DNA from: Desulfuribacillus stibiiarsenatis
Lineage (GTDB): Bacteria > Bacillota > Bacilli > Desulfuribacillales > Desulfuribacillaceae
Length of the DNA: 64,000 nucleotides
Reading direction: 5' to 3'
Assembly (NCBI RefSeq): GCF_001742305.1
Contig: NZ_MJAT01000040.1
Location: 1-64,000, forward strand
Below are positions 1 through 64,000 of the stretch, piece by piece; position 1 is the first letter of the stretch, and every line of letters starts with the position of its first letter. The notes under the pieces are model-generated. The model did not search any database. It saw only the letters and a program-made list of their open reading frames with translations, and had not been told where the DNA came from. The position numbers and the translations under genes are program-made.

Positions 1-1
1 A

Positions 2-169
2 CAGCAAGTCACACCTGTAATGCCAATCTATCCTGTTCTACCAATGCCATTTGATCCTTTCTGCCCACAATTCTCTCCTCAAGAAGCATTGGAAAAAGGA
101 ACATTATTTAAATGGTTATACGATCCATATGTACCTACAATGCCTAGAAGAAGAGGTTTGTTCGGGTAA
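2..169 (+). CDS. cotJA: Spore coat-associated protein CotJA-like, C-terminal part
   Basis: The reading frame enters from the left edge and stops at 167-169, so only the last 55 residues are visible. They are Pro-rich and contain PQFSPQEALEKGTLFKWLYD, which matches the hallmark end of CotJA-family coat proteins (in the family, PQFSP.EALR.GTL.P..YDPY). CotJA proteins are short, are made in the mother cell during sporulation, and associate with CotJC (a manganese-catalase-like protein) in the spore coat. In other genomes cotJB and cotJC usually follow. Here a terminator follows at once and no cotJB or cotJC is present, so this copy is either solitary or last in its operon. The family call is strong. 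The exact member is uncertain because the N-terminus is missing. Confidence 0.8.
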   Translation, partial: QQVTPVMPIYPVLPMPFDPFCPQFSPQEALEKGTLFKWLYDPYVPTMPRRRGLFG

Positions 170-201
170 TATTCAATGAACTAAACAAATTATTTTTCAT
201 G

Positions 202-248
202 AGGCTGTTGCTCAACGAATTAAAATTTCGATGAGTAACAGCCTTTTT
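202..248 (+). terminator. Rho-independent terminator after cotJA-like gene
   Basis: AGGCTGTTGCTCA pairs with TGAGTAACAGCCT (13 bp with one G-U pair) around a 16-base loop and is followed by a T run. It ends the coat-protein transcript. Confidence 0.85.
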
Positions 249-256
249 GCTATTTT

Positions 257-320
257 TATTTGTCGAATATTGACATCTTATGTCGTCAAGGAAGGATTTT
301 CCACTATTGTTGTCGAAAGG
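257..320 (+). promoter_or_regulatory. Spo0A boxes with overlapping sigma-H-like promoter
   Basis: TTTGTCGAAT at 259-268 matches the Spo0A box (TTTGTCGAA). A second, weaker TGTCGTC lies at 281-287. A sigma-H-type -35 (AGGATTT, 293-299) is separated by 12 bases from GTCGAAA (312-318), a near match to the RnnGAAT -10. That -10 itself sits in another Spo0A-box-like TTGTCGAAA. The same arrangement, with the same spacing, occurs at 22455-22513. Spo0A-controlled sigma-H promoters are well known (for example spoIIA). No strong gene follows directly; the candidates are the small frame at 421 and the NERD gene at 869. Confidence 0.55.
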
Positions 321-420
321 TTTGGAAAATCAATTGCATATTCAGTGTTCATGGCATAAATGATTAAAACTCAAAGCGTAGAAATGTCTATTATGCAAAC
401 TAACATAGAAATGTAGTTAG

Positions 421-573
421 GTGAATTTAAGGGTACAAAGTTCAGTCTCTGGCTCTGGGAGCCATCCACCGATAATAGAGTGCTATTGCTCGGACACCAA
501 AAAATATTTTACATTGCCAGGAGAATGTATTGAATTAACTGCAGAACGAATAAACAAAAAATTCAAAATCTAA
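421..573 (+). CDS. Small ORF (50 aa), unknown
   Basis: A 50-residue frame starting with GTG and ending at TAA 571-573. It is not recognisable as any family. It has a CYC pair in the middle and an amphipathic tail (ELTAERINKKFKI). There is no convincing ribosome-binding site before the GTG, so it may be the 3' remnant of a longer decayed gene rather than a live gene. Its main interest is its position just downstream of a sigma-H/Spo0A-type promoter. The rest of 320-690 shows nothing recognisable. Confidence 0.2.
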   Translation: MNLRVQSSVSGSGSHPPIIECYCSDTKKYFTLPGECIELTAERINKKFKI

Positions 574-689
574 AAGGATTTTATATCATTTATGAATCAT
601 GGGGATTGCTATATTGCTATTAGTAATAAGAATCTTCATATTGAAATTAAGAGTTAGTAACATAGAAAATATAAAAACAAGAATCGTAC

Positions 690-777
690 AAAAACGTACA
701 AGCTTGCCCACAATGTGGTGTGAAGTTAGTTCGAAAGAGTGCCAAATACAGCGCTTTCATGGGTAATAAAAGCCCAT
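690..777 (+). pseudogene. Remnant of a topoisomerase-type zinc ribbon
   Basis: The frame around 696-777 encodes a CPQC pair followed by GVKLVRKSAKYSAFMG. This is the first half of the C4 topoisomerase-type zinc ribbon (CPxCxxxLVxRxxKxGxFxGC). The second Cys pair has been lost and the frame stops. The intact gene next door (869-1618) ends with the same kind of ribbon, so this scrap is probably the 3' end of an older NERD-type or related gene at the same place. Both the evidence and the conclusion are modest. Confidence 0.4.
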
Positions 778-868
778 AACGTCTGACGAATAACGGACCA
801 ACAAGACTTTCCAACCAGGTTTTCATATCATGTACGCCATACAAATACAACTGAAAGGAAGACGAAGT

Positions 869-1618
869 ATGATTTTTAAAATGTTTACAGAGTTATGGTA
901 TTTATGGGCTCTTGTTATAATTGTATTTTTTTATTCATTATTTAAACCGAAGATCAAAGGATATTTAGGAGAAAAAGCTATTGCAGTTATATTATCTAGG
1001 CTTGATTCCGAAAAGTATAAAATTATTAATGACATCATGATTGAAGTAAATGGCAAGACTTCTCAAATCGATCATGTTATTGTATCGAATTATGGAATTT
1101 TCGTTATTGAAACAAAGAATTATAAAGGATGGATTTTAGGAGAAGAAAGAAGTGAGTATTGGACACAGGTTATTTATAAACGTAAAGAGAGGCTATATAA
1201 TCCCATTAGGCAAAACTATGGACACATTCAAGCTTTGAAAGGTATTTTAGAGGCATACTCCAATGTGGTATTTATCCCAATAGTAGTGTTTTCTGTGAAT
1301 TCAAATTTAAAAATAAAAACTACGTCAGAAGTGGTATATAGTGTAAATCTCTTAAAAACAATTAAAAAGTATAATCAAGAGATTATATCAAATAAGGAGA
1401 AAGATGAGATATTCTCTAAAATAGTTGCACTTAATATAGTGGATAAAGATTCAAAGAAAAAGCACATATCGGATATTCGCCAAAATATAATAGAAAAAAA
1501 TGTACAGGTAAGTCATGATGTTTGTCCAAGGTGTAATGGTCAGTTATTGAAAAGAAAAGGAAAAAACGGAGAATTTAAAGGGTGTTCCAATTTTCCTAAA
1601 TGTAGATTCACTGCATAA
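869..1618 (+). CDS. NERD domain protein with C-terminal zinc ribbon
   Basis: A 249-residue protein. An N-terminal membrane helix (about residues 5-22, [16 protein letters not shown]) is followed by a NERD (nuclease-related) domain at about 28-150. The domain carries the usual pattern GYLGEKAI, then [25 protein letters not shown], quoted here in parts: the QIDH and ETKNYKG elements correspond to the putative nuclease active site shared with the restriction-endonuclease fold. The C-terminus is a four-Cys topoisomerase-type zinc ribbon (CPRC and CSNFPKC). I chose ATG 869 because AGGAAG lies 8 bases upstream; the longer frame from 830 has no ribosome-binding site. Proteins of this architecture are widespread in Bacillota. 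A DNA-processing or stress role is assumed but unproven. Confidence 0.85.
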
Positions 1619-1642
1619 AGAAACCACTTCGATCCCAATTTA

Positions 1643-1681
1643 AAGCCCATCGCTGTTGAATATAACAGTCGTAGGTTTTTT
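1643..1681 (+). terminator. Terminator hairpin, copy 1 of a recurring element
   Basis: GCCCATCGCTGTT pairs imperfectly with AACAGTCGTAGG and is followed by six T. It ends the NERD gene. The hairpin has the same backbone (CCTATCGCTGTTA…TAACAGTCGATAGG) as hairpins at 19531 and 22837 and, more weakly, near 2450 and 6270. All are part of one repeat family in this window. Confidence 0.75.
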
Positions 1682-1710
1682 GTGTTGATAGAAGCATATA
1701 TGCCATAAGA

Positions 1711-1735
1711 AGGAAATATTAGAATTAGGGAGAAT
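1711..1735 (+). promoter_or_regulatory. Sigma-H-like promoter in hairpin element 1
   Basis: AGGAAAT (1711-1717), an 11-base spacer and GGAGAAT (1729-1735) fit the sigma-H consensus AGGAwww–N11-12–RnnGAAT exactly. The following bases ATTGGAAGTATTTGTAT recur after the copies at 2498 and, diverged, 19601. The nearest gene downstream is the YfiT-like gene at 1909, so it could drive that gene or a short RNA. Confidence 0.5.
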
Positions 1736-1908
1736 ATAATAACAGAAATTATTGGAAGTATTTGTATTGATAATGCAAGAAATGGAGTTAGGTGTTTTCA
1801 AGAGATTAATGTCGTTGAGATCCTAATAAGAGTGTTTATATGAACCAGTGTCAAGGATGTAGTAGTTATACGTAATGACTCAAAACCATTAAGATAGGAG
1901 TGTTTCTA

Positions 1909-2445
1909 ATGTTTAATTGTTGCTCGTCATCTAGTCAAAGGTACCCGATAGGAGTTTTTGAACCAGCCGAAGAGATCACAAAAAGTCTTCTTACGAAATA
2001 CATCAATGATCTTAACTCAATTCCAAGCAATTTGAAGGAAAGTATTGATAAATTAAATGAGGAGCAATTGAATTACTCATATAGGCTAGATGGATGGACT
2101 GTTACACAAGTAGTCCATCATTTAGCTGATACACACATGAATGCATACATTAGATTTAAACTAGCACTCACAGAATCCAACCCACTTGTCAAAACTTATG
2201 ATGAGGTACAATGGGCCGAATTATTTGATGGCGTTAGCGCTCCAATTGATACATCAGTAGCCATAATTACTGGTTTACATAAAAGGTGGGGCATATTAAT
2301 CGATTCTTTAACAGAGCAACAACTAAAACGAAACTTTAATCATCCAGTGTCAGGGAGTTCGCCAATTGAAAGGCTTATAGAATTTTACTCGTGGCATGGA
2401 AACCACCACATAGCCCATATTAATTTGATTGTTGAGAAAAAATGA
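1909..2445 (+). CDS. DinB/YfiT-like metal-dependent thiol transferase
   Basis: A 178-residue protein of the DinB four-helix-bundle superfamily, closest to Bacillus YfiT (annotated as putative metal-dependent hydrolase or bacillithiol transferase BstA). It begins with the family-typical RYPIGVFEPAEEIT. Metal ligands appear as His in DGWTVTQVVHHLADTH and in WHGNHHIAHI near the C-terminus, giving a three-His site. In the family the enzyme conjugates bacillithiol to electrophiles. Start: ATG 1909 has AGGAG 8 bases upstream; an in-frame GTG at 1900 lacks its own site. It is a single-gene unit behind the element-1 promoter. Confidence 0.82.
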   Translation: MFNCCSSSSQRYPIGVFEPAEEITKSLLTKYINDLNSIPSNLKESIDKLNEEQLNYSYRLDGWTVTQVVHHLADTHMNAYIRFKLALTESNPLVKTYDEVQWAELFDGVSAPIDTSVAIITGLHKRWGILIDSLTEQQLKRNFNHPVSGSSPIERLIEFYSWHGNHHIAHINLIVEKK

Positions 2446-2449
2446 AGCC

Positions 2450-2523
2450 TACAGTAACAGTCTAGGTTTTTTTTATGCGCAAAAAACTAACTGGGGCAGG
2501 AAATAAGCAAAACAGTATAGAAT
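2450..2523 (+). repeat. Hairpin plus sigma-H-like promoter, element 2
   Basis: A weak CCTA…TAGG hairpin and a T8 run (2466-2473) end the YfiT-like gene. They are followed by AGGAAAT (2498-2504), a 12-base spacer and ATAGAAT (2517-2523), a perfect sigma-H-type match. The tail ATTGGAAGTTTTTGTAT follows as in element 1. No gene starts until 2784. Confidence 0.5.
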
Positions 2524-2596
2524 ATAATATATAATCATTGGAAGTTTTTGTATAGAAAGATAAAGTATGGTATTCCATGCAATTCGACACAGTAAT

Positions 2597-2665
2597 ATTC
2601 CTTTCAGTTTAACACCAATTGTAATTAAGTAATCCTAAAAAGCTACACAACGATTATAGCAAGCA
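2597..2665 (+). repeat. 3' remnant of small lipoprotein gene (matches 6148-6213)
   Basis: ATTCCTTTCAGTTTAA and the following stretch through AAGCTACACAACGATT nearly duplicate the end and downstream DNA of the lipoprotein frame at 5943-6185. Only the last few codons (IPFSL) of the coding part remain. It is a truncated copy with no start. Confidence 0.6.
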
Positions 2666-2783
2666 GTAAAGTTCATTACTCTTTCTACGGTGACTTTCAC
2701 AGACTCTGAAAATATCACTCGTCATGCGTAGCTTAAGAAAGAGTTGTATTTAATACAATAGTTGGTAAATGGGGGTATAGACA

Positions 2784-2981
2784 ATGCTTGATGGTAGTAG
2801 ACTAGTTACTTTTTTTGCATTTTTGCCTATAGGTTTGCATGTAGCGTTTATTATCTTTGTCATATATTTTGTGATTAAAATAATAAAGTTTATGGATGCT
2901 AAAACAAAATTAGATCAAGAAAGAAATGAAAAGCTTGATGAAATACTGAAGTTTGTTAACTATGAATATAGCCGAAAATAA
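2784..2981 (+). CDS. Small membrane protein (65 aa), unknown
   Basis: The start is supported by GGGGGTATAGACA before ATG. One strong membrane helix (about residues 10-34, FLPIGLHVAFIIFVIYFVIK) is followed by a charged, coiled-coil-like tail (DQERNEKLDEILKF). No family is recognised. Many Bacillota encode similar one-helix proteins of unknown role in accessory DNA; this one sits alone between remnants. Confidence 0.6.
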   Translation: MLDGSRLVTFFAFLPIGLHVAFIIFVIYFVIKIIKFMDAKTKLDQERNEKLDEILKFVNYEYSRK

Positions 2982-3025
2982 CTTCTATATATTATAGAAT
3001 AAATACGATTTTAAGTGCGCAAATC

Positions 3026-3150
3026 CTATTCCAATGGGAAATGTCTTTCTCCACTACCAACTCAATTGGGTTACAAACACGCTTTGAATATGATACCAGT
3101 GGAGGTCTTGTAAGAACTGTTCAACCAGGGAACAAAATAAGGGGGTCGAG
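3026..3150 (+). pseudogene. Possible YD-repeat (RHS-type) gene remnant
   Basis: One frame across this stretch reads TRFEYDTSGGLVRTVQPGNK, which resembles a single YD repeat (YDxxGxLxxxxxP) of RHS/teneurin-like wall-associated polymorphic toxins. It has no start signal and no further repeats. If real, it implies a large RHS gene once stood here, and the small genes around it could include immunity genes. A single repeat is weak evidence. Confidence 0.35.
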
Positions 3151-3153
3151 AGT

Positions 3154-3621
3154 TTGGAAAAGAAGATTTTTTTTATAATAGCACTTCTAATCTCTTTTAT
3201 ATTGGTATCGGGATGCGATTCTCAGTATAGAACTATTCCTGAAGATCTAAAAAATGTAACTTTTAACCAACAACTATCTGTGATATATGAGGATCAGGAT
3301 AAATACATTGTGGAAATAAAATTTGAAAACAAAACGAATTATGATTTTTCACCTACAGTTGTTTCAGTACGACCTCAAATTCGATATGTAAAAGACGGGG
3401 TCGATTATGGCGAACCAAACCCAATAAATTTACTCGGGGAACAAGTGGATTATGGACCTCGAAAATATAAATATAAAATAGAAATACCTAAAAAGATTTT
3501 TGATGTTTATGATCATATGAGTAAAGATAGAGTAACTGTGACTGTGGAAGGAATGTTTACAAAAGGAAATAAAATAATTTTTGGAGTATCATATGGAGAA
3601 GATCTGGAATTGATAAAATAA
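3154..3621 (+). CDS. Small lipoprotein (155 aa), unknown
   Basis: TTG start at 3154 with GGGGGTCG upstream. A signal peptide ends in the lipobox LVSGC, so the mature protein should be lipid-anchored on the outer face of the membrane, with Cys at about position 21. The mature part is predicted beta-rich and mentions no known motif (VTFNQQLSVIYEDQDKYIVE and later). A role in extracytoplasmic binding or immunity is possible only by context. It is flanked by remnants on both sides. Confidence 0.7.
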   Translation: MEKKIFFIIALLISFILVSGCDSQYRTIPEDLKNVTFNQQLSVIYEDQDKYIVEIKFENKTNYDFSPTVVSVRPQIRYVKDGVDYGEPNPINLLGEQVDYGPRKYKYKIEIPKKIFDVYDHMSKDRVTVTVEGMFTKGNKIIFGVSYGEDLELIK

Positions 3622-3623
3622 CA

Positions 3624-3718
3624 GTTTTACATTGTCTCTTATGGAAATGAAGAATGATGAGATTAATGTTCATTTTCGTGATGATTATTTTACATCAAAT
3701 GAGCCTGTTGACATAACT
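3624..3718 (+). pseudogene. 3' fragment of the lipoprotein gene found at 22891
   Basis: About 95 bases, from AGTTTTACATTGTCTC to GAGCCTGTTGACATAA, are nearly identical to 23184-23278, inside the intact lipoprotein gene 22891-23328. Only this internal 3' piece is left here. It abuts the next frame at 3720, so that gene's start may be chimeric. Confidence 0.85.
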
Positions 3719-3719
3719 A

Positions 3720-4241
3720 TTGACATTTATTTTAATTCTATCTACGTTATTGAATTTTAGTCTAGTAATACAAATGACTTACCATGAGAGTAGAAAGGAA
3801 AATGTAGCGTATAATCTGTATTCTAACTTTTTTTCAACCTTGTATCATTATGGTAATAGCTTAGATGATTATAGTAACAATATAGAAAAAAGTAATGATG
3901 ATAATATTAGAAACTTACAAGTTTTATCTACGTATAGCTTTAACTTAATAGAATACTCAAGAGCTCACGCACAACTAATTGAAGATGATGACAAGGTAGC
4001 TAACTTACTATGGGATCTAGCTGTAAACATACAAGAGTTTACAAATAATCTTTATGATACTAACAAAATAATAGACAAAAGAATTAAAATCACCGAATTT
4101 TCAGCAATTATAAATGAAATAGTAACAGCGGAAAATCAAGCAAGAATGAGTCAAAAGAACATAGGATTTGAAAAGGAGAAAGAAGAAGTGTATTCGCTCA
4201 TCAGTCCGAAAATTACTCAAGCTATCGAAGTATTAGAATGA
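3720..4241 (+). CDS. Unknown exported or membrane-anchored protein (173 aa)
   Basis: Starts at TTG 3720 with no clear ribosome-binding site, directly at the end of a duplicated fragment, so the true start may have been lost or replaced. The N-terminus is a hydrophobic helix (FILILSTLLNFSLVI) and the remainder is helical, acidic and polar (NLYSNFFSTLYHYGNSLDDY and later). No family is recognised. Similar one-helix-plus-helical-domain proteins exist in Bacillus, but I cannot name one. Confidence 0.5.
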   Translation: MTFILILSTLLNFSLVIQMTYHESRKENVAYNLYSNFFSTLYHYGNSLDDYSNNIEKSNDDNIRNLQVLSTYSFNLIEYSRAHAQLIEDDDKVANLLWDLAVNIQEFTNNLYDTNKIIDKRIKITEFSAIINEIVTAENQARMSQKNIGFEKEKEEVYSLISPKITQAIEVLE

Positions 4242-4319
4242 TAGTTGGTACATCTCAAAAACGCTCATAACGACACGTTGTTAAGAATCGGCAAATCCTT
4301 CTATCTAAAAGGAGCATCA

Positions 4320-4804
4320 ATGAAAAATATAAAACTGATATTAATCGCAATACTTATAACTGCATTAGTAATTATCAACTACAAAAGGACACAGTCTCGG
4401 AAGATATAAAGGACATAATGGGTTTTCAATTAATTTCAAACAGTATTATTCAACTTGAAGGGACGGTCATGTTTCAAATTGATAATAACTGGTTTAATCC
4501 TAATAGTGTAATCGAGAAAGTAGAGGATGTAGTCGAGAGTATCTATATTACCCAAGAAGTCACTGGAAAACTACATGCGTTATCGAGTGAAGATGAAGAA
4601 GTACTACACAAACTAGCTGATTATTTTGGTAGATACCCTAAGTACTCGGGATTTCCAAACAATAGTATTGATGAGAATGATATTGAAATGTTTGTAGAGC
4701 TAAGAAAGAATCTAAGGGCAATTGGATGGGGAATGAATCTAAATTATTCTAGTGACTGGAATGAATTGACAGAGAAGGCAAATAATCTAATAAATAGTAG
4801 GTAA
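4320..4804 (+). pseudogene. Frameshifted small lipoprotein gene
   Basis: AAAGGAG precedes ATG 4320, and the frame begins as a signal peptide (MKNIKLILIAILIT). At about 4359-4361 the continuation that makes sense lies in another frame: TGC at 4361 opens CISNYQLQKDTVSEDIKDIM and runs into the long frame that contains ATG 4418 and ends at 4804. LIT followed by C looks like a lipobox damaged by a 1- or 4-base loss. The part from 4418 (128 aa) has no ribosome-binding site of its own. The product family is not recognised. A sequencing error cannot be excluded. Confidence 0.55.
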
Positions 4805-5021
4805 CTAAAAGAAAGCTCTAAGGAGAACACTAAAGCAGTATTAATACTTTGCACAGCCAAGCTTTAATACCAACTTAGAAGTAGAGATTCAAAAGTCAAA
4901 TCATTATTAAAGGAAATTTCAAAATTTTGGACAGTCATGGAACGAATTTTAATCATTTTTTTAGGTTCCTATTAGATGGATACTTATAAACATTGGATTT
5001 GGTGTTCTAGGAGGGAACCAT

Positions 5022-5216
5022 TTGATAAAATTAAAAAGATCATCAACAGACAAGTCTTTTTATGGTGTATGTGGAGGTATAGCAAATTATTTTAATATCC
5101 CATCTTTATTGGTTAGGTTGGTATTTTTATTTACTACTCCTTTATCGGTATGGGTATATTTGTTATTCGTTGCATATGTAGAAGAAAAACCATCATTCGT
5201 AAAACTCCGAAACTAA
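5022..5216 (+). CDS. PspC domain protein
   Basis: A 64-residue protein consisting of essentially one PspC domain: [20 protein letters not shown], then a hydrophobic helix pair ending at [14 protein letters not shown]. PspC proteins sense or stabilise membranes in the phage-shock response of many bacteria. Small stand-alone versions are common in Bacillota. TTG start at 5022, with AGGAGGG 7 bases upstream. Stop at 5216. No liaF or vraT neighbour is visible, so its partner is unknown. Confidence 0.85.
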
Positions 5217-5246
5217 GGAATCAATTATAGAAATACGAGGACAAAA

Positions 5247-5489
5247 ATGAAAATAGGATTAATGACAGGGGTAAAGAGTGATGAAGAAATTGACCGTTTT
5301 ATTGGTTGCCACTGTATATATTCATGCTTTCCAAAAGACTTCTTATCTACTTCCATGACGATAACAATGATATCTGCTGTAATGCTAATCATTAGAGGAA
5401 TATTGCTATACTTACAAATGAGAAATAGTTCACCTAACGTTGATCGTTCTAAAGTATATATAGAAGAAAATACTGATCTTAGTGACTGA
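5247..5489 (+). CDS. Doubtful small ORF with membrane segment
   Basis: An 80-codon frame with a central hydrophobic stretch (TITMISAVMLIIRGILLYL). A second frame inside it (ATG 5281, MKKLTVLLVATVYIHAFQ) looks like a signal peptide that ends after 26 codons. The two frames together look like a decayed gene for a small exported protein. No homologue is recognised and I would not rely on either start. Confidence 0.25.
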   Translation: MKIGLMTGVKSDEEIDRFIGCHCIYSCFPKDFLSTSMTITMISAVMLIIRGILLYLQMRNSSPNVDRSKVYIEENTDLSD

Positions 5490-5584
5490 AAATATATTGA
5501 TTTTAGAAAGTCAATTCTATTCTTGTTTTGGAATCAATGATACTAAAATAGCTTTTTCAATCTACATTTCAGATTCAACTTATC

Positions 5585-5920
5585 ATGATTGCTAGAATAG
5601 TAATTCCGTTTGTTTTAGGTTTGTTTCTCGCTATTCCCAAGGTTATATGTGAATGGAGAAAGGAAGGGAAATGGCAATATGACTGGGTAAAATTATTGGC
5701 AATAGGAGTACCTATTCTATATATTGTATTCATGCCTATAATCTCATATATATGGCCACAATACTTTTCTTCTGAATTGAACATTATCGCTAGTATACCT
5801 TTATTCTTACATCTAATGCCGCACGCTATTGCTGGTATTGCAACAGGATATTTCTTAATTGCGTGCATCTATAAAACTCCTAATCAAAATGAGCCCACAC
5901 TGAGCAAGAAGAAAAACTAG
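5585..5920 (+). CDS. Small three-helix membrane protein, unknown
   Basis: A 111-residue protein with three hydrophobic segments (about residues 5-20, 37-57 and 64-92) and a charged C-terminal tail. The ribosome-binding site is poor. The 3' two-thirds (from about 5696) is about 90% identical to 23484-23737, where a single-base deletion breaks the frame, so this is the better-preserved copy of a duplicated gene. The lipoprotein frame follows directly in both copies. No family is recognised. Confidence 0.55.
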   Translation: MIARIVIPFVLGLFLAIPKVICEWRKEGKWQYDWVKLLAIGVPILYIVFMPIISYIWPQYFSSELNIIASIPLFLHLMPHAIAGIATGYFLIACIYKTPNQNEPTLSKKKN

Positions 5921-6005
5921 AGTCAAGTGGGGATGGGCAGATATGTTAAAGTAGCTGATGACTGTGTTATTATCGCTGTTCCTTACAGGTTGCGGTTCGA
6001 GTACG
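5696..6005 (+). repeat. About 300-bp duplicated segment (partner 23484-23790)
   Basis: From GGCAATAGGAGTACCTATTC to the lipoprotein signal peptide (CTGTTCCTTACAGGTTGC) the sequence matches 23484-23790 with few differences. It spans the end of one small membrane-protein gene and the start of a small lipoprotein gene, in the same order in both copies. Confidence 0.9.
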
Positions 6006-6185
6006 ACTCATTTAAATCAGTATGGTGTAATAAACTCGCCTACAATCGGATCATGTAGTCCTGATTTTAATAAAGATAGTATTATTAAAATGAAATTTGA
6101 ATGGAATGGAGTAATAGAAGAATTAGAAGCAACGTTAGATGAAAGTAAGATTCCTTTCAGTTTAATATTATCCAATCATAATTAA
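5943..6185 (+). pseudogene. Degraded small lipoprotein gene, copy 1
   Basis: The partner copy at 23731 reads ATG TTA AAG AAA CTG ATG; here the fourth codon is TAG, so the natural start ATG 5943 leads only to a stop. Translation could restart at ATG 5958, giving a 75-residue frame (MTVLLSLFLTGCGSS) with an intact lipobox LTGC but a shortened signal peptide. The 3' end (DESKIPFSLILSNHN) is the family tail also found near 2599 and 23867. Probably a decaying copy. Confidence 0.6.
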
Positions 6186-6269
6186 GTAATACTACAAAGC
6201 TACACGACGATTTCTGATCTTATGTAAAACGACAAAATCGCTTTTGGAGCTAATAACTACTTATCAACC

Positions 6270-6362
6270 GAAAACATATCACTGTACACTATAACAGTCG
6301 GTAGGTTTCTTTTTTATACGAAAAATTACCAGGGGCAGGAAAAAAGTAGAATAATATAGAAA
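6270..6362 (+). repeat. Hairpin plus degenerate sigma-H-like promoter, element 3
   Basis: CTGTACACTATAACAG and GGTAGGTTTCTTTTTT form the eroded hairpin and T run. AGGAAAA (6337-6343), a 12-base spacer and ATAGAAA (6356-6362) form a diverged sigma-H-type promoter. The copy is cut off by the transposase remnant that begins at about 6365. Confidence 0.45.
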
Positions 6363-6364
6363 GT

Positions 6365-6830
6365 CAAAGCCGGGGACCTGAAAGTCGGCGAGTAGATTCT
6401 TGACAGTACTGACATCAGGGATGTTACCTGCTAGCTTTCGGTAGTAAAAAGGAAGACCCGATTTTTGACCAAATACCAGAGCGAGGTTGATTTGGGGTAA
6501 CTCGTATCATTTTCCATATTCCTTCCATATTGGACTTGTCGAAGAGTTTGGGAACAGCTAGACACAAAGGTCGTATCATAAGCCCAATTCTCATCTTCCT
6601 GACGGCGTTTCTCCTGTAGTTTAAAGAAGTGATTTCTTTCTTCTTCTGAGATACTAGCAAACAGTTCACTGCTTCGCTGAGATGCTATATTCTTGCCGTA
6701 TGGATGACGATGAAGCATGCTCCATTTTTCAAAGCGAAAAAGCGGTGAATCGCTTTCCGGAATCAGACGATAAAAAAGAAGAAAAGTGCGTGAAATCAAC
6801 TGTTTAGAGCTATTTCATAGTCACATCATA
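6365..6830 (-). pseudogene. IS1634-type (IS4 group) transposase remnant
   Basis: On the minus strand, one frame (from 6799) reads RLIPESDSPLFRFEKW, later QRSSELFASISEEERNHFF and WAYDTTFVSS. After a frameshift near 6510 another frame continues PQINLALVFGQKSGLPFYYR and KLAGNIPDVSTVKNLL. Both parts are typical of IS1634-family transposases, which include the DTT catalytic region. The left end is cut at about 6370; the N-terminal third is unrecognisable in 6830-6990. It is inactive. No terminal inverted repeats were identified. Confidence 0.8.
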
Positions 6831-7061
6831 GTTATGAGTGGCGGGAATTCAGGATATAGAAACTTATAATAAAAATAAACTTGCTGAAGCAAGTCAATGA
6901 ACAGTTGATATCTCTTGATAATGATACTATTTTTTTAAATATTTTGCTCATGTCATTTCAAAGATCAACGTTTTTATAGATCGTATTGAAATACTTTACA
7001 CAATCAAGGATATCGGTTGTACTGATAAGAAGGTTAAAGAATAGCCCAAAACCATACACTG

Positions 7062-7093
7062 TTTAGAACTGGTTTAGAACTGTATGGTATAAT
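7062..7093 (+). promoter_or_regulatory. Promoter with 11-bp direct-repeat operator before sensor gene
   Basis: TTTAGAACTGG at 7062 and TTTAGAACTGT at 7073 are direct repeats exactly 11 bp apart. A perfect -10, TATAAT, lies at 7088-7093, 15 bases after the start of the second repeat, and there is no good -35. The layout (direct repeats one helical turn apart that replace the -35) is the binding mode known for SARP/OmpR-type activators. Four copies with the same phase and distance lie before the gene at 11549. They are probable sites for the regulator at 10187. Confidence 0.75.
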
Positions 7094-7124
7094 GTATTCT
7101 AATTGCCATAAGGAAGGAGACAAA

Positions 7125-10100
7125 ATGAATAATAAAATTATTAGGATTGCATCCCTCATTTTCATTATGTGCGGTATCTCTTTTTTGATTGTGACATCCT
7201 ATATAGATTTAAGCAATTCAAAAGCGCCAGAACATTTTGTCTCCGCGGGTTTAATTGATTTGTCTAAAATTGAGGACTTTAATCACCTTGTAAAATTAGA
7301 TGGGGAATGGAAATTTTATGAGAATGAATTAATTCATGACGCTCAATCCATCGAGGAATCGAAAAAAATATTCGTTACAGTACCAGGGAAATGGAATCGA
7401 TATGAGACTGGAAGAAAAGAACCCAAGTCCTTTGGCTACGGCACCTTTCACTTGAGGATTCAATTAAGTGAGACCCAAATTAATCAAATGGTTGGATTAA
7501 AGATACAAAATATAGGCATGTCGAACAAAGTCATTATTAATGATCAAGTGATTTCAATGAGCGGCAAGCCAGGTATTGATCGAAACAGCTATGAGATGGG
7601 CAATGTGCCGAAGTATGTGTTCTATTATCCGGAAAAAACTGAATTAGATGTTTTGATACAAGTAACAAATTTTGACTACAGTCCTTATAGTGGCATTGTC
7701 AGCTCAATCTTGTTTGGTCCTCAAGAGGTCCTAGAGAATACCAGAATAACAGCTTATGGATATGAGTTGGTTTTTTTGGGAGCAAGTTTAGCGGTTGGTT
7801 TTGTGTTCTTTATGGTCTTCTTATTTCGTATCAAGAGAACCTATTTGCTGTATTTTTCAATGTATATTATATCCAGCGGCTTATATGTCTTAACCCATGG
7901 CGAAAAAATATGGTTTCATCTTTTTCCAACTTTTGACTATCTTATATTTGCAAAAATTCAGTATTTTTCAGCAGCTCTAGCTATTAGCTTTTTTATAGGG
8001 TATTTATACACTTCATTTCCTGAAGTTTTTAAGAACAGAATGACAAAAGCTTTATTACTCGTTTCTTTTGCCTTTTATCCTGCGGTGTTATTCCCTTTAA
8101 GTATTCAGTCGAATATTTCGAGTATTCAAATCGCATTTTACATAGCAGTCATGTTGTATTCGGTGTATGGGAGTGTTAAAAGCATACTACATGAACATAC
8201 CTATTCTGTCTATTTTGTCGGGATTATTCTTTCGACAGCATTCATGGGCAGAGAAGGCATCTATTTGGTTCTGGGAAAAGGAAAAGTCGGGCTGTGGATG
8301 CTTCTTGCTCAATTTACTTGGATCTTAATCCACGCGTCTTTAATTGCGGGGAGGTTGAGCAAGACCTTTGATCTGGTGGAGGAACAATCCAAGGAACTCA
8401 TACGAATGGATCAATTGAAAGACGAATTTTTAGCGAAGTTGTCCTACGCATTAAGAGCACCACTGATGGGTATTTCCAATGTGACAAAACTTTATATAGA
8501 GCAAGAGGAAGACACACTATCCTATTCCCGAGGTGTAAAACTCTCTCAAATCCAAGACTTTTCAAGAAGATTAACGCGGCTTGTCAACGATATGACGGAT
8601 ATCTCCAAAATAAAAGAAGGCAAACTCACTTTGGAGTTGAGCGTCATCCAAATGAATAGATTTTTACGTAAAGTAGCAACATCCATGGCAGTTGCTTATA
8701 AAGATGACGGTGCAAGAATCGTCTTTGATATTGAGGACAGCATCCCCATGATAAGAGCGGATCAAGATCGCATGAAGCAGATTATTTTTTGTCTAATGGA
8801 TCATGCTGTGCTCAACAGTAAAAATAATCCTATCACATTAAGTGGACGCGGAAACACTGAGAGCGTTGAAATATCTGTAAGATATCCAGAGGAAAGTTCT
8901 CAAAGCAATAAGCATAACGAGCTGTTTGAGCCATTTTCTCAACAGAATGACTTGGGTATGGAGTCGGGGCTGGGGTTATCTATTGCCAAGCAACTTACAG
9001 AACTGATGGGCGGAATAATTGAAGTTAAGCACATTGAAAGTGGAGAAATCAGCATCACTGTCATTTTCCCTGCTTATAAAAGTAGGGTAGAAGTGGATGA
9101 AATAGCGGTTACTGAGATACAGTCATCCCAGGGAGAGACTTTTAACGATATTGAGGAACAGACACTCGCTACACCATATAGCATTAAAACAGCGGGCCAA
9201 AGTACGGTGATCGTAGCCGATGAAAGTCCTACAAACCTTAAGTTGATTGTTGACATGTTAGTGCATCACAATTATTCGGTGATTGCCGTCGATAATGGGC
9301 ACGATGTCATGAAGCAACTACAGCTTAATCCCAGCACGGATTTGGTCGTTATTGATTATTGGATGCAAGATCCTTCGGGGTTAGAAATTTGTCGCAAATT
9401 AAGAGAAGTCTATAGTCGTGATGACCTACCCATACTGATGCTTACGACAACAATCGATCCAAGTGTTGTGGAAAGGGCGTTACTCTCTGGGGCAAATGAT
9501 TTTCTCTATAAGCCCTATCAAGCGAATGAGTTAATTGCTAGAGTGCATTCCCTTGTTCAAGTGAAAAAAACATTGGCCCTGACGACGAGCTATGAGCTGG
9601 CGTTTCTTCACGCTCAGATTAAACCACACTTTCTCTATAATGCTTTAAACACAATTGCTGAGTACTGCGAAACTGAGCCCCATGAGGCAGGAAGACTAAT
9701 CATTTCACTTTCGAAATATTTAAGGGGCACCCTTGATTTTGAGAATATCAGCAGCTTTGTGACGGTTGAAAAAGAGTTGTCACTGGTCAAAGCATATCTC
9801 AATATAGAAATGGCACGCTTTGATAAGCTTGAAGTGGCATTTGATGTGGATGACAACATCACTGTTTCTTTACCCTCATTAACCTTACAAACCCTAGTTG
9901 AAAATGCAGTGAAGCACGGAGTGACGAAAATAGTAGCAGGAGGTAAGGTCACCATATCCATTAAGCAGTTAGATGACGGTGTGATTTTTACCGTTGAGGA
10001 TAATGGTGTGGGCATGGATTTAGAGAAACTGGACATATCCAATAAGACATCAGAGAAACGAAACAGTATTGGCTTATATAATATTAACACGAGACTACTC

Positions 10101-10190
10101 AAGATTTACGGAAAAGAGTTAATCATCGAGAGTACACCGGGATTAGGGACCAAAGCAAGTTTTGTCATACCCAATGGAGGTAGTCTATGA
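7125..10190 (+). CDS. 7TM hybrid sensor with degenerate HisKA, REC and LytS-type kinase
   Basis: A 1021-residue membrane sensor. ATG 7125 follows AGGAAGGAGA; the frame's earlier ATG at 7092 overlaps the -10 box. Order: one N-terminal helix; extracellular 7TMR-DISMED2-like beta domain (about 35-210); seven-helix 7TMR-DISM region (about 215-410); HisKA/HATPase-like region (about 425-655); receiver domain (about 690-815) with Asp744; LytS-type His_kinase (PF06580) plus HATPase (about 820-1015) with phosphoacceptor His835 in QIKPHFLYNALN, an intact N box (LVENAVKHG) and DNGVGM. In the first kinase module the HisKA His is Tyr441 (KLSYALRAPL) and the N box is eroded (CLMDHAVLNS), so only the C-terminal module should be active. 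Stop overlaps the regulator start (ATGA). Confidence 0.88.
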   Translation: MNNKIIRIASLIFIMCGISFLIVTSYIDLSNSKAPEHFVSAGLIDLSKIEDFNHLVKLDGEWKFYENELIHDAQSIEESKKIFVTVPGKWNRYETGRKEPKSFGYGTFHLRIQLSETQINQMVGLKIQNIGMSNKVIINDQVISMSGKPGIDRNSYEMGNVPKYVFYYPEKTELDVLIQVTNFDYSPYSGIVSSILFGPQEVLENTRITAYGYELVFLGASLAVGFVFFMVFLFRIKRTYLLYFSMYIISSGLYVLTHGEKIWFHLFPTFDYLIFAKIQYFSAALAISFFIGYLYTSFPEVFKNRMTKALLLVSFAFYPAVLFPLSIQSNISSIQIAFYIAVMLYSVYGSVKSILHEHTYSVYFVGIILSTAFMGREGIYLVLGKGKVGLWMLLAQFTWILIHASLIAGRLSKTFDLVEEQSKELIRMDQLKDEFLAKLSYALRAPLMGISNVTKLYIEQEEDTLSYSRGVKLSQIQDFSRRLTRLVNDMTDISKIKEGKLTLELSVIQMNRFLRKVATSMAVAYKDDGARIVFDIEDSIPMIRADQDRMKQIIFCLMDHAVLNSKNNPITLSGRGNTESVEISVRYPEESSQSNKHNELFEPFSQQNDLGMESGLGLSIAKQLTELMGGIIEVKHIESGEISITVIFPAYKSRVEVDEIAVTEIQSSQGETFNDIEEQTLATPYSIKTAGQSTVIVADESPTNLKLIVDMLVHHNYSVIAVDNGHDVMKQLQLNPSTDLVVIDYWMQDPSGLEICRKLREVYSRDDLPILMLTTTIDPSVVERALLSGANDFLYKPYQANELIARVHSLVQVKKTLALTTSYELAFLHAQIKPHFLYNALNTIAEYCETEPHEAGRLIISLSKYLRGTLDFENISSFVTVEKELSLVKAYLNIEMARFDKLEVAFDVDDNITVSLPSLTLQTLVENAVKHGVTKIVAGGKVTISIKQLDDGVIFTVEDNGVGMDLEKLDISNKTSEKRNSIGLYNINTRLLKIYGKELIIESTPGLGTKASFVIPNGGSL

Positions 10191-11323
10191 AGACAGTAGA
10201 TAAAGTAGATCACTATAGAATAGTTGTGATGGATGATGAAAGGAAAGCCTTAGAACGCTTTAAACGCCTCATAGCAGAGGAGGAAAATCTCACACTAGTG
10301 GCAAGTTTTACAAACCCCCATGAGGCAATCCACTATATTGAAAATCACAACGTGGATGTTGTCTTTGCTGATATAGAAATGCCTGAAATCAGTGGGACAG
10401 AAGTTGCAGATCTCATCGCAGCAATCAATCCGAGTATTGACGTGGTCTTTGTAACGGCTTACAGTCAATATGCACTACAAGCTTTTCAAGTCCATGCGGT
10501 AGGGTATTTACTGAAACCCATAGAGGTTGAAGACATCAGAAAGCAGATGAACCAGATTATTAAAAGAAGAGAAATGCGAAGGATTGGTCCTAAAAATGAA
10601 AAATGTATTATTCAATGTCTGGGACAGTTTCTTTGTTATCGCAACGACCAAGAATTTGTCAAGTGGCGAACAGCTAAAGCGGAAGAACTTTTAGGATTTT
10701 TGCTCCATTATCGGGGGAAGCCAGTATCAAAAGAAAAAATTATAGATACACTCTGGCCAGATATGGAACCTAAAAAAGCCTCACAAAACCTACATTCAAA
10801 TCTTCATTTTGTTCGTGAAGTGATGAAAAGTATTGGATTAGAAAACGTTATAGAAAGAAATAGAGAGAATTATCGGTTGAATACGGATTATATCGATTGT
10901 GACATGCTTCACTTTATGGCGCTAATTGAGGAAATCTCAAGGGTGGATCATCATGTAGACATTAATACACTGGAGAAGGCGGATACATTTTATCGTGGCA
11001 CATATTTTGAAGATAAAACCTATAAGTGGGCAGAGAGTCTAAGTCATTGGCTTCAAAACCAATTTGTTAGCATGAAGTTAAAGCAAGGGGCTTTCTATAA
11101 AAAAAGCGGTGTGAATGCCAAGGCGATCAGCGCTTATAAGACGATCATTCATCTGAGTCCAATCGAAGAGGACGCCTATATAGAACTTGCGGAAATATAT
11201 TTGGAGCAAGGAGATAGGGCATCGGCTTTACAATGTTATAAGAACTGTGTAAAGGTTCTAGAAGAAGAGCTAGATGTAAAACCATCTGCGCGATTTAAAG
11301 CTTTAATGTCAAAAGTAAAGTGA
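10187..11323 (+). CDS. Response regulator with winged helix and BTAD-like domain (SARP-like)
   Basis: A 378-residue protein. A receiver domain occupies about 1-130 with phosphoacceptor Asp62 (VVFADIEMPEISG), Thr/Ala and Lys (TAY, LLKPI) at the usual places. An OmpR-type winged helix follows (about 145-240; AKAEELLGFLLHYRGKPVSK, ASQNLHSNLHFVREVM). A helical, TPR-like bacterial transcriptional activation domain (about 250-375; LEKADTFYRGTYFED, AYIELAEIYLEQGDRASALQ) completes a SARP-like layout. SARPs bind direct repeats spaced by one helical turn; such repeats lie before the sensor gene and before the SLH gene. The start overlaps the sensor stop by four bases, so the pair is translationally coupled. 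Confidence 0.88.
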   Translation: MKTVDKVDHYRIVVMDDERKALERFKRLIAEEENLTLVASFTNPHEAIHYIENHNVDVVFADIEMPEISGTEVADLIAAINPSIDVVFVTAYSQYALQAFQVHAVGYLLKPIEVEDIRKQMNQIIKRREMRRIGPKNEKCIIQCLGQFLCYRNDQEFVKWRTAKAEELLGFLLHYRGKPVSKEKIIDTLWPDMEPKKASQNLHSNLHFVREVMKSIGLENVIERNRENYRLNTDYIDCDMLHFMALIEEISRVDHHVDINTLEKADTFYRGTYFEDKTYKWAESLSHWLQNQFVSMKLKQGAFYKKSGVNAKAISAYKTIIHLSPIEEDAYIELAEIYLEQGDRASALQCYKNCVKVLEEELDVKPSARFKALMSKVK

Positions 11324-11341
11324 ATAGAGGATATAGCTGAG

Positions 11342-11369
11342 GAAGTGCTTTAAGAGCGCTTCTTTTTTT
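11342..11369 (+). terminator. Terminator of the sensor/regulator operon
   Basis: GAAGTGCT pairs with AGCGCTTC (8 bp) around a 5-base loop, followed by seven T. It separates the regulatory operon from the SLH gene. Confidence 0.85.
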
Positions 11370-11385
11370 GATGCTTCGCTTCGTG

Positions 11386-11439
11386 TTTAGAAATGGTTTA
11401 GAAGTGATTTAGAAATGGTTTAGAGCACTGTGGTTAAAT
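11386..11439 (+). promoter_or_regulatory. Four 11-bp direct repeats and promoter before SLH gene
   Basis: TTTAGAAATGG (11386), TTTAGAAGTGA (11397), TTTAGAAATGG (11408) and TTTAGAGCACT (11419) are exactly 11 bp apart. A -10-like TTAAAT at 11434-11439 lies 15 bases after the start of the last repeat, the same distance as in the promoter at 7062-7093. The match in sequence and geometry indicates one activator, most likely the adjacent SARP-like regulator, for both promoters. Confidence 0.75.
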
Positions 11440-11548
11440 AATTGCATAGATTCTAGAGGTTGGTGATGTAAAGATAGGAATGGTATTGGTCAAGATGTCA
11501 TAGAACAAGCTTTTAGAAAAATATGGGATTCAAGAGAGGTGGAGAAAA

Positions 11549-14500
11549 ATGTCTAAAAAGATTAAGAAAATAATTTCAGTGATGCTGGTTTTGTTATTGG
11601 TGTTTGGGATGGTTCCAGGTTCAATGACGGGTAGTGGGGTTGTTTATGCGTCAGCTCCAGAAACTATAACCGTTACAGGTGCTGGCTGGGGAGCAGCTAA
11701 TGGAACTTATACCATTGAAGGTACGTATGGAGGTAAGCCAATATATAGAAATGATACTATTGAGATAAGATGGGATTCAACAATGGGTGACGTTTGGGCT
11801 ATTAAGTTCACTAGCGGTTTAGTTTTATATTTTGCTCAAGAGGATGTTGCCAGTCCAGATTTGGTTGTAGCGTGGAGTACCCATGATCCTTTTTTTGCAC
11901 CTGTACCTACAACTGGACCTGCTACTTCGTCAGATGCGACGGTGTCAGTTATCAATCCAATGACTTATATTGTAAATAACGACACAAATACAATTTCTAA
12001 TAATATTACACAGATTACTACAAATGTTCCAGTCAGTTCGTTCCTCTCCTATTTGCAGAAACATCCTGCAGCAGACTGGAAGGTGGTTACAACAGGGACA
12101 ACGATCACAAATGCTGCAACGTTCGACAGTGCAACCGGAAAAGCTGTTGACACTTATTTGGCAGTTGGTGATAAGCTAGCAGTTAAAGCAGAAGACGGTA
12201 CGGTGAAGGTGTACGACATAACAGTGATTGAAGAAGGTGCTTCTTCTGATACAGATCTCGTAAGCGATAGCAGCAGTGTTACAATCGACATAAATGCTGG
12301 TACAATTACTGTATTGCGGTTACATGAAGATTATGAGATGCAAGATTTATACTTTGGAATTGAATGGCCTGAAGATTCGAGTTTTAAGTTCACTGCAGCG
12401 GGTATTGCTGATGATGCTGTTTTCTCTGGGATTGTTGGGAAAGATTGGCAAGATCAGATTGTAACAGGTGATAAGGTATTCGTGCAAGCGCAAAACGGTA
12501 CAGTGAAGGTATACACAATCACTTTAGCGTTCACACGTATTGCATCTAAAGAAGATGCAAATGATGACTATTTTTATAATGTTAATATACGCAATGGAAC
12601 GATTACTGAGGATGCCTCAGAGATTACTACTGCTGTGACAGTATCTGCATTCTTAGATAACCTAATAAAGCATGCTAATACAGTGTGGAAGGTTGTTGCA
12701 ACTGGTACAACGATCACAGACGCTGCTACGTTTGACGGTGCATCAGAAAAAGCTAGTGGAGCTACTTTAGCAGTTGGCGATTTGTTAGCTGTTAAAGATG
12801 CAGCTGGTGCGGTGAAGGTGTATGCGATTACGGTAACGGATGCTAGCTCCAGCAATACACCTGAACAATACTTTATCTTCGATCCTGACACTGGAACGAT
12901 TACAGGTTACAGTAGTGAGGGTCCTAAGGATGTAGTAATACCAAGCACCATAGACGGTGTGGCTGTTGTGAGTATAGGCGACTGGGCCTTCGGGATGCAG
13001 ACGTTAACAACGGTGACGATTCCTGCAAGTGTGATGAGTATAGGTGTAAGTGCCTTCTTTTCTAGCTCGTTGACATCTGTAACGATTCCGGAAGGTGTGA
13101 CGAGTATAGGTGACTTTGCCTTCGAAAGTAACCAGTTGACAACGGTGACGATTCCTGCAAGTGTGACGAGTATAGGTGAAGGTACCTTCAAAGATAACCC
13201 GTTGACCGAAGTAACCATTGGAAGTGGAGTTGTTATAACTCACGATGACTCAATGGGAACTCATGGCGCGTCATTCAAAAGAGATTATGAAGCAAACGGC
13301 AGTCTAGCTGGGACGTACACCTATGACTCTGGAACAGCTAGTTGGATTTTTTCTTCAGGAACGATGTCAAGCGATGCTGAAGTATCCATTATCGACAGCA
13401 ATAACTCTTATGTAGTCGATAATTCGGAAAATACGATTGTGGCGGACCAGACACCGATTACAACTGATATGAAAGTCGGTGCTTTTCTTGCTAATTTAGA
13501 GAAGCATGCTGCCGCAAGCTGGAAGGTCGTTACAACGGCTACGACAATCACAAATGCTGAAACGTTTGACAGTGCAACAGAAAAAGCTGGTGGCGATAAC
13601 TTAGCAGTAGGCGATTTGTTAGCAGTCAAAGCGGAAGACGGTACGGTGAAGGTGTATGCGATTACGGTAACGGGAGATTCGTCCGGAGAGCCACAGCCAC
13701 TCCAGCCTGAAGGAACGGGTACAGAGCAGGATCCATATCTAGTTGCTACAATTGAGAATTTGATCTGGTTACAAGAGCAGAGCCAAACAAACAATTTCTC
13801 AGGAAAGCATTTTAGACAAACAGCCGATATAGATCTATCTGTTATCGCAAATTGGGGTGGAATAGGTAAAGCTGATTTGGGTGTTTCCTTTCAGGGCACT
13901 TACGATGGTTATGGGTATACAATCAATAACATGACGATTACCAGAGATGATGCTACAATTGGTTTTTTTAATGCAATTAACAACAGTACAATAAAAAGAC
14001 TAGCGATTACAAACGCAAATGTGACTAGGACTCATAACACATCGAGTGAAGCCGTGAGTATTTTAGTTGGATATGCAAATGCAACAGTAGTTATTCAGGA
14101 TTGCTATACAACGGGAACTGTTATAGATGAACAAGCAACTAATAACTATACAGGAAGTGCTGCAGGAATTGTAGCGGAGGTAAACGGTGCTGGTACAATA
14201 ATTAGAAGCTATTCACTTGCATCAATTTCTAGAACTGCAGCAGTAGGTAGTTTCACAGGGGGGTTAAGTGGTCGGATCTCAGCAAATTCTGAAATAACGG
14301 ACTCTTTCTTTGCAGGAACTATCACTGGGAGTAATTGGTTCAGAGGTTATATTGTAGGTGCTAGCATGGCCACTGTCGATAAATTCACTAATACTTTCGC
14401 AGCAGCTTCAAGCACTGATCGAATGATTGGCGTTTTGCTTACCGATTATAGTAATGTTCAACTGGACGGAAATGCGAAAGATGCATCGTTTTTCAAAGAT

Positions 14501-17500
14501 GTTAATAATTACGGAGCGTCAACATATTCAACGGCATGGGATTTCGTGAATACATGGCAAATTGATCCTGCTGTTAACAATGGGTATCCAACTTTGCGGT
14601 CTCAAGGAACATCGGGTGAAGTACCTTCTGCTTCGTCAGATGCGACAGTATCAACCATCGGCAGCAACTATACTTATGTTGTAATCAATACACCAGCTAC
14701 GATTGAAGCAGACATGACACCGATTACAACGGATATGAAAGTCGGTGCATTTCTTGCTAATTTAGAGAAGCATGCTGAAGCCGCTTGGAAGGTTGTTACA
14801 GCTGGCACGACAATCACAGATGCTGCAGAGTTTGACAGTGCGACAGAAAAAGCTAGTGGCGATAACTTAGCAGTTGGTGATTTGTTAGCTGTTAAAGCAG
14901 AAAATGGTACGGTGAAGGTGTATGCGATTACGGTAACACCGAATGATAATTCAGGAGACTTTATATTTGATATTCCTACCCAAACCATAACTGGGTACAC
15001 TGGAAGCAATCCGAATGTTGTAATACCAGCAAGCATAGGCGGTGTTCAGGTAGTTGGTATAGGTGCATCTGCTTTTAGAAATATGACTTTGTCATCTATT
15101 ATCATCCCTGAAGGGGTTACAAGTATAGGTGCCCATGCTTTTAGAAATAGCACATTGACTTCGGTGAGTATACCTGAAAGTATATTAAACATCGGGACAT
15201 ATGCTTTTGCAGACAACCTATTGACAAGTTTGACCATCCTTACAGGTGGAATAACTATGGCAGACGGTGTTTTCTTTAACAACAAACTGGATACGTTGAA
15301 CTTACCAGAAACAATGACAAGCATAGCTGATGGAATGTTTACTCAAAATCTTTTGACCTCTGTAGTGATACCTGGATCGGTAACACATATAGGGCAAGCC
15401 TTTAACGCAAATGCTTTGACGAGGGTATCTATAGGAAATAATGTAACCATTGTTGCAAATGTTAACGCAATGGGCATTCATAGTATGACGTTTATAAGGG
15501 ATTATACTGCTAACTCAAGTGCGGCAGGAACATACATTTATGACTCTGGATCAGATAGTTGGAGCATAGAAGTGCTAAAAACCTACGAAGAATTATTGGC
15601 GTTGATTGCGGAGTCTAAACAGAGACGTACTGAGACTGAAGAATCGGAAGATGGGGAATATGTTACTCCTGGAGCCTATTGGGCTACATCTGAGGTTTGG
15701 AATGCATTCAGTGACACGATTGATGAAATTGACAATAATAAGTGGTCGGGTAAAGCTGCTGAGGTTATTCATAATGAGTATTTATCATTAGACGCAGCTC
15801 GAACCTTATTCATGGAAGCTAGACAATATTTGATAGACAAATTTGACTTAGACATAGCTATTGAAGATGCGGAAACTAAAAAAATGGGAGTAGTCATTTC
15901 AGAAACAGGCGAAGGGATATTTGTAGGGACATACTGGGTTACGCAGGCGATGCAGGACACTTTTTCAGCTGCTATTGATTCAGCAAAAGGCGTTTACAAC
16001 GATGCTGATGCTACTCAGGAAGAAGTAACAACGGCAATAGCCGCGCTCGTAGCTGCTACAAATAGCTACACACCTGTACAAGGAACAAATGTAGCTTCTT
16101 CTGATACAGATCTCGTAAGTGAGCGAGACTATATTACAGTCGATATAGATGCTGCTACAATCACTGCAGTACTTTTGTGGGACGAATTCATAAAGATGGA
16201 TCTAGACCTTGCAATTGTTTATCCTGATGATTCGAGTTACAAGATTGCTGGTGCAGAGGTTGCTAATGATGCAGAATTTTCTGGGATTGTTGGAAAAACA
16301 TCATTCTCAGCCGATCTTATAACGGGTGACAAGGTATTCGTACAAGCGCAAGACGGTACAGTGAAGGTATACACAATCACTTTAGCGTTGACACGTATTG
16401 CATCTAAAGACGATGAAAATGATGACTATTTTTATAATGTCAATATAGGTGCTGGAACAATTACGGATGATGCGTCAGAGATTACAACGGCTGTGACGGT
16501 ATCTGAATTCTTGGCCAATTTAAGAAAGAATGAGGATGCAAACTGGAAGGTCGTAGCAATGGGAACGACCATAACAGACGCTGCAACATTCATTAGTGCA
16601 ACAGGGAAAGCTGATGACGCTACTTTAGCAGTTGGTGATTTGTTAGCAGTTAAAGATGCAGACGGTAGGGTGAAGGTGTATACGATTACTGTAACACCGA
16701 ATGATGATTCAGGTTACTTTACATTTAATGCAGAGACAGGAACTATCACAGGCTATTCAAATGATGGTCCGAAGGATGTAGTAATACCATCTACTATTAA
16801 TGGTGTGTCTGTAACGAGCATAGGTAGTGCTGCATTCCTAATGATGAGTGTAACAAGCGTCACTATTCCAGACAGTGTAACTTCAATAGGGGCTAATGCA
16901 TTCGCATTGAACTCTATAACAAGTGTCACTATTCCAGACAGTGTAACTTTAATAGATGCTAGTGCATTCTTTTCAAACTCAATAACGAGTATCACAATCG
17001 GTGCTAATGTAACTGTTTTTGATAACATTTCATTAGGATTAAACGGAGCGTCATTCAAGACTTTATATGATTCAAATAAACTAGCAGGAACATACACATA
17101 CGTAGATGGTGCTTGGATAGGTCCTTCGGAAGGAGATGATTCAGATAACATGCTTTCCGACGACGCAACACTATCAGATCTCGCTATCAGCGTAGGTACG
17201 TTAAGTCCAGAATTTTCAAAACCAGAAAGAACGTTTACAGTCAGTGTTGCAAACGGAGTCACCAGCATGACTGTTACACCAACTGTTAATGACGAAGAGA
17301 ATGGCACAGTAACGGTAAATGGTGTGACTGCTACCACTGGACAACCTTCAAATGCCATCACTCTGAATGTAGGTAGCAATCCTATAACTATTATAGTGAC
17401 AGCAGAAGATGGCGTAACTACAGAAACCTACACCATCACAGTGACAAGAGCAGCAGGAAGTAATAATTCAGGAGAAAGTTCTAGTGGCGATGGCGATTCA

Positions 17501-18982
17501 GGCGGTGGAGGTGGCGATACACCAGCACCAGCACCAACACCTGCACCAACGCCAACACCAACACCAACGCCAACACCAGTGCCAGCACCAGTCGCAGCGA
17601 ATCAAATAGCACAATCTGTTGAAAAAGAAACAACAACAGGCAAAGAAACAACCATCACCACCACAGACGGCAAAAACATCGCCGTAGTACAAATAACAAA
17701 CGACAAAATGACAGATAAAATAACCCAACTAATAAATCAACGCCCAGTACCGCCTACGACACCAGCCGAGCAACCAGCACAGCCCGTAACACAATTGACT
17801 CGCAGTGAACAACGCACACAAAACGACCAGAACACGATCCAGATAGTAGTAGAAACACAGAACACAGACACAGTCAGTGCCCAACTCACAGGTGATATCG
17901 TTAAAAATATGGAAACGGGTGGAATCACACTATCAGTTAAAACTAACAACATAGACTACATCATCCCAGCAAAAGAAATAGCGATCGAACGAGTAGCCCA
18001 GAACTTAGGCATCGCAGCAGCTAACCTAGCATCAATCGTAGTCGAAGTCAAAATAGACAAAGCAACAACAGAAAAATCAGAGCAAATGCAACAAAGAGCT
18101 AGCGAGCGCAATGCAGAAATCGTTGTAGCGCCAATAAGCTTCCAAGTAATCGCACACACAACAACGAGCTCAGGCGAAACAAGTAGTCAGATAATATCTA
18201 ACTTCTCACAATACGTAGAACGCGTCATGGAACTACCTGAAGGTATGGACCCTAGTAAAATAACAACAGGCATAATCTATGATGACAAGGGTACATTCGA
18301 CCACGTGCCGACAGAAGTATTCCAAGCAGGCGGTAAATGGTTCGCTAGATTGAACTCGCTCACTAACTCAGACTACACCATAATCTACAACCCAATCACA
18401 GTTAAGTCAGTAGAAGGTCACTGGTCAAAAGACATTGTCAACGATATGGCGTCACGCATAGTCATAGCAGAGCACCAAACATTCACACCTGACACGGCCA
18501 TTACCAGAGGAGAATTCGCCGACTACATCGTCAGAGCACTAGGCCTATATCGCGTAGGAAACTATGACAGACAACGCTTCACAGATGTAACGAGAAGTCA
18601 CAAACAAGCCGATTCTATAACCATAGCTAACCAATACGGCATCATTAACGGCTATCCAGACGGAACATTCCGAGCAGAAGCAACCATTACTCGACAAGAA
18701 GCCATGACCATGTACGCTAGAGCAATGGACATCGTCAAGATAATCGAGCAAGAAATCAAACTAGAAGCCATCTATACCGATGTAGCAGACATAACCGGCT
18801 GGGCACACGCCTACGTCAAGAAAACAGTCAGTGCCGGCATATTTAAGGGTAGAACAGACACAACCATCAACCCATTAGAAACCTTTACCCGAGCCGAAGC
18901 AGCTACAGCGATCCGCAACATGCTAGTAAAGGCCGAGCTAATTAACGACAAGCTAGACTCCGTTGCAACCGTAACGAAATAA
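11549..18982 (+). CDS. Giant SLH-anchored repeat surface protein (2477 aa)
   Basis: ATG 11549 follows AGAGGTGGAG. Signal peptide 1-36. About five copies of a roughly 95-residue module (near 130-225, 341-431, 606-708, 1030-1131, 1628-1718), each ending like LAVGDLLAVKAEDGTVKVYA. A second module (TDLVSDSSSVTIDINAGTI) occurs near 235 and 1515. BspA-type leucine-rich repeats (SVTIPEGVTSIGDFAFESN) lie near 465-568, 1151-1311 and 1741-1834. A beta-helix-like part is at 715-1025, a FIVAR-like helical part at 1350-1510, and a cadherin-like Ig domain (LSPEFSKPERTFTVSV) at 1870-1970. A Ser/Gly and Pro-Thr linker (1971-2015) follows, a roughly 270-residue region, and three SLH domains (2289-2471) for wall-polymer binding. 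Codon use changes near 17460, suggesting a mosaic gene. Probable adhesin or matrix protein; the ligand is unknown. Confidence 0.9.
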   Translation: MSKKIKKIISVMLVLLLVFGMVPGSMTGSGVVYASAPETITVTGAGWGAANGTYTIEGTYGGKPIYRNDTIEIRWDSTMGDVWAIKFTSGLVLYFAQEDVASPDLVVAWSTHDPFFAPVPTTGPATSSDATVSVINPMTYIVNNDTNTISNNITQITTNVPVSSFLSYLQKHPAADWKVVTTGTTITNAATFDSATGKAVDTYLAVGDKLAVKAEDGTVKVYDITVIEEGASSDTDLVSDSSSVTIDINAGTITVLRLHEDYEMQDLYFGIEWPEDSSFKFTAAGIADDAVFSGIVGKDWQDQIVTGDKVFVQAQNGTVKVYTITLAFTRIASKEDANDDYFYNVNIRNGTITEDASEITTAVTVSAFLDNLIKHANTVWKVVATGTTITDAATFDGASEKASGATLAVGDLLAVKDAAGAVKVYAITVTDASSSNTPEQYFIFDPDTGTITGYSSEGPKDVVIPSTIDGVAVVSIGDWAFGMQTLTTVTIPASVMSIGVSAFFSSSLTSVTIPEGVTSIGDFAFESNQLTTVTIPASVTSIGEGTFKDNPLTEVTIGSGVVITHDDSMGTHGASFKRDYEANGSLAGTYTYDSGTASWIFSSGTMSSDAEVSIIDSNNSYVVDNSENTIVADQTPITTDMKVGAFLANLEKHAAASWKVVTTATTITNAETFDSATEKAGGDNLAVGDLLAVKAEDGTVKVYAITVTGDSSGEPQPLQPEGTGTEQDPYLVATIENLIWLQEQSQTNNFSGKHFRQTADIDLSVIANWGGIGKADLGVSFQGTYDGYGYTINNMTITRDDATIGFFNAINNSTIKRLAITNANVTRTHNTSSEAVSILVGYANATVVIQDCYTTGTVIDEQATNNYTGSAAGIVAEVNGAGTIIRSYSLASISRTAAVGSFTGGLSGRISANSEITDSFFAGTITGSNWFRGYIVGASMATVDKFTNTFAAASSTDRMIGVLLTDYSNVQLDGNAKDASFFKDVNNYGASTYSTAWDFVNTWQIDPAVNNGYPTLRSQGTSGEVPSASSDATVSTIGSNYTYVVINTPATIEADMTPITTDMKVGAFLANLEKHAEAAWKVVTAGTTITDAAEFDSATEKASGDNLAVGDLLAVKAENGTVKVYAITVTPNDNSGDFIFDIPTQTITGYTGSNPNVVIPASIGGVQVVGIGASAFRNMTLSSIIIPEGVTSIGAHAFRNSTLTSVSIPESILNIGTYAFADNLLTSLTILTGGITMADGVFFNNKLDTLNLPETMTSIADGMFTQNLLTSVVIPGSVTHIGQAFNANALTRVSIGNNVTIVANVNAMGIHSMTFIRDYTANSSAAGTYIYDSGSDSWSIEVLKTYEELLALIAESKQRRTETEESEDGEYVTPGAYWATSEVWNAFSDTIDEIDNNKWSGKAAEVIHNEYLSLDAARTLFMEARQYLIDKFDLDIAIEDAETKKMGVVISETGEGIFVGTYWVTQAMQDTFSAAIDSAKGVYNDADATQEEVTTAIAALVAATNSYTPVQGTNVASSDTDLVSERDYITVDIDAATITAVLLWDEFIKMDLDLAIVYPDDSSYKIAGAEVANDAEFSGIVGKTSFSADLITGDKVFVQAQDGTVKVYTITLALTRIASKDDENDDYFYNVNIGAGTITDDASEITTAVTVSEFLANLRKNEDANWKVVAMGTTITDAATFISATGKADDATLAVGDLLAVKDADGRVKVYTITVTPNDDSGYFTFNAETGTITGYSNDGPKDVVIPSTINGVSVTSIGSAAFLMMSVTSVTIPDSVTSIGANAFALNSITSVTIPDSVTLIDASAFFSNSITSITIGANVTVFDNISLGLNGASFKTLYDSNKLAGTYTYVDGAWIGPSEGDDSDNMLSDDATLSDLAISVGTLSPEFSKPERTFTVSVANGVTSMTVTPTVNDEENGTVTVNGVTATTGQPSNAITLNVGSNPITIIVTAEDGVTTETYTITVTRAAGSNNSGESSSGDGDSGGGGGDTPAPAPTPAPTPTPTPTPTPVPAPVAANQIAQSVEKETTTGKETTITTTDGKNIAVVQITNDKMTDKITQLINQRPVPPTTPAEQPAQPVTQLTRSEQRTQNDQNTIQIVVETQNTDTVSAQLTGDIVKNMETGGITLSVKTNNIDYIIPAKEIAIERVAQNLGIAAANLASIVVEVKIDKATTEKSEQMQQRASERNAEIVVAPISFQVIAHTTTSSGETSSQIISNFSQYVERVMELPEGMDPSKITTGIIYDDKGTFDHVPTEVFQAGGKWFARLNSLTNSDYTIIYNPITVKSVEGHWSKDIVNDMASRIVIAEHQTFTPDTAITRGEFADYIVRALGLYRVGNYDRQRFTDVTRSHKQADSITIANQYGIINGYPDGTFRAEATITRQEAMTMYARAMDIVKIIEQEIKLEAIYTDVADITGWAHAYVKKTVSAGIFKGRTDTTINPLETFTRAEAATAIRNMLVKAELINDKLDSVATVTK

Positions 18983-19002
18983 AGCAATACAAAAATTAGA
19001 AC

Positions 19003-19230
19003 GAATCATTTCACTTTCAAAATATTTAAAGGGTACACTTGATTTTGAGAATATCAGTAGCTTTGTGACGATGGTATAGTTACTGGGTATCCAGATGGAA
19101 CCTCAGACTGGAACAGTAGATTACAAGAGAAGAAGCCATGACCATGTACTCGAGAGCAATGAAGTTTACGAAGCTTAAATCAAGAATTTGTTGGTGGAAT
19201 CCAATTTAATTAACAAGTGAACTCCGTCTT
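19003..19230 (+). pseudogene. Fused fragments of a second sensor gene and SLH gene
   Basis: 19003-19070 repeats 9697-9764 of the sensor kinase with about 90% identity (ATCATTTCACTTTC…AGCTTTGTGACG), but in a broken context. Directly after it, 19085-19230 resembles the SLH coding part (GYPDGT, then AGAAGAAGCCATGACCATGTA, matching RQEAMTMYARAM around 18697-18722). Both pieces are too short to work. They are the debris of a duplicated copy of this kinase/surface-protein module. Confidence 0.75.
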
Positions 19231-19409
19231 GATAGGCTAAAGCGAGTCATGGAGACGTATGGGTAAACCAAACAGCGCTCCATACTCGACAAGTTATTGA
19301 AACACCCCACAAGAACACTCTAGGATCAGTTGACGCTTAAGGTTTTTTGTATGAAATTCCAAGTCAGTATCATAGAATATTAAATATTTCACAACCCAAC
19401 TGCTAGCTA

Positions 19410-19505
19410 ATGGTATGGATGAGTAATGTCATTCAAAAACTAGGAGTCAAAGGACGCTCGCAAGCAGTCGTTGAATTAGTACGATTAGGGGAGCTAACTA
19501 TATAG
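19410..19505 (+). pseudogene. C-terminal tail of a LuxR/NarL-type regulator
   Basis: A 31-codon frame ending at TAG 19503-19505 reads SNVIQKLGVKGRSQAVVELV, followed by RLGEL. This is the recognition helix and end of a GerE/LuxR helix-turn-helix (in the family, NILxKLxVxNRTQAVxxAxxxGxL). Nothing upstream continues the domain, so it is a truncated remnant. It does not match the intact NarL-type gene at 59035 closely enough to be its recent copy. Confidence 0.75.
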
Positions 19506-19530
19506 TATCCCCTCTTCGCACCCCACCAAA

Positions 19531-19625
19531 GCCTATCGCTGTTAATACTAACGGTGGTGGGTTTATTTTTTTGCGTGGGAAAAACACTTTTACCAGCAGT
19601 GGGAAAATGTAAAAATATGTAGAAT
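19531..19625 (+). repeat. Hairpin plus sigma-H-like promoter, element 4
   Basis: CCTATCGCTGTTA pairs along 13 bp (with G-U pairs) with TAACGGTGGTGGG around a 4-base loop, followed by a T-rich run. Then GGGAAAA (19601-19607), an 11-base spacer and GTAGAAT (19619-19625) form a sigma-H-like promoter with one -35 mismatch. The tail GTAGGAAGTTAATGTAT resembles that of elements 1 and 2. The first gene downstream is the HD-GYP gene at 19872. The rest of 19230-19870 shows nothing recognisable beyond the LuxR tail. Confidence 0.55.
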
Positions 19626-19871
19626 ATTTAGAATTGTAGGAAGTTAATGTATGGGAGATAGTGTAGGATTTATATTGTATTTTCCCGAAACGAGGCTCAT
19701 CTAAAATGCTAATGAAGGAACATTATACGAACTCACTGGCGGGAAAGAATTGCTTATGTGAAATCAGCTAAAAGCCAGTTTAAATAATCTATTAGTTATC
19801 AGATAGTTATAAGAAGGAAAATGATGTTATAATAATTTCATATAGTAGTATCGTATATTGGGGGAGATTAA

Positions 19872-21032
19872 ATGGATAGCATATACTATAAACTTACAGG
19901 TTTATATGAATTACTTAATAAAAGGGTTTCAATTGAGGATACATTGGAACATCTTCATAAAACTTTCAATGAACATATTCCATTTGATCGCCTATGTATT
20001 GCACTTTTGGATAAGGATGGAAATATCTATTCTCAAAATGTATACACCAACTATGAACCTACATTGAAAAAAGGATATTTAATCAGCTTGAATAACACTT
20101 CTCTTAATAAAGTCATAACTCAAATGAAAGAAAGGGTTATCCATAATTATGATGAATATAGTATTGGGAATTCTAACTCAGAATCGAACAAACTGATTTT
20201 AGAAGAAAATATAAAATCAAGCATAGCCTGTCCCCTAATCACAAATGACACATCCTTTGGGGCATTAATTTTCTCTAGTAAAATGAAAAATATATATAAT
20301 GAAAAGCACCTTGAAATAGCAAAAACAATTTCAAATCATATGGCTATAATGATTGAGAAGAACCTACTTATGGATGATTTAATTCTTTCAGCAGTTACTG
20401 GATTTGCTAGACTGGTAGAGGCTAAAGATTGTGACACAGGGTTTCATTTAAATAGAATGCAGAATTATTCTAAAATTATTGCCACAGAGCTTCAAAAAAA
20501 TTACAAGTATAAAGATGTAATAGATGTAGATTTTATTGAAGATATATTAAGATACAGCCCACTTCATGATATAGGCAAGGTTGGTATAGCAGATGGAATA
20601 CTTCTTAAACCAGGTAAACTTACACCTGAAGAATTCGAGGTAATAAAGAGGCATACAATAATTGGTAGTGAAGTTTTGAAAAATGCAAGTAATCATTTAT
20701 TAAGAAGGGGAAAGCATTTTTTTGATATGGGAATTGAAATTGCATTATACCATCATGAGAAATACAACGGTAAAGGATACCCTTTTGGATTAAAAGCAGA
20801 AGAAATTCCCTTATCGGCACGAATAGTAATGGTTGCGGATGTATTTGATGCACTAACATCAAGAAGAGTATATAAAGATGCCTCATCTTTTGAAGATTCG
20901 TTAAATATAATCATTGATGAAAGCGGAATTAGTTTTGATCCTGATATTGTACAAGCCTTAATAAGTTGCAAATGTAAAATAATTGAAGTTTATCAGATGT
21001 ATAATGAGCAATTTGATATTGATAGGAGATAA
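19872..21032 (+). CDS. GAF/HD-GYP domain protein (putative c-di-GMP phosphodiesterase)
   Basis: A 386-residue cytoplasmic protein. ATG 19872 follows GGGGGAG. A GAF-like sensor domain covers about 5-165 (FDRLCIALLDKDGN, SSIACPLI). An HD-GYP domain covers about 175-370 with the His-Asp pair H232-D233 in PLHDIGKVGIADG, the HHEKYNGKGYP signature containing the GYP motif, and ARIVMVADVFDAL. HD-GYP enzymes hydrolyse cyclic di-GMP to GMP or pGpG using a di- or tri-metal site. No membrane segment is present. The HDOD gene starts 22 bases after its stop, so the two are one operon. The ligand of the GAF domain is unknown. Confidence 0.9.
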   Translation: MDSIYYKLTGLYELLNKRVSIEDTLEHLHKTFNEHIPFDRLCIALLDKDGNIYSQNVYTNYEPTLKKGYLISLNNTSLNKVITQMKERVIHNYDEYSIGNSNSESNKLILEENIKSSIACPLITNDTSFGALIFSSKMKNIYNEKHLEIAKTISNHMAIMIEKNLLMDDLILSAVTGFARLVEAKDCDTGFHLNRMQNYSKIIATELQKNYKYKDVIDVDFIEDILRYSPLHDIGKVGIADGILLKPGKLTPEEFEVIKRHTIIGSEVLKNASNHLLRRGKHFFDMGIEIALYHHEKYNGKGYPFGLKAEEIPLSARIVMVADVFDALTSRRVYKDASSFEDSLNIIIDESGISFDPDIVQALISCKCKIIEVYQMYNEQFDIDRR

Positions 21033-21054
21033 TATGCTGTAGAGGGAGAAGAGT

Positions 21055-21915
21055 ATGGATAAACATAGAGTACTTGAATTTTTGGAACAATCAGAAGACA
21101 TACCTATATTACCCAAAAACATAAGTGAGATTCTTGAAATGCTAAAGGACCCGTGTGGGTTCGAGATTGACCATTTAGTTCAGAAGGTTACTCAATCGGT
21201 TGAACTGAATGATATTATGCTGAAAAATTTAAATTCGGGTTACTTCCAACTTAATAAAAAAATAAAAACAATTAAAGAGGCAGTAGTTTATCTGGGGATG
21301 CAAACAGTACAAAATCTAATAATTTTCTATATTTCTCGACTTCTTTTCCCGAACATAACGGATAGAAGAAAACGTTCATTTGATATCTATAAATATTGGA
21401 ATCATGTACTAGGAACTTCTGTTGCTGCTAGTATTCTAGCATCTCGAATAAATTGTAGTGACAAATACAAATTATTTTCATATGGATTAATTCATGATAT
21501 AGGGATTCCTGTTTTAGACACATGTTTACCAGAGTTTATAGATGAAGTTTCCTTGAAAGTACATAAGGGTATGCATCAAATAGTAGCAGAAAGATCGGTA
21601 CTTGGCGGTCTAACCCATTCTGATATAGGTGCTTGGTTATGTGAAAAATGGAATTTGCGTGAAGACATTATAAATATTGTTAAATTTCATCACACCCCCT
21701 TTGTACCGAAAATAAACATAAAGGAAGTTCAACTTTTACATATAGCTGACGTGATAAGCACTGAATACTATGAAAAATTATTAGGACTTAACTTAAATAG
21801 TAACGTAAGCAAATCAATAATGAAGACATTAGGTATTACAGAAGATGATTATATATATGTTGCAGAGATTCTGCCAGAAGAAGTTGACAAACTGAATAGC
21901 TACTTGTTAGTTTAA
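21055..21915 (+). CDS. HDOD domain protein
   Basis: A 286-residue protein made up of one HDOD domain (about 15-220), a non-catalytic HD-superfamily fold found in signalling proteins. Typical elements are ILEMLKD, TIKEAVVYLGMQTVQNLII, an HDIG near residue 147 (GLIHDIGIPVLD), and FHHTP. It retains the HD pair but lacks the rest of the GYP signature. ATG 21055 follows GGGAGAAG. It is co-transcribed with the GAF/HD-GYP protein, and such pairs commonly act together in chemotaxis, motility or c-di-GMP signalling. The specific partner is unknown. No terminator is visible after it. Confidence 0.85.
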   Translation: MDKHRVLEFLEQSEDIPILPKNISEILEMLKDPCGFEIDHLVQKVTQSVELNDIMLKNLNSGYFQLNKKIKTIKEAVVYLGMQTVQNLIIFYISRLLFPNITDRRKRSFDIYKYWNHVLGTSVAASILASRINCSDKYKLFSYGLIHDIGIPVLDTCLPEFIDEVSLKVHKGMHQIVAERSVLGGLTHSDIGAWLCEKWNLREDIINIVKFHHTPFVPKINIKEVQLLHIADVISTEYYEKLLGLNLNSNVSKSIMKTLGITEDDYIYVAEILPEEVDKLNSYLLV

Positions 21916-22429
21916 AATACTTTAATATCATCAGTATCAAACTGAAATTACATTATTAGAATTGCCAAACGGCAGTTATATTTCAAACTTGCAAGGTATG
22001 TAGTGTTGAGATAGTTAGAGAAAGATGGAACTTAAAGAAAATATGGTGATAACAACTTTCCGAATGAATGGAATGTGTTTTGTAAAATTATCAAAAAGAT
22101 CTGCGGAAAAAATTTTAGTTGAATAGAATATATGAGTATCCAACACATTGATATGTACATAAACAACCAACGACAGCGGTTTAAGTTGTTATTGCAAAAA
22201 CTAGTTTTTGAACAATTTTACTCTAAAATATTCAAAATTCCTCCGTAACTACCCATATTACACTCAGAGTTGAAATTAATATGTGTATATATATGTAATG
22301 AAATTCCACTAAATAGATTACAAACAAATAAATTCATCAGTTTCCTATAACACGAGTCTTTAAGATGTACAAAGGGGCTCTATTAGAAATAATTAGAAAG
22401 CTAGAAAGTAGATGAATAAATTAAATTTT
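21916..22429 (+). other. Intergenic region with one small possible ORF
   Basis: About 510 bases with no convincing gene. A 33-codon frame at 22025-22126 (MELKENMVITTFRMNGMCFV) has no good ribosome-binding site and is unrecognised; it may be a remnant. A short GCC/GGC hairpin (TTGCCAAACGGCAG) lies near 21962. I see nothing else. Confidence 0.3.
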
Positions 22430-22513
22430 AGGGCTGTCAAAATAGCAGCTCTTATTTGTCGTAATTTGACAAGTTTTGTCGAAAGGAAGGAATTGAAAGT
22501 TATTGAGTCGAAT
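22430..22513 (+). promoter_or_regulatory. Hairpin, Spo0A boxes and sigma-H-like promoter
   Basis: AGGGCTG and CAGCTCT form a small hairpin. Next come TTTGTCG (22455-22461) and TTTTGTCGAAA (22474-22484), a perfect Spo0A box. A sigma-H promoter follows: AGGAATT (22488-22494), a 12-base spacer and GTCGAAT (22507-22513), fully consensus. The 65 bases from TTATTTGTCG onward align without gaps with 257-320. The first frame downstream is the 31-residue ORF at 22628. Confidence 0.65.
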
Positions 22514-22627
22514 GGTGTCTGAAATGAATCGCATAGTGCAATTTAACTTAGTTTCAAATTTCTAGATTATATTTAGCACTTCTAATACTATAGTGAATTT
22601 TAAAAAAAATGAAAGGCGGTAGTCAAA

Positions 22628-22723
22628 ATGAAGCAATCTGATTATGAATTACAAGCCATTAAACATAATAATCCAGAACAAGCAAAGCGCGATCAAATGA
22701 AAGATGGAATTTTAGCGAAATAA
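22628..22723 (+). CDS. Small ORF (31 aa), unknown, possibly truncated
   Basis: ATG 22628 with AAAGGCGGTAGTCAAA upstream, an acceptable ribosome-binding site. It encodes a hydrophilic 31-residue peptide (MKQSDYELQAIKHNNPEQAK, then RDQMKDGILAK). A frame shift just after the stop would open a basic tail (SLGSGLTKAKKK), so the gene may once have been longer. It is the first frame behind the Spo0A/sigma-H promoter at 22430-22513 and may be sporulation- or transition-state-expressed. No family is recognised. The interval 22724-22836 has no gene. Confidence 0.4.
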   Translation: MKQSDYELQAIKHNNPEQAKRDQMKDGILAK

Positions 22724-22836
22724 GGTATATCTATCATTAGGTTCAGGACTAACGAAAGCCAAGAAGAAGTAAGAATTGAAAATAAACTCCAACAATGCTT
22801 AGCAAACAAAGATAATAATACTTAGCAAATAAACCG

Positions 22837-22876
22837 AAAGCCTATTGCTTTTAACAATTACAGTCGATAGGTTTAA
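22837..22876 (+). terminator. Hairpin of the recurring family, element 5 (hairpin only)
   Basis: AAAGCCTATTG…CGATAGGTTT forms the same stem as the hairpins at 1643 and 19531. It lacks the T run and the sigma-H-like promoter, and the lipoprotein gene at 22891 starts directly after it. Confidence 0.5.
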
Positions 22877-22890
22877 AGAAAGAGACAACT

Positions 22891-23328
22891 ATGAATAAAA
22901 TTAAAATCTTAATTATTTGTATAATCATCATATTTTCTGCAGGGTGTACTCAAAACTATCCAGTAAAAGAATTCATTTTATCAGGAGAAAGTGAGGATTG
23001 GTCTAGCGAATTAAAGGTAATTGGGTCGGAATTAGAATTAAAATTGAAATATAAGAATGGTATACAGAAGCTAGACTCAAATGAGCTGATTGAAGTCCAA
23101 CTTCATTTACTCGAAAATGAGGGACACAATGGGTTGAATGCCGCTAATAATAAGCCAACATTAGTAAATAAAATGCTAGGAACAAGTTTTACATTGTCTC
23201 TTATGGAAATTAAGAATGATGAGATTACTGTTCATTTTCGTGATGATTATTTTACATCAAATGAGCCTGTTGATATAAAACTAGTTATTATCTGGAATCA
23301 AGTAGAACAAACCTTATTGTTGCAATAA
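22891..23328 (+). CDS. Small lipoprotein (145 aa), family with decayed copies here
   Basis: A signal peptide with lipobox FSAGC (Cys19) anchors a predicted extracellular beta-rich domain. The N-terminal motif FILSGESEDWSSELKV resembles FTFSGKSDHWSVII in the broken copy at 23731, and the 3' part is duplicated at 3624-3718. The family is therefore a locally expanded lipoprotein group with one intact, one frameshifted, one start-damaged and several fragmentary members. The F.(L/F)SGxSxxWS motif recurs in Bacillota lipoproteins of unknown function. The ribosome-binding site is weak (AAAGAAAGAGA). Confidence 0.7.
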   Translation: MNKIKILIICIIIIFSAGCTQNYPVKEFILSGESEDWSSELKVIGSELELKLKYKNGIQKLDSNELIEVQLHLLENEGHNGLNAANNKPTLVNKMLGTSFTLSLMEIKNDEITVHFRDDYFTSNEPVDIKLVIIWNQVEQTLLLQ

Positions 23329-23459
23329 TGAGACAGTCTTAAGAATACAGTAGTAGAACCAATGAACTTTTGGGGTGGTTAGGTGGGATAGTTGCAAACT
23401 ATGAAAAATGAAAAGAGATATAAGAGGATTGAAGATGAAATAGAGCAATAAGAGTTACG

Positions 23460-23737
23460 TCCATAGCATTATGGGTTAAATCATTGGCAATAGGAGTACC
23501 TATTCTATATATTGTACTCATGCCTATAATCTCATATATATGGCCACAATACTTTCTCCTGTATTGAACTTTATCGCTAGTATACCTTTATTTTTACATC
23601 TAATTCCGCACTCTATTGCTGGTATTGCAACAGGATATTTCTTAATTACGTGCATCTATAAAATTCCTAATCAAAATGAGCCCACACTGAGTATTGATGA
23701 AAAACTAGAGTCAAGTGGAGATGGGCAGGCATGTTAA
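23460..23737 (+). pseudogene. Frameshifted copy of the small membrane protein at 5585
   Basis: WVKSLAIGVPILYIVLMPII and the bases after it match the gene at 5585-5920. A single-base loss in ACTTTCTCCTGTATTG (compared with ACTTTTCTTCTGAATTG) at about 23551-23565 breaks the frame, and the 5' third is replaced by unrelated DNA. The downstream half stays open from 23540 to 23737 but has no start signals. Confidence 0.8.
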
Positions 23738-23914
23738 AGAAACTGATGATTGTGTTATTATCACTGTTCCTTACGGGCTGCAGTATCGATGACATAGAGT
23801 ATTCAACATTCACTTTTTCAGGTAAAAGTGATCACTGGAGCGTAATTATAACAAACGAACTATATAGATGAAAGGAATATTCCTTGGAGTTTAATCTTGT
23901 CCAATAATATTTAG
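23731..23914 (+). pseudogene. Frameshifted small lipoprotein gene, copy 2
   Basis: ATG 23731 opens MLKKLMIVLLSLFLTGCSID with a good lipobox, then FTFSGKSDHWSVIITNELYR and a stop at 23869. The family tail (DERNIPWSLILSNNI) resumes in another frame at 23867-23914. A deletion or frameshift has joined the two ends. It overlaps the end of the preceding broken gene, as in the 5.6–6.2 kb copy. Confidence 0.7.
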
Positions 23915-23926
23915 CCAACAAAGATA

Positions 23927-23968
23927 ATACCACTTAGCCTTCAATTTCAGCTAAGTGGTATTTTTTTA
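23927..23968 (+). terminator. Strong terminator closing the lipoprotein remnant cluster
   Basis: ATACCACTTAGC pairs with GCTAAGTGGTAT (12 bp) around an 11-base loop, followed by seven T. Confidence 0.9.
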
Positions 23969-24098
23969 TCTACAGCTATTTCTACCCATTACTAGAATCC
24001 ATAGAGTAAACGTGGAATTAGACAAACATTGGACGATTGTAAATTGCGCAATTGATGCTAGAACGTACTATATAGTGAGGGAGAAAGGGGGTATATAT

Positions 24099-24221
24099 AT
24101 GATTAGACCTGTAGGCACAGGTTTTGCTGGTGGTGGTAGTTCGTTTCTTTGGATTATCATAATTGTTGCGCTTCTGTTCTGGCTGTTTGGCGGTATCGGC
24201 GGGTTCGGAGTTGGATTTTAA
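24099..24221 (+). CDS. YjcZ-like small glycine-rich membrane peptide (40 aa)
   Basis: ATG 24099 has a very strong ribosome-binding site (GAGAAAGGGGG). The 40-residue product has a Gly-rich start (GTGFAGGGSSF), one membrane helix (LWIIIIVALLFWLF) and a Gly-rich end (GGIGGFGVGF). This layout matches the small YjcZ/YhcN-era sporulation peptides of Bacillus (GGGFALIVVLFILLIIVG type). A sporulation role is inferred from that resemblance only. A perfect terminator follows four bases later, so it is a single-gene unit. Confidence 0.55.
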   Translation: MIRPVGTGFAGGGSSFLWIIIIVALLFWLFGGIGGFGVGF

Positions 24222-24224
24222 GTC

Positions 24225-24266
24225 GAAACGAACGGTATTCTTCGGGATATCGTTCGTTTCTTTTTC
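24225..24266 (+). terminator. Terminator after the small membrane peptide gene
   Basis: GAAACGAACG pairs perfectly with CGTTCGTTTC around a 16-base loop, followed by a T-rich run. Confidence 0.88.
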
Positions 24267-24349
24267 TACTGAGGTAATGGATATAATCCCGTAACATGGC
24301 AAACAATTACTTTAAAGGATTTAAATGATACCATTTACGGAGGGATATA

Positions 24350-25924
24350 ATGAACACGCAATCATCAGGGAAGTTACCGGAAGCTCCAGAGCCATATTGG
24401 TGCAAAGATATGGATATACCGAATTTCTCGGTATTAGTAGAAGATCATGAGACAGACGTTGTAATCGTAGGCGGTGGAATTACAGGAATCACAACTGCCT
24501 ATCTGCTTGCAAAAGAAGGAGTTAAAGTAACGTTACTCGAAGCAGACAGGCTGTTAAACGGTACAACGGGACATACTACAGCCAAGCTGACAGCGCAGCA
24601 CGATTTAATCTATGATGAGTATATGAATCACTTCGGAAGGACGAAAGCAAGGCTCTACTACGAAGCTAACAAGGATGCCATTCAGTTTGTCAAAGATATA
24701 ATTAATGAACAGAAAATTGACTGTGATTTCAGCGAACAAGATGCATACTTGTACGCTACAACGGATCAATATGCAGAGAATATCGAGAAGGAATGGAAAG
24801 CATATCAGCAACTACATATTCAAGGTGAGCTTGTAAAAGAAATACCTTTCGCAATCAATGTGAAAAATGCCCTGATTATGAAGGGACAAGCTCAATTTCA
24901 TCCACTTAAGTATTTATCGCACTTTGTCCGACAGCTTGCAAACGACAATAATGTACGGATATTCGAAGGTACGACGGCTGAAGATATATTGAATCTAGGA
25001 AATAAGCTTCAAGTTGTATCGAGAGATGGTAAGAAAGTGACGGCTAACAAAGTATTATGCTGTTCACATTTCCCATTTTACGAGGGTACAGGGCTGTATT
25101 TTTCACGGATGTATGCAGATCGATCCTATGTCTTAGCGGTCAAGGCAAAAAAAGATTTCCCAGGCGGAATGTATTTAAGCGTTGATCAACCGTCCCGTTC
25201 ATTACGCAGTACTCCATGGAATGGCGAAAACCTTGTGTTGGTTGGCGGTGAAAGCCATAAAACGGGGCAAGGGAAGAATACCTTAGAGCATTACCAGGCA
25301 TTAGAAACATTTGCTGATGAAGTACTTGGAATTGAAAAAATCCTATACCGTTGGTCTGCACAAGATCTTATCACAATCGACAAATTGCCGTATATCGGTG
25401 CAATCACAGAAGACCAACCGAATATCTTGACTGCAACGGGGTATCGCAAGTGGGGAATGACAAACAGTACCGTAGCGGCTTTAATGCTACGTGATCTGGT
25501 CCTAGATAAGAATAATCCTTACCATGAACTTTACTCCCCGTCTAGATTCTATGCGGACCCGAGTTTAAAGCATTTTTTCAAAGAAAATCTCGATGTTGCT
25601 AAGCATTTTATTAAAGGAAAGCTTGAGTTTCCCAACACGGAAATTAATGATTTGAAGAATGATGAAGGTGCAGTTATTCGAATGAACGGTCAGCGCAAAG
25701 GGGTATATAAAGACAAGGAAGGACAGTTGCACATTGTAGATACCACCTGCCCACACTTAGGTTGTGAGGTAAACTGGAATCAAGGAGATCGCACGTGGGA
25801 TTGCCCGTGTCATGGATCGAGGTTTGCTTATACTGGCGAGGTCATTGAAGGACCATCAGAAAAGCCACTACAAAAAGAGGACTATGGAGTATTAGATGTA
25901 CTTCTTAAAGACTCAGGATATTAA
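24350..25924 (+). CDS. FAD-dependent oxidoreductase with C-terminal Rieske domain
   Basis: A 524-residue protein. The N-terminal DadA/GlpD-type FAD domain has the dinucleotide-binding motif VVIVGGGITGITTAYLLAKE at about 36-55 and a further GATGYRKWGMTNS-like FAD contact near 365-375. The C-terminal Rieske domain (about 430-524) has Cys467-x-His469 (TCPHLGC) and Cys485-x-x-His488 (CPCHGS) as 2Fe-2S ligands; Cys472 and Cys487 can form the extra disulfide seen in bc1-type Rieske proteins. This fusion is well known in Bacillus (YhfW type), but its substrate is not established. No signal peptide is present, so it acts in the cytoplasm. GGAGGG precedes ATG 24350. It is monocistronic. Confidence 0.92.
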   Translation: MNTQSSGKLPEAPEPYWCKDMDIPNFSVLVEDHETDVVIVGGGITGITTAYLLAKEGVKVTLLEADRLLNGTTGHTTAKLTAQHDLIYDEYMNHFGRTKARLYYEANKDAIQFVKDIINEQKIDCDFSEQDAYLYATTDQYAENIEKEWKAYQQLHIQGELVKEIPFAINVKNALIMKGQAQFHPLKYLSHFVRQLANDNNVRIFEGTTAEDILNLGNKLQVVSRDGKKVTANKVLCCSHFPFYEGTGLYFSRMYADRSYVLAVKAKKDFPGGMYLSVDQPSRSLRSTPWNGENLVLVGGESHKTGQGKNTLEHYQALETFADEVLGIEKILYRWSAQDLITIDKLPYIGAITEDQPNILTATGYRKWGMTNSTVAALMLRDLVLDKNNPYHELYSPSRFYADPSLKHFFKENLDVAKHFIKGKLEFPNTEINDLKNDEGAVIRMNGQRKGVYKDKEGQLHIVDTTCPHLGCEVNWNQGDRTWDCPCHGSRFAYTGEVIEGPSEKPLQKEDYGVLDVLLKDSGY

Positions 25925-25947
25925 AGTTAATCCGTAGAAACTTTAGA

Positions 25948-25987
25948 CCTAAACTACTAGCTCGTCGTCAGTAGTTTAGGTTTTTTG
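25948..25987 (+). terminator. Terminator after the Rieske oxidoreductase
   Basis: CCTAAACTACT pairs with AGTAGTTTAGG (11 bp) around an 11-base loop, followed by six T. Confidence 0.92.
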
Positions 25988-25997
25988 TTTTACAAAA

Positions 25998-26018
25998 AAG
26001 GAACTTGTACAAACAGGT
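25998..26018 (+). repeat. 21-bp repeat AAGGAACTTGTACAAACAGG+T, copy 1
   Basis: The 21 bases are identical to 31339-31359 and carry the 8-bp palindrome TTGTACAA. In both places the repeat lies in a leader region within 70 bases of a short membrane-protein frame. Here that is a 22-codon frame at 26024 (MLLGGVLILLGVYIGTAKNK) that looks like a remnant. A transcription factor site or part of an eroded mobile repeat is possible. The interval 26090-26170 shows nothing else. Confidence 0.5.
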
Positions 26019-26176
26019 GTGTGATGCTTCTAGGAGGGGTATTGATTCTCTTGGGAGTATATATTGGGACAGCAAAAAACAAAGCCAACTGATTCTCGTC
26101 ATCCTTCACGGTTGCTATGCCCCATACGGTTGCATCGGCAAATTGTTTTCTTCTACTTTGTTTACATTAGAAGTAA

Positions 26177-26214
26177 CACTTTGGTCTGTAAAAACAGACT
26201 AAGTGCTATTTTTT
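26177..26214 (+). terminator. Hairpin terminator upstream of the LytTR gene
   Basis: CACTTTGGTCTGT pairs with ACAGACTAAGTG with one bulge, around a short A-rich loop, and TTTTTT follows. It probably isolates the LytTR operon from upstream transcription. Confidence 0.7.
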
Positions 26215-26320
26215 GCATTTCACCCCCCTTTTTCTGCACCTTACTGGAAAGTAAATGAAATCAGTGCAATAATTTGCTAGACTGTTTACAGAAACAGGTA
26301 AATCGAGAGGAGATGCTAGA

Positions 26321-26758
26321 TTGAAGCTTACTATCAATCAATCTTCAGAGTATAAGGATGTAGAGATTATAATACAGTGTGGGATTATCGATGAACGGCT
26401 TGATAAGCTCATTTCATTGATACGGCTATATTCTTTTTCCATTATTGGGAAGAGGGGTCAACGGACTTATAATATTCCCCTTGAAGATATCTACTATTTT
26501 GAATCCCTTGAAGATCGGACGTTTATATACATAAAGGATGACGTATTGGAGACGGATTTGAAGTTATACGAGCTAGAGAATCAGCTAGTCGATACAAGAT
26601 TCCTTCGTATTAGCAAATCTAGTATTCTCAATTTAGAGAAGCTCTCCAGTGTGCGGGCATTATTAAATGGAAAATATGAAGCGCAGTTAACGAATCAAGA
26701 AAAAGTCATCATTAGTAGACACTATGTGACGGCCTTCAAAGAAAAATTCGGGGTGTAG
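26321..26758 (+). CDS. LytTR family DNA-binding regulator
   Basis: A 145-residue protein with a short N-terminal region and a LytTR DNA-binding domain (about 45-145): YNIPLEDIYYFESLEDRTFI, LVDTRFLRISKSSILNL and VIISRHYVTAFKEKFG. It has no receiver domain, so it belongs to the stand-alone LytTR group that is usually paired with a small DUF3021 membrane partner, as here. TTG start at 26321 after GAGAGGAG. The next gene starts two bases after the stop. It probably controls its own operon and the ABC exporter that follows. Confidence 0.92.
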   Translation: MKLTINQSSEYKDVEIIIQCGIIDERLDKLISLIRLYSFSIIGKRGQRTYNIPLEDIYYFESLEDRTFIYIKDDVLETDLKLYELENQLVDTRFLRISKSSILNLEKLSSVRALLNGKYEAQLTNQEKVIISRHYVTAFKEKFGV

Positions 26759-26760
26759 GG

Positions 26761-27189
26761 GTGAAGGATATGTTTGAACTAAAAAAGAGAATCATCGAGA
26801 CTTGTATTTCTTTTACGTCTGTGTTGTTAATCTACTCTTTGCTTGGAGAAATTGGGATTACTTTAAAAGTGCAGAATTACACAGTCTTCCAATTGTTTGG
26901 CATTAGTGCGGTGATTGCGATGGTGATGTTTTTTACAGATCAAATTCCGTTTAAAACGGTGTATACATGGATTGCGGTGAGTATTGCTGATATCTTTGTC
27001 GTGGTGTTTGTCCTTGGAGGTCTAATCTTTCAAATGTTTCCTTTTACACCGTTTATTCTTCTTGTCGTTAGTATGATGATAATTGTAGTGTACTTTGTTG
27101 TGTTTGGAGTTATGGTGATTAAAAACCAGGTAGATGCCCATTCAATTAACAAAAAGCTTCTGGCGATGAGGGGGGAAGGAAATGAATAA
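26761..27189 (+). CDS. DUF3021 family membrane protein
   Basis: A 142-residue protein with four predicted membrane helices (about 11-28, 42-60, 68-92 and 96-122), matching DUF3021. DUF3021 proteins are encoded next to LytTR regulators in many Bacillota, and the membrane protein is thought to restrain the regulator. GTG start at 26761, or ATG at 26770. It overlaps the following ABC ATPase gene by eight bases, so the four genes 26321-28947 form one coupled operon. Confidence 0.85.
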   Translation: MKDMFELKKRIIETCISFTSVLLIYSLLGEIGITLKVQNYTVFQLFGISAVIAMVMFFTDQIPFKTVYTWIAVSIADIFVVVFVLGGLIFQMFPFTPFILLVVSMMIIVVYFVVFGVMVIKNQVDAHSINKKLLAMRGEGNE

Positions 27190-28096
27190 TATCATTGAAG
27201 TATCGTCTTTGAAAAAATCCTACGGAGATGTGCAGGCAGTAAAAGGGATTGATTTCAGTGTCCAGCAAGGAACGTTGTTCGCTTTCTTGGGAGAGAACGG
27301 CGCGGGGAAATCAACGACGATCGATATGCTATGCACTCTTCTAAAACCTGATGGCGGGAATGTAACAATTGATGGTTTCACCCTTGGTGCAGATGATGAA
27401 AAAATACGCAACACGATAGGAATTGTGTTCCAAGATAGTCTGCTAGATCCGCTACTGACGGTACATGAGAATCTGATAGTCCGAGAAAGCTTCTATGGAA
27501 AATCAAGGGCTGAGTTAAAGCAAGCTGTAGAGAGGGCTGCTGCGATAGTGGATGCAACGGAATTTCTTCATCGAGCTTATGGGATGCTTTCTGGAGGGCA
27601 GAGAAGAAGAGCCGATATTGCAAGGGCACTGGTGCATACACCGAAAATTCTGTTTCTGGATGAGCCTACGACTGGACTTGACCCTTACAGCCGGCGAAAG
27701 GTTTGGGAGACGATTAAGAATTTACAGACGGAGACAGGTTTGACAGTATTTCTGACCACCCATTACATGGAGGAAGCAAGTCAAGCAGATTATATTACGA
27801 TTATGGGGAAAGGTGAAATTCTAGCAAAAGGAACTTCCATAGATCTCAAGCAAAAGTATAGTAGTGATTTATTGAAAATTAAGCCCAAAGAGAAAGAATT
27901 GTTACGTGCCCAATTCAAGCAGAATCAAATTATGTTTCAAGACAAGGGAGAAACGTTCCATATTCCTCTTACATCCACGGTGGAGGCAATACCCCTACTT
28001 AAGTTATATGAAGATTATATTGCAAATGTTGAAGTGGTAAATGGCACGATGGATGATGTGTTTATCCATGTCACGGGCACGGAGGTGCAAGTATAA
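27182..28096 (+). CDS. ABC-2 transporter ATP-binding protein
   Basis: A 304-residue ATPase with Walker A GENGAGKST (about 38-46), Q loop (GIVFQDSLL), signature LSGGQRRRADIARAL, Walker B ILFLDEPTTGLDP and the H loop (FLTTHYMEEA). The C-terminal extension fits the DrrA/CcmA-type exporters. GGGGGAAGG precedes the start. The stop overlaps the permease start by one base. With the permease it should form a drug-, lipid- or peptide-exporting complex. The substrate cannot be told from the sequence. Confidence 0.95.
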   Translation: MNNIIEVSSLKKSYGDVQAVKGIDFSVQQGTLFAFLGENGAGKSTTIDMLCTLLKPDGGNVTIDGFTLGADDEKIRNTIGIVFQDSLLDPLLTVHENLIVRESFYGKSRAELKQAVERAAAIVDATEFLHRAYGMLSGGQRRRADIARALVHTPKILFLDEPTTGLDPYSRRKVWETIKNLQTETGLTVFLTTHYMEEASQADYITIMGKGEILAKGTSIDLKQKYSSDLLKIKPKEKELLRAQFKQNQIMFQDKGETFHIPLTSTVEAIPLLKLYEDYIANVEVVNGTMDDVFIHVTGTEVQV

Positions 28097-28947
28097 TGTG
28101 GATAATGGCAATGAGGAATATTAAGATATTTTTCCGAGATCGAAGTGCTGTGTTCTTTTCCTTATTAGCTGTTTTCATCATTATAGGTTTATATGTTGTA
28201 TTCTTGGGAGATACGATTACGAAGGGCTACGAGGGTGTAGATGGAGCAAGCTTTCTCATTAACAGTTGGGTGATGGCGGGCATCTTAGCTGTTACTTCCA
28301 TTACGACAACAATGGGGGCCTTCGGTATCATGGTCAATGATCGCGACACAAAGATACTGAAGGATTTCTATTCCTCTCCTATGAAAAGAAGAGACATTGC
28401 CGGAGGATATATTATCAGTGCCTGTGTAGTAGGGATACTCATGAGCCTCGTTACGTTTATTATTGCTGAGGTCTATATTGTAGGTTCTGGTGGGGAGTTG
28501 ATATCGCTCGTAGGCGCAATCGAGCTTATCAGCTTGATAGTTCTTGCTGTACTTGCGAGTAGCTCGATGGTGTTCTTTATTGTAACATTCTTTAAAAGTC
28601 AGAAAGCCTTTGCAACAGTCAGTACGATTATAGGAACGCTTATCGGATTTCTTACGGGAGTCTATATTCCGATTGGTGTGTTACCCGACGCGGTGCAATG
28701 GATCATTAAGATATTTCCCGTTTCCCATGCCGGTGCTTTAATGCGGCAAGTCCTATTGGAGAAACCAATGGCTATATCGTTTGCAAATGCGCCGATTGAG
28801 ATTATTGATAGCTTTGAAAAGAATATGGGCGTTGTCTTTGAAATAGGTGGTACAACACTTGACGTCTCAGTTAGTATTATGGTTTTAATGGCGACAGCAG
28901 TCTTATTCTATGGGTTATCAGTTATTAAAATTTCGAGGAGCATTTAG
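28096..28947 (+). CDS. ABC-2 type transporter permease
   Basis: A 283-residue permease with six predicted membrane helices in the ABC-2 arrangement, including the MANDRDTKILKDFYSSPMKR-like cytosolic loop (here MVNDRDTKILKDFYSSPMKR) and the GFLTGVYIPIGVLPDAVQWI helix pair typical of the family. It pairs with the ATPase directly upstream. Its 3' end overlaps the last four bases of the convergent glycosyltransferase gene on the other strand. No terminator is visible for either, so the two transcripts may run into each other. Confidence 0.93.
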   Translation: MWIMAMRNIKIFFRDRSAVFFSLLAVFIIIGLYVVFLGDTITKGYEGVDGASFLINSWVMAGILAVTSITTTMGAFGIMVNDRDTKILKDFYSSPMKRRDIAGGYIISACVVGILMSLVTFIIAEVYIVGSGGELISLVGAIELISLIVLAVLASSSMVFFIVTFFKSQKAFATVSTIIGTLIGFLTGVYIPIGVLPDAVQWIIKIFPVSHAGALMRQVLLEKPMAISFANAPIEIIDSFEKNMGVVFEIGGTTLDVSVSIMVLMATAVLFYGLSVIKISRSI

Positions 28948-29636
28948 ATTATCGATAAGGGTTCGAAAAAATCTAGCATTCTTTTATATTTTGGATCAGA
29001 AGAAGCCATGTTATTGAGAAACTTGCTAGTTAGTAACTTGTCGATGTCCTCAACTGTATCGATATCAATTTCTTCAGCTAGCAAATGCACGTTTAGACCT
29101 TTTTGACGTATGACGTCTAAAGTGGTTTGTAAGACTGACTGAGTTCCCCATTGATGCTTGATAAACAGTTCAGGATGAAGCGCTTTTAGACCGATTAAAT
29201 AATAACCACCATCATCATTAGGACCTAACACTACATCATGGCTGTCTAAAGCAGCAAACGCCTCTTGAAAATGATCGTGAGTGAGCAAAGGAATATCGCT
29301 ACCAATCATTAACACTTTTTTGGCTTGATTAGAAGATTGTAGAATATGTTGGAAAGCAAAAGACATTCGCTCACCAAGGGTATCTCCTAATTGCTGCTGG
29401 AAAGTAAAAGCAGACGAGTTTACACGTTCATTAAAATCAGTAACTTGGCCCCCGGTATAAAACAAATAATGATGACCAGGAAATTCAGCAACATGGTCTG
29501 ATATATGCTTCAAAATAAACTCGTGAACTTGGCAAGCTTGTTCTGGGGTCAATGGTGGAGTTAATCGAGTTTTGGTAGCACCTGGTTTCGGTGCACGACT
29601 CATAATGACAATGGAGTTCAATGGTGATTTATGCAA
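28944..29636 (-). CDS. CofC/GT-A-like transferase (TIGR04282, rSAM/selenodomain-associated transferase 1)
   Basis: A 230-residue nucleotidyl- or glycosyltransferase-fold protein (DUF2064). Near the N-terminus, IMSRAPKPGATKTRLTPPLT is the family's nucleotide-binding stretch. IGSDIPLLT (the D of the metal site) and GPNDDGGYYLIGL follow. In TIGR04282 this protein occurs together with the TIGR04283 glycosyltransferase and a radical SAM protein, as here. TTG start at 29636 with GAGGTG upstream. It is the last gene of a three-gene minus-strand operon. The reaction is unknown. Confidence 0.85.
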   Translation of the reverse strand: MHKSPLNSIVIMSRAPKPGATKTRLTPPLTPEQACQVHEFILKHISDHVAEFPGHHYLFYTGGQVTDFNERVNSSAFTFQQQLGDTLGERMSFAFQHILQSSNQAKKVLMIGSDIPLLTHDHFQEAFAALDSHDVVLGPNDDGGYYLIGLKALHPELFIKHQWGTQSVLQTTLDVIRQKGLNVHLLAEEIDIDTVEDIDKLLTSKFLNNMASSDPKYKRMLDFFEPLSII

Positions 29637-29658
29637 CAGTTACACCTCTTTTCTTTCA

Positions 29659-30348
29659 TTAAGAATAGAGCTTTTTTAACGTCGTGGGGGATACACCCAA
29701 AAAATAAAGAAATTTTATCCATTGCATGGTCAAAATCGTTCGCATAACGCCGTATTTTAAAAAGCGACGTGAGCTAGAAACGATTGGCTTGTCCAATAGT
29801 ACCGTTTTTCCATGACGACGTAAAATTTTGCTGAATGCAACGTCTTCCATTAATACAAGCAATGGGAATTTGCCAAGCTGATGAAACACATCGTTCCTTA
29901 CAAAAATTCCTTGATCTCCATAATAGCTTTGCAAGTAAGTTCCTCTGATGTTAGAACCCCAAGCAATCATTTTTAAGCCAATGGATTCAGGGAAAAAGGT
30001 AATCTTATGAGCACCACCGATAAACCCTGATTGAATAACTGTAATAATAGATTGTTTAAAATTGCTTGGCAATTGACTATCGGCATGGAGGAATAGTAGA
30101 ACCTCTGAAGTTGCTTTCGAAGCACCTTGATTCATTTGCAAGGCTCTTCCAGGTTCACTTATAGTAACAATACATCCCATCTCAATTGCTATATCAACAG
30201 TTTTATCACTGCTCCCTCCATCAGCTACAATCACTTCAATCGAAGGATCAGAGGTTAGGAAAGAAAGCAAGGCTGGGAGAGATTTTTGTTCGTTTAATGT
30301 AGGGATAATGACAGATAGCTGCTTGTTATTGGCCACAGGTTGTACCAC
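29659..30348 (-). CDS. Family 2 glycosyltransferase (TIGR04283, rSAM/selenodomain-associated transferase 2)
   Basis: A 229-residue GT-A glycosyltransferase. LSVIIPTLNEQKSLPALLSF opens the domain, followed by VIVADGGSSDKTVDIA (nucleotide-sugar site) and the metal-binding FLHADSQLP. GAHKITFF and MEDVAFSKILRRHGK are typical of TIGR04283. The annotated start is GTG 30348, inside the end of the radical SAM gene (23-base overlap), which means coupled translation. A second GTG five codons on is equally possible; neither has a strong ribosome-binding site. The acceptor is unknown. Confidence 0.88.
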   Translation of the reverse strand: MVQPVANNKQLSVIIPTLNEQKSLPALLSFLTSDPSIEVIVADGGSSDKTVDIAIEMGCIVTISEPGRALQMNQGASKATSEVLLFLHADSQLPSNFKQSIITVIQSGFIGGAHKITFFPESIGLKMIAWGSNIRGTYLQSYYGDQGIFVRNDVFHQLGKFPLLVLMEDVAFSKILRRHGKTVLLDKPIVSSSRRFLKYGVMRTILTMQWIKFLYFLGVSPTTLKKLYS

Positions 30349-31195
30349 TTGTCAAACAGTTTTCACAACAGCTGTGATTGAGATTGATGGGATTCCCAAT
30401 TAAATCCTGCAAATCTCCTTGGTGAAGAACATCCTTATTATCTACTAAGATTGGACAAGGAGCAATTCCTTCTGCACAAACGGTCAATCCGTAGCCACAT
30501 TGCAATCCGGATACATTCGGATTCATTTCGAATGGACTCGAAGTGAAAGAGGATGAATGATTGGCAGATACAGCAAAACGCCCTTTTGAATAAGCAGATA
30601 TAATTTTTAGACCAGCGATGCGAATGGAGTGTTGTTCTGATAACGTGTTCTTAAAAGCTGTCTCCAATTCTTTGTTACAACAGCTAGCACTATTGGACTT
30701 GTCCGTAAAAGCAATCCACGGGTAGATCCCGTAAGAATTTAACGTTCGAATAGCGGATGTGGTCTTGATAAAGCTACCTTGTCCACGGACAGCATCATTA
30801 TTTTCTTTTAGATAACATTCAAGACTTATACGCAATTGCAGACCTTGCTTATGGAATTTTGCTAGGAAAGCTGCCTTACTGTCGTCAATCAGAGTACCAT
30901 TTGTTAAAATTGTAAGTGGAGCACGTGGGATTTTGTAATACCAAGTTAAGAAAGATTCCAATTTACTCCACATAAAAGGCTCACCGCCTGTAATGTAAAG
31001 TTTTTCGATACCGATTGAAAGGGCATTTTCGACGTGGGAAATAGCTGCATCCAAAGAAAGTTCGTTTGCTTCTGAGGTAGGGGAACAACTAAACAGACAG
31101 TGGGTACATGTTAAGTTGCATTGGTATGTAACATGTAACCATAACTCTTTTAACGAATTCAATTGAGTTGTATATAATGTATTTTTAACCTGCAT
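30326..31195 (-). CDS. Radical SAM protein with Cys-rich C-terminus
   Basis: A 289-residue radical SAM enzyme. CNLTCTHC (about residues 26-33) supplies the CxxxCxxC 4Fe-4S cluster that cleaves S-adenosylmethionine, and YITGGEPFMW is the GGEP motif. The C-terminal part is Cys-rich (CGYGLTVCAEGIAPC, then SCCENC and a final TTC), as in SPASM or twitch domains that hold auxiliary iron-sulfur clusters. Together with the TIGR04283 and TIGR04282 transferases it forms a variant of the radical SAM/selenodomain-associated clusters, one branch of which makes arsenosugars. Its own motif differs from ArsS (TIGR04167). The product is unknown. ATG 31195 follows AAGGAGAA. Confidence 0.9.
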   Translation of the reverse strand: MQVKNTLYTTQLNSLKELWLHVTYQCNLTCTHCLFSCSPTSEANELSLDAAISHVENALSIGIEKLYITGGEPFMWSKLESFLTWYYKIPRAPLTILTNGTLIDDSKAAFLAKFHKQGLQLRISLECYLKENNDAVRGQGSFIKTTSAIRTLNSYGIYPWIAFTDKSNSASCCNKELETAFKNTLSEQHSIRIAGLKIISAYSKGRFAVSANHSSSFTSSPFEMNPNVSGLQCGYGLTVCAEGIAPCPILVDNKDVLHQGDLQDLIGNPINLNHSCCENCLTSGTTCGQ

Positions 31196-31224
31196 ATAAA
31201 TTCTCCTTATACAATAATGATTTT

Positions 31225-31253
31225 ATATTATCACGTAAAAATTTAAGTGACAA
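31225..31253 (-). promoter_or_regulatory. Sigma-A promoter of the radical SAM operon
   Basis: On the minus strand, TTGTCA (31248-31253), a 17-base spacer and TAATAT (31225-31230) form a good vegetative promoter about 30 bases before the radical SAM start codon. Confidence 0.65.
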
Positions 31254-31338
31254 TTATAAAATAGCATTTTCGTAAATTGCAATATTAATGGAGTGCTAAA
31301 GCGAACGTATTAGGCTTTTGAATTAAGACTTACTCAAG

Positions 31339-31359
31339 AAGGAACTTGTACAAACAGGT
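31339..31359 (+). repeat. 21-bp repeat, copy 2 (TTGTACAA palindrome)
   Basis: Identical over 21 bases to 25998-26018. Here it lies 45 bases before the YccF gene. GAATATAATG a few bases downstream could be a -10, but the repeat's TTGTAC is too close to serve as its -35, so the repeat is more likely an operator. Confidence 0.5.
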
Positions 31360-31403
31360 AGAATATAATGATAGAGAAAGACTCACTCATTGGGGGAAGG
31401 ATT

Positions 31404-31766
31404 ATGAACTTAATCGGCAATATTATATGGTTAATATTCGGAGGCTTACTTGGTTTTATCCTATGGTCTATTGCAGGCTTGATTTTATGTGTAACAATCA
31501 TAGGGATACCATTTGGCATGCAATGTTTTAAAATAGCTATACTTGTCCTATGGCCGTTTGGGAAGGAAGTTGAGCTTGGAAACTTCGGCGCAGGGGGATT
31601 ATTACTAAACATTCTGTGGTTAATCTTGTTAGGGTGGGAGCTTGCTATCACTCACTTAATCATTGGGGCATTTCTGTGTGTTACAATCATCGGTATTCCT
31701 TTTGGAATACAGCACTTTAAATTTGCGCAGCTATCTTTACTTCCATTTGGTGCTAGAATTCGTTAA
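31404..31766 (+). CDS. YccF domain membrane protein
   Basis: A 120-residue protein made of two YccF domains in tandem. Each has a hydrophobic helix pair and the motif (C)VTIIGIPFG(M/I)Q (here at about residues 33-45 and 92-104). YccF proteins are inner-membrane proteins of unknown function that occur in nearly all bacterial groups. ATG 31404 follows GGGGGAAGG; a longer in-frame start at 31368 has no ribosome-binding site. It is probably a single-gene unit. Confidence 0.92.
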   Translation: MNLIGNIIWLIFGGLLGFILWSIAGLILCVTIIGIPFGMQCFKIAILVLWPFGKEVELGNFGAGGLLLNILWLILLGWELAITHLIIGAFLCVTIIGIPFGIQHFKFAQLSLLPFGARIR

Positions 31767-31800
31767 AACGTTGAAGTTTTTATAATCATTCTTATTTTCA

Positions 31801-31859
31801 TGTCGAAAAACCACTTTTTTTGTCGAATGCATTGTATTTATATCATTTGTTGCTATATT
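31801..31859 (+). promoter_or_regulatory. Spo0A boxes at a sigma-A promoter before the anti-sigma-like gene
   Basis: TGTCGAAAA at 31801 and TTTTGTCGAAT at 31818-31828 match the Spo0A box. TTGTAT (31832-31837), a 16-base spacer and TATATT (31854-31859) form a vegetative promoter whose -35 lies next to the second box. That is the geometry of Spo0A-activated promoters such as spoIIG. Transcription would reach the gene at 31891. Confidence 0.65.
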
Positions 31860-31890
31860 GGTTATAGTTTACAAACGAGGTGGTTAGGGA

Positions 31891-32313
31891 TTGTTAGGGT
31901 TAGAAAAGAAAATTAAGAAGAATCAATATGTAATGGAATTCAATAGTGAATTTAAATTAATGGATTTTTATATAGTTAAAATTCTTGGCATATTACAAAG
32001 AGAATTTGACGAATATTTAAGATTTGTAATATGTGAAATGATTTCGAATGCTATTGAACATGGCAATAAAATGAATTTTGATAAGAAGATAAAAGTTATG
32101 GTTGAAGATAATAAACTTTTCTATAGAATCGTTGTAGCTGACCAAGGAGAAGGGTTTGATTGGGCTACACTTGTAAATGAAGACATTAACCTGGAAGGAC
32201 ATTCAGATCGAGGTCGTGGTATTATTATGACTAAAATGATGTGTGATAATATATCTTATAATTCTATAGGAAATGAAGTAACTCTTATCGTAATGAAGAA
32301 TCGTATGTGTTAA
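31891..32313 (+). CDS. Anti-sigma factor-like ATPase (RsbW/SpoIIAB type)
   Basis: A 140-residue GHKL ATPase of the HATPase_c_2 group. ICEMISNAIEHGNKM is the N box, DQGEGFDW the G1 box and SDRGRGIIMTKMMCD the G2 box, all intact. Proteins of this type are serine kinases that bind sigma factors or phosphorylate STAS antagonists. No sigma factor, STAS protein or phosphatase is adjacent, which is unusual because spoIIAB and rsbW lie in such operons. It is probably not SpoIIAB itself. TTG start at 31891 with GAGGTGG upstream. The Spo0A boxes suggest expression at the onset of sporulation. Confidence 0.85.
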   Translation: MLGLEKKIKKNQYVMEFNSEFKLMDFYIVKILGILQREFDEYLRFVICEMISNAIEHGNKMNFDKKIKVMVEDNKLFYRIVVADQGEGFDWATLVNEDINLEGHSDRGRGIIMTKMMCDNISYNSIGNEVTLIVMKNRMC

Positions 32314-32318
32314 AAAGA

Positions 32319-32357
32319 CCTAAATTGCTAATCAATTAGCAATTTGGGCTTTTTTTT
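32319..32357 (+). terminator. Terminator after the anti-sigma-like gene
   Basis: CCTAAATTGCTAAT pairs almost perfectly with ATTAGCAATTTGGG around a 2-base loop, followed by eight T. Confidence 0.92.
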
Positions 32358-32432
32358 GCATAATGCTAGTTTAATAAATAGCGTAACATTTCATATTGTT
32401 TTCTCGTCTAGTGTTAAGGAGGTGTAAATGCA

Positions 32433-32942
32433 ATGAATAGATTATTTGTTGTGATTCTAATGGTTGTCAGTTTGGTCTTCGGAATCGTTGGTTGTGGAGA
32501 AAGTAATGATGGTCAACCTAAATTAATTGAAGATCCTAAAGTAATTGATAACCCTGAAGTTGTTGAAGAATCTAAGCAAGTGGGAGAGTTTGAAGTAACA
32601 ATTCAAGTGAAGAAAGATAAACAGCTTGCAGTTATGGCTACAGTTACTTACGTAGGAGATAAGAATGAAATTGATATTTACCATGGAGGAAGTATATTTT
32701 TCTTCAATATATATCAGAAAGATGGAGATTTTGAATATATAGGTGCGATGAATCAACCATTAATAACAACCACACTAATAAGAAATGAGCCGCACACGGT
32801 TGCATATACTGGTCCGGAACTTGAGAGGTTAAAACCAGGGACATATGAATTCGAAGCGGTTGCCAACTTTGCTACTAATATAGAGAATATAATCGATTCT
32901 AATTTCAACGTCCCTGTTTCCACAATTGTTAAAATAGACTAA
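32433..32942 (+). CDS. Lipoprotein, possibly BsuPI-like
   Basis: A 169-residue lipoprotein: signal peptide ending in the lipobox GIVGC (Cys21), an acidic, Asp/Glu/Pro-rich spacer (about 25-45), then a beta-sandwich-like domain (FEVTIQVKKDKQLAVMATVT, GGSIFFFNIYQKDG, LKPGTYEFEAVANF). The pattern of strands and the GGSxFxFxIY motif resemble the intracellular proteinase inhibitor BsuPI family, though here the domain is exported. That assignment is tentative. ATG 32433 follows AAGGAGG. It ends nine bases before the convergent patatin gene. Confidence 0.65.
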   Translation: MNRLFVVILMVVSLVFGIVGCGESNDGQPKLIEDPKVIDNPEVVEESKQVGEFEVTIQVKKDKQLAVMATVTYVGDKNEIDIYHGGSIFFFNIYQKDGDFEYIGAMNQPLITTTLIRNEPHTVAYTGPELERLKPGTYEFEAVANFATNIENIIDSNFNVPVSTIVKID

Positions 32943-32950
32943 TGAAACGC

Positions 32951-33940
32951 TTACTTTTTGCGTGAATCAAAATACTGCTCGCTTGCCTTAATCCCTTGCT
33001 GATATAAGAAGTTATAGGTTTCGTCATTGGGGGTCACATTGAAATTCACTGGTGAAATAGAACCAGTATCTATATCTATGGTTCTGCTTATATCCTGTGG
33101 GCTGTGATTGTAAGCGTTTTGCTGAATATCCATGTAAGCAGCGTTTAGGTTTTTGATGAAATCTAGTAGATTATTCGTCTTGCTATACTTGATTTGCGAT
33201 TTGAAATGAGCCCCGACGGTTTGCTGGTTGGGGCTTTTCCCTGTGTCAAAAAGCTGAATCGGATAGTTGGCCATGACTCCGCCATCGACAAAAAGATTCG
33301 GGACGTCATCGTGAGTTATATTAGAATCAGTTGTACTGATAGATTCGAAGAATAGTGGGATTGACATAGAAATCCGTACGGCTAAAGCAACTTCTACATC
33401 GGGAGTCGTTTCGTAGGAGAATAGTTTGGATATTTTGTAAGAGAGATTCGTGCCCATAATGTACAGGTCTTTAAAAGGGCGTTTATCTTTGTGAATGGCA
33501 GCGTTCTTAAAATCTGCAAAGGTATATGGTGGAGCTTTCTTAGTAGAGTCAAATTGATCAGCAATGGTTTGTTGAAGCCATTGGTAGAAGTAATTGCTTG
33601 AATACCATCCATAACGATTAAGCAAGCGGTATACACAGTCAATGTTGCCCACAATCTTGTTCATTTCTCGTTTCAATGCGGGAGGCAGGTACTTTAGTTC
33701 TGGAACATCGCCTACTTCTGGGATTTTCCGATAATCTAGTGAATCGGCAATTCTTTTCATATCTTGAAATGGAAGGTTGAAGCTACTCACACAGGCAGTA
33801 ATTGCCCCGGCTGAAGTGCCAGCGACATTTTTAATACTGGAATACATTCCTTTCTGGCATAAGTAATCTAACACGCCCAAATATGCAATTCCTAAAACTC
33901 CACCACCTTCAAACACAAAGTTGTTAATTTTATGATTCAT
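32951..33940 (-). CDS. Patatin-like phospholipase
   Basis: A 329-residue protein of the patatin family. FEGGGVLGIAYLGVL is the oxyanion-hole glycine motif, GTSAGAITAC holds the nucleophile Ser (GxSxG) and VDGGVMANYPI the catalytic Asp (DGG), so the Ser-Asp dyad is complete. Enzymes of this family hydrolyse acyl esters of phospholipids. There is no signal peptide. I chose ATG 33940 because GGGGTG lies five bases upstream; the frame could also open at 33964. The neighbours on the same strand are DUF6194 and VOC genes, possibly read together. Confidence 0.9.
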   Translation of the reverse strand: MNHKINNFVFEGGGVLGIAYLGVLDYLCQKGMYSSIKNVAGTSAGAITACVSSFNLPFQDMKRIADSLDYRKIPEVGDVPELKYLPPALKREMNKIVGNIDCVYRLLNRYGWYSSNYFYQWLQQTIADQFDSTKKAPPYTFADFKNAAIHKDKRPFKDLYIMGTNLSYKISKLFSYETTPDVEVALAVRISMSIPLFFESISTTDSNITHDDVPNLFVDGGVMANYPIQLFDTGKSPNQQTVGAHFKSQIKYSKTNNLLDFIKNLNAAYMDIQQNAYNHSPQDISRTIDIDTGSISPVNFNVTPNDETYNFLYQQGIKASEQYFDSRKK

Positions 33941-33974
33941 GGCACACCCCAATCTAAAATGCATTCATTGAAGT

Positions 33975-34454
33975 TTATTCGCTTGGAGTTTGTAACATGA
34001 CTTTCTTAATACTGCGTTTATACTTCTCCAATGCATAATGATAGGATTCTTCCATGAATGGCTTTAATCGTTCGAAGGTTGCGGCTGATGGATTGATTAC
34101 ACAAATCCAACTCATCCATGCATAAATCGGGTGAGGCATAATGGTATCAAGTCCGGTGAAATCATAGGGCATATCGACAATATTTCCGGCACTAGGGCGA
34201 GCGGGAACGTGACCGAACAAGCGAATGAACGTCTCTTTTCTTATACCAATGTTTAAGCGGTAGACATTCTCTCTTGATAGATTGGACGAACGATCATTGG
34301 CGCCGTCCTTATCTTTGAATGTCAAAAGATAGATTCCGCGTTTCAGGGCACCATCAGGGTTATAGAAGATTCCCTCCTCGCCCCAATTCATCGCTCGTTT
34401 CGTACCAGGGAAATTCTCTAAACAGTAATTCATAATTTCATTCGGTTTAACCAT
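33975..34454 (-). CDS. DUF6194 family protein
   Basis: A 159-residue cytoplasmic protein. Motifs MNWGEEGIFYNPDGALKRGI, ENVYRLNIG, FGHVPARPSAGNIVDM and TIMPHPIYAWMSW are shared by DUF6194 proteins, best known from Actinobacteria and some Bacillota. The fold is thought to be MmcQ/YjbR-like, but the function is unknown. The start ATG 34454 has GGAGAGGAG upstream. It lies 34 bases before the patatin gene, and its own terminator-like hairpin separates it from the VOC gene upstream. Confidence 0.85.
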   Translation of the reverse strand: MVKPNEIMNYCLENFPGTKRAMNWGEEGIFYNPDGALKRGIYLLTFKDKDGANDRSSNLSRENVYRLNIGIRKETFIRLFGHVPARPSAGNIVDMPYDFTGLDTIMPHPIYAWMSWICVINPSAATFERLKPFMEESYHYALEKYKRSIKKVMLQTPSE

Positions 34455-34572
34455 TTGAGATAGCTCCTCTCCTGTAATATCTAGCGAAACAATCTGGTTT
34501 TAAAAACATAGTTGATAACGAATCAAGTTTAAATAAACTAAGCCGAAAGTACTCCAATTTAATACCTCTTGT

Positions 34573-34616
34573 AAAAATTAAAAGAGTATCGGTACTACAT
34601 AAGCAGTTCCGATACC
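34573..34616 (-). terminator. Terminator after the VOC gene
   Basis: On the minus strand GTATCGG and CCGATAC form a stem extended by further pairs, followed by CTTTTAATTTTTAC. It lies between the VOC gene and the DUF6194 gene. Confidence 0.65.
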
Positions 34617-34636
34617 CATAAGAAGTATGATTAGGT

Positions 34637-35056
34637 TTAAGGTTTAGTTGCAACCTGCCAAGTGATACCGAACTTATCGATGCATCTGCCGTACAGCGGG
34701 CTGAAAAATGTCGGTTCTAGCTCCATATCAACACTTCCACCGGCTGCTAAGCCTGCAAAAACAGTCTTCGTTTCTTCTTGATTCGCACATTCAATCGAAA
34801 ATGAGATAGCATTACCTAATGTACTCGGCGCGTGTGGTAGTGTATCTGAAAAACGTATGATATGGCCGTTTTTGCGTAATTCTGCATGCATGACCAAATT
34901 CTTCATATCCTCAGGAACTGGTGGGAATTTAGGGTTAGGAGGCACATCTCCAAAACGCAAAATTTGGCTTTCACCACCTAGAATGCTCTGATAAAATTTT
35001 ACTGCTTCTGCACAATTGCCGTTAAAACTAATGTAAGGGATTATCCAATTACTCAT
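34637..35056 (-). CDS. VOC/PhnB-like protein
   Basis: A 139-residue protein of the PhnB/glyoxalase (VOC) superfamily. It begins IIPYISFNGNCAEAVKFYQS, with ILGGESQILRFGD, GNAISFSIECANQEETKTVF and the closing WQVATKP, the last being characteristic of the PhnB (3-demethylubiquinone methyltransferase-like) branch. The fold binds a metal for dioxygenase, isomerase or resistance functions, but this branch has no fixed reaction. ATG 35056 follows AAGAGGCG. It appears to be a single-gene unit. Confidence 0.88.
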   Translation of the reverse strand: MSNWIIPYISFNGNCAEAVKFYQSILGGESQILRFGDVPPNPKFPPVPEDMKNLVMHAELRKNGHIIRFSDTLPHAPSTLGNAISFSIECANQEETKTVFAGLAAGGSVDMELEPTFFSPLYGRCIDKFGITWQVATKP

Positions 35057-35200
35057 ACGACGCCTCTTTTCTTATGTATAATAAATATTCACGATTGGCC
35101 TTTTAAAATATTTGCCATCATAGAGATAATATAACACTTTCGGTTATAATAGAAAAGAAAATGAGTATACGTTACATATTAAGTTTTAGGAGGTTGGAAG

Positions 35201-35518
35201 ATGATAATTACAACAACACAAAGTGTTGAAGGAAAGAAAATCACTGCGTATAAAGGGATTGTGTTCGGTGAAGTGATTACAGGTGTGAATTTCATTAAGG
35301 ACTTCGCTGCAGGGCTTACGAACTTCTTCGGAGGTAGATCAGGATCTTACGAGGGAGAATTAGTACGCGCCAGGGAAGAAGCACTTGCTGAATTACAGAA
35401 GCGGGCTCAAGCGTTAGGCTGCAACGCGGTAGTTGGTATTGACATTGATTACGAAGTGCTAGGTCAAGGGAATATGTTAATGGTAACAGCATCAGGGACT
35501 GCGGTTGTCGTAGAGTAA
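35201..35518 (+). CDS. YbjQ/UPF0145 family protein
   Basis: A 105-residue protein of the YbjQ family (PF01906, formerly DUF74). [38 protein letters not shown] and [13 protein letters not shown] are the family's signature stretches. Members form ring-shaped pentamers and some bind heavy metals. The function is unknown. ATG 35201 follows GGAGGTTGGAAG. A terminator is 70 bases downstream. Confidence 0.93.
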
Positions 35519-35590
35519 AGGGGTCGCTATTTTGACTATATTCAATGAAGTCATAGAGGAAGAGAATCAACTCCCCATAGTATTACTATC

Positions 35591-35622
35591 AAGATGCTAG
35601 AAGACAATCTAGCATCTTTTTT
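35591..35622 (+). terminator. Terminator after the YbjQ-family gene
   Basis: AAGATGCTAGA pairs with TCTAGCATCTT around a 6-base loop, followed by T. Confidence 0.9.
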
Positions 35623-35634
35623 CATACTTACATC

Positions 35635-35686
35635 TGTTTAGCTTCTGCATATGTTTAGCATTTTCAACTGTTTAGCATCTACATGG
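35635..35686 (+). repeat. Three 17-bp tandem repeats (TGTTTAGCATCT type)
   Basis: TGTTTAGCTTCTGCATA (35635), TGTTTAGCATTTTCAAC (35652) and TGTTTAGCATCTACATG (35669) are exactly 17 bp apart and share TGTTTAGC(A/T)T. They lie about 90 bases before the next gene and could be a regulator array. Confidence 0.6.
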
Positions 35687-35774
35687 AAAAAATTATACAA
35701 AAAAGTTACAATGTACATAATATAAAAGTAACTATAAGAACGTTCGACTAAAATGTTTTACAAGGAGTGAGGCA

Positions 35775-36302
35775 ATGAGTTTAATATTTGGGTATCTTTT
35801 CATATTTTTCGCAAGGGTTCTTGACGTTTCGATGGGTACAATCCGTGTCTTAATGCTAATGCGCGGGCAGAAATATTATGCTGCAGTCATTGGTTTCTTC
35901 GAGGTAATGATTTTCGTAGTGGTGCTAGGGAAGGTTGTTAATAGCTTAGATAATCCGATTAATATGATTATGTACGGACTCGGATTTGCCACAGGCAACA
36001 TTGTTGGGGGAATCATTGAAGAGAAGCTAGCAGTTGGATTCGTGAATGTCCAAATCATTTCTAAAAGTTATAGTAAAGTCCTTACAGAGGTATTGCGCGG
36101 AGCGGGATATGGTGTTACTGTTATTGAGTCGCAAGGATGGGAAGGGGAGAGAGATATCTTAAACCTTCAGATTAAACGTAAGGATTTCCCAGAAGTAGAA
36201 CGACTGATTATGGGGTCGGACCCGGAAGCTTTTGTAACAATTTTCGATGTACGGAGCGGCTTTGGTGGATATTTCAAACCTTCCATGCGCAAGAGAAAAT
36301 AG
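35775..36302 (+). CDS. UPF0316/DUF2179 membrane protein
   Basis: A 175-residue protein with three N-terminal membrane helices (about 3-20, 34-52 and 60-80; DVSMGTIRVLMLMRGQKYYA between them) and a C-terminal cytosolic DUF2179 domain (about 100-170; VTVIESQGWEGERDILNLQI, DPEAFVTIFDVRSGFGGYF). It is the UPF0316 family known from Bacillus (YebE) and Clostridia. DUF2179 may sense a small ligand. Its role is unknown. ATG 35775 follows AAGGAGTGAGG. Confidence 0.92.
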   Translation: MSLIFGYLFIFFARVLDVSMGTIRVLMLMRGQKYYAAVIGFFEVMIFVVVLGKVVNSLDNPINMIMYGLGFATGNIVGGIIEEKLAVGFVNVQIISKSYSKVLTEVLRGAGYGVTVIESQGWEGERDILNLQIKRKDFPEVERLIMGSDPEAFVTIFDVRSGFGGYFKPSMRKRK

Positions 36303-36402
36303 GTAAAAAATGACCGCAAATCGATTATAACTAGAAGATATAACATGAGAATAAACAATAAATAGCACATTTCGTATGTAGGTATAGAAGGGATATGGGA
36401 GA

Positions 36403-37218
36403 ATGAGTACTAAGCCAATCGGAGTATTGGATTCAGGGGTTGGAGGACTAACGGTAGTTAAGGAATTGATGCGTCAGCTCCCGCGTGAAAGCATTGTATA
36501 TTATGGGGATACGGCCCATTGTCCTTATGGCATTCGAGATTTGGCGCAGGTTCGGGAATTTACGTTTCGTATTATCGAGTACTTAATCGAACAGGATGTC
36601 AAGATGATTGTAATCGCATGCAATACAGCAACGGCAGCGAGTATGAGTGAAGCTCGTCAGCGCTTTAATATCCCGATTATTGGTGTCATTCAGCCGGGTG
36701 TTCGTGCTGCAATCTCGGCGACGCGTAACAATCGCATTGGCGTCATCGGCACAGAAGGTACGATTAACAGTAATATCTATCAGAATATGTTGTTGAAAAT
36801 CAACCCGAGTATGTTCGTGGCAAGTCAAGCGTGTCAGCCGTTCGTATCCTTAGTAGAGCAAAATCTAGTATATACCAAGGATGCTCGAAGACTGATAGCA
36901 GAATATATGGAGCCAATTAAGGTGCAACATGTCGATACGTTGATTCTAGGCTGTACTCACTATCCATTGATGGCGAATGCGATTAGCATGGTCATGGGGC
37001 CGGAGGTAGAGCTAATCAGCTCGGCAGAGGAAACGGCACGAGAAACAATCGCAGTATTATATCAGCATCATTTATTAAACTGGTCGGACGATCCAGCTAC
37101 CCATATACCGACACATAAGTTCTATGTCAGTGGGCATACAAGGCCGTTCTCAGAAATGGGATCGCGTTGGCTGAACCGTACGATTTTAGCAGAACAAGTG
37201 ACTTTAGGAGTTCGATAA
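36403..37218 (+). CDS. racE: Glutamate racemase
   Basis: A 271-residue enzyme that makes D-glutamate for peptidoglycan. It has the family's two catalytic Cys motifs, MIVIACNTATAAS (about 67-79) and LILGCTHYPLMA (about 183-194), and begins GVLDSGVGGLTVVKELMRQL. Its length is standard for RacE/MurI. ATG 36403 follows GGGATATGGGAGA. It starts a block that in Bacillus subtilis runs racE–ysmB–gerM–rph–ysnA. Here a dehydratase/activase gene replaces ysmB, five bases after its stop. Confidence 0.97.
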   Translation: MSTKPIGVLDSGVGGLTVVKELMRQLPRESIVYYGDTAHCPYGIRDLAQVREFTFRIIEYLIEQDVKMIVIACNTATAASMSEARQRFNIPIIGVIQPGVRAAISATRNNRIGVIGTEGTINSNIYQNMLLKINPSMFVASQACQPFVSLVEQNLVYTKDARRLIAEYMEPIKVQHVDTLILGCTHYPLMANAISMVMGPEVELISSAEETARETIAVLYQHHLLNWSDDPATHIPTHKFYVSGHTRPFSEMGSRWLNRTILAEQVTLGVR

Positions 37219-37222
37219 TATT

Positions 37223-39094
37223 ATGAAGATTGGTTTAACAACCACAGTTCCAGTGGAAATTATATTAGCCAGCGGGAATATAGCTGTTGATGTCAATAAT
37301 TTATTCGTGACAGCAGATAACCCGATGAAGTGTATTGAACATGCAGAAAAAACCGGCTATCCACGCACTTCCTGTAGCTGGATTAAGGGTTTATATGGAG
37401 CGATTCTTGAGCACCAGATTCAAAAGGTTATTGGAGTCATGGTCGGAGATTGCAGTTATACACATTCATTGATGGAGACATTAAAGACCCATGGAGTGGA
37501 AGCTATTCCTTTCGCCTATCCCTATGATCGTGATCAACAGGCGCTACGTCACGAAATGGACAAGCTTATGGGTGCTCTGGGGACGAACTGGGATGTAGTG
37601 ATGAAAGTGAAAGAAGAACTCGACCGGCTGAGAAGGAAGGTTGTGGAGCTTGACCGACTGACATGGGAAGAAGGGAAAGTCACTGGCTTTGAGAATCATC
37701 TCTGGCAGGTATGCTGTAGCGATTTCCTATCAGACCCACAAGCGTTTGAAAAGCAACTGGATGAGTTATTAGAAGAGGTAAGGTCAAGGGTGCCCTTCAA
37801 GCAGGCGCTACGCATTGGCTATATTGGCGTGCCGCCAATCTTATCGGACTTATATGAATATCTTGAGGCAAACGGTGCATTCGTAGTGTTTAATGAAGTG
37901 CAACGGCAATTTGTCATGCCTTATTTCGTGGAAGACTTAGTGGAGCAGTATTCGCAATACACATACCCTTATGATGTGCATTTCCGCCTACAAGATATTA
38001 AGAAAGAGATTGAAAGGCGGAACCTAGATGGAATTGTGCATTACACGCAATCGTTCTGTCACCGTCAAATTGATGACATCGTATTTAAGAAATATATCGA
38101 TCTTCCGATTTTGACCCTTGAGGCAGACCGTCCTGGTGCTGTAGATGCAAGGACGAAGATTCGCATTGATTCCTTTGTTGATATGCTAAAGCAAAAGAAA
38201 AAGCAAAGCAACGAGGTAATGGCGAATAGCTTTGGTCAAGGTGAGAATCTCACTAGAAATCTCACTAGAAATATCAGTAGAAGTCTCAACCACACCGGGA
38301 ATCCAACGATTAGCACAATGACCACAACGCAAAAGCGCTTTTGTGGTATTGATTTGGGGAGTCGCAGTGTAAAGGTAGTGATTCTTTCCGAGCAGGGTGT
38401 AGAGGATGTCACTATGTACAATACAATAGATTTTTATCGTCAATTCGGCCGTAAGGTCAATGACGAGTTTAAAGTTGACTTCACGAAATTACAGCTACAA
38501 AATGTCGAAGGTATTACATCGACGGGATATGGAAGAAATACATTAAAACTAGCTGGTGCTAGTCAAATCGCAGAGCTTGAGGCACACCTTTTAGGGGCGA
38601 TTTATCAGGTGGGATTGAAGGATTTCACATTGCTAGATTTAGGTGGACAGGATAGTAAGGTGATTCAGGTGCGAGATCATAAGATGGTTGATTTTATCAC
38701 CAACGATAAATGTGCTGCAAGTTCAGGAAGATTTCTGGAAAATATGGCTACGGTACTTGGAATTCCTTTAGAAGATCTAGCGGAGCATTATGAGCATCCC
38801 GTCGAATTGAATGCCACTTGTGCGGTGTTCGGGGAGTCAGAGTTAATTGGGAAAATCTCCGAAGGCTATTCGAAAGAGGAATTAGCAGCAGGAATTAATG
38901 ATACGATTGTCAAACGAGTCGAACCGCTATTATTAAAGCTACACAGTGATACGATTATTTTCACAGGTGGTGTGGCGAAGAATCAAGGAATCTACCAATT
39001 GTTAAAACAGCGCATGAACGCAGAGATTATTATTCCAGAATACCCTGAATTTAATGGAGCAATTGGCGCTGCATATAAGCAGTTTCATGATTAA
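37223..39094 (+). CDS. Fused 2-hydroxyacyl-CoA dehydratase-like / activator ATPase protein
   Basis: A 623-residue fusion. Residues about 1-330 resemble the HgdB-type 2-hydroxyacyl-CoA dehydratase component (MKIGLTTTVPVEIILASGNI, RTSCSWIKGLYGAI, GVMVGDCSYTHS). After a polar, repeat-like linker (about 335-370) comes an ASKHA-fold activator ATPase of the BadF/HgdC type (FCGIDLGSRSVKVVIL, LLDLGGQDSKVI, NATCAVFGESELIGK, FTGGVAKNQG). Cys497 and Cys533 are the expected ligands of the 4Fe-4S cluster shared across the activator dimer. Such activators use ATP to drive one electron into a dehydratase. AGGAG lies before ATG 37223, five bases after racE. A related two-domain protein is found in other anaerobes. 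The substrate is unknown. Confidence 0.82.
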   Translation: MKIGLTTTVPVEIILASGNIAVDVNNLFVTADNPMKCIEHAEKTGYPRTSCSWIKGLYGAILEHQIQKVIGVMVGDCSYTHSLMETLKTHGVEAIPFAYPYDRDQQALRHEMDKLMGALGTNWDVVMKVKEELDRLRRKVVELDRLTWEEGKVTGFENHLWQVCCSDFLSDPQAFEKQLDELLEEVRSRVPFKQALRIGYIGVPPILSDLYEYLEANGAFVVFNEVQRQFVMPYFVEDLVEQYSQYTYPYDVHFRLQDIKKEIERRNLDGIVHYTQSFCHRQIDDIVFKKYIDLPILTLEADRPGAVDARTKIRIDSFVDMLKQKKKQSNEVMANSFGQGENLTRNLTRNISRSLNHTGNPTISTMTTTQKRFCGIDLGSRSVKVVILSEQGVEDVTMYNTIDFYRQFGRKVNDEFKVDFTKLQLQNVEGITSTGYGRNTLKLAGASQIAELEAHLLGAIYQVGLKDFTLLDLGGQDSKVIQVRDHKMVDFITNDKCAASSGRFLENMATVLGIPLEDLAEHYEHPVELNATCAVFGESELIGKISEGYSKEELAAGINDTIVKRVEPLLLKLHSDTIIFTGGVAKNQGIYQLLKQRMNAEIIIPEYPEFNGAIGAAYKQFHD

Positions 39095-39231
39095 TAGGGC
39101 TAGTTTTTAAAATGAACAAGGTTTGCAAAAACTTTTAAAAGAATTTGTCTCACTTATTTTCAAAAATAAGAATAAAATCCATAAAGGCTCGTATACATGT
39201 TATGAGAACTGATGTGGAGGAGGCAAATAAT

Positions 39232-40299
39232 ATGAGAAATAGAAAATTGTGGTTATTATTGATGGCTACTGTCTTGACCTTTTCTTTAGTAGGGTGTGGT
39301 CTCTTTGGTCCAGAAAAGGAAGCAGGGAACTCAATTGATCCGCCACCGGATTTATCTATGATTCCAATTTTAGAACAAGGCGATTTAGTTACCAATGAAG
39401 GTGGTACATTTACTGTATCGGATATCATAGAATTAAGTGTTTACTTCGTCGACGGAAATGAAATGGTAGTGCCAATGGCAATCCAAATTCCTAAGGCGGA
39501 AGGAATTGCAAAAGAGACACTAAAGTATATGACTAAGGGCGGACCTGCATTAACTCAAATTGCAGGAACGAATCTAGTACCAGTGTTACCAGCGGGTACG
39601 CAAGTGTTAGGAATGGCAATTAACGAAGGTGTAGCAAGAGTAAATTTCAGCAAAGAATTCTTGAATTATGATACAAAAGCAGAAGAACGTAAAATGATAG
39701 AGGCAGTTGTTTGGACACTGACTGAGTTCCCGACAATTGATAGCGTACAATTTATGGTTGAGGGACAATTCCTAGAGGCAATGCCAGTTGGTGGAACGCC
39801 ATTAACTGAGCCTGTGACTCGCTCGATGGGGATTAATGTTGAAGTATCAGGGCAGGCGAATATCAGTAGCCCAGCCCTGACTTCTCAGGTTACACTATAT
39901 TTCCAAGCGGTAGATAGCATTGGTGAAATGTACTTCGTGCCTGTTACACGTGTTATTCCAAGAAATAGTAACCCATTAGAAGCAGTCGTACAAGAGACGT
40001 TAAAAGGTCCAATTCACGACTTCTTATTCTCAGCAACTGTTCCTACAACAAAGATTAACAAGTTAGATAAAAAGGGCACAACGTTACACATCGACTTCGA
40101 TGATAAGTTAACTACATATGGTCCAGGGTCGCAAGGTGAGTTAAGTGTCATGCAATCACTGCTTCTTGGTTTAACAGAGGGGAAGGACATTGAGCAAGTG
40201 AAGATTACAATCAATGGCCAGGTACCTGTGTTAGCAGATAGCCCAGAAGCACAGCCGACTATGACGAGACCACAATTGATTAACAAAGTAGGTCTTTAG
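39232..40299 (+). CDS. gerM: GerM-type lipoprotein (sporulation and germination)
   Basis: A 355-residue lipoprotein with lipobox LVGC (Cys18) and two GerMN domains, about 65-200 and 215-345. Typical elements are VYFVDGNEMVVPMAIQIP, MAINEGVARVNFSKEFLNY, SVQFMVEGQF and, in the second, LYFQAVDSIGEMYFVPVTRV. In B. subtilis GerM is needed for sporulation and germination and supports the SpoIIIA–SpoIIQ channel. ATG 39232 has GGAGGAGG upstream, while the longer frame from 39145 has none. Its position before rph matches Bacillus. Confidence 0.93.
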   Translation: MRNRKLWLLLMATVLTFSLVGCGLFGPEKEAGNSIDPPPDLSMIPILEQGDLVTNEGGTFTVSDIIELSVYFVDGNEMVVPMAIQIPKAEGIAKETLKYMTKGGPALTQIAGTNLVPVLPAGTQVLGMAINEGVARVNFSKEFLNYDTKAEERKMIEAVVWTLTEFPTIDSVQFMVEGQFLEAMPVGGTPLTEPVTRSMGINVEVSGQANISSPALTSQVTLYFQAVDSIGEMYFVPVTRVIPRNSNPLEAVVQETLKGPIHDFLFSATVPTTKINKLDKKGTTLHIDFDDKLTTYGPGSQGELSVMQSLLLGLTEGKDIEQVKITINGQVPVLADSPEAQPTMTRPQLINKVGL

Positions 40300-40359
40300 A
40301 ATATACTCAAACTTTATAAGAAAACTATAATTAGTATTTACTATAAGTATATGGCTATT

Positions 40360-40383
40360 AGCATTCCCAAGGGGATGCTTTTC
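40360..40383 (+). terminator. Terminator after gerM
   Basis: AGCATTCCC pairs with GGGGATGCT around a short AA loop, followed by TTTTCTTG. Confidence 0.75.
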
Positions 40384-40395
40384 TTGCTTTATTAG

Positions 40396-40439
40396 GTAAA
40401 CGCATGCTCTTCGCGAAAGCATGGCGAAAGACAGTTTAC
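40396..40439 (+). other. Possible structured element between gerM and rph
   Basis: GTAAAC (40396) and GTTTAC (40434) can close a 44-base structure enclosing the hairpin ATGCT…AGCAT with the loop sequence CTTCGCGAA and the GCGAAAG stretch downstream of it. It lies 90 bases before rph. I could not assign it to a known riboswitch class; it may also be part of a longer terminator or a DNA site. Confidence 0.3.
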
Positions 40440-40528
40440 TTATTCCGTTATACAAACATTAAATATTTTATGGAATATTATTGATATTTGGGGTAGAGTA
40501 AATAGGGAGCAAACTTAGGAGGGCGAAC

Positions 40529-41323
40529 ATGGAAAAGGAACGTAACGATGGAAGAGATATATGTGAAATACGGCCTGTAAAAATTACGCGAAATTATATC
40601 AAACATGCGGAAGGTTCCGTGTTAATAGAAATTGGAGATACGAAGGTCATATGTACAGCAACGGTGGAAGAGAAAGTTCCTCCTTTCCTACGTGGACAAG
40701 GAAAAGGATGGATTTCTGCGGAGTACTCGATGCTGCCAAGGGCGACACAAGTGCGCACAATTCGTGAAGCAGCTAAAGGGAAGCTTGGCGGAAGAACAAT
40801 GGAAATCCAACGTTTAATTGGTCGTGCCCTACGTTCTGTAGTTGTGCTTGAGCAACTAGGAGAGCGGACGATTTGGATTGATTGTGATGTCATTCAAGCA
40901 GATGGCGGAACACGTACAGCGTCGATTACTGGCGCGTATGTTGCATTGATTGATGCACTATATAGCATCTATAAGAAAGGGTTGCTATCTTTTATTCCTG
41001 TGACGGACTTCCTATCGGCTACAAGTGTAGGAATCATTAATAACGTTCCTGTGTTAGACTTATGCTATATAGAAGATTCTGCGGCACAAGTCGATATGAA
41101 TGTGGTAATGACAGGACAAGGTAAATACGTAGAAGTACAAGGGACTGGCGAAGAACATCCTTTTTCAGCGAGTGAGTTAGCGGTCTTATTAGATTCTGCG
41201 CAAAAGGGTTGTAAAATCCTTAATGATATTCAACGTGCAGCACTTGATCCAGAAGCAGTGGAGCTTATCGATAAAGTAGTGAGCGGAGAGATTAACTTTG
41301 CACCAAAAGCCACAGAATCTTAA
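40529..41323 (+). CDS. rph: Ribonuclease PH
   Basis: A 264-residue phosphorolytic 3'-5' exoribonuclease that trims tRNA 3' ends. [20 protein letters not shown] opens the domain; [35 protein letters not shown] and [19 protein letters not shown] form the phosphate and RNA sites, and [11 protein letters not shown] lies near the end. Length is standard for Bacillus RNase PH plus a short tail. ATG 40529 follows AGGAGGGCG. rdgB follows 91 bases later, as in Bacillus. Confidence 0.98.
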
Positions 41324-41414
41324 AGAAAGCTTAGTTCGGAGCTTGGCAGTACAAAAATCCCGCTTGTAAGAGTGGTGAGACTACATAACTATATTCAATT
41401 AGGGAGAACTAGAT

Positions 41415-42005
41415 ATGAAGGTTGTCTTAGCAACGAAAAACAAAGGCAAAGTAAAAGAATTCAATCATTATCTTGGACACTTAGGATGGACTGTTGTCAG
41501 CATGGATGAATATCCAGAAATCCCTGAAATTATCGAAGATGGTTTGACGTTTGAAGCGAACGCAGTGAAAAAGGCAGTGACGGTCATGCAAGCGACTGGA
41601 CTCCCTACTTTAGCAGATGATTCGGGGATTACTGTTGACGTGTTAGATGGAAGGCCGGGGGTTTACTCTGCTAGATTCGCTGGTCATAACGCGCAAGATG
41701 AAGAGAATAACCAGACGTTATTACGGGAGCTAAGTGATGTCCCTGATGAGCAACGGACAGCTAGTTTTGTATGCTGTATTGCTTACATCGCGCCTGATAT
41801 GGACGAGGCACTTACGTTTCAAGGAGAATGTAAGGGTGTAGTGCTGAAAGCTCCGCAAGGGGGTCAAGGCTTTGGATATGATCCGTTATTCTTCGTACCA
41901 ACGGAAGGGAAAACGATGGCGGAACTAGGTGTAGAACGCAAGAATGAAATAAGTCATCGAGCAATGGCATTATTAGAAATGAAAAATTTCTTTCAAAAAC
42001 ATTGA
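41415..42005 (+). CDS. rdgB: XTP/dITP diphosphatase (RdgB/HAM1)
   Basis: A 196-residue house-cleaning pyrophosphatase that removes XTP and dITP. VVLATKNKGKVKEFNHYL, DDSGITVDVLDGRPGVYSAR and GQGFGYDPLFFVP are the family signatures; the ending MAELGVERKNEISHRAMAL is intact. It follows rph as in Bacillus. ATG 41415 has GGGAGAACTAG upstream. Its TGA stop lies inside the -35 of the promoter for the tRNA cluster. Confidence 0.97.
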   Translation: MKVVLATKNKGKVKEFNHYLGHLGWTVVSMDEYPEIPEIIEDGLTFEANAVKKAVTVMQATGLPTLADDSGITVDVLDGRPGVYSARFAGHNAQDEENNQTLLRELSDVPDEQRTASFVCCIAYIAPDMDEALTFQGECKGVVLKAPQGGQGFGYDPLFFVPTEGKTMAELGVERKNEISHRAMALLEMKNFFQKH

Positions 42006-42030
42006 CAAGTAATGTCGTGCGTGATACAAT
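42002..42030 (+). promoter_or_regulatory. Promoter of the tRNA cluster
   Basis: TTGACA (42002-42007), a 17-base spacer and TACAAT (42025-42030) form an almost perfect vegetative promoter. The -35 contains the rdgB stop codon. The first tRNA begins 18 bases after the -10. Confidence 0.88.
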
Positions 42031-42047
42031 GAATCTTGTCGCTGTTA

Positions 42048-42124
42048 CGGGGTATAGCTCAGTTTGGTAGAGTGCTTGGCTTGGGACCAAGAGGCCGGGG
42101 GTTCAAATCCCTCTGCCCCGACCA
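42048..42124 (+). tRNA. tRNA-Pro (TGG)
   Basis: A complete cloverleaf with acceptor CGGGGTA/TGCCCCG, anticodon stem CTTGG/CCAAG and anticodon TGG in the loop CTTGGGA. TTCAAAT is in the T loop, and the 3' CCA is encoded. Confidence 0.97.
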
Positions 42125-42144
42125 TGCAAGATTAGATATAAGTT

Positions 42145-42218
42145 GCGGGTGTAGTTCAATGGTAGAACACTAGCCTTCCAAGCTAGATGCGTGGGTTCGA
42201 TTCCCATCACCCGCTCCA
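42145..42218 (+). tRNA. tRNA-Gly (TCC)
   Basis: Acceptor GCGGGTG/CACCCGC, anticodon stem CTAGC/GCTAG, anticodon TCC in the loop CTTCCAA, T-loop TTCGATT and encoded CCA. It is the second gene of the cluster. Confidence 0.97.
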
Positions 42219-42224
42219 TAATAT

Positions 42225-42301
42225 GTGTCAGTAGCTCAGCTGGATAGAGCAACGGCCTTCTAAGCCGTAGGTCGGGGGTTCGAATCCCTCCTGACACGCC
42301 A
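42225..42301 (+). tRNA. tRNA-Arg (TCT)
   Basis: Acceptor GTGTCAG/CTGACAC, anticodon stem ACGGC/GCCGT, anticodon TCT in the loop CTTCTAA, T-loop TTCGAAT and encoded CCA. It is the third gene of the cluster. Confidence 0.97.
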
Positions 42302-42305
42302 TCGT

Positions 42306-42382
42306 GGTGGTTGTGGCGAAGTGGTCAACGCACCGGATTGTGGCTCCGGCACTCGGGGGTTCAAGTCCCCTCAATCACCCCA
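42306..42382 (+). tRNA. tRNA-His (GTG)
   Basis: Acceptor GTGGTTG/CAATCAC, with an extra 5' G at 42306 opposite C73, the hallmark of tRNA-His. Anticodon GTG lies in the loop TTGTGGC, and CCA is encoded. It is the last gene of the cluster. Confidence 0.97.
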
Positions 42383-42387
42383 CTAAA

Positions 42388-42428
42388 TAATGCTTACTAT
42401 TTTATAATAGTAAGCATTATTTTTTTTG
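42388..42428 (+). terminator. Terminator of the tRNA cluster
   Basis: AATGCTTACTAT pairs perfectly with ATAGTAAGCATT (12 bp) around a short loop, followed by a long T run. Confidence 0.95.
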
Positions 42429-42545
42429 TTTGCAGGAAAATTTACGTAATTCATAGAACAATAGGAGTGAATATTTTAGATTGGAATATATATAGTAGAA
42501 GTTTTCACAAGTAGGCTTTCATTAAATAGCCAAAGGAGAGATGAG

Positions 42546-43877
42546 ATGGGAGCTTGTCCTAATTGTCATCAAATTTTAACGATTAAATTGGAGAAATGTC
42601 CATTTTGTGATTATCCTTTATCTCGAGCACAAGTTGCAAATCAGCACATAAACTCCATGGAAGAGCGGCTACAATCTACGGAAGAAGATCGTCATAATAT
42701 ATTAGATGAAACAGCCGTAGTTGAAGCTGTCATAGATGAGACGGTCATTGAAAATGCTATGCCTACAGAGGAAATTCGCTATAAGAAAACCAAGTTATTG
42801 ATAGGGACTCTGTGGTTATTAGGATTATTATGGGCTACTTATTGGATCACAATGCAAAGACAAGAAGCTCAAAAAATAGCTGTCATAGCAATAGAGCAAT
42901 TGAATGTAGAAACAAGGGCTGCTTTTCGAGAAGAGCAGGAGCAAGTAATCCAGAAAATCCCTCTGAAATTCTACATGGAGGGCATTGATAGGGGAATCGT
43001 TATTGGCGAGTCGGTCGATAATCTTATTGCTATATTAGGTGAGCCAAACCGCAAAGATTTAAGTCCATACGGTTATACGTGGTGGATTTACAACCAAGAT
43101 TATACCCGCTATTTTCAAGTGGGAGTGCAAAACGATAAAGTGGTTAGTGTATACAGTAATGCCGATGGATGGAGCTTTCACTCGCTCAAAATTGGATTAA
43201 CGATGGATGAAATTCAAGCGATTTACCCTCTAAAGGATGCAGTATCGTTTGATCATAGGGACTCGAACTTCTACTTGAGGGTCAAAGAATCTACTGAAGG
43301 CATGAAGTATCTCGTGATTGACGGAGATTTAGCTATTGAAATATATCTCGATATTCATAATGAAAATCGATTGACGAGTATCCGTTTGAGTGATCATGCG
43401 ACACTTCTAGCTACTGGCGGGTATACAATGGAATGGACGTACCTTAGAAACACTGCCCCAGAGATTAAACCACCGACACCAACGACAGAAGAACAAGAGA
43501 TGGCGAATAAGGCTCAAGAGCTTCAAATTTTAGATCTTACGAATAGCATTCGCGTACGACATCAACTACAGCCATTAGTGATGAATGCAAAAGTATCGGA
43601 TGTTGCTCGCGGTCACGCACGGGATATGATACAAAATAATTTTTTTGCTCATGAATCGCCAAAGAATGGGAAGTTATTGAATCGTTTTGAAAAAGCGAAC
43701 ATTCCTTTTTCTATGATTGCCGAGAACATAGCGGCTGGGCAGCAGGATGCGATTGAGGCGGTAGAAGCATGGATGAATAGCGAAGGTCATCGTATCAATG
43801 TACTCAATGGGGATTATGTGGAACTTGGGGTCGGAGTCATTGAAAGGCACTATGCACAGAATTTCTTGCAACCATAA
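42546..43877 (+). CDS. Zinc-ribbon, membrane-anchored CAP (YkwD-like) protein
   Basis: A 443-residue protein. An N-terminal zinc ribbon (CPNCHQILTIKLEKCPFC, residues about 4-21) lies on the cytosolic side of a membrane helix (about 82-98, LLIGTLWLLGLLWATYW). Outside the helix comes a CAP-associated domain (about 140-285; GESVDNLIAILGEPNRKDLS and the second half FHSLKIGLTMDEIQAIYP), then a CAP/SCP-PR1 domain (about 325-438; LTNSIRVRHQLQPLVMNAKV, HARDMIQNNFFAHESP, ENIAAGQ, WMNSEGHRINVLN). CAP domains of this kind are found on sporulation and cell-surface proteins such as YkwD and YlbC. A zinc ribbon fused on the inner side is less usual. AAAGGAGAG precedes ATG 42546. Confidence 0.9.
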   Translation: MGACPNCHQILTIKLEKCPFCDYPLSRAQVANQHINSMEERLQSTEEDRHNILDETAVVEAVIDETVIENAMPTEEIRYKKTKLLIGTLWLLGLLWATYWITMQRQEAQKIAVIAIEQLNVETRAAFREEQEQVIQKIPLKFYMEGIDRGIVIGESVDNLIAILGEPNRKDLSPYGYTWWIYNQDYTRYFQVGVQNDKVVSVYSNADGWSFHSLKIGLTMDEIQAIYPLKDAVSFDHRDSNFYLRVKESTEGMKYLVIDGDLAIEIYLDIHNENRLTSIRLSDHATLLATGGYTMEWTYLRNTAPEIKPPTPTTEEQEMANKAQELQILDLTNSIRVRHQLQPLVMNAKVSDVARGHARDMIQNNFFAHESPKNGKLLNRFEKANIPFSMIAENIAAGQQDAIEAVEAWMNSEGHRINVLNGDYVELGVGVIERHYAQNFLQP

Positions 43878-43956
43878 TTTTTCCAACTGAATACCACTAT
43901 AAAAGTTTGGCTACAATGATTGCTATAATGAATTGTGAGGGAATATACACAATCAT

Positions 43957-43984
43957 TTGAAAAAGAAATTGGTTATGTTATAAT
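43957..43984 (+). promoter_or_regulatory. Sigma-A promoter before tig
   Basis: TTGAAA (43957-43962), a 16-base spacer and TATAAT (43979-43984). The start codon of tig is 75 bases downstream. Confidence 0.65.
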
Positions 43985-44059
43985 ATAATGGTTATATTTG
44001 AAAACAGAATCTGATTACATATACGATGTAGGCAGTAATTTAAGGAGGATTTTATTGTA

Positions 44060-45358
44060 ATGAGTGTAAAATGGGAGAAAGTTGATACAAACAAGGTTAA
44101 GTTAGAAATCGAAGCAAGTGCAGAAGTGGTTAACAAAGGTTTAGATTTTGCATTTAAAAAAGTAGTAGGAAAAGTAAACGTTCCAGGTTTTAGAAAGGGT
44201 AAAGTACCTCGTGGAATTTTCGAGCAAAAGTTCGGAGTAGAATCATTATACAATGATGCTCTTGATCATATTTTACCAGAAGTTTATGAAAATGCTGTAA
44301 AAGAGTCAGGGATTGTTCCTGTTGGAAAGCCAGACATCGAAATCGAAGACATGGCGAAAGACCAACCACTTCGTCTGACAATTGAAGTATTCGTAAAGCC
44401 TGAAGCTCAACTTGGCGCATACAAAGGCCAAGAGTTAAAGGAAGAAGTAAAGTTTGAAGTGACAGAAGAAGAAATCAATAAAGAGTTAGATACATACAGA
44501 GAGCGTAATGCACAGCTAGAAGTTGTTGAAGATGGCGAAGTACAAGATGGCGATCATACGAAAATTGACTTTGAAGGTTTCAAAGATGAGGTACCTTTCT
44601 CAGGTGGTAAGGGTTCTGATTACCCTCTAGAAATTGGATCTGGTAGCTTTATCCCAGGTTTTGAAGAGCAGTTAATTGGCATGAAGTTAAATGAGGAGAA
44701 AGACATTAGCGTTAATTTCCCAGAAGAGTATCATGCTGCTGAACTTGCTGGAGCACCTGTAGTATTCAAGGTGAAAATTAACGAAATTAAGCGCAAGAAT
44801 GTTCCTGCACTAGATGACGAATTAGCTAAAGACGTAAGCGAATTTGAAACTCTTGCTGAATTAAAGCAAGATATTGAGAATAAGCTAAAGGTTAAGAAAG
44901 AAGCAGAAGAGAAGGACTACAAGCGTGACTTAGCAGTGAATAAGGCTGTTGAAAATGCTACGGTAGAAATTCCTGAGCCGATGATCGAGTCAGAGACGCA
45001 AATGATGGTAGAAGACTTTGAGCGCCGTTTACAATACCAAGGCATGAATTTAGAACTTTATAGCCGTTACACTGGCCAAACGAAGGAAGACTTGGAAAAG
45101 CAATTTACAGCTGATGCTGAAAAGCGCGTTCGTACACAATTAGTTCTAGATGCAATCTCTAAAGCGGAGAACGTGGAAGTATCGGAAGCTGAAATCGAAG
45201 AAGAAGTTGCTAAGATTGCTGAAATGTACAAGAAGGAAGTTGCTGAAGTAAAATCAGTACTTGAAAAGCAAGGGAACCTTGATTCATTGAAGGATGAGAT
45301 TGCGATTCGCAAAACTGTGGAGTTCTTAGTAGAGAATAACACATATATTAAAGAGTAA
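44060..45358 (+). CDS. tig: Trigger factor
   Basis: A 432-residue ribosome-bound chaperone and peptidyl-prolyl isomerase. The N-terminal ribosome-binding domain includes VNVPGFRKGKVPRGIFEQKF, with the docking motif GFRKGK. An FKBP-type PPIase domain (about 160-245; GDHTKIDFEGFKDEVPFSGG) and a helical substrate-binding C-terminal domain follow. It starts the tig–clpP–clpX–lonB–lon–ysxC block of protein folding and turnover genes. ATG 44060 follows AAGGAGG. Confidence 0.98.
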   Translation: MSVKWEKVDTNKVKLEIEASAEVVNKGLDFAFKKVVGKVNVPGFRKGKVPRGIFEQKFGVESLYNDALDHILPEVYENAVKESGIVPVGKPDIEIEDMAKDQPLRLTIEVFVKPEAQLGAYKGQELKEEVKFEVTEEEINKELDTYRERNAQLEVVEDGEVQDGDHTKIDFEGFKDEVPFSGGKGSDYPLEIGSGSFIPGFEEQLIGMKLNEEKDISVNFPEEYHAAELAGAPVVFKVKINEIKRKNVPALDDELAKDVSEFETLAELKQDIENKLKVKKEAEEKDYKRDLAVNKAVENATVEIPEPMIESETQMMVEDFERRLQYQGMNLELYSRYTGQTKEDLEKQFTADAEKRVRTQLVLDAISKAENVEVSEAEIEEEVAKIAEMYKKEVAEVKSVLEKQGNLDSLKDEIAIRKTVEFLVENNTYIKE

Positions 45359-45428
45359 TTTCTGTTAATGGTGTAAAATACACATACAGGGATAGAATAT
45401 AAAAACGCGTTAATAGGAGGGCTCAGAT

Positions 45429-46019
45429 ATGAATTTAGTTCCTATGGTCGTAGAACAGACGGGTCGTGGCGAAAGAGCTTACGATATTTATTCACGATTA
45501 TTAAAAGATCGTATAATATTTCTAGGAAGTGCTATCGATGATAACGTGGCGAACTCCATTGTTGCACAGTTATTATTCCTTGCAGCCGAGGACCCAGATA
45601 AAGACATTAGTCTATATATCAACAGTCCAGGTGGTTCGGTTTCAGCAGGCCTAGCGATCTATGACACAATGCAGTATATTAAACCACATGTGTCTACTAT
45701 ATGCATTGGCATAGCTGCTAGTATGGGAGCATTTCTATTGGCAGCCGGTCAAAAAGGTAAGCGTTTCGCGTTACCAAATAGCGAAATCCTAATTCACCAA
45801 CCACTTGGTGGAGTGAAGGGTCAAGCATCTGATATTAAGATCCACGCAGAGCATATTCTTAAGACTAGAGATCGTCTAAACAAAATATTAGCGGAAAGAA
45901 CAGGTCAAACCCTTGAGAAAATCGAGAAGGACACTGATCGCGATAATATTATGGATGCGGTTGAAGGAAAAGAGTACGGTTTAGTGGACGAGGTGATTTT
46001 CCCTAAAGAAGCAAAGTAA
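45429..46019 (+). CDS. clpP: ATP-dependent Clp protease proteolytic subunit
   Basis: A 196-residue serine peptidase. Catalytic Ser98 lies in [14 protein letters not shown], His in EILIHQP and Asp near 172 ([15 protein letters not shown]). The protein forms the tetradecameric chamber that works with ClpX, whose gene follows 15 bases later. In B. subtilis clpP is not adjacent to clpX; the tig–clpP–clpX order here is the one seen in many Clostridia and other bacteria. ATG 45429 follows AGGAGGG. Confidence 0.98.
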
Positions 46020-46034
46020 AGGAGTGAATTCTCG

Positions 46035-47300
46035 ATGTTAAAATTTAATGACGAAAAGGGACAGTTAAAGTGTTCTTTTTGTGGCAAAACCCAAGAACAA
46101 GTCCGCAAATTAGTTGCAGGCCCTGGGGTTTATATATGTGATGAATGCATCGAGTTATGCACTGAAATAGTAGAAGAGGAGCTAGGTAGTGAAGAGGAAT
46201 TTCAACTAAAAGAAGTTCCGAAGCCTACGGAAATCCGCGATGTTTTAGATCAATATGTCATTGGTCAAGAAAATGCAAAGAAAACTTTGGCAGTTGCTGT
46301 CTATAACCACTACAAGAGAATCAACTCAGTGCAAAAAAATGATGATGTGGAACTACAAAAGAGTAACATCTTATTGGTAGGTCCTACGGGAAGCGGGAAA
46401 ACATTATTAGCGCAAACAATGGCTAAGATTCTCGACGTACCGTTCGCAATCGCAGACGCTACTAGTTTAACGGAAGCGGGTTACGTTGGGGAAGACGTGG
46501 AGAACATTCTTCTGAAACTAATCCAAGCGGCAGACTATGATGTAGAGAAAGCAGAACGCGGCATTATATATATCGATGAGATTGATAAGATTGCTCGTAA
46601 GTCTGAGAATCCTTCGATTACTCGTGATGTATCTGGTGAGGGTGTACAACAAGCAATTCTGAAAATCCTTGAAGGTACAACTGCTAGTGTTCCACCACAA
46701 GGTGGGCGCAAGCATCCACATCAGGAATTCATCCAAATCGACACAACGAATATCCTGTTTATATGTGGCGGAGCGTTTGATGGCTTAGAGTCCATTATTA
46801 AGCGCCGTATGGGTAAAAAGGCAATTGGTTTTGGTGCAGAAGTGAAGACCGTTGTAGAGGACAAGAAGGAGAACATGCTTAAGAATGTTTTACCTGAGGA
46901 TCTATTGAAATTCGGTTTAATTCCGGAATTCATTGGACGATTACCAGTCATCTCAACTCTTGAAAACCTTGATGAAGATGCATTGATTCGTATTTTAACA
47001 GAGCCTAAGAATGCCCTTGTGAAGCAATATAAGAGACTACTTGAATTAGACGGAGTAGAATTGGAATTCGCGCAGGATGCATTGGTGGAGGTAGCGAAGC
47101 AGGCAATCCAACGTAAGACGGGTGCCCGTGGTTTACGCTCTATCTTAGAAGGTATTATGCTTGATGTGATGTACGAAGTTCCTTCTCGTGAAGATGTTGG
47201 GAAGTGCTTAATCAACAAGGATGTAGTTACAGGCGGGCAAAAGCCTGAACTGGTTGCACCAACAACTAAGAAGAAAAAGAAAAAGGAAGAGACTGCGTAA
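46035..47300 (+). CDS. clpX: ATP-dependent Clp protease ATP-binding subunit
   Basis: A 421-residue AAA+ unfoldase. The N-terminal zinc-binding domain has Cys pairs in [11 protein letters not shown] and [10 protein letters not shown]. Walker A is GPTGSGKT (about 117-124), Walker [11 protein letters not shown], and the IGF loop that docks on ClpP is present ([12 protein letters not shown]). A Lys-rich tail ([10 protein letters not shown]) ends the protein. ATG 46035 follows AGGAG and is tightly linked to clpP. A terminator follows. Confidence 0.98.
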
Positions 47301-47325
47301 GCAAATCTCTCCTACATGATAAGAG

Positions 47326-47356
47326 AAAGCACTGTATTCGTACAGTGCTTTTTTTA
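47326..47356 (+). terminator. Terminator after clpX
   Basis: AAAGCACTGT pairs with ACAGTGCTTT around a 6-base loop, followed by T. Confidence 0.92.
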
Positions 47357-47479
47357 TTTGCACAGAATTTAGATATTTAATCTGAAATGCATATGCTACA
47401 TATGTCGTTACATAAAAAATGAAGTCGCAATATACAATATACATGACGTTCTGATTATCTACACATAAGGGGGATTAAA

Positions 47480-47671
47480 ATGTCTAAAATGGAAAATATG
47501 CTAAAAGATGCATTGCAAATGGAGCAGGAACATATCACTCGTTATCATACATTTGCACAAAACGCAGATGATGCTGGTGACACGGGGCTGGCAAGATTTT
47601 TTCAAAACTTAGCGACAGCTAGGGAAAAGCATATGACAGAAATCCGCAAACAGTTAGAAATTTATAGTTAG
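47480..47671 (+). CDS. Small ferritin-like (rubrerythrin half-like) protein, 63 aa
   Basis: Two helices: MLKDALQMEQEHITRYHTFA (about 7-26) and LARFFQNLATAREKHMTEI (about 37-55). The spacing and the Glu17 and EKH elements recall one helix pair of a rubrerythrin or ferritin-like four-helix bundle, so two copies could assemble a full bundle. The usual ExxH is not exact, since the first position is Arg48 in AREKH, and a metal site is doubtful. Small proteins of this sort are common in spore formers. ATG 47480 follows AAGGGGG. It is a single-gene unit between clpX and lonB. Confidence 0.6.
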   Translation: MSKMENMLKDALQMEQEHITRYHTFAQNADDAGDTGLARFFQNLATAREKHMTEIRKQLEIYS

Positions 47672-47881
47672 CACAGTCAATAATAATGGAGAGAGCTATG
47701 TCAATGACGCATAACTTTCTCTTTTTTTTATCTAAAAACTTCTATACATGAGACCTAATGATACATTGGAAAAAGAATGCAATGAAAATAGAATTTATTG
47801 TTTATCTATGAAGGATTAGGAAATAATACATATAGGATTTACCAATTCGGTAAACGATGACAAAAGCATCTAGGAGGATTT

Positions 47882-49567
47882 ATGAATATGACACTGATTT
47901 CAATTATTGGTTTTGTCCAGGCGTTTTTTGCAATCGTCATTGGATTGTACTTTTGGAACTTGTTGAGGTCACAACGATCCAATCGAAGTGCCGTTGAGAG
48001 AGAATCGAAGAAAGAATTAGAGAAATTACAAAACTTACGATCCATTTCTTTATCTGAACCATTATCTGAAAAAACAAGACCAACAAAATTCTCGGAAATT
48101 ATTGGACAAACGGATGGTCTACGCTCCCTTCGCGCTGCGTTATGCGGACCAAATCCTCAGCACGTCATTATCTATGGTCCACCAGGGGTAGGGAAAACTG
48201 CTGCTGCCAGACTTGTACTTGAAGAAGCAAAAATGAACGCAGAATCTCCGTTCTTAGAAACTGCAAAATTTACTGAAGTGGATGCCACTACTGCGCGCTT
48301 CGATGAAAGAGGAATCGCTGATCCATTGATTGGTTCTGTCCACGACCCGATTTATCAAGGGGCAGGAGCGATGGGTATGGCGGGTATCCCGCAGCCAAAG
48401 TATGGTGCCGTTACTAAGGCCCATGGAGGCGTACTATTTATTGATGAAATTGGAGAATTACATCCAATCCAAATGAATAAGTTATTGAAGGTACTTGAAG
48501 ATCGTAAGGTATTTCTTGAAAGTGCTTATTATAGTTCGGAGAATACGAATATCCCGAGTCACGTTCATGATATTTTCCAAAATGGCTTGCCAGCGGATTT
48601 CCGTATGGTGGGTGCAACTACAAGAACTGCGGATGAGATTCCCCCGGCGATTCGTTCACGTTGCTTGGAAATTTTCTTCCGTTCATTATTGCCGCATGAA
48701 ATTGCACTGATAGCGAGAAATGCAGTAGACAAAATAGAATTTACGATTGATGAAAAAGGAATCGAAGTCGTATCTCAATATGCTACCAATGGTCGTGAAG
48801 CTGTAAACATTATTCAAATTTCGGCTGGACTTGCGATTGCAGATGCGCGTAAGCATATTAAAGCTGCAGATGTCGAGTGGGTCGTGCATAACAGCCAGAT
48901 TTCACCACGACAAGAAAAGCGCATTCAGAACAAGCCACAGGTTGGGTATGTCAACGGACTAGCCGTGTATGGTCCTAATATGGGTACGATTCTTGAGGTA
49001 GAAGTATCTGCAATTCCTGTAATTAGTGGTCGCAAAGGTGAAATTACAGTTACGGGTTTAATTGAAGAGGAATCGATTGGTGGCGGAAAGCGCACGGTGA
49101 CTCGTAAGAGTATGGCGAAAGGATCCGTTGAAAACGTAATGACGGTGCTTCGCAAATACCTTCACGTGGATGCGAGTCAATTTGATATCCATGTCAATTT
49201 TCCTGGGGGAATTCCAATCGATGGACCTTCTGCTGGTGTAACAATCGCTACGGGTATTTATTCAGCTATTAAAAATCTTCCGATTGCAAATACTATTGCA
49301 ATGACTGGAGAAATCAGCATTCATGGCAAAGTTATGCCTGTTGGTGGCGTAATTTCTAAAGTGGAAGCGGCTAAACTTGCTGGTGTGAAAAAGGTATTTA
49401 TACCGAAAGAGAACTGGCAAGAAATTTTTGCAGATGTTAAGGGCATCGAAGTAATTCCTGTAGAACGTTTAGTGGATGTATTAGATCAAGTTTTCGAACA
49501 GACCCAGGACGAGCCGATTGGAATCCCAGTTCCTACAGGAGAAATATTAACTGCATCAACAATCTAA
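47882..49567 (+). CDS. lonB: ATP-dependent protease LonB
   Basis: A 561-residue, membrane-anchored Lon-type protease. A helix at about 4-24 (LISIIGFVQAFFAIVIGLYF) precedes a AAA+ domain with Walker [14 protein letters not shown] (about 100-112) and Walker B GVLFIDEIGEL. The C-terminal protease domain carries Ser450 in DGPSAGVTIATG and a Lys in the usual position (HGKVMPVGGVISKVEAA). In B. subtilis LonB is forespore-specific (sigma-F), 552 residues, and located before lonA as here. ATG 47882 follows AGGAGG. The 5' DNA was not resolved into a sigma-F promoter. Confidence 0.95.
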   Translation: MNMTLISIIGFVQAFFAIVIGLYFWNLLRSQRSNRSAVERESKKELEKLQNLRSISLSEPLSEKTRPTKFSEIIGQTDGLRSLRAALCGPNPQHVIIYGPPGVGKTAAARLVLEEAKMNAESPFLETAKFTEVDATTARFDERGIADPLIGSVHDPIYQGAGAMGMAGIPQPKYGAVTKAHGGVLFIDEIGELHPIQMNKLLKVLEDRKVFLESAYYSSENTNIPSHVHDIFQNGLPADFRMVGATTRTADEIPPAIRSRCLEIFFRSLLPHEIALIARNAVDKIEFTIDEKGIEVVSQYATNGREAVNIIQISAGLAIADARKHIKAADVEWVVHNSQISPRQEKRIQNKPQVGYVNGLAVYGPNMGTILEVEVSAIPVISGRKGEITVTGLIEEESIGGGKRTVTRKSMAKGSVENVMTVLRKYLHVDASQFDIHVNFPGGIPIDGPSAGVTIATGIYSAIKNLPIANTIAMTGEISIHGKVMPVGGVISKVEAAKLAGVKKVFIPKENWQEIFADVKGIEVIPVERLVDVLDQVFEQTQDEPIGIPVPTGEILTASTI

Positions 49568-49711
49568 TAAGTGTAATTCCATCGGAAGTTAGTTTTCTTT
49601 AAAATCGCTTTAATATTAGACAAAGCATATTTTTTCAGTTAAAATGTTAAACAGACCTTGAAACAATTTTTACTAGTTCTATAGCATAAGGTTTGGAAAG
49701 AGGGGAGAATT

Positions 49712-52063
49712 ATGGCATTAGAGAATAAAAATAAAACCCTACCGGTTATGCCACTTCGCGGCCTCATCGTCTACCCAAGTATGGTGTTACATCTCGACGT
49801 AGGTCGTGAAAAATCAATTCGAGCGTTAGAAAAAGCAATGGTTGAGGACAGTCTGATTCTACTTGTTTCTCAAAAAGATGTTCAGATAGATGAACCTGAA
49901 ATAGAAGAAATTTTCCATATGGGAACGATTGCGAAAGTTCGCCAAATGCTAAAGCTTCCTAATGATACGATTCGCGTACTAGTGGAAGGATTAGACCGCG
50001 CGCGTATTGTGGAATTCGTGGATAATGATGAATATTTTGAAGCTAATTATGAAGTAATGGAAGATAGTAATGACGATAAGTTAGAGACAGAAGCGTTAAT
50101 GCGCTTAGTACTTGCTCAATTCGAGCAATACATAAAAATGTCAAAGAAGATTAGTCAAGAGACCCTATCGACCATTAGTGACATCGAAGAACCAGGAAGA
50201 TTAGCGGATTTAATTGGTTCTCATTTGAGTTTGAAATTAAAGGACAAACAAGAGCTTTTAGAGACTCCAGATGTAGTACAACGCTTAGAGAAAATTCATG
50301 AAATCCTGAATAATGAGCGTGAAGTTCTTGAACTTGAAAAGAAAATCAGTCAACGCGTCAAGAAACAAATGGAGAAAACGCAAAAAGAGTATTATTTGCG
50401 TGAACAAATGAAAGCGATTCAGAAAGAGCTTGGGGAAAAGGAAAGCCGTGTTCAAGAAGGTATGGAACTGCGTGAGAAATTAGCAGCGAAAAATCTTCCT
50501 GAAAACATTAAAGAAAAGGTTATTAAGGAAATTGAACGTTTAGAAAAAATGCCACAAAGTTCAGCAGAAGGTACAGTTGCGCGTAATTACGTGGAATGGC
50601 TATTAGATGTACCTTGGTCAGAAGAAACAGAAGGTACTATTGAAATCAAAGAATGTGAGAAAATCCTGAACGAAGACCACTATGGACTCGATAAAGTCAA
50701 GGAGAGAATCCTTGAGTATCTTGCTGTCCAACAGATGGTGGGTAAGCTGAAAGGGCCGATTATATGCTTTGTAGGACCGCCAGGGGTAGGTAAGACTTCC
50801 TTTGCGAAGTCCATTGCACGTTCTATTAACCGCAAGTTCGTACGTATATCCTTAGGTGGAGTACGTGATGAAGCAGAAATTCGCGGTCATCGTAGAACGT
50901 ATATAGGCTCTATGCCAGGACGTATCATGCAAGGCATGAAAACTGCTGGCACTATCAATCCAGTGTTCTTACTCGATGAAATCGATAAAATGAGCATGGA
51001 TTTCCGTGGCGACCCATCTGCTGCATTGTTAGAAGTACTAGATCCAGAGCAAAATAACACGTTTAGTGACCATTATATTGAAATACCATACGACTTATCG
51101 AAGGTTATGTTTATCACCACTGCGAACAGCATTAGTGGAATTCCTAGACCATTATTAGACCGTATGGAGTTAGTGCAAATTCCTGGTTATACGGAACTTG
51201 AGAAGAAGAAAATTGCTGAGGGGTATTTACTTCCTAAACAATTGAGAGAGCACGGTTTAACCAAAGACCAAGTGCGCATTAACGAAGAAGTTGTGGAGAA
51301 GGTCATTCGTGAGTATACTCGCGAAGCAGGTGTACGTAACTTAGAAAGACAATTAGCAAACCTGTGTAGAAAAGCTGCAAAAATTCTTGTTTCTCGCGAG
51401 AAGAAGAGAGTGCAGTATACCGCTGCCAACTTAAGTAAGTATCTTGGTGCATCACGATTCCGTTTTGGTCTTGCTGAGAAGGAAGACCAGGTTGGTGTAG
51501 CAACAGGACTAGCATGGACGGAGATGGGTGGAGATATTCTATCTATCGAAGTCGCTATTACGAAGGGCAAAGGCAAGCTAACATTAACGGGTAAGCTTGG
51601 TTCTGTCATGCAAGAATCAGCCCAGGCAGCCTTCAGCTATATTCGCTCTCGTAGCGATGCGTTGAAGATTGAATCGGATTTCTATGAAAAGTACGATGTG
51701 CATATTCACGTTCCAGAAGGGGCCACTCCGAAAGATGGACCTTCTGCGGGTATCTCAATGGCAACAGCGATGGTTTCTGCTTTTACAGGGATTCCAATTG
51801 CTAAAGAAGTTGCTATGACTGGTGAAATCACACTTAGAGGTAGGGTGTTACCAATCGGTGGAGTAAAGGAAAAGATCCTAAGTGCCCATCGCTCTGGTAT
51901 TACAACAGTACTGCTTCCGAAAGAGAATGAAAAGGATTTAGAGGATGTTCCAGAAAGTGTACGTAAGACAATAAAAGTACATTTAGTTGAGCATTTGGAT
52001 GAAGTCTTAAAGCTGGCACTACGTCCAGGAAAAGATGCTAGTACGACAATTGAGGTGAAATAG
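49712..52063 (+). CDS. lon: ATP-dependent protease Lon
   Basis: A 783-residue soluble protease. The LON substrate-recognition domain spans about 1-200 ([20 protein letters not shown]), a coiled linker 210-300, then the AAA+ domain with Walker [14 protein letters not shown] (about 356) and Walker [12 protein letters not shown]. The protease domain has Ser678 in [13 protein letters not shown] and Lys721 in the family position. It degrades damaged and regulatory proteins. ATG 49712 follows GGAAAGAGGGGAG. The ysxC start lies two bases after its stop. Confidence 0.98.
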
Positions 52064-52064
52064 T

Positions 52065-52670
52065 ATGAAAGTAACAAAAGCTGAAATTGTTATTTCTGCT
52101 GTCCAGCCTGAACAATATCCGACACTACAAGTTCCAGAAGTCGCGTTAATCGGTCGCTCGAATGTGGGCAAATCGTCGTTTATCAACACATTGATCCATC
52201 GGAAGAATCTTGCGAGAACAAGTTCTCAGCCAGGAAAGACGCAAACGTTGAACTTCTATTTAATCAATGAAATGATGCATTTTGTAGATTTACCAGGCTA
52301 TGGGTATGCAAAGGTATCGAAGAGTAAGCGCGAAGAATGGGGCAACATGATTGAAACCTACTTAACAACGCGTGAACAACTAAGAACTGTATTCCATGTC
52401 ATCGACTTGCGCCATCCACCATCGAAGAATGATATATTAATGTATGAGTGGTTATGCCACTTTGATATTCCACATGAAGTCATCGCAACCAAGCAAGACA
52501 AATTGCCGAAGACTCATGTTCCTCGACATGCGAAAGTCATTCGTGAAGAATTAGGCATGCCGAAAGGGAAACATCCAATCCTTTTTTCCAGTGAGACTGG
52601 GCTTGGCAAAGAAGAAGTATGGAAGGTCATCTATAGCGCCTGCGATATACGACCGAATTTAGATGTATAG
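52065..52670 (+). CDS. ysxC: Ribosome biogenesis GTPase YsxC/EngB
   Basis: A 201-residue TRAFAC GTPase required for 50S subunit assembly. G1 [15 protein letters not shown]2 [15 protein letters not shown]3 [15 protein letters not shown]4 TKQDKLPK and G5 SSETG are all present. Spacing from lon (stop at 52063, ATG at 52065) means translational coupling. In Bacillus hemA follows directly; here about 11 kb of other genes and a terminator lie between them. Confidence 0.97.
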
Positions 52671-52718
52671 CAATCATCTACTGTACAATTAAACACGCAT
52701 GATGATTAAAGAAGCAAG

Positions 52719-52751
52719 ACGTACAACTTTTATATGGTTGTACGTTTTTTC
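52719..52751 (+). terminator. Terminator after ysxC
   Basis: ACGTACAAC pairs with GTTGTACGT around a 9-base loop, followed by six T. Confidence 0.93.
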
Positions 52752-52834
52752 ATTGGTTGATAGAATAAAGAAGACTATAGGATGCATTTATTAAACTTAT
52801 AAATTGAAACTTATAAACGTGGATGGTGACAACG

Positions 52835-53608
52835 ATGATGATTAAAATGGAGCATGTAAACTGGATTCGTGAGAAGAAGTATCTATTAAAAGATATAAAC
52901 TGGGAAGTCAAAGACGGAGAACATTGGGCGATTGTAGGGCTCAATGGTTCAGGGAAGACGACGTTATTAAATATGGTCAACGGCTATATCTGGCCAACGA
53001 AGGGACAAGTATCTGTACTCGGCCAACTTTTCGGAACGGTTGATCTTAGGGTGCTAAGAAAGTCGATTGGTTGGGTTAGCACATCCCTACAAGAGAAACT
53101 ATACAAAAGCGAAACATCTTTAGAAATCGTACTCAGTGGAAAGTATGCATCGATAGGGTTATTCGATATACCAGAAGAGGAAGATATAGTAAAGGCCAAT
53201 CAGCTAATCAATGAATTAGGATGCTCACATTTAGCTCTACGCAGTTATCAGACACTATCCCAAGGGGAGCGTCAGCGAATTCTTATCGCCCGGGCATTGA
53301 TGAGCTCACCGAAGCTGTTGATTCTGGATGAACCATGTACGGGGCTAGATGTATTTGCCCGCGAACACCTGTTAAGCACGATTGATCAACTGGCAAAAAA
53401 AGAAGATGCGCCGACATTACTCTATGTGACACATCATGTGGAAGAGATATTGCCGGTATTCTCGCATACCTTATTACTTCGTGAGGGGGAAATCTATCAA
53501 GCGGGTAAGTCGCGAGATGTGCTGGCAACGGAAAGTATGACAGAGTTTTTCAATGTGCCTGTAGAAGTAGAGTGGAAAAACAATAGACCTTGGCTAACGA
53601 TAAGCTAG
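52835..53608 (+). CDS. ABC transporter ATP-binding protein, solitary
   Basis: A 257-residue ATPase, or up to 261 residues if an ATG at 52823 is used; I prefer 52835, which has GGTGA a suitable distance upstream. Walker A GLNGSGKTTLLN (about 34-45), signature LSQGERQRILIARALMSS, Walker B LLILDEPCTGLD, and TLLYVTHHVEEILPVF are intact. The short signature and the absence of a permease next to it recall the molybdate- or YheS/photorepair-related ATPases (ModF/PhrA type), which are encoded without a transporter. The function is unknown. Confidence 0.85.
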   Translation: MMIKMEHVNWIREKKYLLKDINWEVKDGEHWAIVGLNGSGKTTLLNMVNGYIWPTKGQVSVLGQLFGTVDLRVLRKSIGWVSTSLQEKLYKSETSLEIVLSGKYASIGLFDIPEEEDIVKANQLINELGCSHLALRSYQTLSQGERQRILIARALMSSPKLLILDEPCTGLDVFAREHLLSTIDQLAKKEDAPTLLYVTHHVEEILPVFSHTLLLREGEIYQAGKSRDVLATESMTEFFNVPVEVEWKNNRPWLTIS

Positions 53609-53708
53609 CACTAGGTCTGTAGGGATTAGTAGACTTCTTCGGATAATCAATTTTGCTTGAGTTGGTTGTTTCAATTGTTCTAGAGGAAGAGAGATTATCA
53701 CTTATAGG

Positions 53709-54398
53709 TTACGGCAGGAGGAAAGGAAGTAATATAGGGGCGATAAACGCTGTAAATATAGCCGCTACCCCCATAGCGACCCCTGCCATAGCACCTTGAA
53801 GTTCACCTTCGCGCATTGCGGCAGCTGTTCCTTGCCCGTGGGCAATCGTTCCCATGGCAACACCGCGAGCCATCGGGTCAGAAATTTTCAATACATCCAT
53901 CAGCCATGGACCTAACATTGTTCCAGCAGTCCCTGTAGCTACTACAAACGCTGCAGCCAGTGCTGGATCGCCCTGGAAGATATGAGTAATCTCTAGAGCA
54001 ATAGGGACGGTAACGCCTTTCGTAATCATTGCTAGAGTCATATCGCGATTGAAATGAAATACATAGCTTAAGCTAGCGGCACAGAGGATTGCAATGATTG
54101 TTCCATATACAACTCCTGTGAGTGCTGGTAGCCAGTGCTTCTTAAGGGCTGCGAAACGCTTATATAATGGAATTGCCAGTGCAACTGTTGCAGGACCTAA
54201 GAAGAACGTAATGATTTCACGGGCCGGCTTATATGTCTCGTAAGTCAGACCTAATAAGAGAAACGTACTAATAATCATAGCAGTTCCTAAGAATACAGGG
54301 GTGGTGAAAGGGTTTGGATAGCGGGAACCGATGCGTAAGCTTAGTATATAAGCAAGCACTGTCAACGAAATGCTAAAGAGAGTGAGTATGCTGATCAT
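53709..54398 (-). CDS. lrgB: LrgB/CidB family membrane protein
   Basis: A 229-residue protein with about six to eight hydrophobic segments. GTAMIISTFLLLGLTYETYK, FFLGPATVALAIPLYKRFAA and VATGTAGTMLGPWLMDVL are typical of the LrgB/YohK family. With LrgA it forms the holin-like CidAB/LrgAB pair that controls murein hydrolase activity and, in Bacillus (PftAB), imports pyruvate. The start at 54398 overlaps the end of lrgA by 26 bases, a coupled arrangement. The CDS is on the minus strand and follows lrgA and the EamA gene. Confidence 0.93.
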   Translation of the reverse strand: MISILTLFSISLTVLAYILSLRIGSRYPNPFTTPVFLGTAMIISTFLLLGLTYETYKPAREIITFFLGPATVALAIPLYKRFAALKKHWLPALTGVVYGTIIAILCAASLSYVFHFNRDMTLAMITKGVTVPIALEITHIFQGDPALAAAFVVATGTAGTMLGPWLMDVLKISDPMARGVAMGTIAHGQGTAAAMREGELQGAMAGVAMGVAAIFTAFIAPILLPFLLP

Positions 54399-54801
54399 CG
54401 TTCACCATATCCTTTCGTTTTTTATCCTTGAAATATTGCTTGAGGAACTGTGTGACCGCACCCGTGACATATATCCCTACAGCAGTGCTGATAAGCACTG
54501 TGACTAACATAGAAAACCAATGAGTGAGAAATAGCTGCCCGAAAGGCATAAGACCTACGGCAACTGCTATAAACATAAAGGGTAAGTTGTTCAATAAGAG
54601 ATTCCCACCCGATTCCACCCATTTCATAGGTACTATACCAGACAGTAGTAACCCGAACAAAACAATCATACCAATTACACCCGCGGGAAGTGGCCAATGT
54701 AAAAAGTCTATTATTTTACCACACAAGAAATAGATCGTGTATAAAAATGTAATCTGTATCGCAGTGACGACTGACTTTTTTAGTAGTGGTAACTGATTCA
54801 T
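54373..54801 (-). CDS. lrgA: LrgA/CidA family membrane protein
   Basis: A 142-residue holin-like protein with four membrane helices (about 12-32, 35-55, 62-82 and 88-112). IIDFLHWPLPAGVIGMIVLF and MKWVESGGNLLLNNLPFMFI are family signatures, and a charged tail (KDKKRKD) ends it. In other bacteria the pair responds to pyruvate through LytST. It starts only two bases after the EamA gene stop (the TAG at 54804), so eamA–lrgA–lrgB is one operon. No LytST is adjacent here. Confidence 0.92.
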   Translation of the reverse strand: MNQLPLLKKSVVTAIQITFLYTIYFLCGKIIDFLHWPLPAGVIGMIVLFGLLLSGIVPMKWVESGGNLLLNNLPFMFIAVAVGLMPFGQLFLTHWFSMLVTVLISTAVGIYVTGAVTQFLKQYFKDKKRKDMVNDDQHTHSL

Positions 54802-54803
54802 GG

Positions 54804-55745
54804 CTATAACTCGCTTTCTATCTCATTTTGCTGTTTTATTAGTACCCTTGCTTTCTTTTCAGAAGAGCTTGGTAGCTCAGCGACAATCATTCCGAACAGA
54901 ATTAAGGCACATCCAATCCACTCGCGCATCACTAACACTTCGCCCGCTAGCCAGAACGCAGTCACAGCAGCGAAAACTGGTTCAGTAGAGAAGATTAAAG
55001 CTGTCTTCGTCGGTGTTGTGAACTTTTGCGCACTGGTTTGCACTAAGAAGGCTAGTGCAGTAGCAAAGATTGCAGTAATCAGTAGCGCCCAGTATACGTC
55101 TGGTGCCATGAGGGTTTGCATCTGAAATGTCTGGCCTAGATCTTCAAATAGAAAAGCAGCAATGAAATTCAATAAGCTAACAACAGATATTTGGATAAGG
55201 GCTAAGGAAAACACGTTATGAGTTGGTGCGTACTTCCCGACAGTGATAATATGAAGTGCATACGCGATAGCGCACAGAAACACTAGAAAATCGCCATAAG
55301 CGATATTCCAATTGCTATTTACAGATAGTAGAAACAATCCAACCATAGCAAATGAAATTCCAATCACAAACTGACGGCGGATATATTCTTTAAAGAACAA
55401 TACGGCAAATAGTGGTACCAAGACTACGGATAATCCAGTGATAAAACCAGCTTTCGATGCTGTCGTATATAAAAGTCCAAAGGTTTGGAAAGCATAGCCG
55501 GCGAAAAGGAAAACACCGATAAAAAATCCAGCAATCCAAGTACTACCATTCAATTCTTTTAATGGCTTACGGTAAAAAATAAGCATGATTAATAGTAAGA
55601 ACACAGAAGCAATGAAGAAACGAATCGCATTGAAGGAAAACGGCGGTAGTATATCAATCGCATTCTTAACGATGACAAACGTAGCACCCCATATAAAGGC
55701 CACAATAATTAATAGTATATCAGCAATTAAAGTCTTATGTTTCAT
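54804..55745 (-). CDS. EamA/DMT superfamily transporter
   Basis: A 313-residue protein with ten predicted membrane helices in two EamA repeats (about 7-135 and 150-295): IVAFIWGATFVIVKNAIDIL opens the first, and FVLGISFAMVGLF-like and ALIFSTEPVFAAVTAFWLAG-type motifs follow. Such proteins export amino acids, nucleotides or drugs. The specific substrate is unknown. It is the first gene of the eamA–lrgA–lrgB operon on the minus strand, divergent from acsA. Confidence 0.93.
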   Translation of the reverse strand: MKHKTLIADILLIIVAFIWGATFVIVKNAIDILPPFSFNAIRFFIASVFLLLIMLIFYRKPLKELNGSTWIAGFFIGVFLFAGYAFQTFGLLYTTASKAGFITGLSVVLVPLFAVLFFKEYIRRQFVIGISFAMVGLFLLSVNSNWNIAYGDFLVFLCAIAYALHIITVGKYAPTHNVFSLALIQISVVSLLNFIAAFLFEDLGQTFQMQTLMAPDVYWALLITAIFATALAFLVQTSAQKFTTPTKTALIFSTEPVFAAVTAFWLAGEVLVMREWIGCALILFGMIVAELPSSSEKKARVLIKQQNEIESEL

Positions 55746-55881
55746 GCAAAATCCCCCATAGGAAAATCAAAAGAATAGATGTAATTCTTCCATATTCATA
55801 AAAAAATGTCAACAGTATTTAAGGAACGCAAAATTGGTATATATTTTTAAGCTAATTATAGTAAAATATAAATAAGTAAAT

Positions 55882-55917
55882 CGTTAGGGATATCTCGTTA
55901 GGGAATATGTGTATAAT
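55882..55917 (+). promoter_or_regulatory. acsA promoter region with 14-bp tandem repeat
   Basis: CGTTAGGGATATCT (55882) and CGTTAGGGAATATG (55896) form a 14-bp tandem repeat directly before a perfect -10, TATAAT (55912-55917). No consensus -35 lies 17 bases upstream, which suggests activator dependence. AcsA expression is often linked to CcpA or acetate regulation. The repeat does not match a cre site. Confidence 0.5.
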
Positions 55918-55946
55918 GAAAGATAAGATAGAGGAAGGTGGTCGCA

Positions 55947-57665
55947 ATGAAAAAAAGTACGGAAGTCATAACTAGGACGATTGAAGATGCCAATATGCAA
56001 CAGTATGATGAGGCAGTGAGCAATTTCCAATGGGAAACAGTGGAAAAGGGTTTCTCATGGTACGGACAAGAAAAGTGCAATATAGTCTATGAAGCAATTG
56101 ACCGTAAGTGCGAAGAAGGACATGCTGGGGAAATTGCATTATATTTCTGTGATGGAACACGTGACGAGCAATATACATACGAAAAGCTACAAAAACTGTC
56201 CTGTCGTTTTGCTCGTGGGCTACAGAATCTCAACGTTGAAAAAGGGGACCGAGTCTTTATTTTCTTGCCAAGAACACCGGAGTATTATGTTGCTTTATTA
56301 GGCGCGATTCGGATTGGTGCAATCGGTGGACCGTTATTTGAAGCTTTTATGGAAAAAGCAGTGAAGGACCGCTTAGAAGATAGTGATGCTAAGGTCGTTG
56401 TAACTACGAAGGAGCTACTATCGCGTATACCATTGCATGAACTCCCTGAGTTAAAGCATGTTATCTTGGTTGGTGCAGATGAAGCAGATCCTGGAAAAAG
56501 GCAAGTTACGTACCAGGAGATTATGAGACAGGATGACTCGCCTTTTGTCGAGCTAGTTAGTAAAGACGACGGAATGATGATTCATTATACATCAGGTTCA
56601 ACTGGTAAACCTAAGGGCGTATTGCTGAGTCATTATGCGATGGTACATATGTATTTATCGGGGAAATACGCATATGACTTGCGACCAGATGATATATATT
56701 GGTGTGTCGCAGATCCAGGATGGATTACAGGGACAAGTGCTGGCATGTGGGCACCTTGGTTAAATAGCACTCCTGTTGTCATGCGCGGAGGTAGATTTAA
56801 CCCTGAGGAATGGTATGCAACAATCCAGAAATATAAAGTTACCGTTTGGTTTAGTGCACCTACAGCATTTCGTATGCTAATGGCGTCGGGTGCAGAGATT
56901 TCCAAATCTTATGATTTATCTTCGCTTCGACATATTTTGTCTGCTGGGGAGCCTTTAAACCCAGAGATAATTAAATGGGGAGTGGATACATTCGATATAC
57001 CTATCTACGACAACTGGTGGATGACAGAGACAGGATCGACGATTGTAGCGAATTTTCCTGCACTTCCAATTAAATTGGGCTCTATGGGGAAACCACTTCC
57101 AGGCATCCATGTCGATATTGTTGACCACATTGGACAGCCGATGGAGCCGAACGAATTAGGTAACCTAGCAATTAAACCAAAGTGGCCTGGAATGATGAGA
57201 ATGATCTGGAACAATCCGAAGAAATATAATGATTATTTCTTAAATGGATGGTACATCTCAGGAGATTCTGCTTATAAGGACGAGGATGGGTATTTCTGGT
57301 TCGAAGGAAGAATTGATGATGTTATCAATACGATGGGCGAACGAGTAGGTCCATTTGAAGTGGAGAGTAAGCTTGTCGAGCATCCAGCAGTCGCGGAAGC
57401 AGGGGTTATTGGTGTACCTGACCCAATTCGCGGCGAAGTTGTGAAAGCTTACATTACATTGCGTCAAGGCTTTAAGGAATCTGACGAATTGAAAGAAGAT
57501 ATCATGAATTTCATTCGTGAGAAGTTAGCAGCCCATGCAAGGCCTAGAATCATTGAAGTGCGTGATAAGCTTCCGAAGACACGCAGTGGAAAGATAATGC
57601 GCCGAGTATTAAAGGCTAGGGAGTTGAACATGCCGACAGGCGATGTGTCAACGATCGATGATTAG
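55947..57665 (+). CDS. acsA: Acetyl-CoA synthetase
   Basis: A 572-residue acyl-adenylate-forming ligase, the length of B. subtilis AcsA. MIHYTSGSTGKPKGVLLSHY is the P-loop, YDNWWMTETGSTIVANFPAL the A5-type motif, and YFWFEGRIDDVINTMGERVG plus the C-terminal Lys in TRSGKIMRR (the acetylation site) are intact. Acetate plus ATP gives acetyl-AMP and then acetyl-CoA. ATG 55947 has GAGGAAGGTGG upstream; a GTG at 55938 is inside that ribosome-binding site. Divergent from the EamA operon. Confidence 0.95.
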   Translation: MKKSTEVITRTIEDANMQQYDEAVSNFQWETVEKGFSWYGQEKCNIVYEAIDRKCEEGHAGEIALYFCDGTRDEQYTYEKLQKLSCRFARGLQNLNVEKGDRVFIFLPRTPEYYVALLGAIRIGAIGGPLFEAFMEKAVKDRLEDSDAKVVVTTKELLSRIPLHELPELKHVILVGADEADPGKRQVTYQEIMRQDDSPFVELVSKDDGMMIHYTSGSTGKPKGVLLSHYAMVHMYLSGKYAYDLRPDDIYWCVADPGWITGTSAGMWAPWLNSTPVVMRGGRFNPEEWYATIQKYKVTVWFSAPTAFRMLMASGAEISKSYDLSSLRHILSAGEPLNPEIIKWGVDTFDIPIYDNWWMTETGSTIVANFPALPIKLGSMGKPLPGIHVDIVDHIGQPMEPNELGNLAIKPKWPGMMRMIWNNPKKYNDYFLNGWYISGDSAYKDEDGYFWFEGRIDDVINTMGERVGPFEVESKLVEHPAVAEAGVIGVPDPIRGEVVKAYITLRQGFKESDELKEDIMNFIREKLAAHARPRIIEVRDKLPKTRSGKIMRRVLKARELNMPTGDVSTIDD

Positions 57666-57698
57666 TTGTAAGTAATCATATAGTAGTATCATAATTTA

Positions 57699-57742
57699 AA
57701 ATGCACTTCACTTAGCCTTGGCTAGTTGAAGTGCATTTTTTA
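57699..57742 (+). terminator. Terminator after acsA
   Basis: AATGCACTTCACTTAGCC pairs with GGCTAGTTGAAGTGCATT (near-perfect, with minor mismatches), followed by TTTTT. It may also serve the convergent transcript from the chrA side. Confidence 0.92.
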
Positions 57743-57744
57743 CT

Positions 57745-57815
57745 CTCATCGCTAAAGCTTGGCAAATACCAAGTTGTCTTTATCTTCGCAAAAGCCTAGG
57801 CGCATATCAAGGTTT
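57745..57815 (-). other. Intergenic tail downstream of chrA with a short hairpin
   Basis: AAGCTTGG and CCAAGTTG (plus-strand numbering) form a small hairpin, and GCCTAGGC is palindromic. The stretch GGCAAATACC…CGCAAAAGCC superficially resembles a GEMM c-di-GMP motif but lacks its essential stem, and it is downstream of, not before, a gene on either strand. It probably belongs to the 3' end of the chrA transcript. Confidence 0.25.
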
Positions 57816-57816
57816 A

Positions 57817-59019
57817 TTAGATAAATGACAATAAAAATCCGCCTATTGCACCTATTATAACGATTACCCAAGGTGGCAATTTCCAGAATACCAAGAGACT
57901 GAACAACAAAGCTGCAAAAGCGAAATCAATGGCTGATAAAATCGAGCTTGTCCAGATTGGATGGTAGAGTGCTGCGATTAAAATACCAACAACGGCAGCA
58001 TTTATACCCATTAAAGAACCTTTAATGATAGAATTACGTCTTATAGAATTCCAAAAAGGTAAAGTTCCTAATATCAGAAGGAAGGCTGGTAAGAAAATAG
58101 CTACAGTTGCTAATAATCCACCTTGCCAACCATGAATAACAGCCCCTATATACGATGCAAAAGTAAATAAAGGACCTGGCACAGCTTGTGATGCTCCATA
58201 ACCAGCCAAAAATTGTTCTTCACTAAGCCACCCTGCTGGTACGAATTCTCTCTCAAGCAAAGGTAATGCGACATGCCCTCCGCCAAAAACGAGTGAACCA
58301 GCGCGGTAAAAACTATCAAACATGGCAATCCAATTTGAGTTTGTTGCTTCCCTCAGTATTGGTAAAGCAATAAGTAAGCCGAAAAATAAAGACAAACATA
58401 TAATAGCAAAACGATGGGATATAGGAAATTTCACTTCTTCTGACGTTTCATCAATTGTCTGATTTCTGTACAATAGAAACCCTATACATCCAGATAAAAT
58501 AATCACTCCGATTTGGGTAAAAGCAGTTTGCCATAGTAGAGTTACTATTAGAGCAAAAAGCGCAACAGTTTTCCTCTTGATATCGGGAGTTAAATTCTTA
58601 CTCATACCTAAGATGGCGTGAGCCACTACTACAACAGCTACAATCTTTAAACCGTGTATCCAACCCGCATCTGTAAATCCAAAACTTTGCAACAGTATAG
58701 CAAAAGTAATTAACGCAATAACAGATGGAAGGGTAAATCCTAAAAAAGCAACAATTCCGCCTAAAACTCCAGCCCTCATAACTCCAATTCCTATTCCTAC
58801 TTGGCTACTAGCAGGTCCAGGTAGTACCTGACATAATGCAACTAAATCGGCATAGCTTTTTTCTTCCATCCATTTTCTTCTCCGTATATACTCCTCATGG
58901 AAATATCCTAAATGAGCAATAGGTCCGCCGAATGAAGTAAGTCCAAGTCTAGTAGAAACAAGAAAGATTTCTAAAAGCGGATTTTCTTTTAAACTTCGAA
59001 ACATCTGGTGTTTTTTCAT
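57817..59019 (-). CDS. chrA: Chromate transporter family protein ChrA
   Basis: A 400-residue protein with two CHR domains in tandem, about 14-180 and 220-395. The first has GLTSFGGPIAHLGYFHEEYI and LPGPASSQVGIGIGVMRAG; the second has SLVFGGGHVALPLLEREFVP and GYGASQAVPGPLFTFASYI. The length fits long-chain CHR proteins. They export chromate or transport sulfate-like anions, but some members have other substrates. It starts 16 bases after the response regulator gene. The operon order, sensor kinase–response regulator–chrA, is unusual. Confidence 0.92.
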   Translation of the reverse strand: MKKHQMFRSLKENPLLEIFLVSTRLGLTSFGGPIAHLGYFHEEYIRRRKWMEEKSYADLVALCQVLPGPASSQVGIGIGVMRAGVLGGIVAFLGFTLPSVIALITFAILLQSFGFTDAGWIHGLKIVAVVVVAHAILGMSKNLTPDIKRKTVALFALIVTLLWQTAFTQIGVIILSGCIGFLLYRNQTIDETSEEVKFPISHRFAIICLSLFFGLLIALPILREATNSNWIAMFDSFYRAGSLVFGGGHVALPLLEREFVPAGWLSEEQFLAGYGASQAVPGPLFTFASYIGAVIHGWQGGLLATVAIFLPAFLLILGTLPFWNSIRRNSIIKGSLMGINAAVVGILIAALYHPIWTSSILSAIDFAFAALLFSLLVFWKLPPWVIVIIGAIGGFLLSFI

Positions 59020-59034
59020 TTTTTCTATTACCTG

Positions 59035-59667
59035 CTATATATTATCAAACATATTCTTTCTCACTGCGTAGACTGCGGCCTGAGAACGATTGGTAAAGTT
59101 TAACTTACTAAAGATATTACTTACGTAATTACGGACTGTTTTCTCTCCTAGACACAATACAAGAGCGATTTCCTTGTTAGTCTTACCTTCTCCAATTAAA
59201 CTAAGGATTTCTCTTTCCTGCTCTGTTAGTTGCTCGTGAAGCGTGTTTTGCTTGACCTTTTCTATTAGCTTTTGCGTAGTAACGGGATCAATCAGTGGGC
59301 TACCATCTAAAGCTTTTCGAATCGAAGATACTAGCTCATTCGAACCGATTTCTTTCTTAATGTAACCTACCGCACCAGCCATAATTGATGAAAACATCGC
59401 ATCATCATCGGCATGAGAAGTTACCATTAGTACCTTTGCGGCATTACATTGATCACGTATTTCTCTACAAGCTTCAATACCATTTTTGTTTGGCATGCGA
59501 ATATCCATTAATGTAATATCAGGACGTAACTCCATATACTTTTGAATCGCTTCGTTTCCGTCTGCAGCTTCTCCGACTACGACTAAATCTGATTCTTTTT
59601 CAATTAATGTTTTCAAGCCTAATCTAACTAATTCATGATCATCTACAAGTAATATTTTTGCAGTCAT
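59035..59667 (-). CDS. NarL/LuxR family response regulator
   Basis: A 210-residue regulator. A receiver domain (about 1-120) begins KILLVDDHELVRLGLKTLIE, with phosphoacceptor Asp in PDITLMDIRMPNKNG (about 55), and carries VLMVTSHADDDAMF and GYIKKE. The LuxR helix-turn-helix (about 145-205; EQLTEQEREILSLIGEGKTN, KTVRNYVSNIFSKLNFTNRS) ends the protein. Its kinase overlaps or abuts it upstream (stop at 59669). Candidate targets are the divergent cytochrome promoter and its own operon, where TGTGACA repeats 11 bp apart lie (61350-61367). Confidence 0.95.
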   Translation of the reverse strand: MTAKILLVDDHELVRLGLKTLIEKESDLVVVGEAADGNEAIQKYMELRPDITLMDIRMPNKNGIEACREIRDQCNAAKVLMVTSHADDDAMFSSIMAGAVGYIKKEIGSNELVSSIRKALDGSPLIDPVTTQKLIEKVKQNTLHEQLTEQEREILSLIGEGKTNKEIALVLCLGEKTVRNYVSNIFSKLNFTNRSQAAVYAVRKNMFDNI

Positions 59668-59668
59668 T

Positions 59669-61171
59669 CTAACTCACATCCCCTATTGGAATTATAATTG
59701 TAATTTTTGTTCCTTCGTTGATTTTCGCATCGATATCAATGCTCCCTCGTAGAAGCGCAACACGTTCTTTTACGTTTTTCAGGCCTTGTTTATGTCCGTT
59801 GATGTTCATTTGATCTTGAAGCTCTGATAGAGAATATCCTATTCCATTGTCTTCAATTCGTAAACATAGTGTATTGTTACTAATTTGGATTTCTAACGAA
59901 ACTTGAGTAGCATTTGCGTGTTTGATTACATTTGTTAGTAATTCAAATATGACTAATTGAAATTCTTTCTGCTTTTCTACAGAAATATTGGTATATTCTA
60001 GTTCTTTATCATACTGGAATTGTAACATAATGTTTGAATACTCTTTAAAGTCATGAATCATTTCTAGAATACTACTAAGTAGATGACTCTGATTATATTC
60101 AGGATGCTCTCGTAGGTCGTTAATATATTGACGAATTTTTTTGATAACTCCATTGAGGCGATCAATTGCCACGTGTATGTGTTCTTTCGCTTTTTCTGGA
60201 TCTTTATCGATTTGAGAAGGGACGTTTTCAATATATAAACCTACGCCATAAACAGACTGAATAATTCCATCATGTAAGTCTCTAGAGAATCGATTCCGTT
60301 CTTCGTGAATGGCGTTAATGCGCTCAGCTGTTTCTACGCGGATATGCATTTCATGAGAGAATATTTTCAAAATCTGAACTGAGTAGTAGGCCATAAGAAC
60401 CCCACAAAGAGCGCGCATAATTTGTACTGGGATACCCGTTACCTCGAAAAAGCTCTTTACATTAATAATGTTAGAAGGGAAGAAGAAAGTCTCAGGTACC
60501 ACGACTCCTGCTACTATAGCATATAAGTAGAAAACAACGCCAAGTCGTTTAACTAATGGAATCGTTTTTTCTAACTGATTCTTTAATAGATCGGGTACCT
60601 GAAGGTATAACGCATAACCAGCTAGAATTGACCCAGGTAAGCATAATAAATATCGGGACCATGTATTACTTACAGTTCTCCACTCATTTACATCTGTAAA
60701 AAGAAAGAGCCTTGTAATAATGAAGAAGAACAACCATAAGCTAAACATAACATATGGAGCATAACGAATGATAAAGAAAACAGTACGAATTTTTATAGAA
60801 TTTGTAGAATCCATAGGGGTTATTTCTATGGATTTTTTCTTTGTTTCTACATATAGGGTGGAACCAAATAAAAATAGAAAAAAGTACGATAATGCTGTAA
60901 TAAAGACTTTAAAGGTAAATTGGTACATGACATGAAGAGTTTTCGCATCTGGATGATTTTCTAGCATCGGAATGAAGAAATGCCCCCACTCTACTAATCC
61001 ATGAACAATTCCAAACAAAGCTAAATATTTTAAACTTTTTGCAAGTGGGATGGTACTGAAGTTCTTAGCTTGCAAAGTAATGGCAAAACCCATCATGAAA
61101 AATGCCAACCCATAAATAAAGAGGACTTGCTGAAAGTATAGTGTAAAAAAATTAAATAACGTAACGACCAC
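59669..61171 (-). CDS. Membrane-bound HisKA_3 sensor histidine kinase
   Basis: A 500-residue kinase. The N-terminal half (about 1-285) has seven or eight predicted membrane helices, in place of a large extracellular domain, so it probably senses a signal within the membrane. The C-terminal half is a DesK/NarX-type HisKA_3 kinase: RFSRDLHDGIIQSVYGVGLY holds the phosphoacceptor His, followed by an HATPase with N box ELLTNVIKHANATQ and G1 DNGIGY. The GTG start at 61171 is uncertain; GAGGTGG overlaps it and might instead serve a downstream start. It is the first gene of the kinase–regulator–chrA operon. Confidence 0.88.
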   Translation of the reverse strand: MVVTLFNFFTLYFQQVLFIYGLAFFMMGFAITLQAKNFSTIPLAKSLKYLALFGIVHGLVEWGHFFIPMLENHPDAKTLHVMYQFTFKVFITALSYFFLFLFGSTLYVETKKKSIEITPMDSTNSIKIRTVFFIIRYAPYVMFSLWLFFFIITRLFLFTDVNEWRTVSNTWSRYLLCLPGSILAGYALYLQVPDLLKNQLEKTIPLVKRLGVVFYLYAIVAGVVVPETFFFPSNIINVKSFFEVTGIPVQIMRALCGVLMAYYSVQILKIFSHEMHIRVETAERINAIHEERNRFSRDLHDGIIQSVYGVGLYIENVPSQIDKDPEKAKEHIHVAIDRLNGVIKKIRQYINDLREHPEYNQSHLLSSILEMIHDFKEYSNIMLQFQYDKELEYTNISVEKQKEFQLVIFELLTNVIKHANATQVSLEIQISNNTLCLRIEDNGIGYSLSELQDQMNINGHKQGLKNVKERVALLRGSIDIDAKINEGTKITIIIPIGDVS

Positions 61172-61336
61172 CTCGGAAGATTCATGTTATTCACGGCTGA
61201 GATAGATTATATCAAAAACCCCCTTAAAAAGTAAGGGAAATCGCCGTACAAAAGCGCTATAAATCAGCACTTTAAACTAATTCTAACTTAAGTGATAAAA
61301 CGGCAAAATAATGCCCGAAAGTTCCTGTTGAACTCA

Positions 61337-61373
61337 TGACATATGACAATGTGACAGAATTGTGACATATGAG
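61337..61373 (+). promoter_or_regulatory. Repeat cluster in the kinase/cytochrome intergenic region
   Basis: TGACATATGA recurs at 61337 and 61363 (26 bp apart). TGTGACA occurs at 61350 and 61361 (11 bp apart). The cluster lies between the divergent sensor kinase gene (start 61171) and the cytochrome gene (start 61428). The direct 11-bp spacing would suit tandem NarL-type regulator dimers. No Fnr or Crp palindrome (TGTGA-N6-TCACA) is seen. Confidence 0.5.
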
Positions 61374-61427
61374 AAAATGAAAATGTGAATCAAATATGAA
61401 ATCATACTTAAAAAAGGTGGGAGAATA

Positions 61428-62996
61428 ATGGCTAGAAAACTTTTAGTACTTACGATGTTGGTCGTAATCGCTGGACTAGTGTTTGTAGGTTGTGAATTAG
61501 AGGCAATGCCAGAGTCACAGCCAGTAACACAAACACCAGGTCCATCAACACCAGCAGTACCAGTAACGCCGGTGTCTAACACCATTCCAGCAAGTCCATT
61601 AACTGCAATGACAGGTATGGATACGTTTGCAGGAACGGAAAAGTGTGCAATGTGTCACACAGACGCAATGAAACATTGGGAAACTTCTTGGCATACTAAG
61701 AAGACAAACCCAGGACCAACTTACGGAGATCAATTCTCTGCGAAGATTTTCCCTTGGGCTAAAGAGAAGTGGTCTACTCTAGACACTCATATGATTCTTG
61801 ACAGAGTTGATCCTAAGGATAACAACAGAATTTATGTAACTGTTCAGAAATATGACTGGAAAGAAGTAGATTGGATTGTTGGGCAAGTAAGAAAACAAAG
61901 ATATGCGATTTATTATGACGGTGGACCAAGAGATGCGTATATCTCAACTACGAAAGATGGCGGTATATCATGGACTATCGATAAATCACAAGTTTACAAA
62001 TTTGAAGGAAACAAAGCTCGTGCGGGTTACAAGTTCTTAACGTTAGAATTAGCACCTAAAGCCGATTCTATTAAGACTTATGGTGAATTCTGGTCATGGC
62101 AAGAGCGTTGTGTAACTTGTCATACGACAGGTTTTGACCCAGTGAAATGGGATCAAGCGAAGAAAGACTTTATTGACGGCAAGCGTGAAGATTTAAGAGA
62201 AATTTTCGTAGCTGATAGCCGTATAGCTTGTGAAGCTTGCCATGGTGCCGGTGGAGAGCACGCGAAAGCGCCTAGTAAGTCTAATATTATTAACCCTGCT
62301 TCGCTAAAAGTTGGAGACCCAACTCGTAAAATGGTTTGTGAGCAATGCCATACTCGTACATCTGGTAATATTATGTACCCTGGAGACAGCAAAGCTCCGA
62401 ACGATAGCCGTGGATTTATCCTTGGTAAGCATGATTACATGGATGTAATGAACTATACTCGTCCAGCTTGGGGTGACGGAAACCGTCAAGTATCAATTGA
62501 TGGTAAAGGCCGTCGTGACCATCAGATGGATATGGATATGAGATTACAAGACCATATTAAAGGCAAAACAGGAACAGCTCACGCGTCAATGGCTTGCTTT
62601 GATTGCCACGATGCTCATACAATAGGAAATGATCCAAATAAGATAAGAACTAAAGTATCACCTGTAGAAACATGCGCGAAATGTCACTTTGGAACTGCAC
62701 AAGAGTATATGAAGATTCTAGATGGAGCTACAGGGTGGGGTAAATATGGCTTTGGCGCTTGGAACAATGAAGGTGGAAGAGCAGCTACAAAACAGCATAT
62801 CTTCAACATGGATAGCGAAGGTCGTAGCTTTGGACTAAAGCCTGAGCAATATATCTGGGCTCAAAAGAAAGACACAGTTGGCGATAAAAAAGCTGATTTC
62901 GAGTCCATCTGGCCTTGGGAAAGAGCTGCTTATGAAAAGAAAGGCCAAAAAGTTGTCGTAGGTGCGAAGCCTTGGGAAGTACCTGCCGCAAAATAG
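61428..62996 (+). CDS. Six-haem c-type cytochrome lipoprotein
   Basis: A 522-residue protein. Signal peptide with a lipobox-like FVGC (Cys22) and a Pro/Thr/Val-rich linker (about 25-60) suggest a lipid-anchored, surface-exposed protein. CxxCH haem motifs lie at about 73-77 (CAMCH), 228-232 (CVTCH), 268-272 (CEACH), 304-308 (CEQCH), 390-394 (CFDCH) and 416-420 (CAKCH). The pattern and GxxFxxC spacings recall cytochrome c554 and decaheme OmcA/MtrC-type electron-transfer proteins; the best match is not clear. GGTGGGAG precedes ATG 61428. It is likely part of an electron-transfer chain outside the membrane. The electron acceptor is unknown. Confidence 0.9.
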   Translation: MARKLLVLTMLVVIAGLVFVGCELEAMPESQPVTQTPGPSTPAVPVTPVSNTIPASPLTAMTGMDTFAGTEKCAMCHTDAMKHWETSWHTKKTNPGPTYGDQFSAKIFPWAKEKWSTLDTHMILDRVDPKDNNRIYVTVQKYDWKEVDWIVGQVRKQRYAIYYDGGPRDAYISTTKDGGISWTIDKSQVYKFEGNKARAGYKFLTLELAPKADSIKTYGEFWSWQERCVTCHTTGFDPVKWDQAKKDFIDGKREDLREIFVADSRIACEACHGAGGEHAKAPSKSNIINPASLKVGDPTRKMVCEQCHTRTSGNIMYPGDSKAPNDSRGFILGKHDYMDVMNYTRPAWGDGNRQVSIDGKGRRDHQMDMDMRLQDHIKGKTGTAHASMACFDCHDAHTIGNDPNKIRTKVSPVETCAKCHFGTAQEYMKILDGATGWGKYGFGAWNNEGGRAATKQHIFNMDSEGRSFGLKPEQYIWAQKKDTVGDKKADFESIWPWERAAYEKKGQKVVVGAKPWEVPAAK

Positions 62997-63027
62997 TGTA
63001 ACACCCTTCAAAAGGTTACAATAAAGA

Positions 63028-63062
63028 CAAAGACTAATGCCGATTTGGTATTAGTCTTTGTT
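63028..63062 (+). terminator. Terminator after the cytochrome gene
   Basis: CAAAGACTAAT pairs with ATTAGTCTTTG around an 11-base loop in part paired. The T run is short. Confidence 0.7.
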
Positions 63063-63166
63063 GAATGTAAATCCTATAATTTCCAAAAAAAATCTACATG
63101 AAAAATTATAAAAGGGTAAAACTACATAATGATCTTCCAAACTATACTACATAAGAGGTGATCATT

Positions 63167-63412
63167 ATGAAAATGAAGAAGATGTTAGCATTAGCAATCG
63201 CTTTAGTTACTGTTGCTACAACGGTTATCGCTTGCCAACCAGCGCAAAGACCTGAAGAAAGACAACAGCAGCAGCCTGGTATGCAGCAACAGCAACAACA
63301 AGCTCCTGGTACACCACAACAACCAGGTGGAATGCAACAACCAGGAACTCAAGGTGGAACACAACCTAGAGGTACAGAAATGGGCAATCAAGGAAATGGC
63401 AGAACACAATAA
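63167..63412 (+). CDS. Small Gln/Pro/Gly-rich lipoprotein (81 aa)
   Basis: Starts at ATG 63167 with GAGGTGA upstream; a GTG at 63158 is in frame but lies in that ribosome-binding site. The signal peptide ends VIAC, a lipobox-like Cys at about 23. The mature part is low-complexity (QQQQPGMQQQQQQAPGTPQQ, then PGGMQQPGTQGG) with a few charged residues, so it is probably unfolded and flexible at the cell surface. It lies 170 bases after the multihaem cytochrome and overlaps the next lipoprotein gene. It may be an accessory surface protein of the same system. The function is unknown. Confidence 0.7.
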   Translation: MKMKKMLALAIALVTVATTVIACQPAQRPEERQQQQPGMQQQQQQAPGTPQQPGGMQQPGTQGGTQPRGTEMGNQGNGRTQ

Positions 63413-63620
63413 TTTGTTTTCGAAACGTAAGGGTTATGTAGTACTGGTTACAATATTACTCTCTGTTTTTGTCATTGGTTGTGGGCAACCCTTTGGAGAA
63501 CTGCTCAAGCCAATTTCAGAGCAAGAGAAAACAGAGAAGCCAGGTGATTCGCCGAAAGAAGAACAATCATCATCTGAGAAAAAAGGCGAAGAACGACAAA
63601 TTCAAAAACCAGAATCATAG
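63396..63620 (+). CDS. Small charged lipoprotein (74 aa)
   Basis: ATG 63396 (AAGGAA upstream) overlaps the end of the previous gene by 17 bases in another frame. A positively charged start (NNLFSKRKGY) leads into a hydrophobic helix (VVLVTILLSVFVIG) and Cys at about 29 (VIGC), a lipobox. The mature part is short, acidic and Lys-rich (EQEKTEKPGDSPKEEQSSSE). The longer upstream frame from 63213 is only the shifted frame of the Gln-rich gene. Coupled translation with that gene is likely. No family is recognised. Confidence 0.6.
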   Translation: MAEHNNLFSKRKGYVVLVTILLSVFVIGCGQPFGELLKPISEQEKTEKPGDSPKEEQSSSEKKGEERQIQKPES

Positions 63621-63623
63621 GGG

Positions 63624-63647
63624 AAAAACACCGAAAGGTGTTTTTTT
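63624..63647 (+). terminator. Terminator after the small lipoprotein pair
   Basis: AAAAACACC pairs with GGTGTTTTT around a GAAA loop and is followed by further T. Confidence 0.92.
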
Positions 63648-63753
63648 CTTGTGTTCACTTGGACTTCGAGTCAATAATTTAGTATTATAGTATTTGTGCC
63701 TTATTTCTGCAGTAATTTGTTCACAAAACATACATACTTTGAATTTTTTTGAG

Positions 63754-63929
63754 TGCTATAATATAAAGAAGACTTGTGTTCAGATGGAGTTTGACACCAG
63801 ATGAACCTTAGTCGCACTTATTTCGAAACATAGCGGCACCAGATCTCCCGTTTAAGAAATGGGATCATGGTAACGCTGTTGAGATAAAGAAGGCATTATT
63901 TTGTAATAGCGGAATAATGGGGTGAAACG
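63754..63929 (+). promoter_or_regulatory. hemA promoter and unclassified structured leader
   Basis: TGCTATAAT (63754-63762) is an extended -10. The roughly 160-base leader can fold a long arm: AGCG (63833), ACCA (63839), GATC (63843) and CCC pair with GGG, ATC, TGGT and CGCT (63861-63876). A hairpin CATTATT/AATAATG (63894-63919) sits directly before the ribosome-binding site GGGGTG. The T-box sequence (AGGGTGG.ACCGCG) is absent, and no cobalamin-box is seen, so the class is unknown. It could control hemA translation. Confidence 0.45.
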
Positions 63930-64000
63930 ATGTATATATTAGCGGCCGGATTGAACTATCGAACGGCACCAGTCGAGATAAGAGAAAAGTTTACTTTTCA
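63930..64000 (+). CDS. hemA: Glutamyl-tRNA reductase, N-terminal part
   Basis: The frame from ATG 63930 encodes MYILAAGLNYRTAPVEIREK and runs off the window after 23 residues. GLNYRTAPVEIREK is the conserved start of HemA, the first enzyme of the C5 path to tetrapyrroles, so no other call is reasonable. GGGGTG lies six bases upstream. In Bacillus hemA follows ysxC directly; here it is about 11 kb away with its own promoter and leader. The rest of hemA and any hemX/hemC genes lie outside. Confidence 0.95.
   Translation, partial: MYILAAGLNYRTAPVEIREKFTF

Follow-up and report, generated by a model that had tools for sequence, protein, structure and literature searches.

We propose that a locus in the window (here, the whole 64-kb stretch of DNA analysed) is a two-component activation module of the SARP type, which would regulate its own operon and induce a giant SLH protein, and we put the probability of this reading at roughly 0.87. 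Autoregulation and direct control of the surface protein by the regulator had both been suggested by the sequence-only reading, and would work as follows. A signal would be received by the seven-transmembrane (7TM) sensor, whose C-terminal LytS-type kinase would phosphorylate the REC-SARP regulator. The active regulator would then bind the repeat arrays head-to-tail, one protomer per 11-bp unit, both upstream of the sensor-regulator operon and upstream of the SLH gene, which is transcribed separately (Table 1). There, given the 8 bp between the last unit and the -10 element, it would stand in for the missing -35 element and dock sigma region 4 as AfsR does, and the outcome would be positive autoregulation together with induction of the giant surface protein. 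The four-unit array of the SLH gene, as against two units before the sensor, may make the SLH promoter respond differently. Three alternatives, i.e., another OmpR-type regulator, repression, and a microsatellite, are weaker explanations than a SARP activation module and are weighed below.

Table 1. Positions of the features of the locus within the window.
Feature	Position	Strand	Sequence or product	Remarks
Operator repeat 1, sensor promoter	7062..7072	+	TTTAGAACTGG	predicted operator
Operator repeat 2, sensor promoter	7073..7083	+	TTTAGAACTGT	predicted operator
-10 element, sensor promoter	7088..7093	+	TATAAT	8 bp past last heptamer; without canonical -35 at 16-18 bp
Sensor gene	7125..10190	+	1021 aa	7TMR-DISM, HisKA + HATPase (degenerate: H441Y, N560H), REC, LytS-type His_kinase, HATPase
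Response regulator gene	10187..11323	+	378 aa	LytR/BtsR-like receiver + winged helix + BTAD (SARP)
Intrinsic terminator of sensor-regulator operon	11339..11369	+		12-bp stem, T-run; z -4.2
Operator repeat 1, SLH promoter	11386..11396	+	TTTAGAAATGG	predicted operator
Operator repeat 2, SLH promoter	11397..11407	+	TTTAGAAGTGA	predicted operator
Operator repeat 3, SLH promoter	11408..11418	+	TTTAGAAATGG	predicted operator
Operator repeat 4, SLH promoter	11419..11429	+	TTTAGAGCACT	predicted operator; degenerate heptamer TTTAGAG
-10 element, SLH promoter	11434..11439	+	TTAAAT	8 bp past last heptamer
SLH gene (predicted target)	11549..18982	+	2477 aa, secreted	BspA-type LRR_5 repeats, cadherin-like domain, C-terminal SLH domains

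Repeat arrays and promoters in the window

Read directly from the sequence, the TTTAGAA repeats recur with a period of exactly 11 bp, two units preceding the sensor gene and four, the last of them imperfect, preceding the giant SLH gene. At both promoters the last repeat begins 15 bases (the heptamer plus 8 bp) before the -10 element, which is weak in the case of the SLH gene. The period and this distance are as the sequence-only reading had described them, and the word that it had offered, TTTAGAAnTGG, held in part: the repeats are present, but the last G is absent at 7073 and 11397 and the unit at 11419 is degenerate, and for that reason the strict word TTTAGAANTGG occurs exactly at only three places. 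Since neither promoter has a -35 element at the usual distance, a generic sigma-70 scan reported neither of them. The arrays do overlap the -35 region, and a regulator seated there might instead occupy it and block RNA polymerase until a signal arrives, in keeping with the ability of OmpR-type proteins to repress. We consider such repression very unlikely, since the canonical -35 element is absent, leaving none to block, and the spacing agrees with SARP activation complexes.

The start codon of the regulator overlaps the stop codon of the sensor, which itself probably starts at 7125, after AGGAAGGAG, rather than at 7092. Since the terminator closes this operon ~16 bp before the SLH array, the SLH gene is very likely transcribed from its own promoter.

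The signal in the arrays is carried by spacing and not by the single 11-mer, which was not enriched (107 matches vs. 97 expected at up to two mismatches). The spaced pair TTTAGAA-N4-TTTAGAA, with at most one mismatch, was found four times in the window, where 0.20 would be expected, and none of 100 shuffles reached four. Across the whole 3.1-Mb genome, exact TTTAGAA pairs lie at the two window promoters and at one other place, and the full motif, i.e., the pair plus a -10 element at the right spacing with no mismatches, lies only at the two window promoters. The repeats are not, therefore, scattered at random through the genome. The third exact pair (G000:C34:61270; L091 9271), which precedes a 609-aa coiled-coil ORF, was considered as a target and set aside: it lacks a -10 element at the right offset, the crude expectation is 0.05 pairs genome-wide, and it is probably a chance occurrence, the alternative being a weak target. 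A wider TTTAGA regulon, allowing up to two mismatches, was likewise rejected, as it did not rise above the reversed-pattern control (63 vs. 83). Since exact TTTAGAA pairs in 60 relatives were scattered single matches, the word appears to be private to this genome.

Two other repeats were seen in the window. A pair of TAGTTAT heptamers 11 bp apart (19793-19810) lies before a GAF-HD gene (19872) with no -10 element at the right spacing, and is likely due to chance. A TGTGACA direct repeat of 11 bp (61350-61367), situated between a divergent HisKA_3 kinase gene (59669-61171, - strand) and a multihaem cytochrome gene (61428, + strand), may be the operator of another regulator.

Sensor and regulator compared with known systems

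The regulator scored above the cut-off for Response_reg (84.9 bits) and BTAD (61.5 bits) and slightly under it for Trans_reg_C (24.9 vs. a Pfam cut-off of 26.2). A profile built from 19 homologs aligned with EmbR and AfsR over residues ~150-372, the whole winged-helix/BTAD part, and the best PDB matches to an AlphaFold2 model of the protein (pLDDT 89) were 8k60, 2ff4, and 8hvr, i.e., AfsR initiation-complex chains and EmbR, with TM-scores to the target of up to 0.77. These results agree with the earlier assignment of an OmpR-type winged helix plus BTAD to this gene. The 19-homolog alignment was too diverse for a pattern scan, and a scan of named genomes found no close relative of the regulator (P0002). 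Its receiver is nearest to those of BtsR/LytR; residues D16, D17, D62, and K110 show full or near-full conservation across the family alignment, with the phospho-acceptor Asp and the Lys in place.

According to published work, the heptamer direct repeats of SARP promoters are spaced by 11 or 22 bp, 8 bp separate the 3' repeat from the -10 element, and AfsR docks sigma region 4 at these repeats (PMC10936776). Both window promoters match the published spacing to the base, which bears out the SARP-type repeat geometry put forward from the letters alone. With a winged helix followed by BTAD, a SARP fold, and 11-bp heptamer repeats of which the 3' one lies 8 bp from the -10 element, a SARP-type interpretation of the locus is well supported.

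The sensor's first kinase module is degenerate. It has Y441, C556, and H560 where 42, 49, and 48 of 51 aligned proteins have His, Asn, and Asn, respectively, and it therefore lacks the intact H-box His and N-box of a classical HisKA hybrid kinase, which most homologs keep; it is possible that it serves as a pseudokinase regulatory module. The LytS-type His_kinase (PF06580) plus HATPase module retains H835 and N927, both invariant in 51 of 51 homologs. Since the first module is without the catalytic His and N-box and the LytS-type His and Asn are invariant, the C-terminal kinase is likely to be the output of the sensor.

The regulator resembles AfsR at the afsS promoter of Streptomyces (PDB 8HVR, 8JKE, 8K60; PMC10936776) in its OmpR-type winged helix plus BTAD and in its fold, and the promoters resemble that of afsS in that the -35 element is replaced by direct repeats with a period of one helical turn, of which the 3' one lies 8 bp from the -10 element. 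However, whereas Streptomyces SARPs have NOD/TPR domains or are small and free-standing, the window regulator has a front receiver and a cognate 7TM kinase. The window system also differs from them in its Bacilli host, in its predicted targets, which are surface proteins rather than antibiotic clusters, and in having up to four units. Mycobacterium EmbR has an FHA domain and a Ser/Thr kinase where the window system has a receiver and a histidine kinase. The two are alike in that a winged helix plus BTAD regulator is under phosphorylation control (EmbR, PDB 2FF4/2FEZ). A LytS-type His_kinase output module is also found in BtsS/BtsR, of the LytS/LytTR type (PMC10653868), and the window receiver is most like that of BtsR. 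Unlike BtsS/BtsR, the output here is a SARP and not LytTR, and the 7TMR-DISM sensor bears an additional HisKA-HATPase-REC section, degenerate in this case. PhoP-type operators (Pho boxes) likewise consist of head-to-tail winged-helix units every 11 bp. PhoP, however, is without a BTAD domain, and Pho boxes are not known to be restricted to the 8-bp spacing from the -10 element.

Recurrence of the arrays in REC-SARP loci of Bacilli

We examined 88 REC-SARP loci, which collapse into 55 clusters at 60% identity, alongside 19 control regions drawn from the genomes that carry these loci. Distinct arrays were counted in intergenic DNA, as coding DNA confounds by codon periodicity and overlapping matches inflate the numbers. 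The 55 clusters held 47 distinct exact heptamer pairs at period 11 vs. 7-22 at other periods, and the control regions 8 at period 11 vs. 1-10 at other periods. An exact pair at period 11 lies upstream of 11 of the 21 SLH genes in these loci, with none at nine other periods and one at 22, and the excess at period 11 is smaller before sensor (4 of 26) and regulator (6 of 38) genes. Since an exact heptamer pair is missing before roughly half of the SLH genes in REC-SARP loci, and before most of the regulator and sensor genes there, autoregulation is not universal.

Units of the form TKGTnnAG were found at period 11 at 34 sites, compared with 2, 1, 5, and 0 at periods 9, 10, 12, and 13, and in 27 of the 34 (79%) the distance from the first base of the last unit to TAnnnT is exactly 18 nt. 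When TGGTTTAGAA of the window is aligned with TTGTTCAGAA, the distance to the -10 element is 18 at both window promoters, i.e., the same rule; in systems with other heptamers the geometry shifts by 1-2 nt. The idea that homologous loci would conserve the repeats was upheld as regards architecture, which is the same upstream of SLH and sensor genes, but not as regards the exact heptamer, which differs between systems.

The gene order SLH-sensor-regulator is kept in Paenibacillus polymyxa, P. pabuli, Lysinibacillus, and others. GTTCAG arrays precede both the SLH gene and the sensor at L242, L243, L245, and L251 (orthologs in Paenibacillus/Lysinibacillus) and one of the two in others; none were found at L247, L248, L249, and L252. 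A paralogous system in the same genome as the window (L063) has the layout regulator, sensor, array, SLH gene, the word of the array being a different one (TTTAAGA/TGTAAGA). At L082, L088, and L089, REC-SARP genes adjoin SLH genes with arrays of yet other words (CTTTCAT, TTGTCAT), and no adjacent large 7TM sensor was detected at these three loci.

Association with REC-SARP genes across genomes

The pattern TTGTTCAG-N3-TTGTTCAG was searched with one mismatch in 399 genomes, 113 REC-SARP-positive and 286 negative, with the reversed pattern as control. Positive genomes held 187 sites vs. 14 for the control, and negative genomes 46 vs. 22. In raw counts that ignore phylogeny, at least two sites occurred in 40 of the 113 positive and 3 of the 286 negative genomes; within a single genus (g13), positives had 2, 14, 6, and 3 sites and negatives 1, 0, and 0. 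TAnnnT lay at exactly 18 nt in 32 of 37 non-redundant sites (86%), which had been fetched regardless of promoters.

These counts bear on whether the arrays might be operators for a different response regulator of the OmpR/PhoP type, whose gene lies elsewhere, the REC-SARP gene being merely a neighbour. Many winged-helix regulators bind 11-bp direct repeats, the control regions without REC-SARP show a mild excess at period 11 (8 vs. a mean of ~4), and Streptomyces PhoP and AfsR have common sites (PMC10972967). We nevertheless judge another regulator unlikely, since TTGTTCAG-type arrays follow REC-SARP genes over the 399 genomes and inside one genus, both TTTAGAA arrays flank the operon while the full motif is found nowhere else in the genome, and the -10 spacing is that of SARPs.

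One genome (G349) owes nine TTGTTCAG sites to one tandem of ten perfect copies of TTGTTCAGGTG (C57:9684-9790), an apparent expansion of the operator unit, and a slippage-like, seven-fold 11-bp tandem of GGAAGTAAGAA, with the operator period, lies between the sensor and REC-SARP genes at L074 (8199-8276). Since such 11-bp tandems exist, the window repeats might likewise be a slippage-derived microsatellite with no regulatory role. However, the heptamer is kept while the bases between heptamers vary, the word is common to two separate promoters, and the distance to the -10 element is fixed in the window and at tens of independent sites, which makes a microsatellite extremely improbable.

Downstream of the genome-wide sites we scanned 20 proteins, which were picked mainly for large size and are thereby biased to surface proteins. 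Nine have SLH domains and six are other surface, Ig, collagen-binding, or dockerin proteins; the rest comprise one dual kinase of the window-sensor type, an MCP, a lectin-like protein, a deacetylase, and a tail-collar protein. G050 has 14 sites in all, of which ~6 lie before SLH genes; such genes make up ~1% of the genes of that genome.

Searches of an open-access library turned up no description of REC-SARP regulons in Firmicutes, and none of a combination, in Bacilli, of two-component input with surface-protein targets, a fixed operator grammar, and words that diverge. The mechanism proposed is itself the known SARP one, and its combination with two-component input and surface targets in Bacilli is apparently undescribed. 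We lean towards the broader view that SARP-type promoter takeover is a general two-component output in Bacilli governing SLH/adhesin-like surface proteins, each sensor-regulator pair having its private 11-bp word. If this is true, several insulated surface-protein switches could run in one genome, and an activation mechanism whose structure has been solved would extend beyond Streptomyces antibiotic regulation to surface proteins under signal control in Bacilli, Paenibacillus and Lysinibacillus among them. The operator grammar (unit, 11-bp period, and fixed -10 distance) would make the regulons of uncharacterised sensors predictable genome by genome, and paralogous regulator/operator pairs would offer natural sets for the study of how DNA-recognition specificity diverges. 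In two species, arrays also precede small proteins of the phage-tail-collar type (L176 992-1576 and L183 457-1074; G050 and G093).
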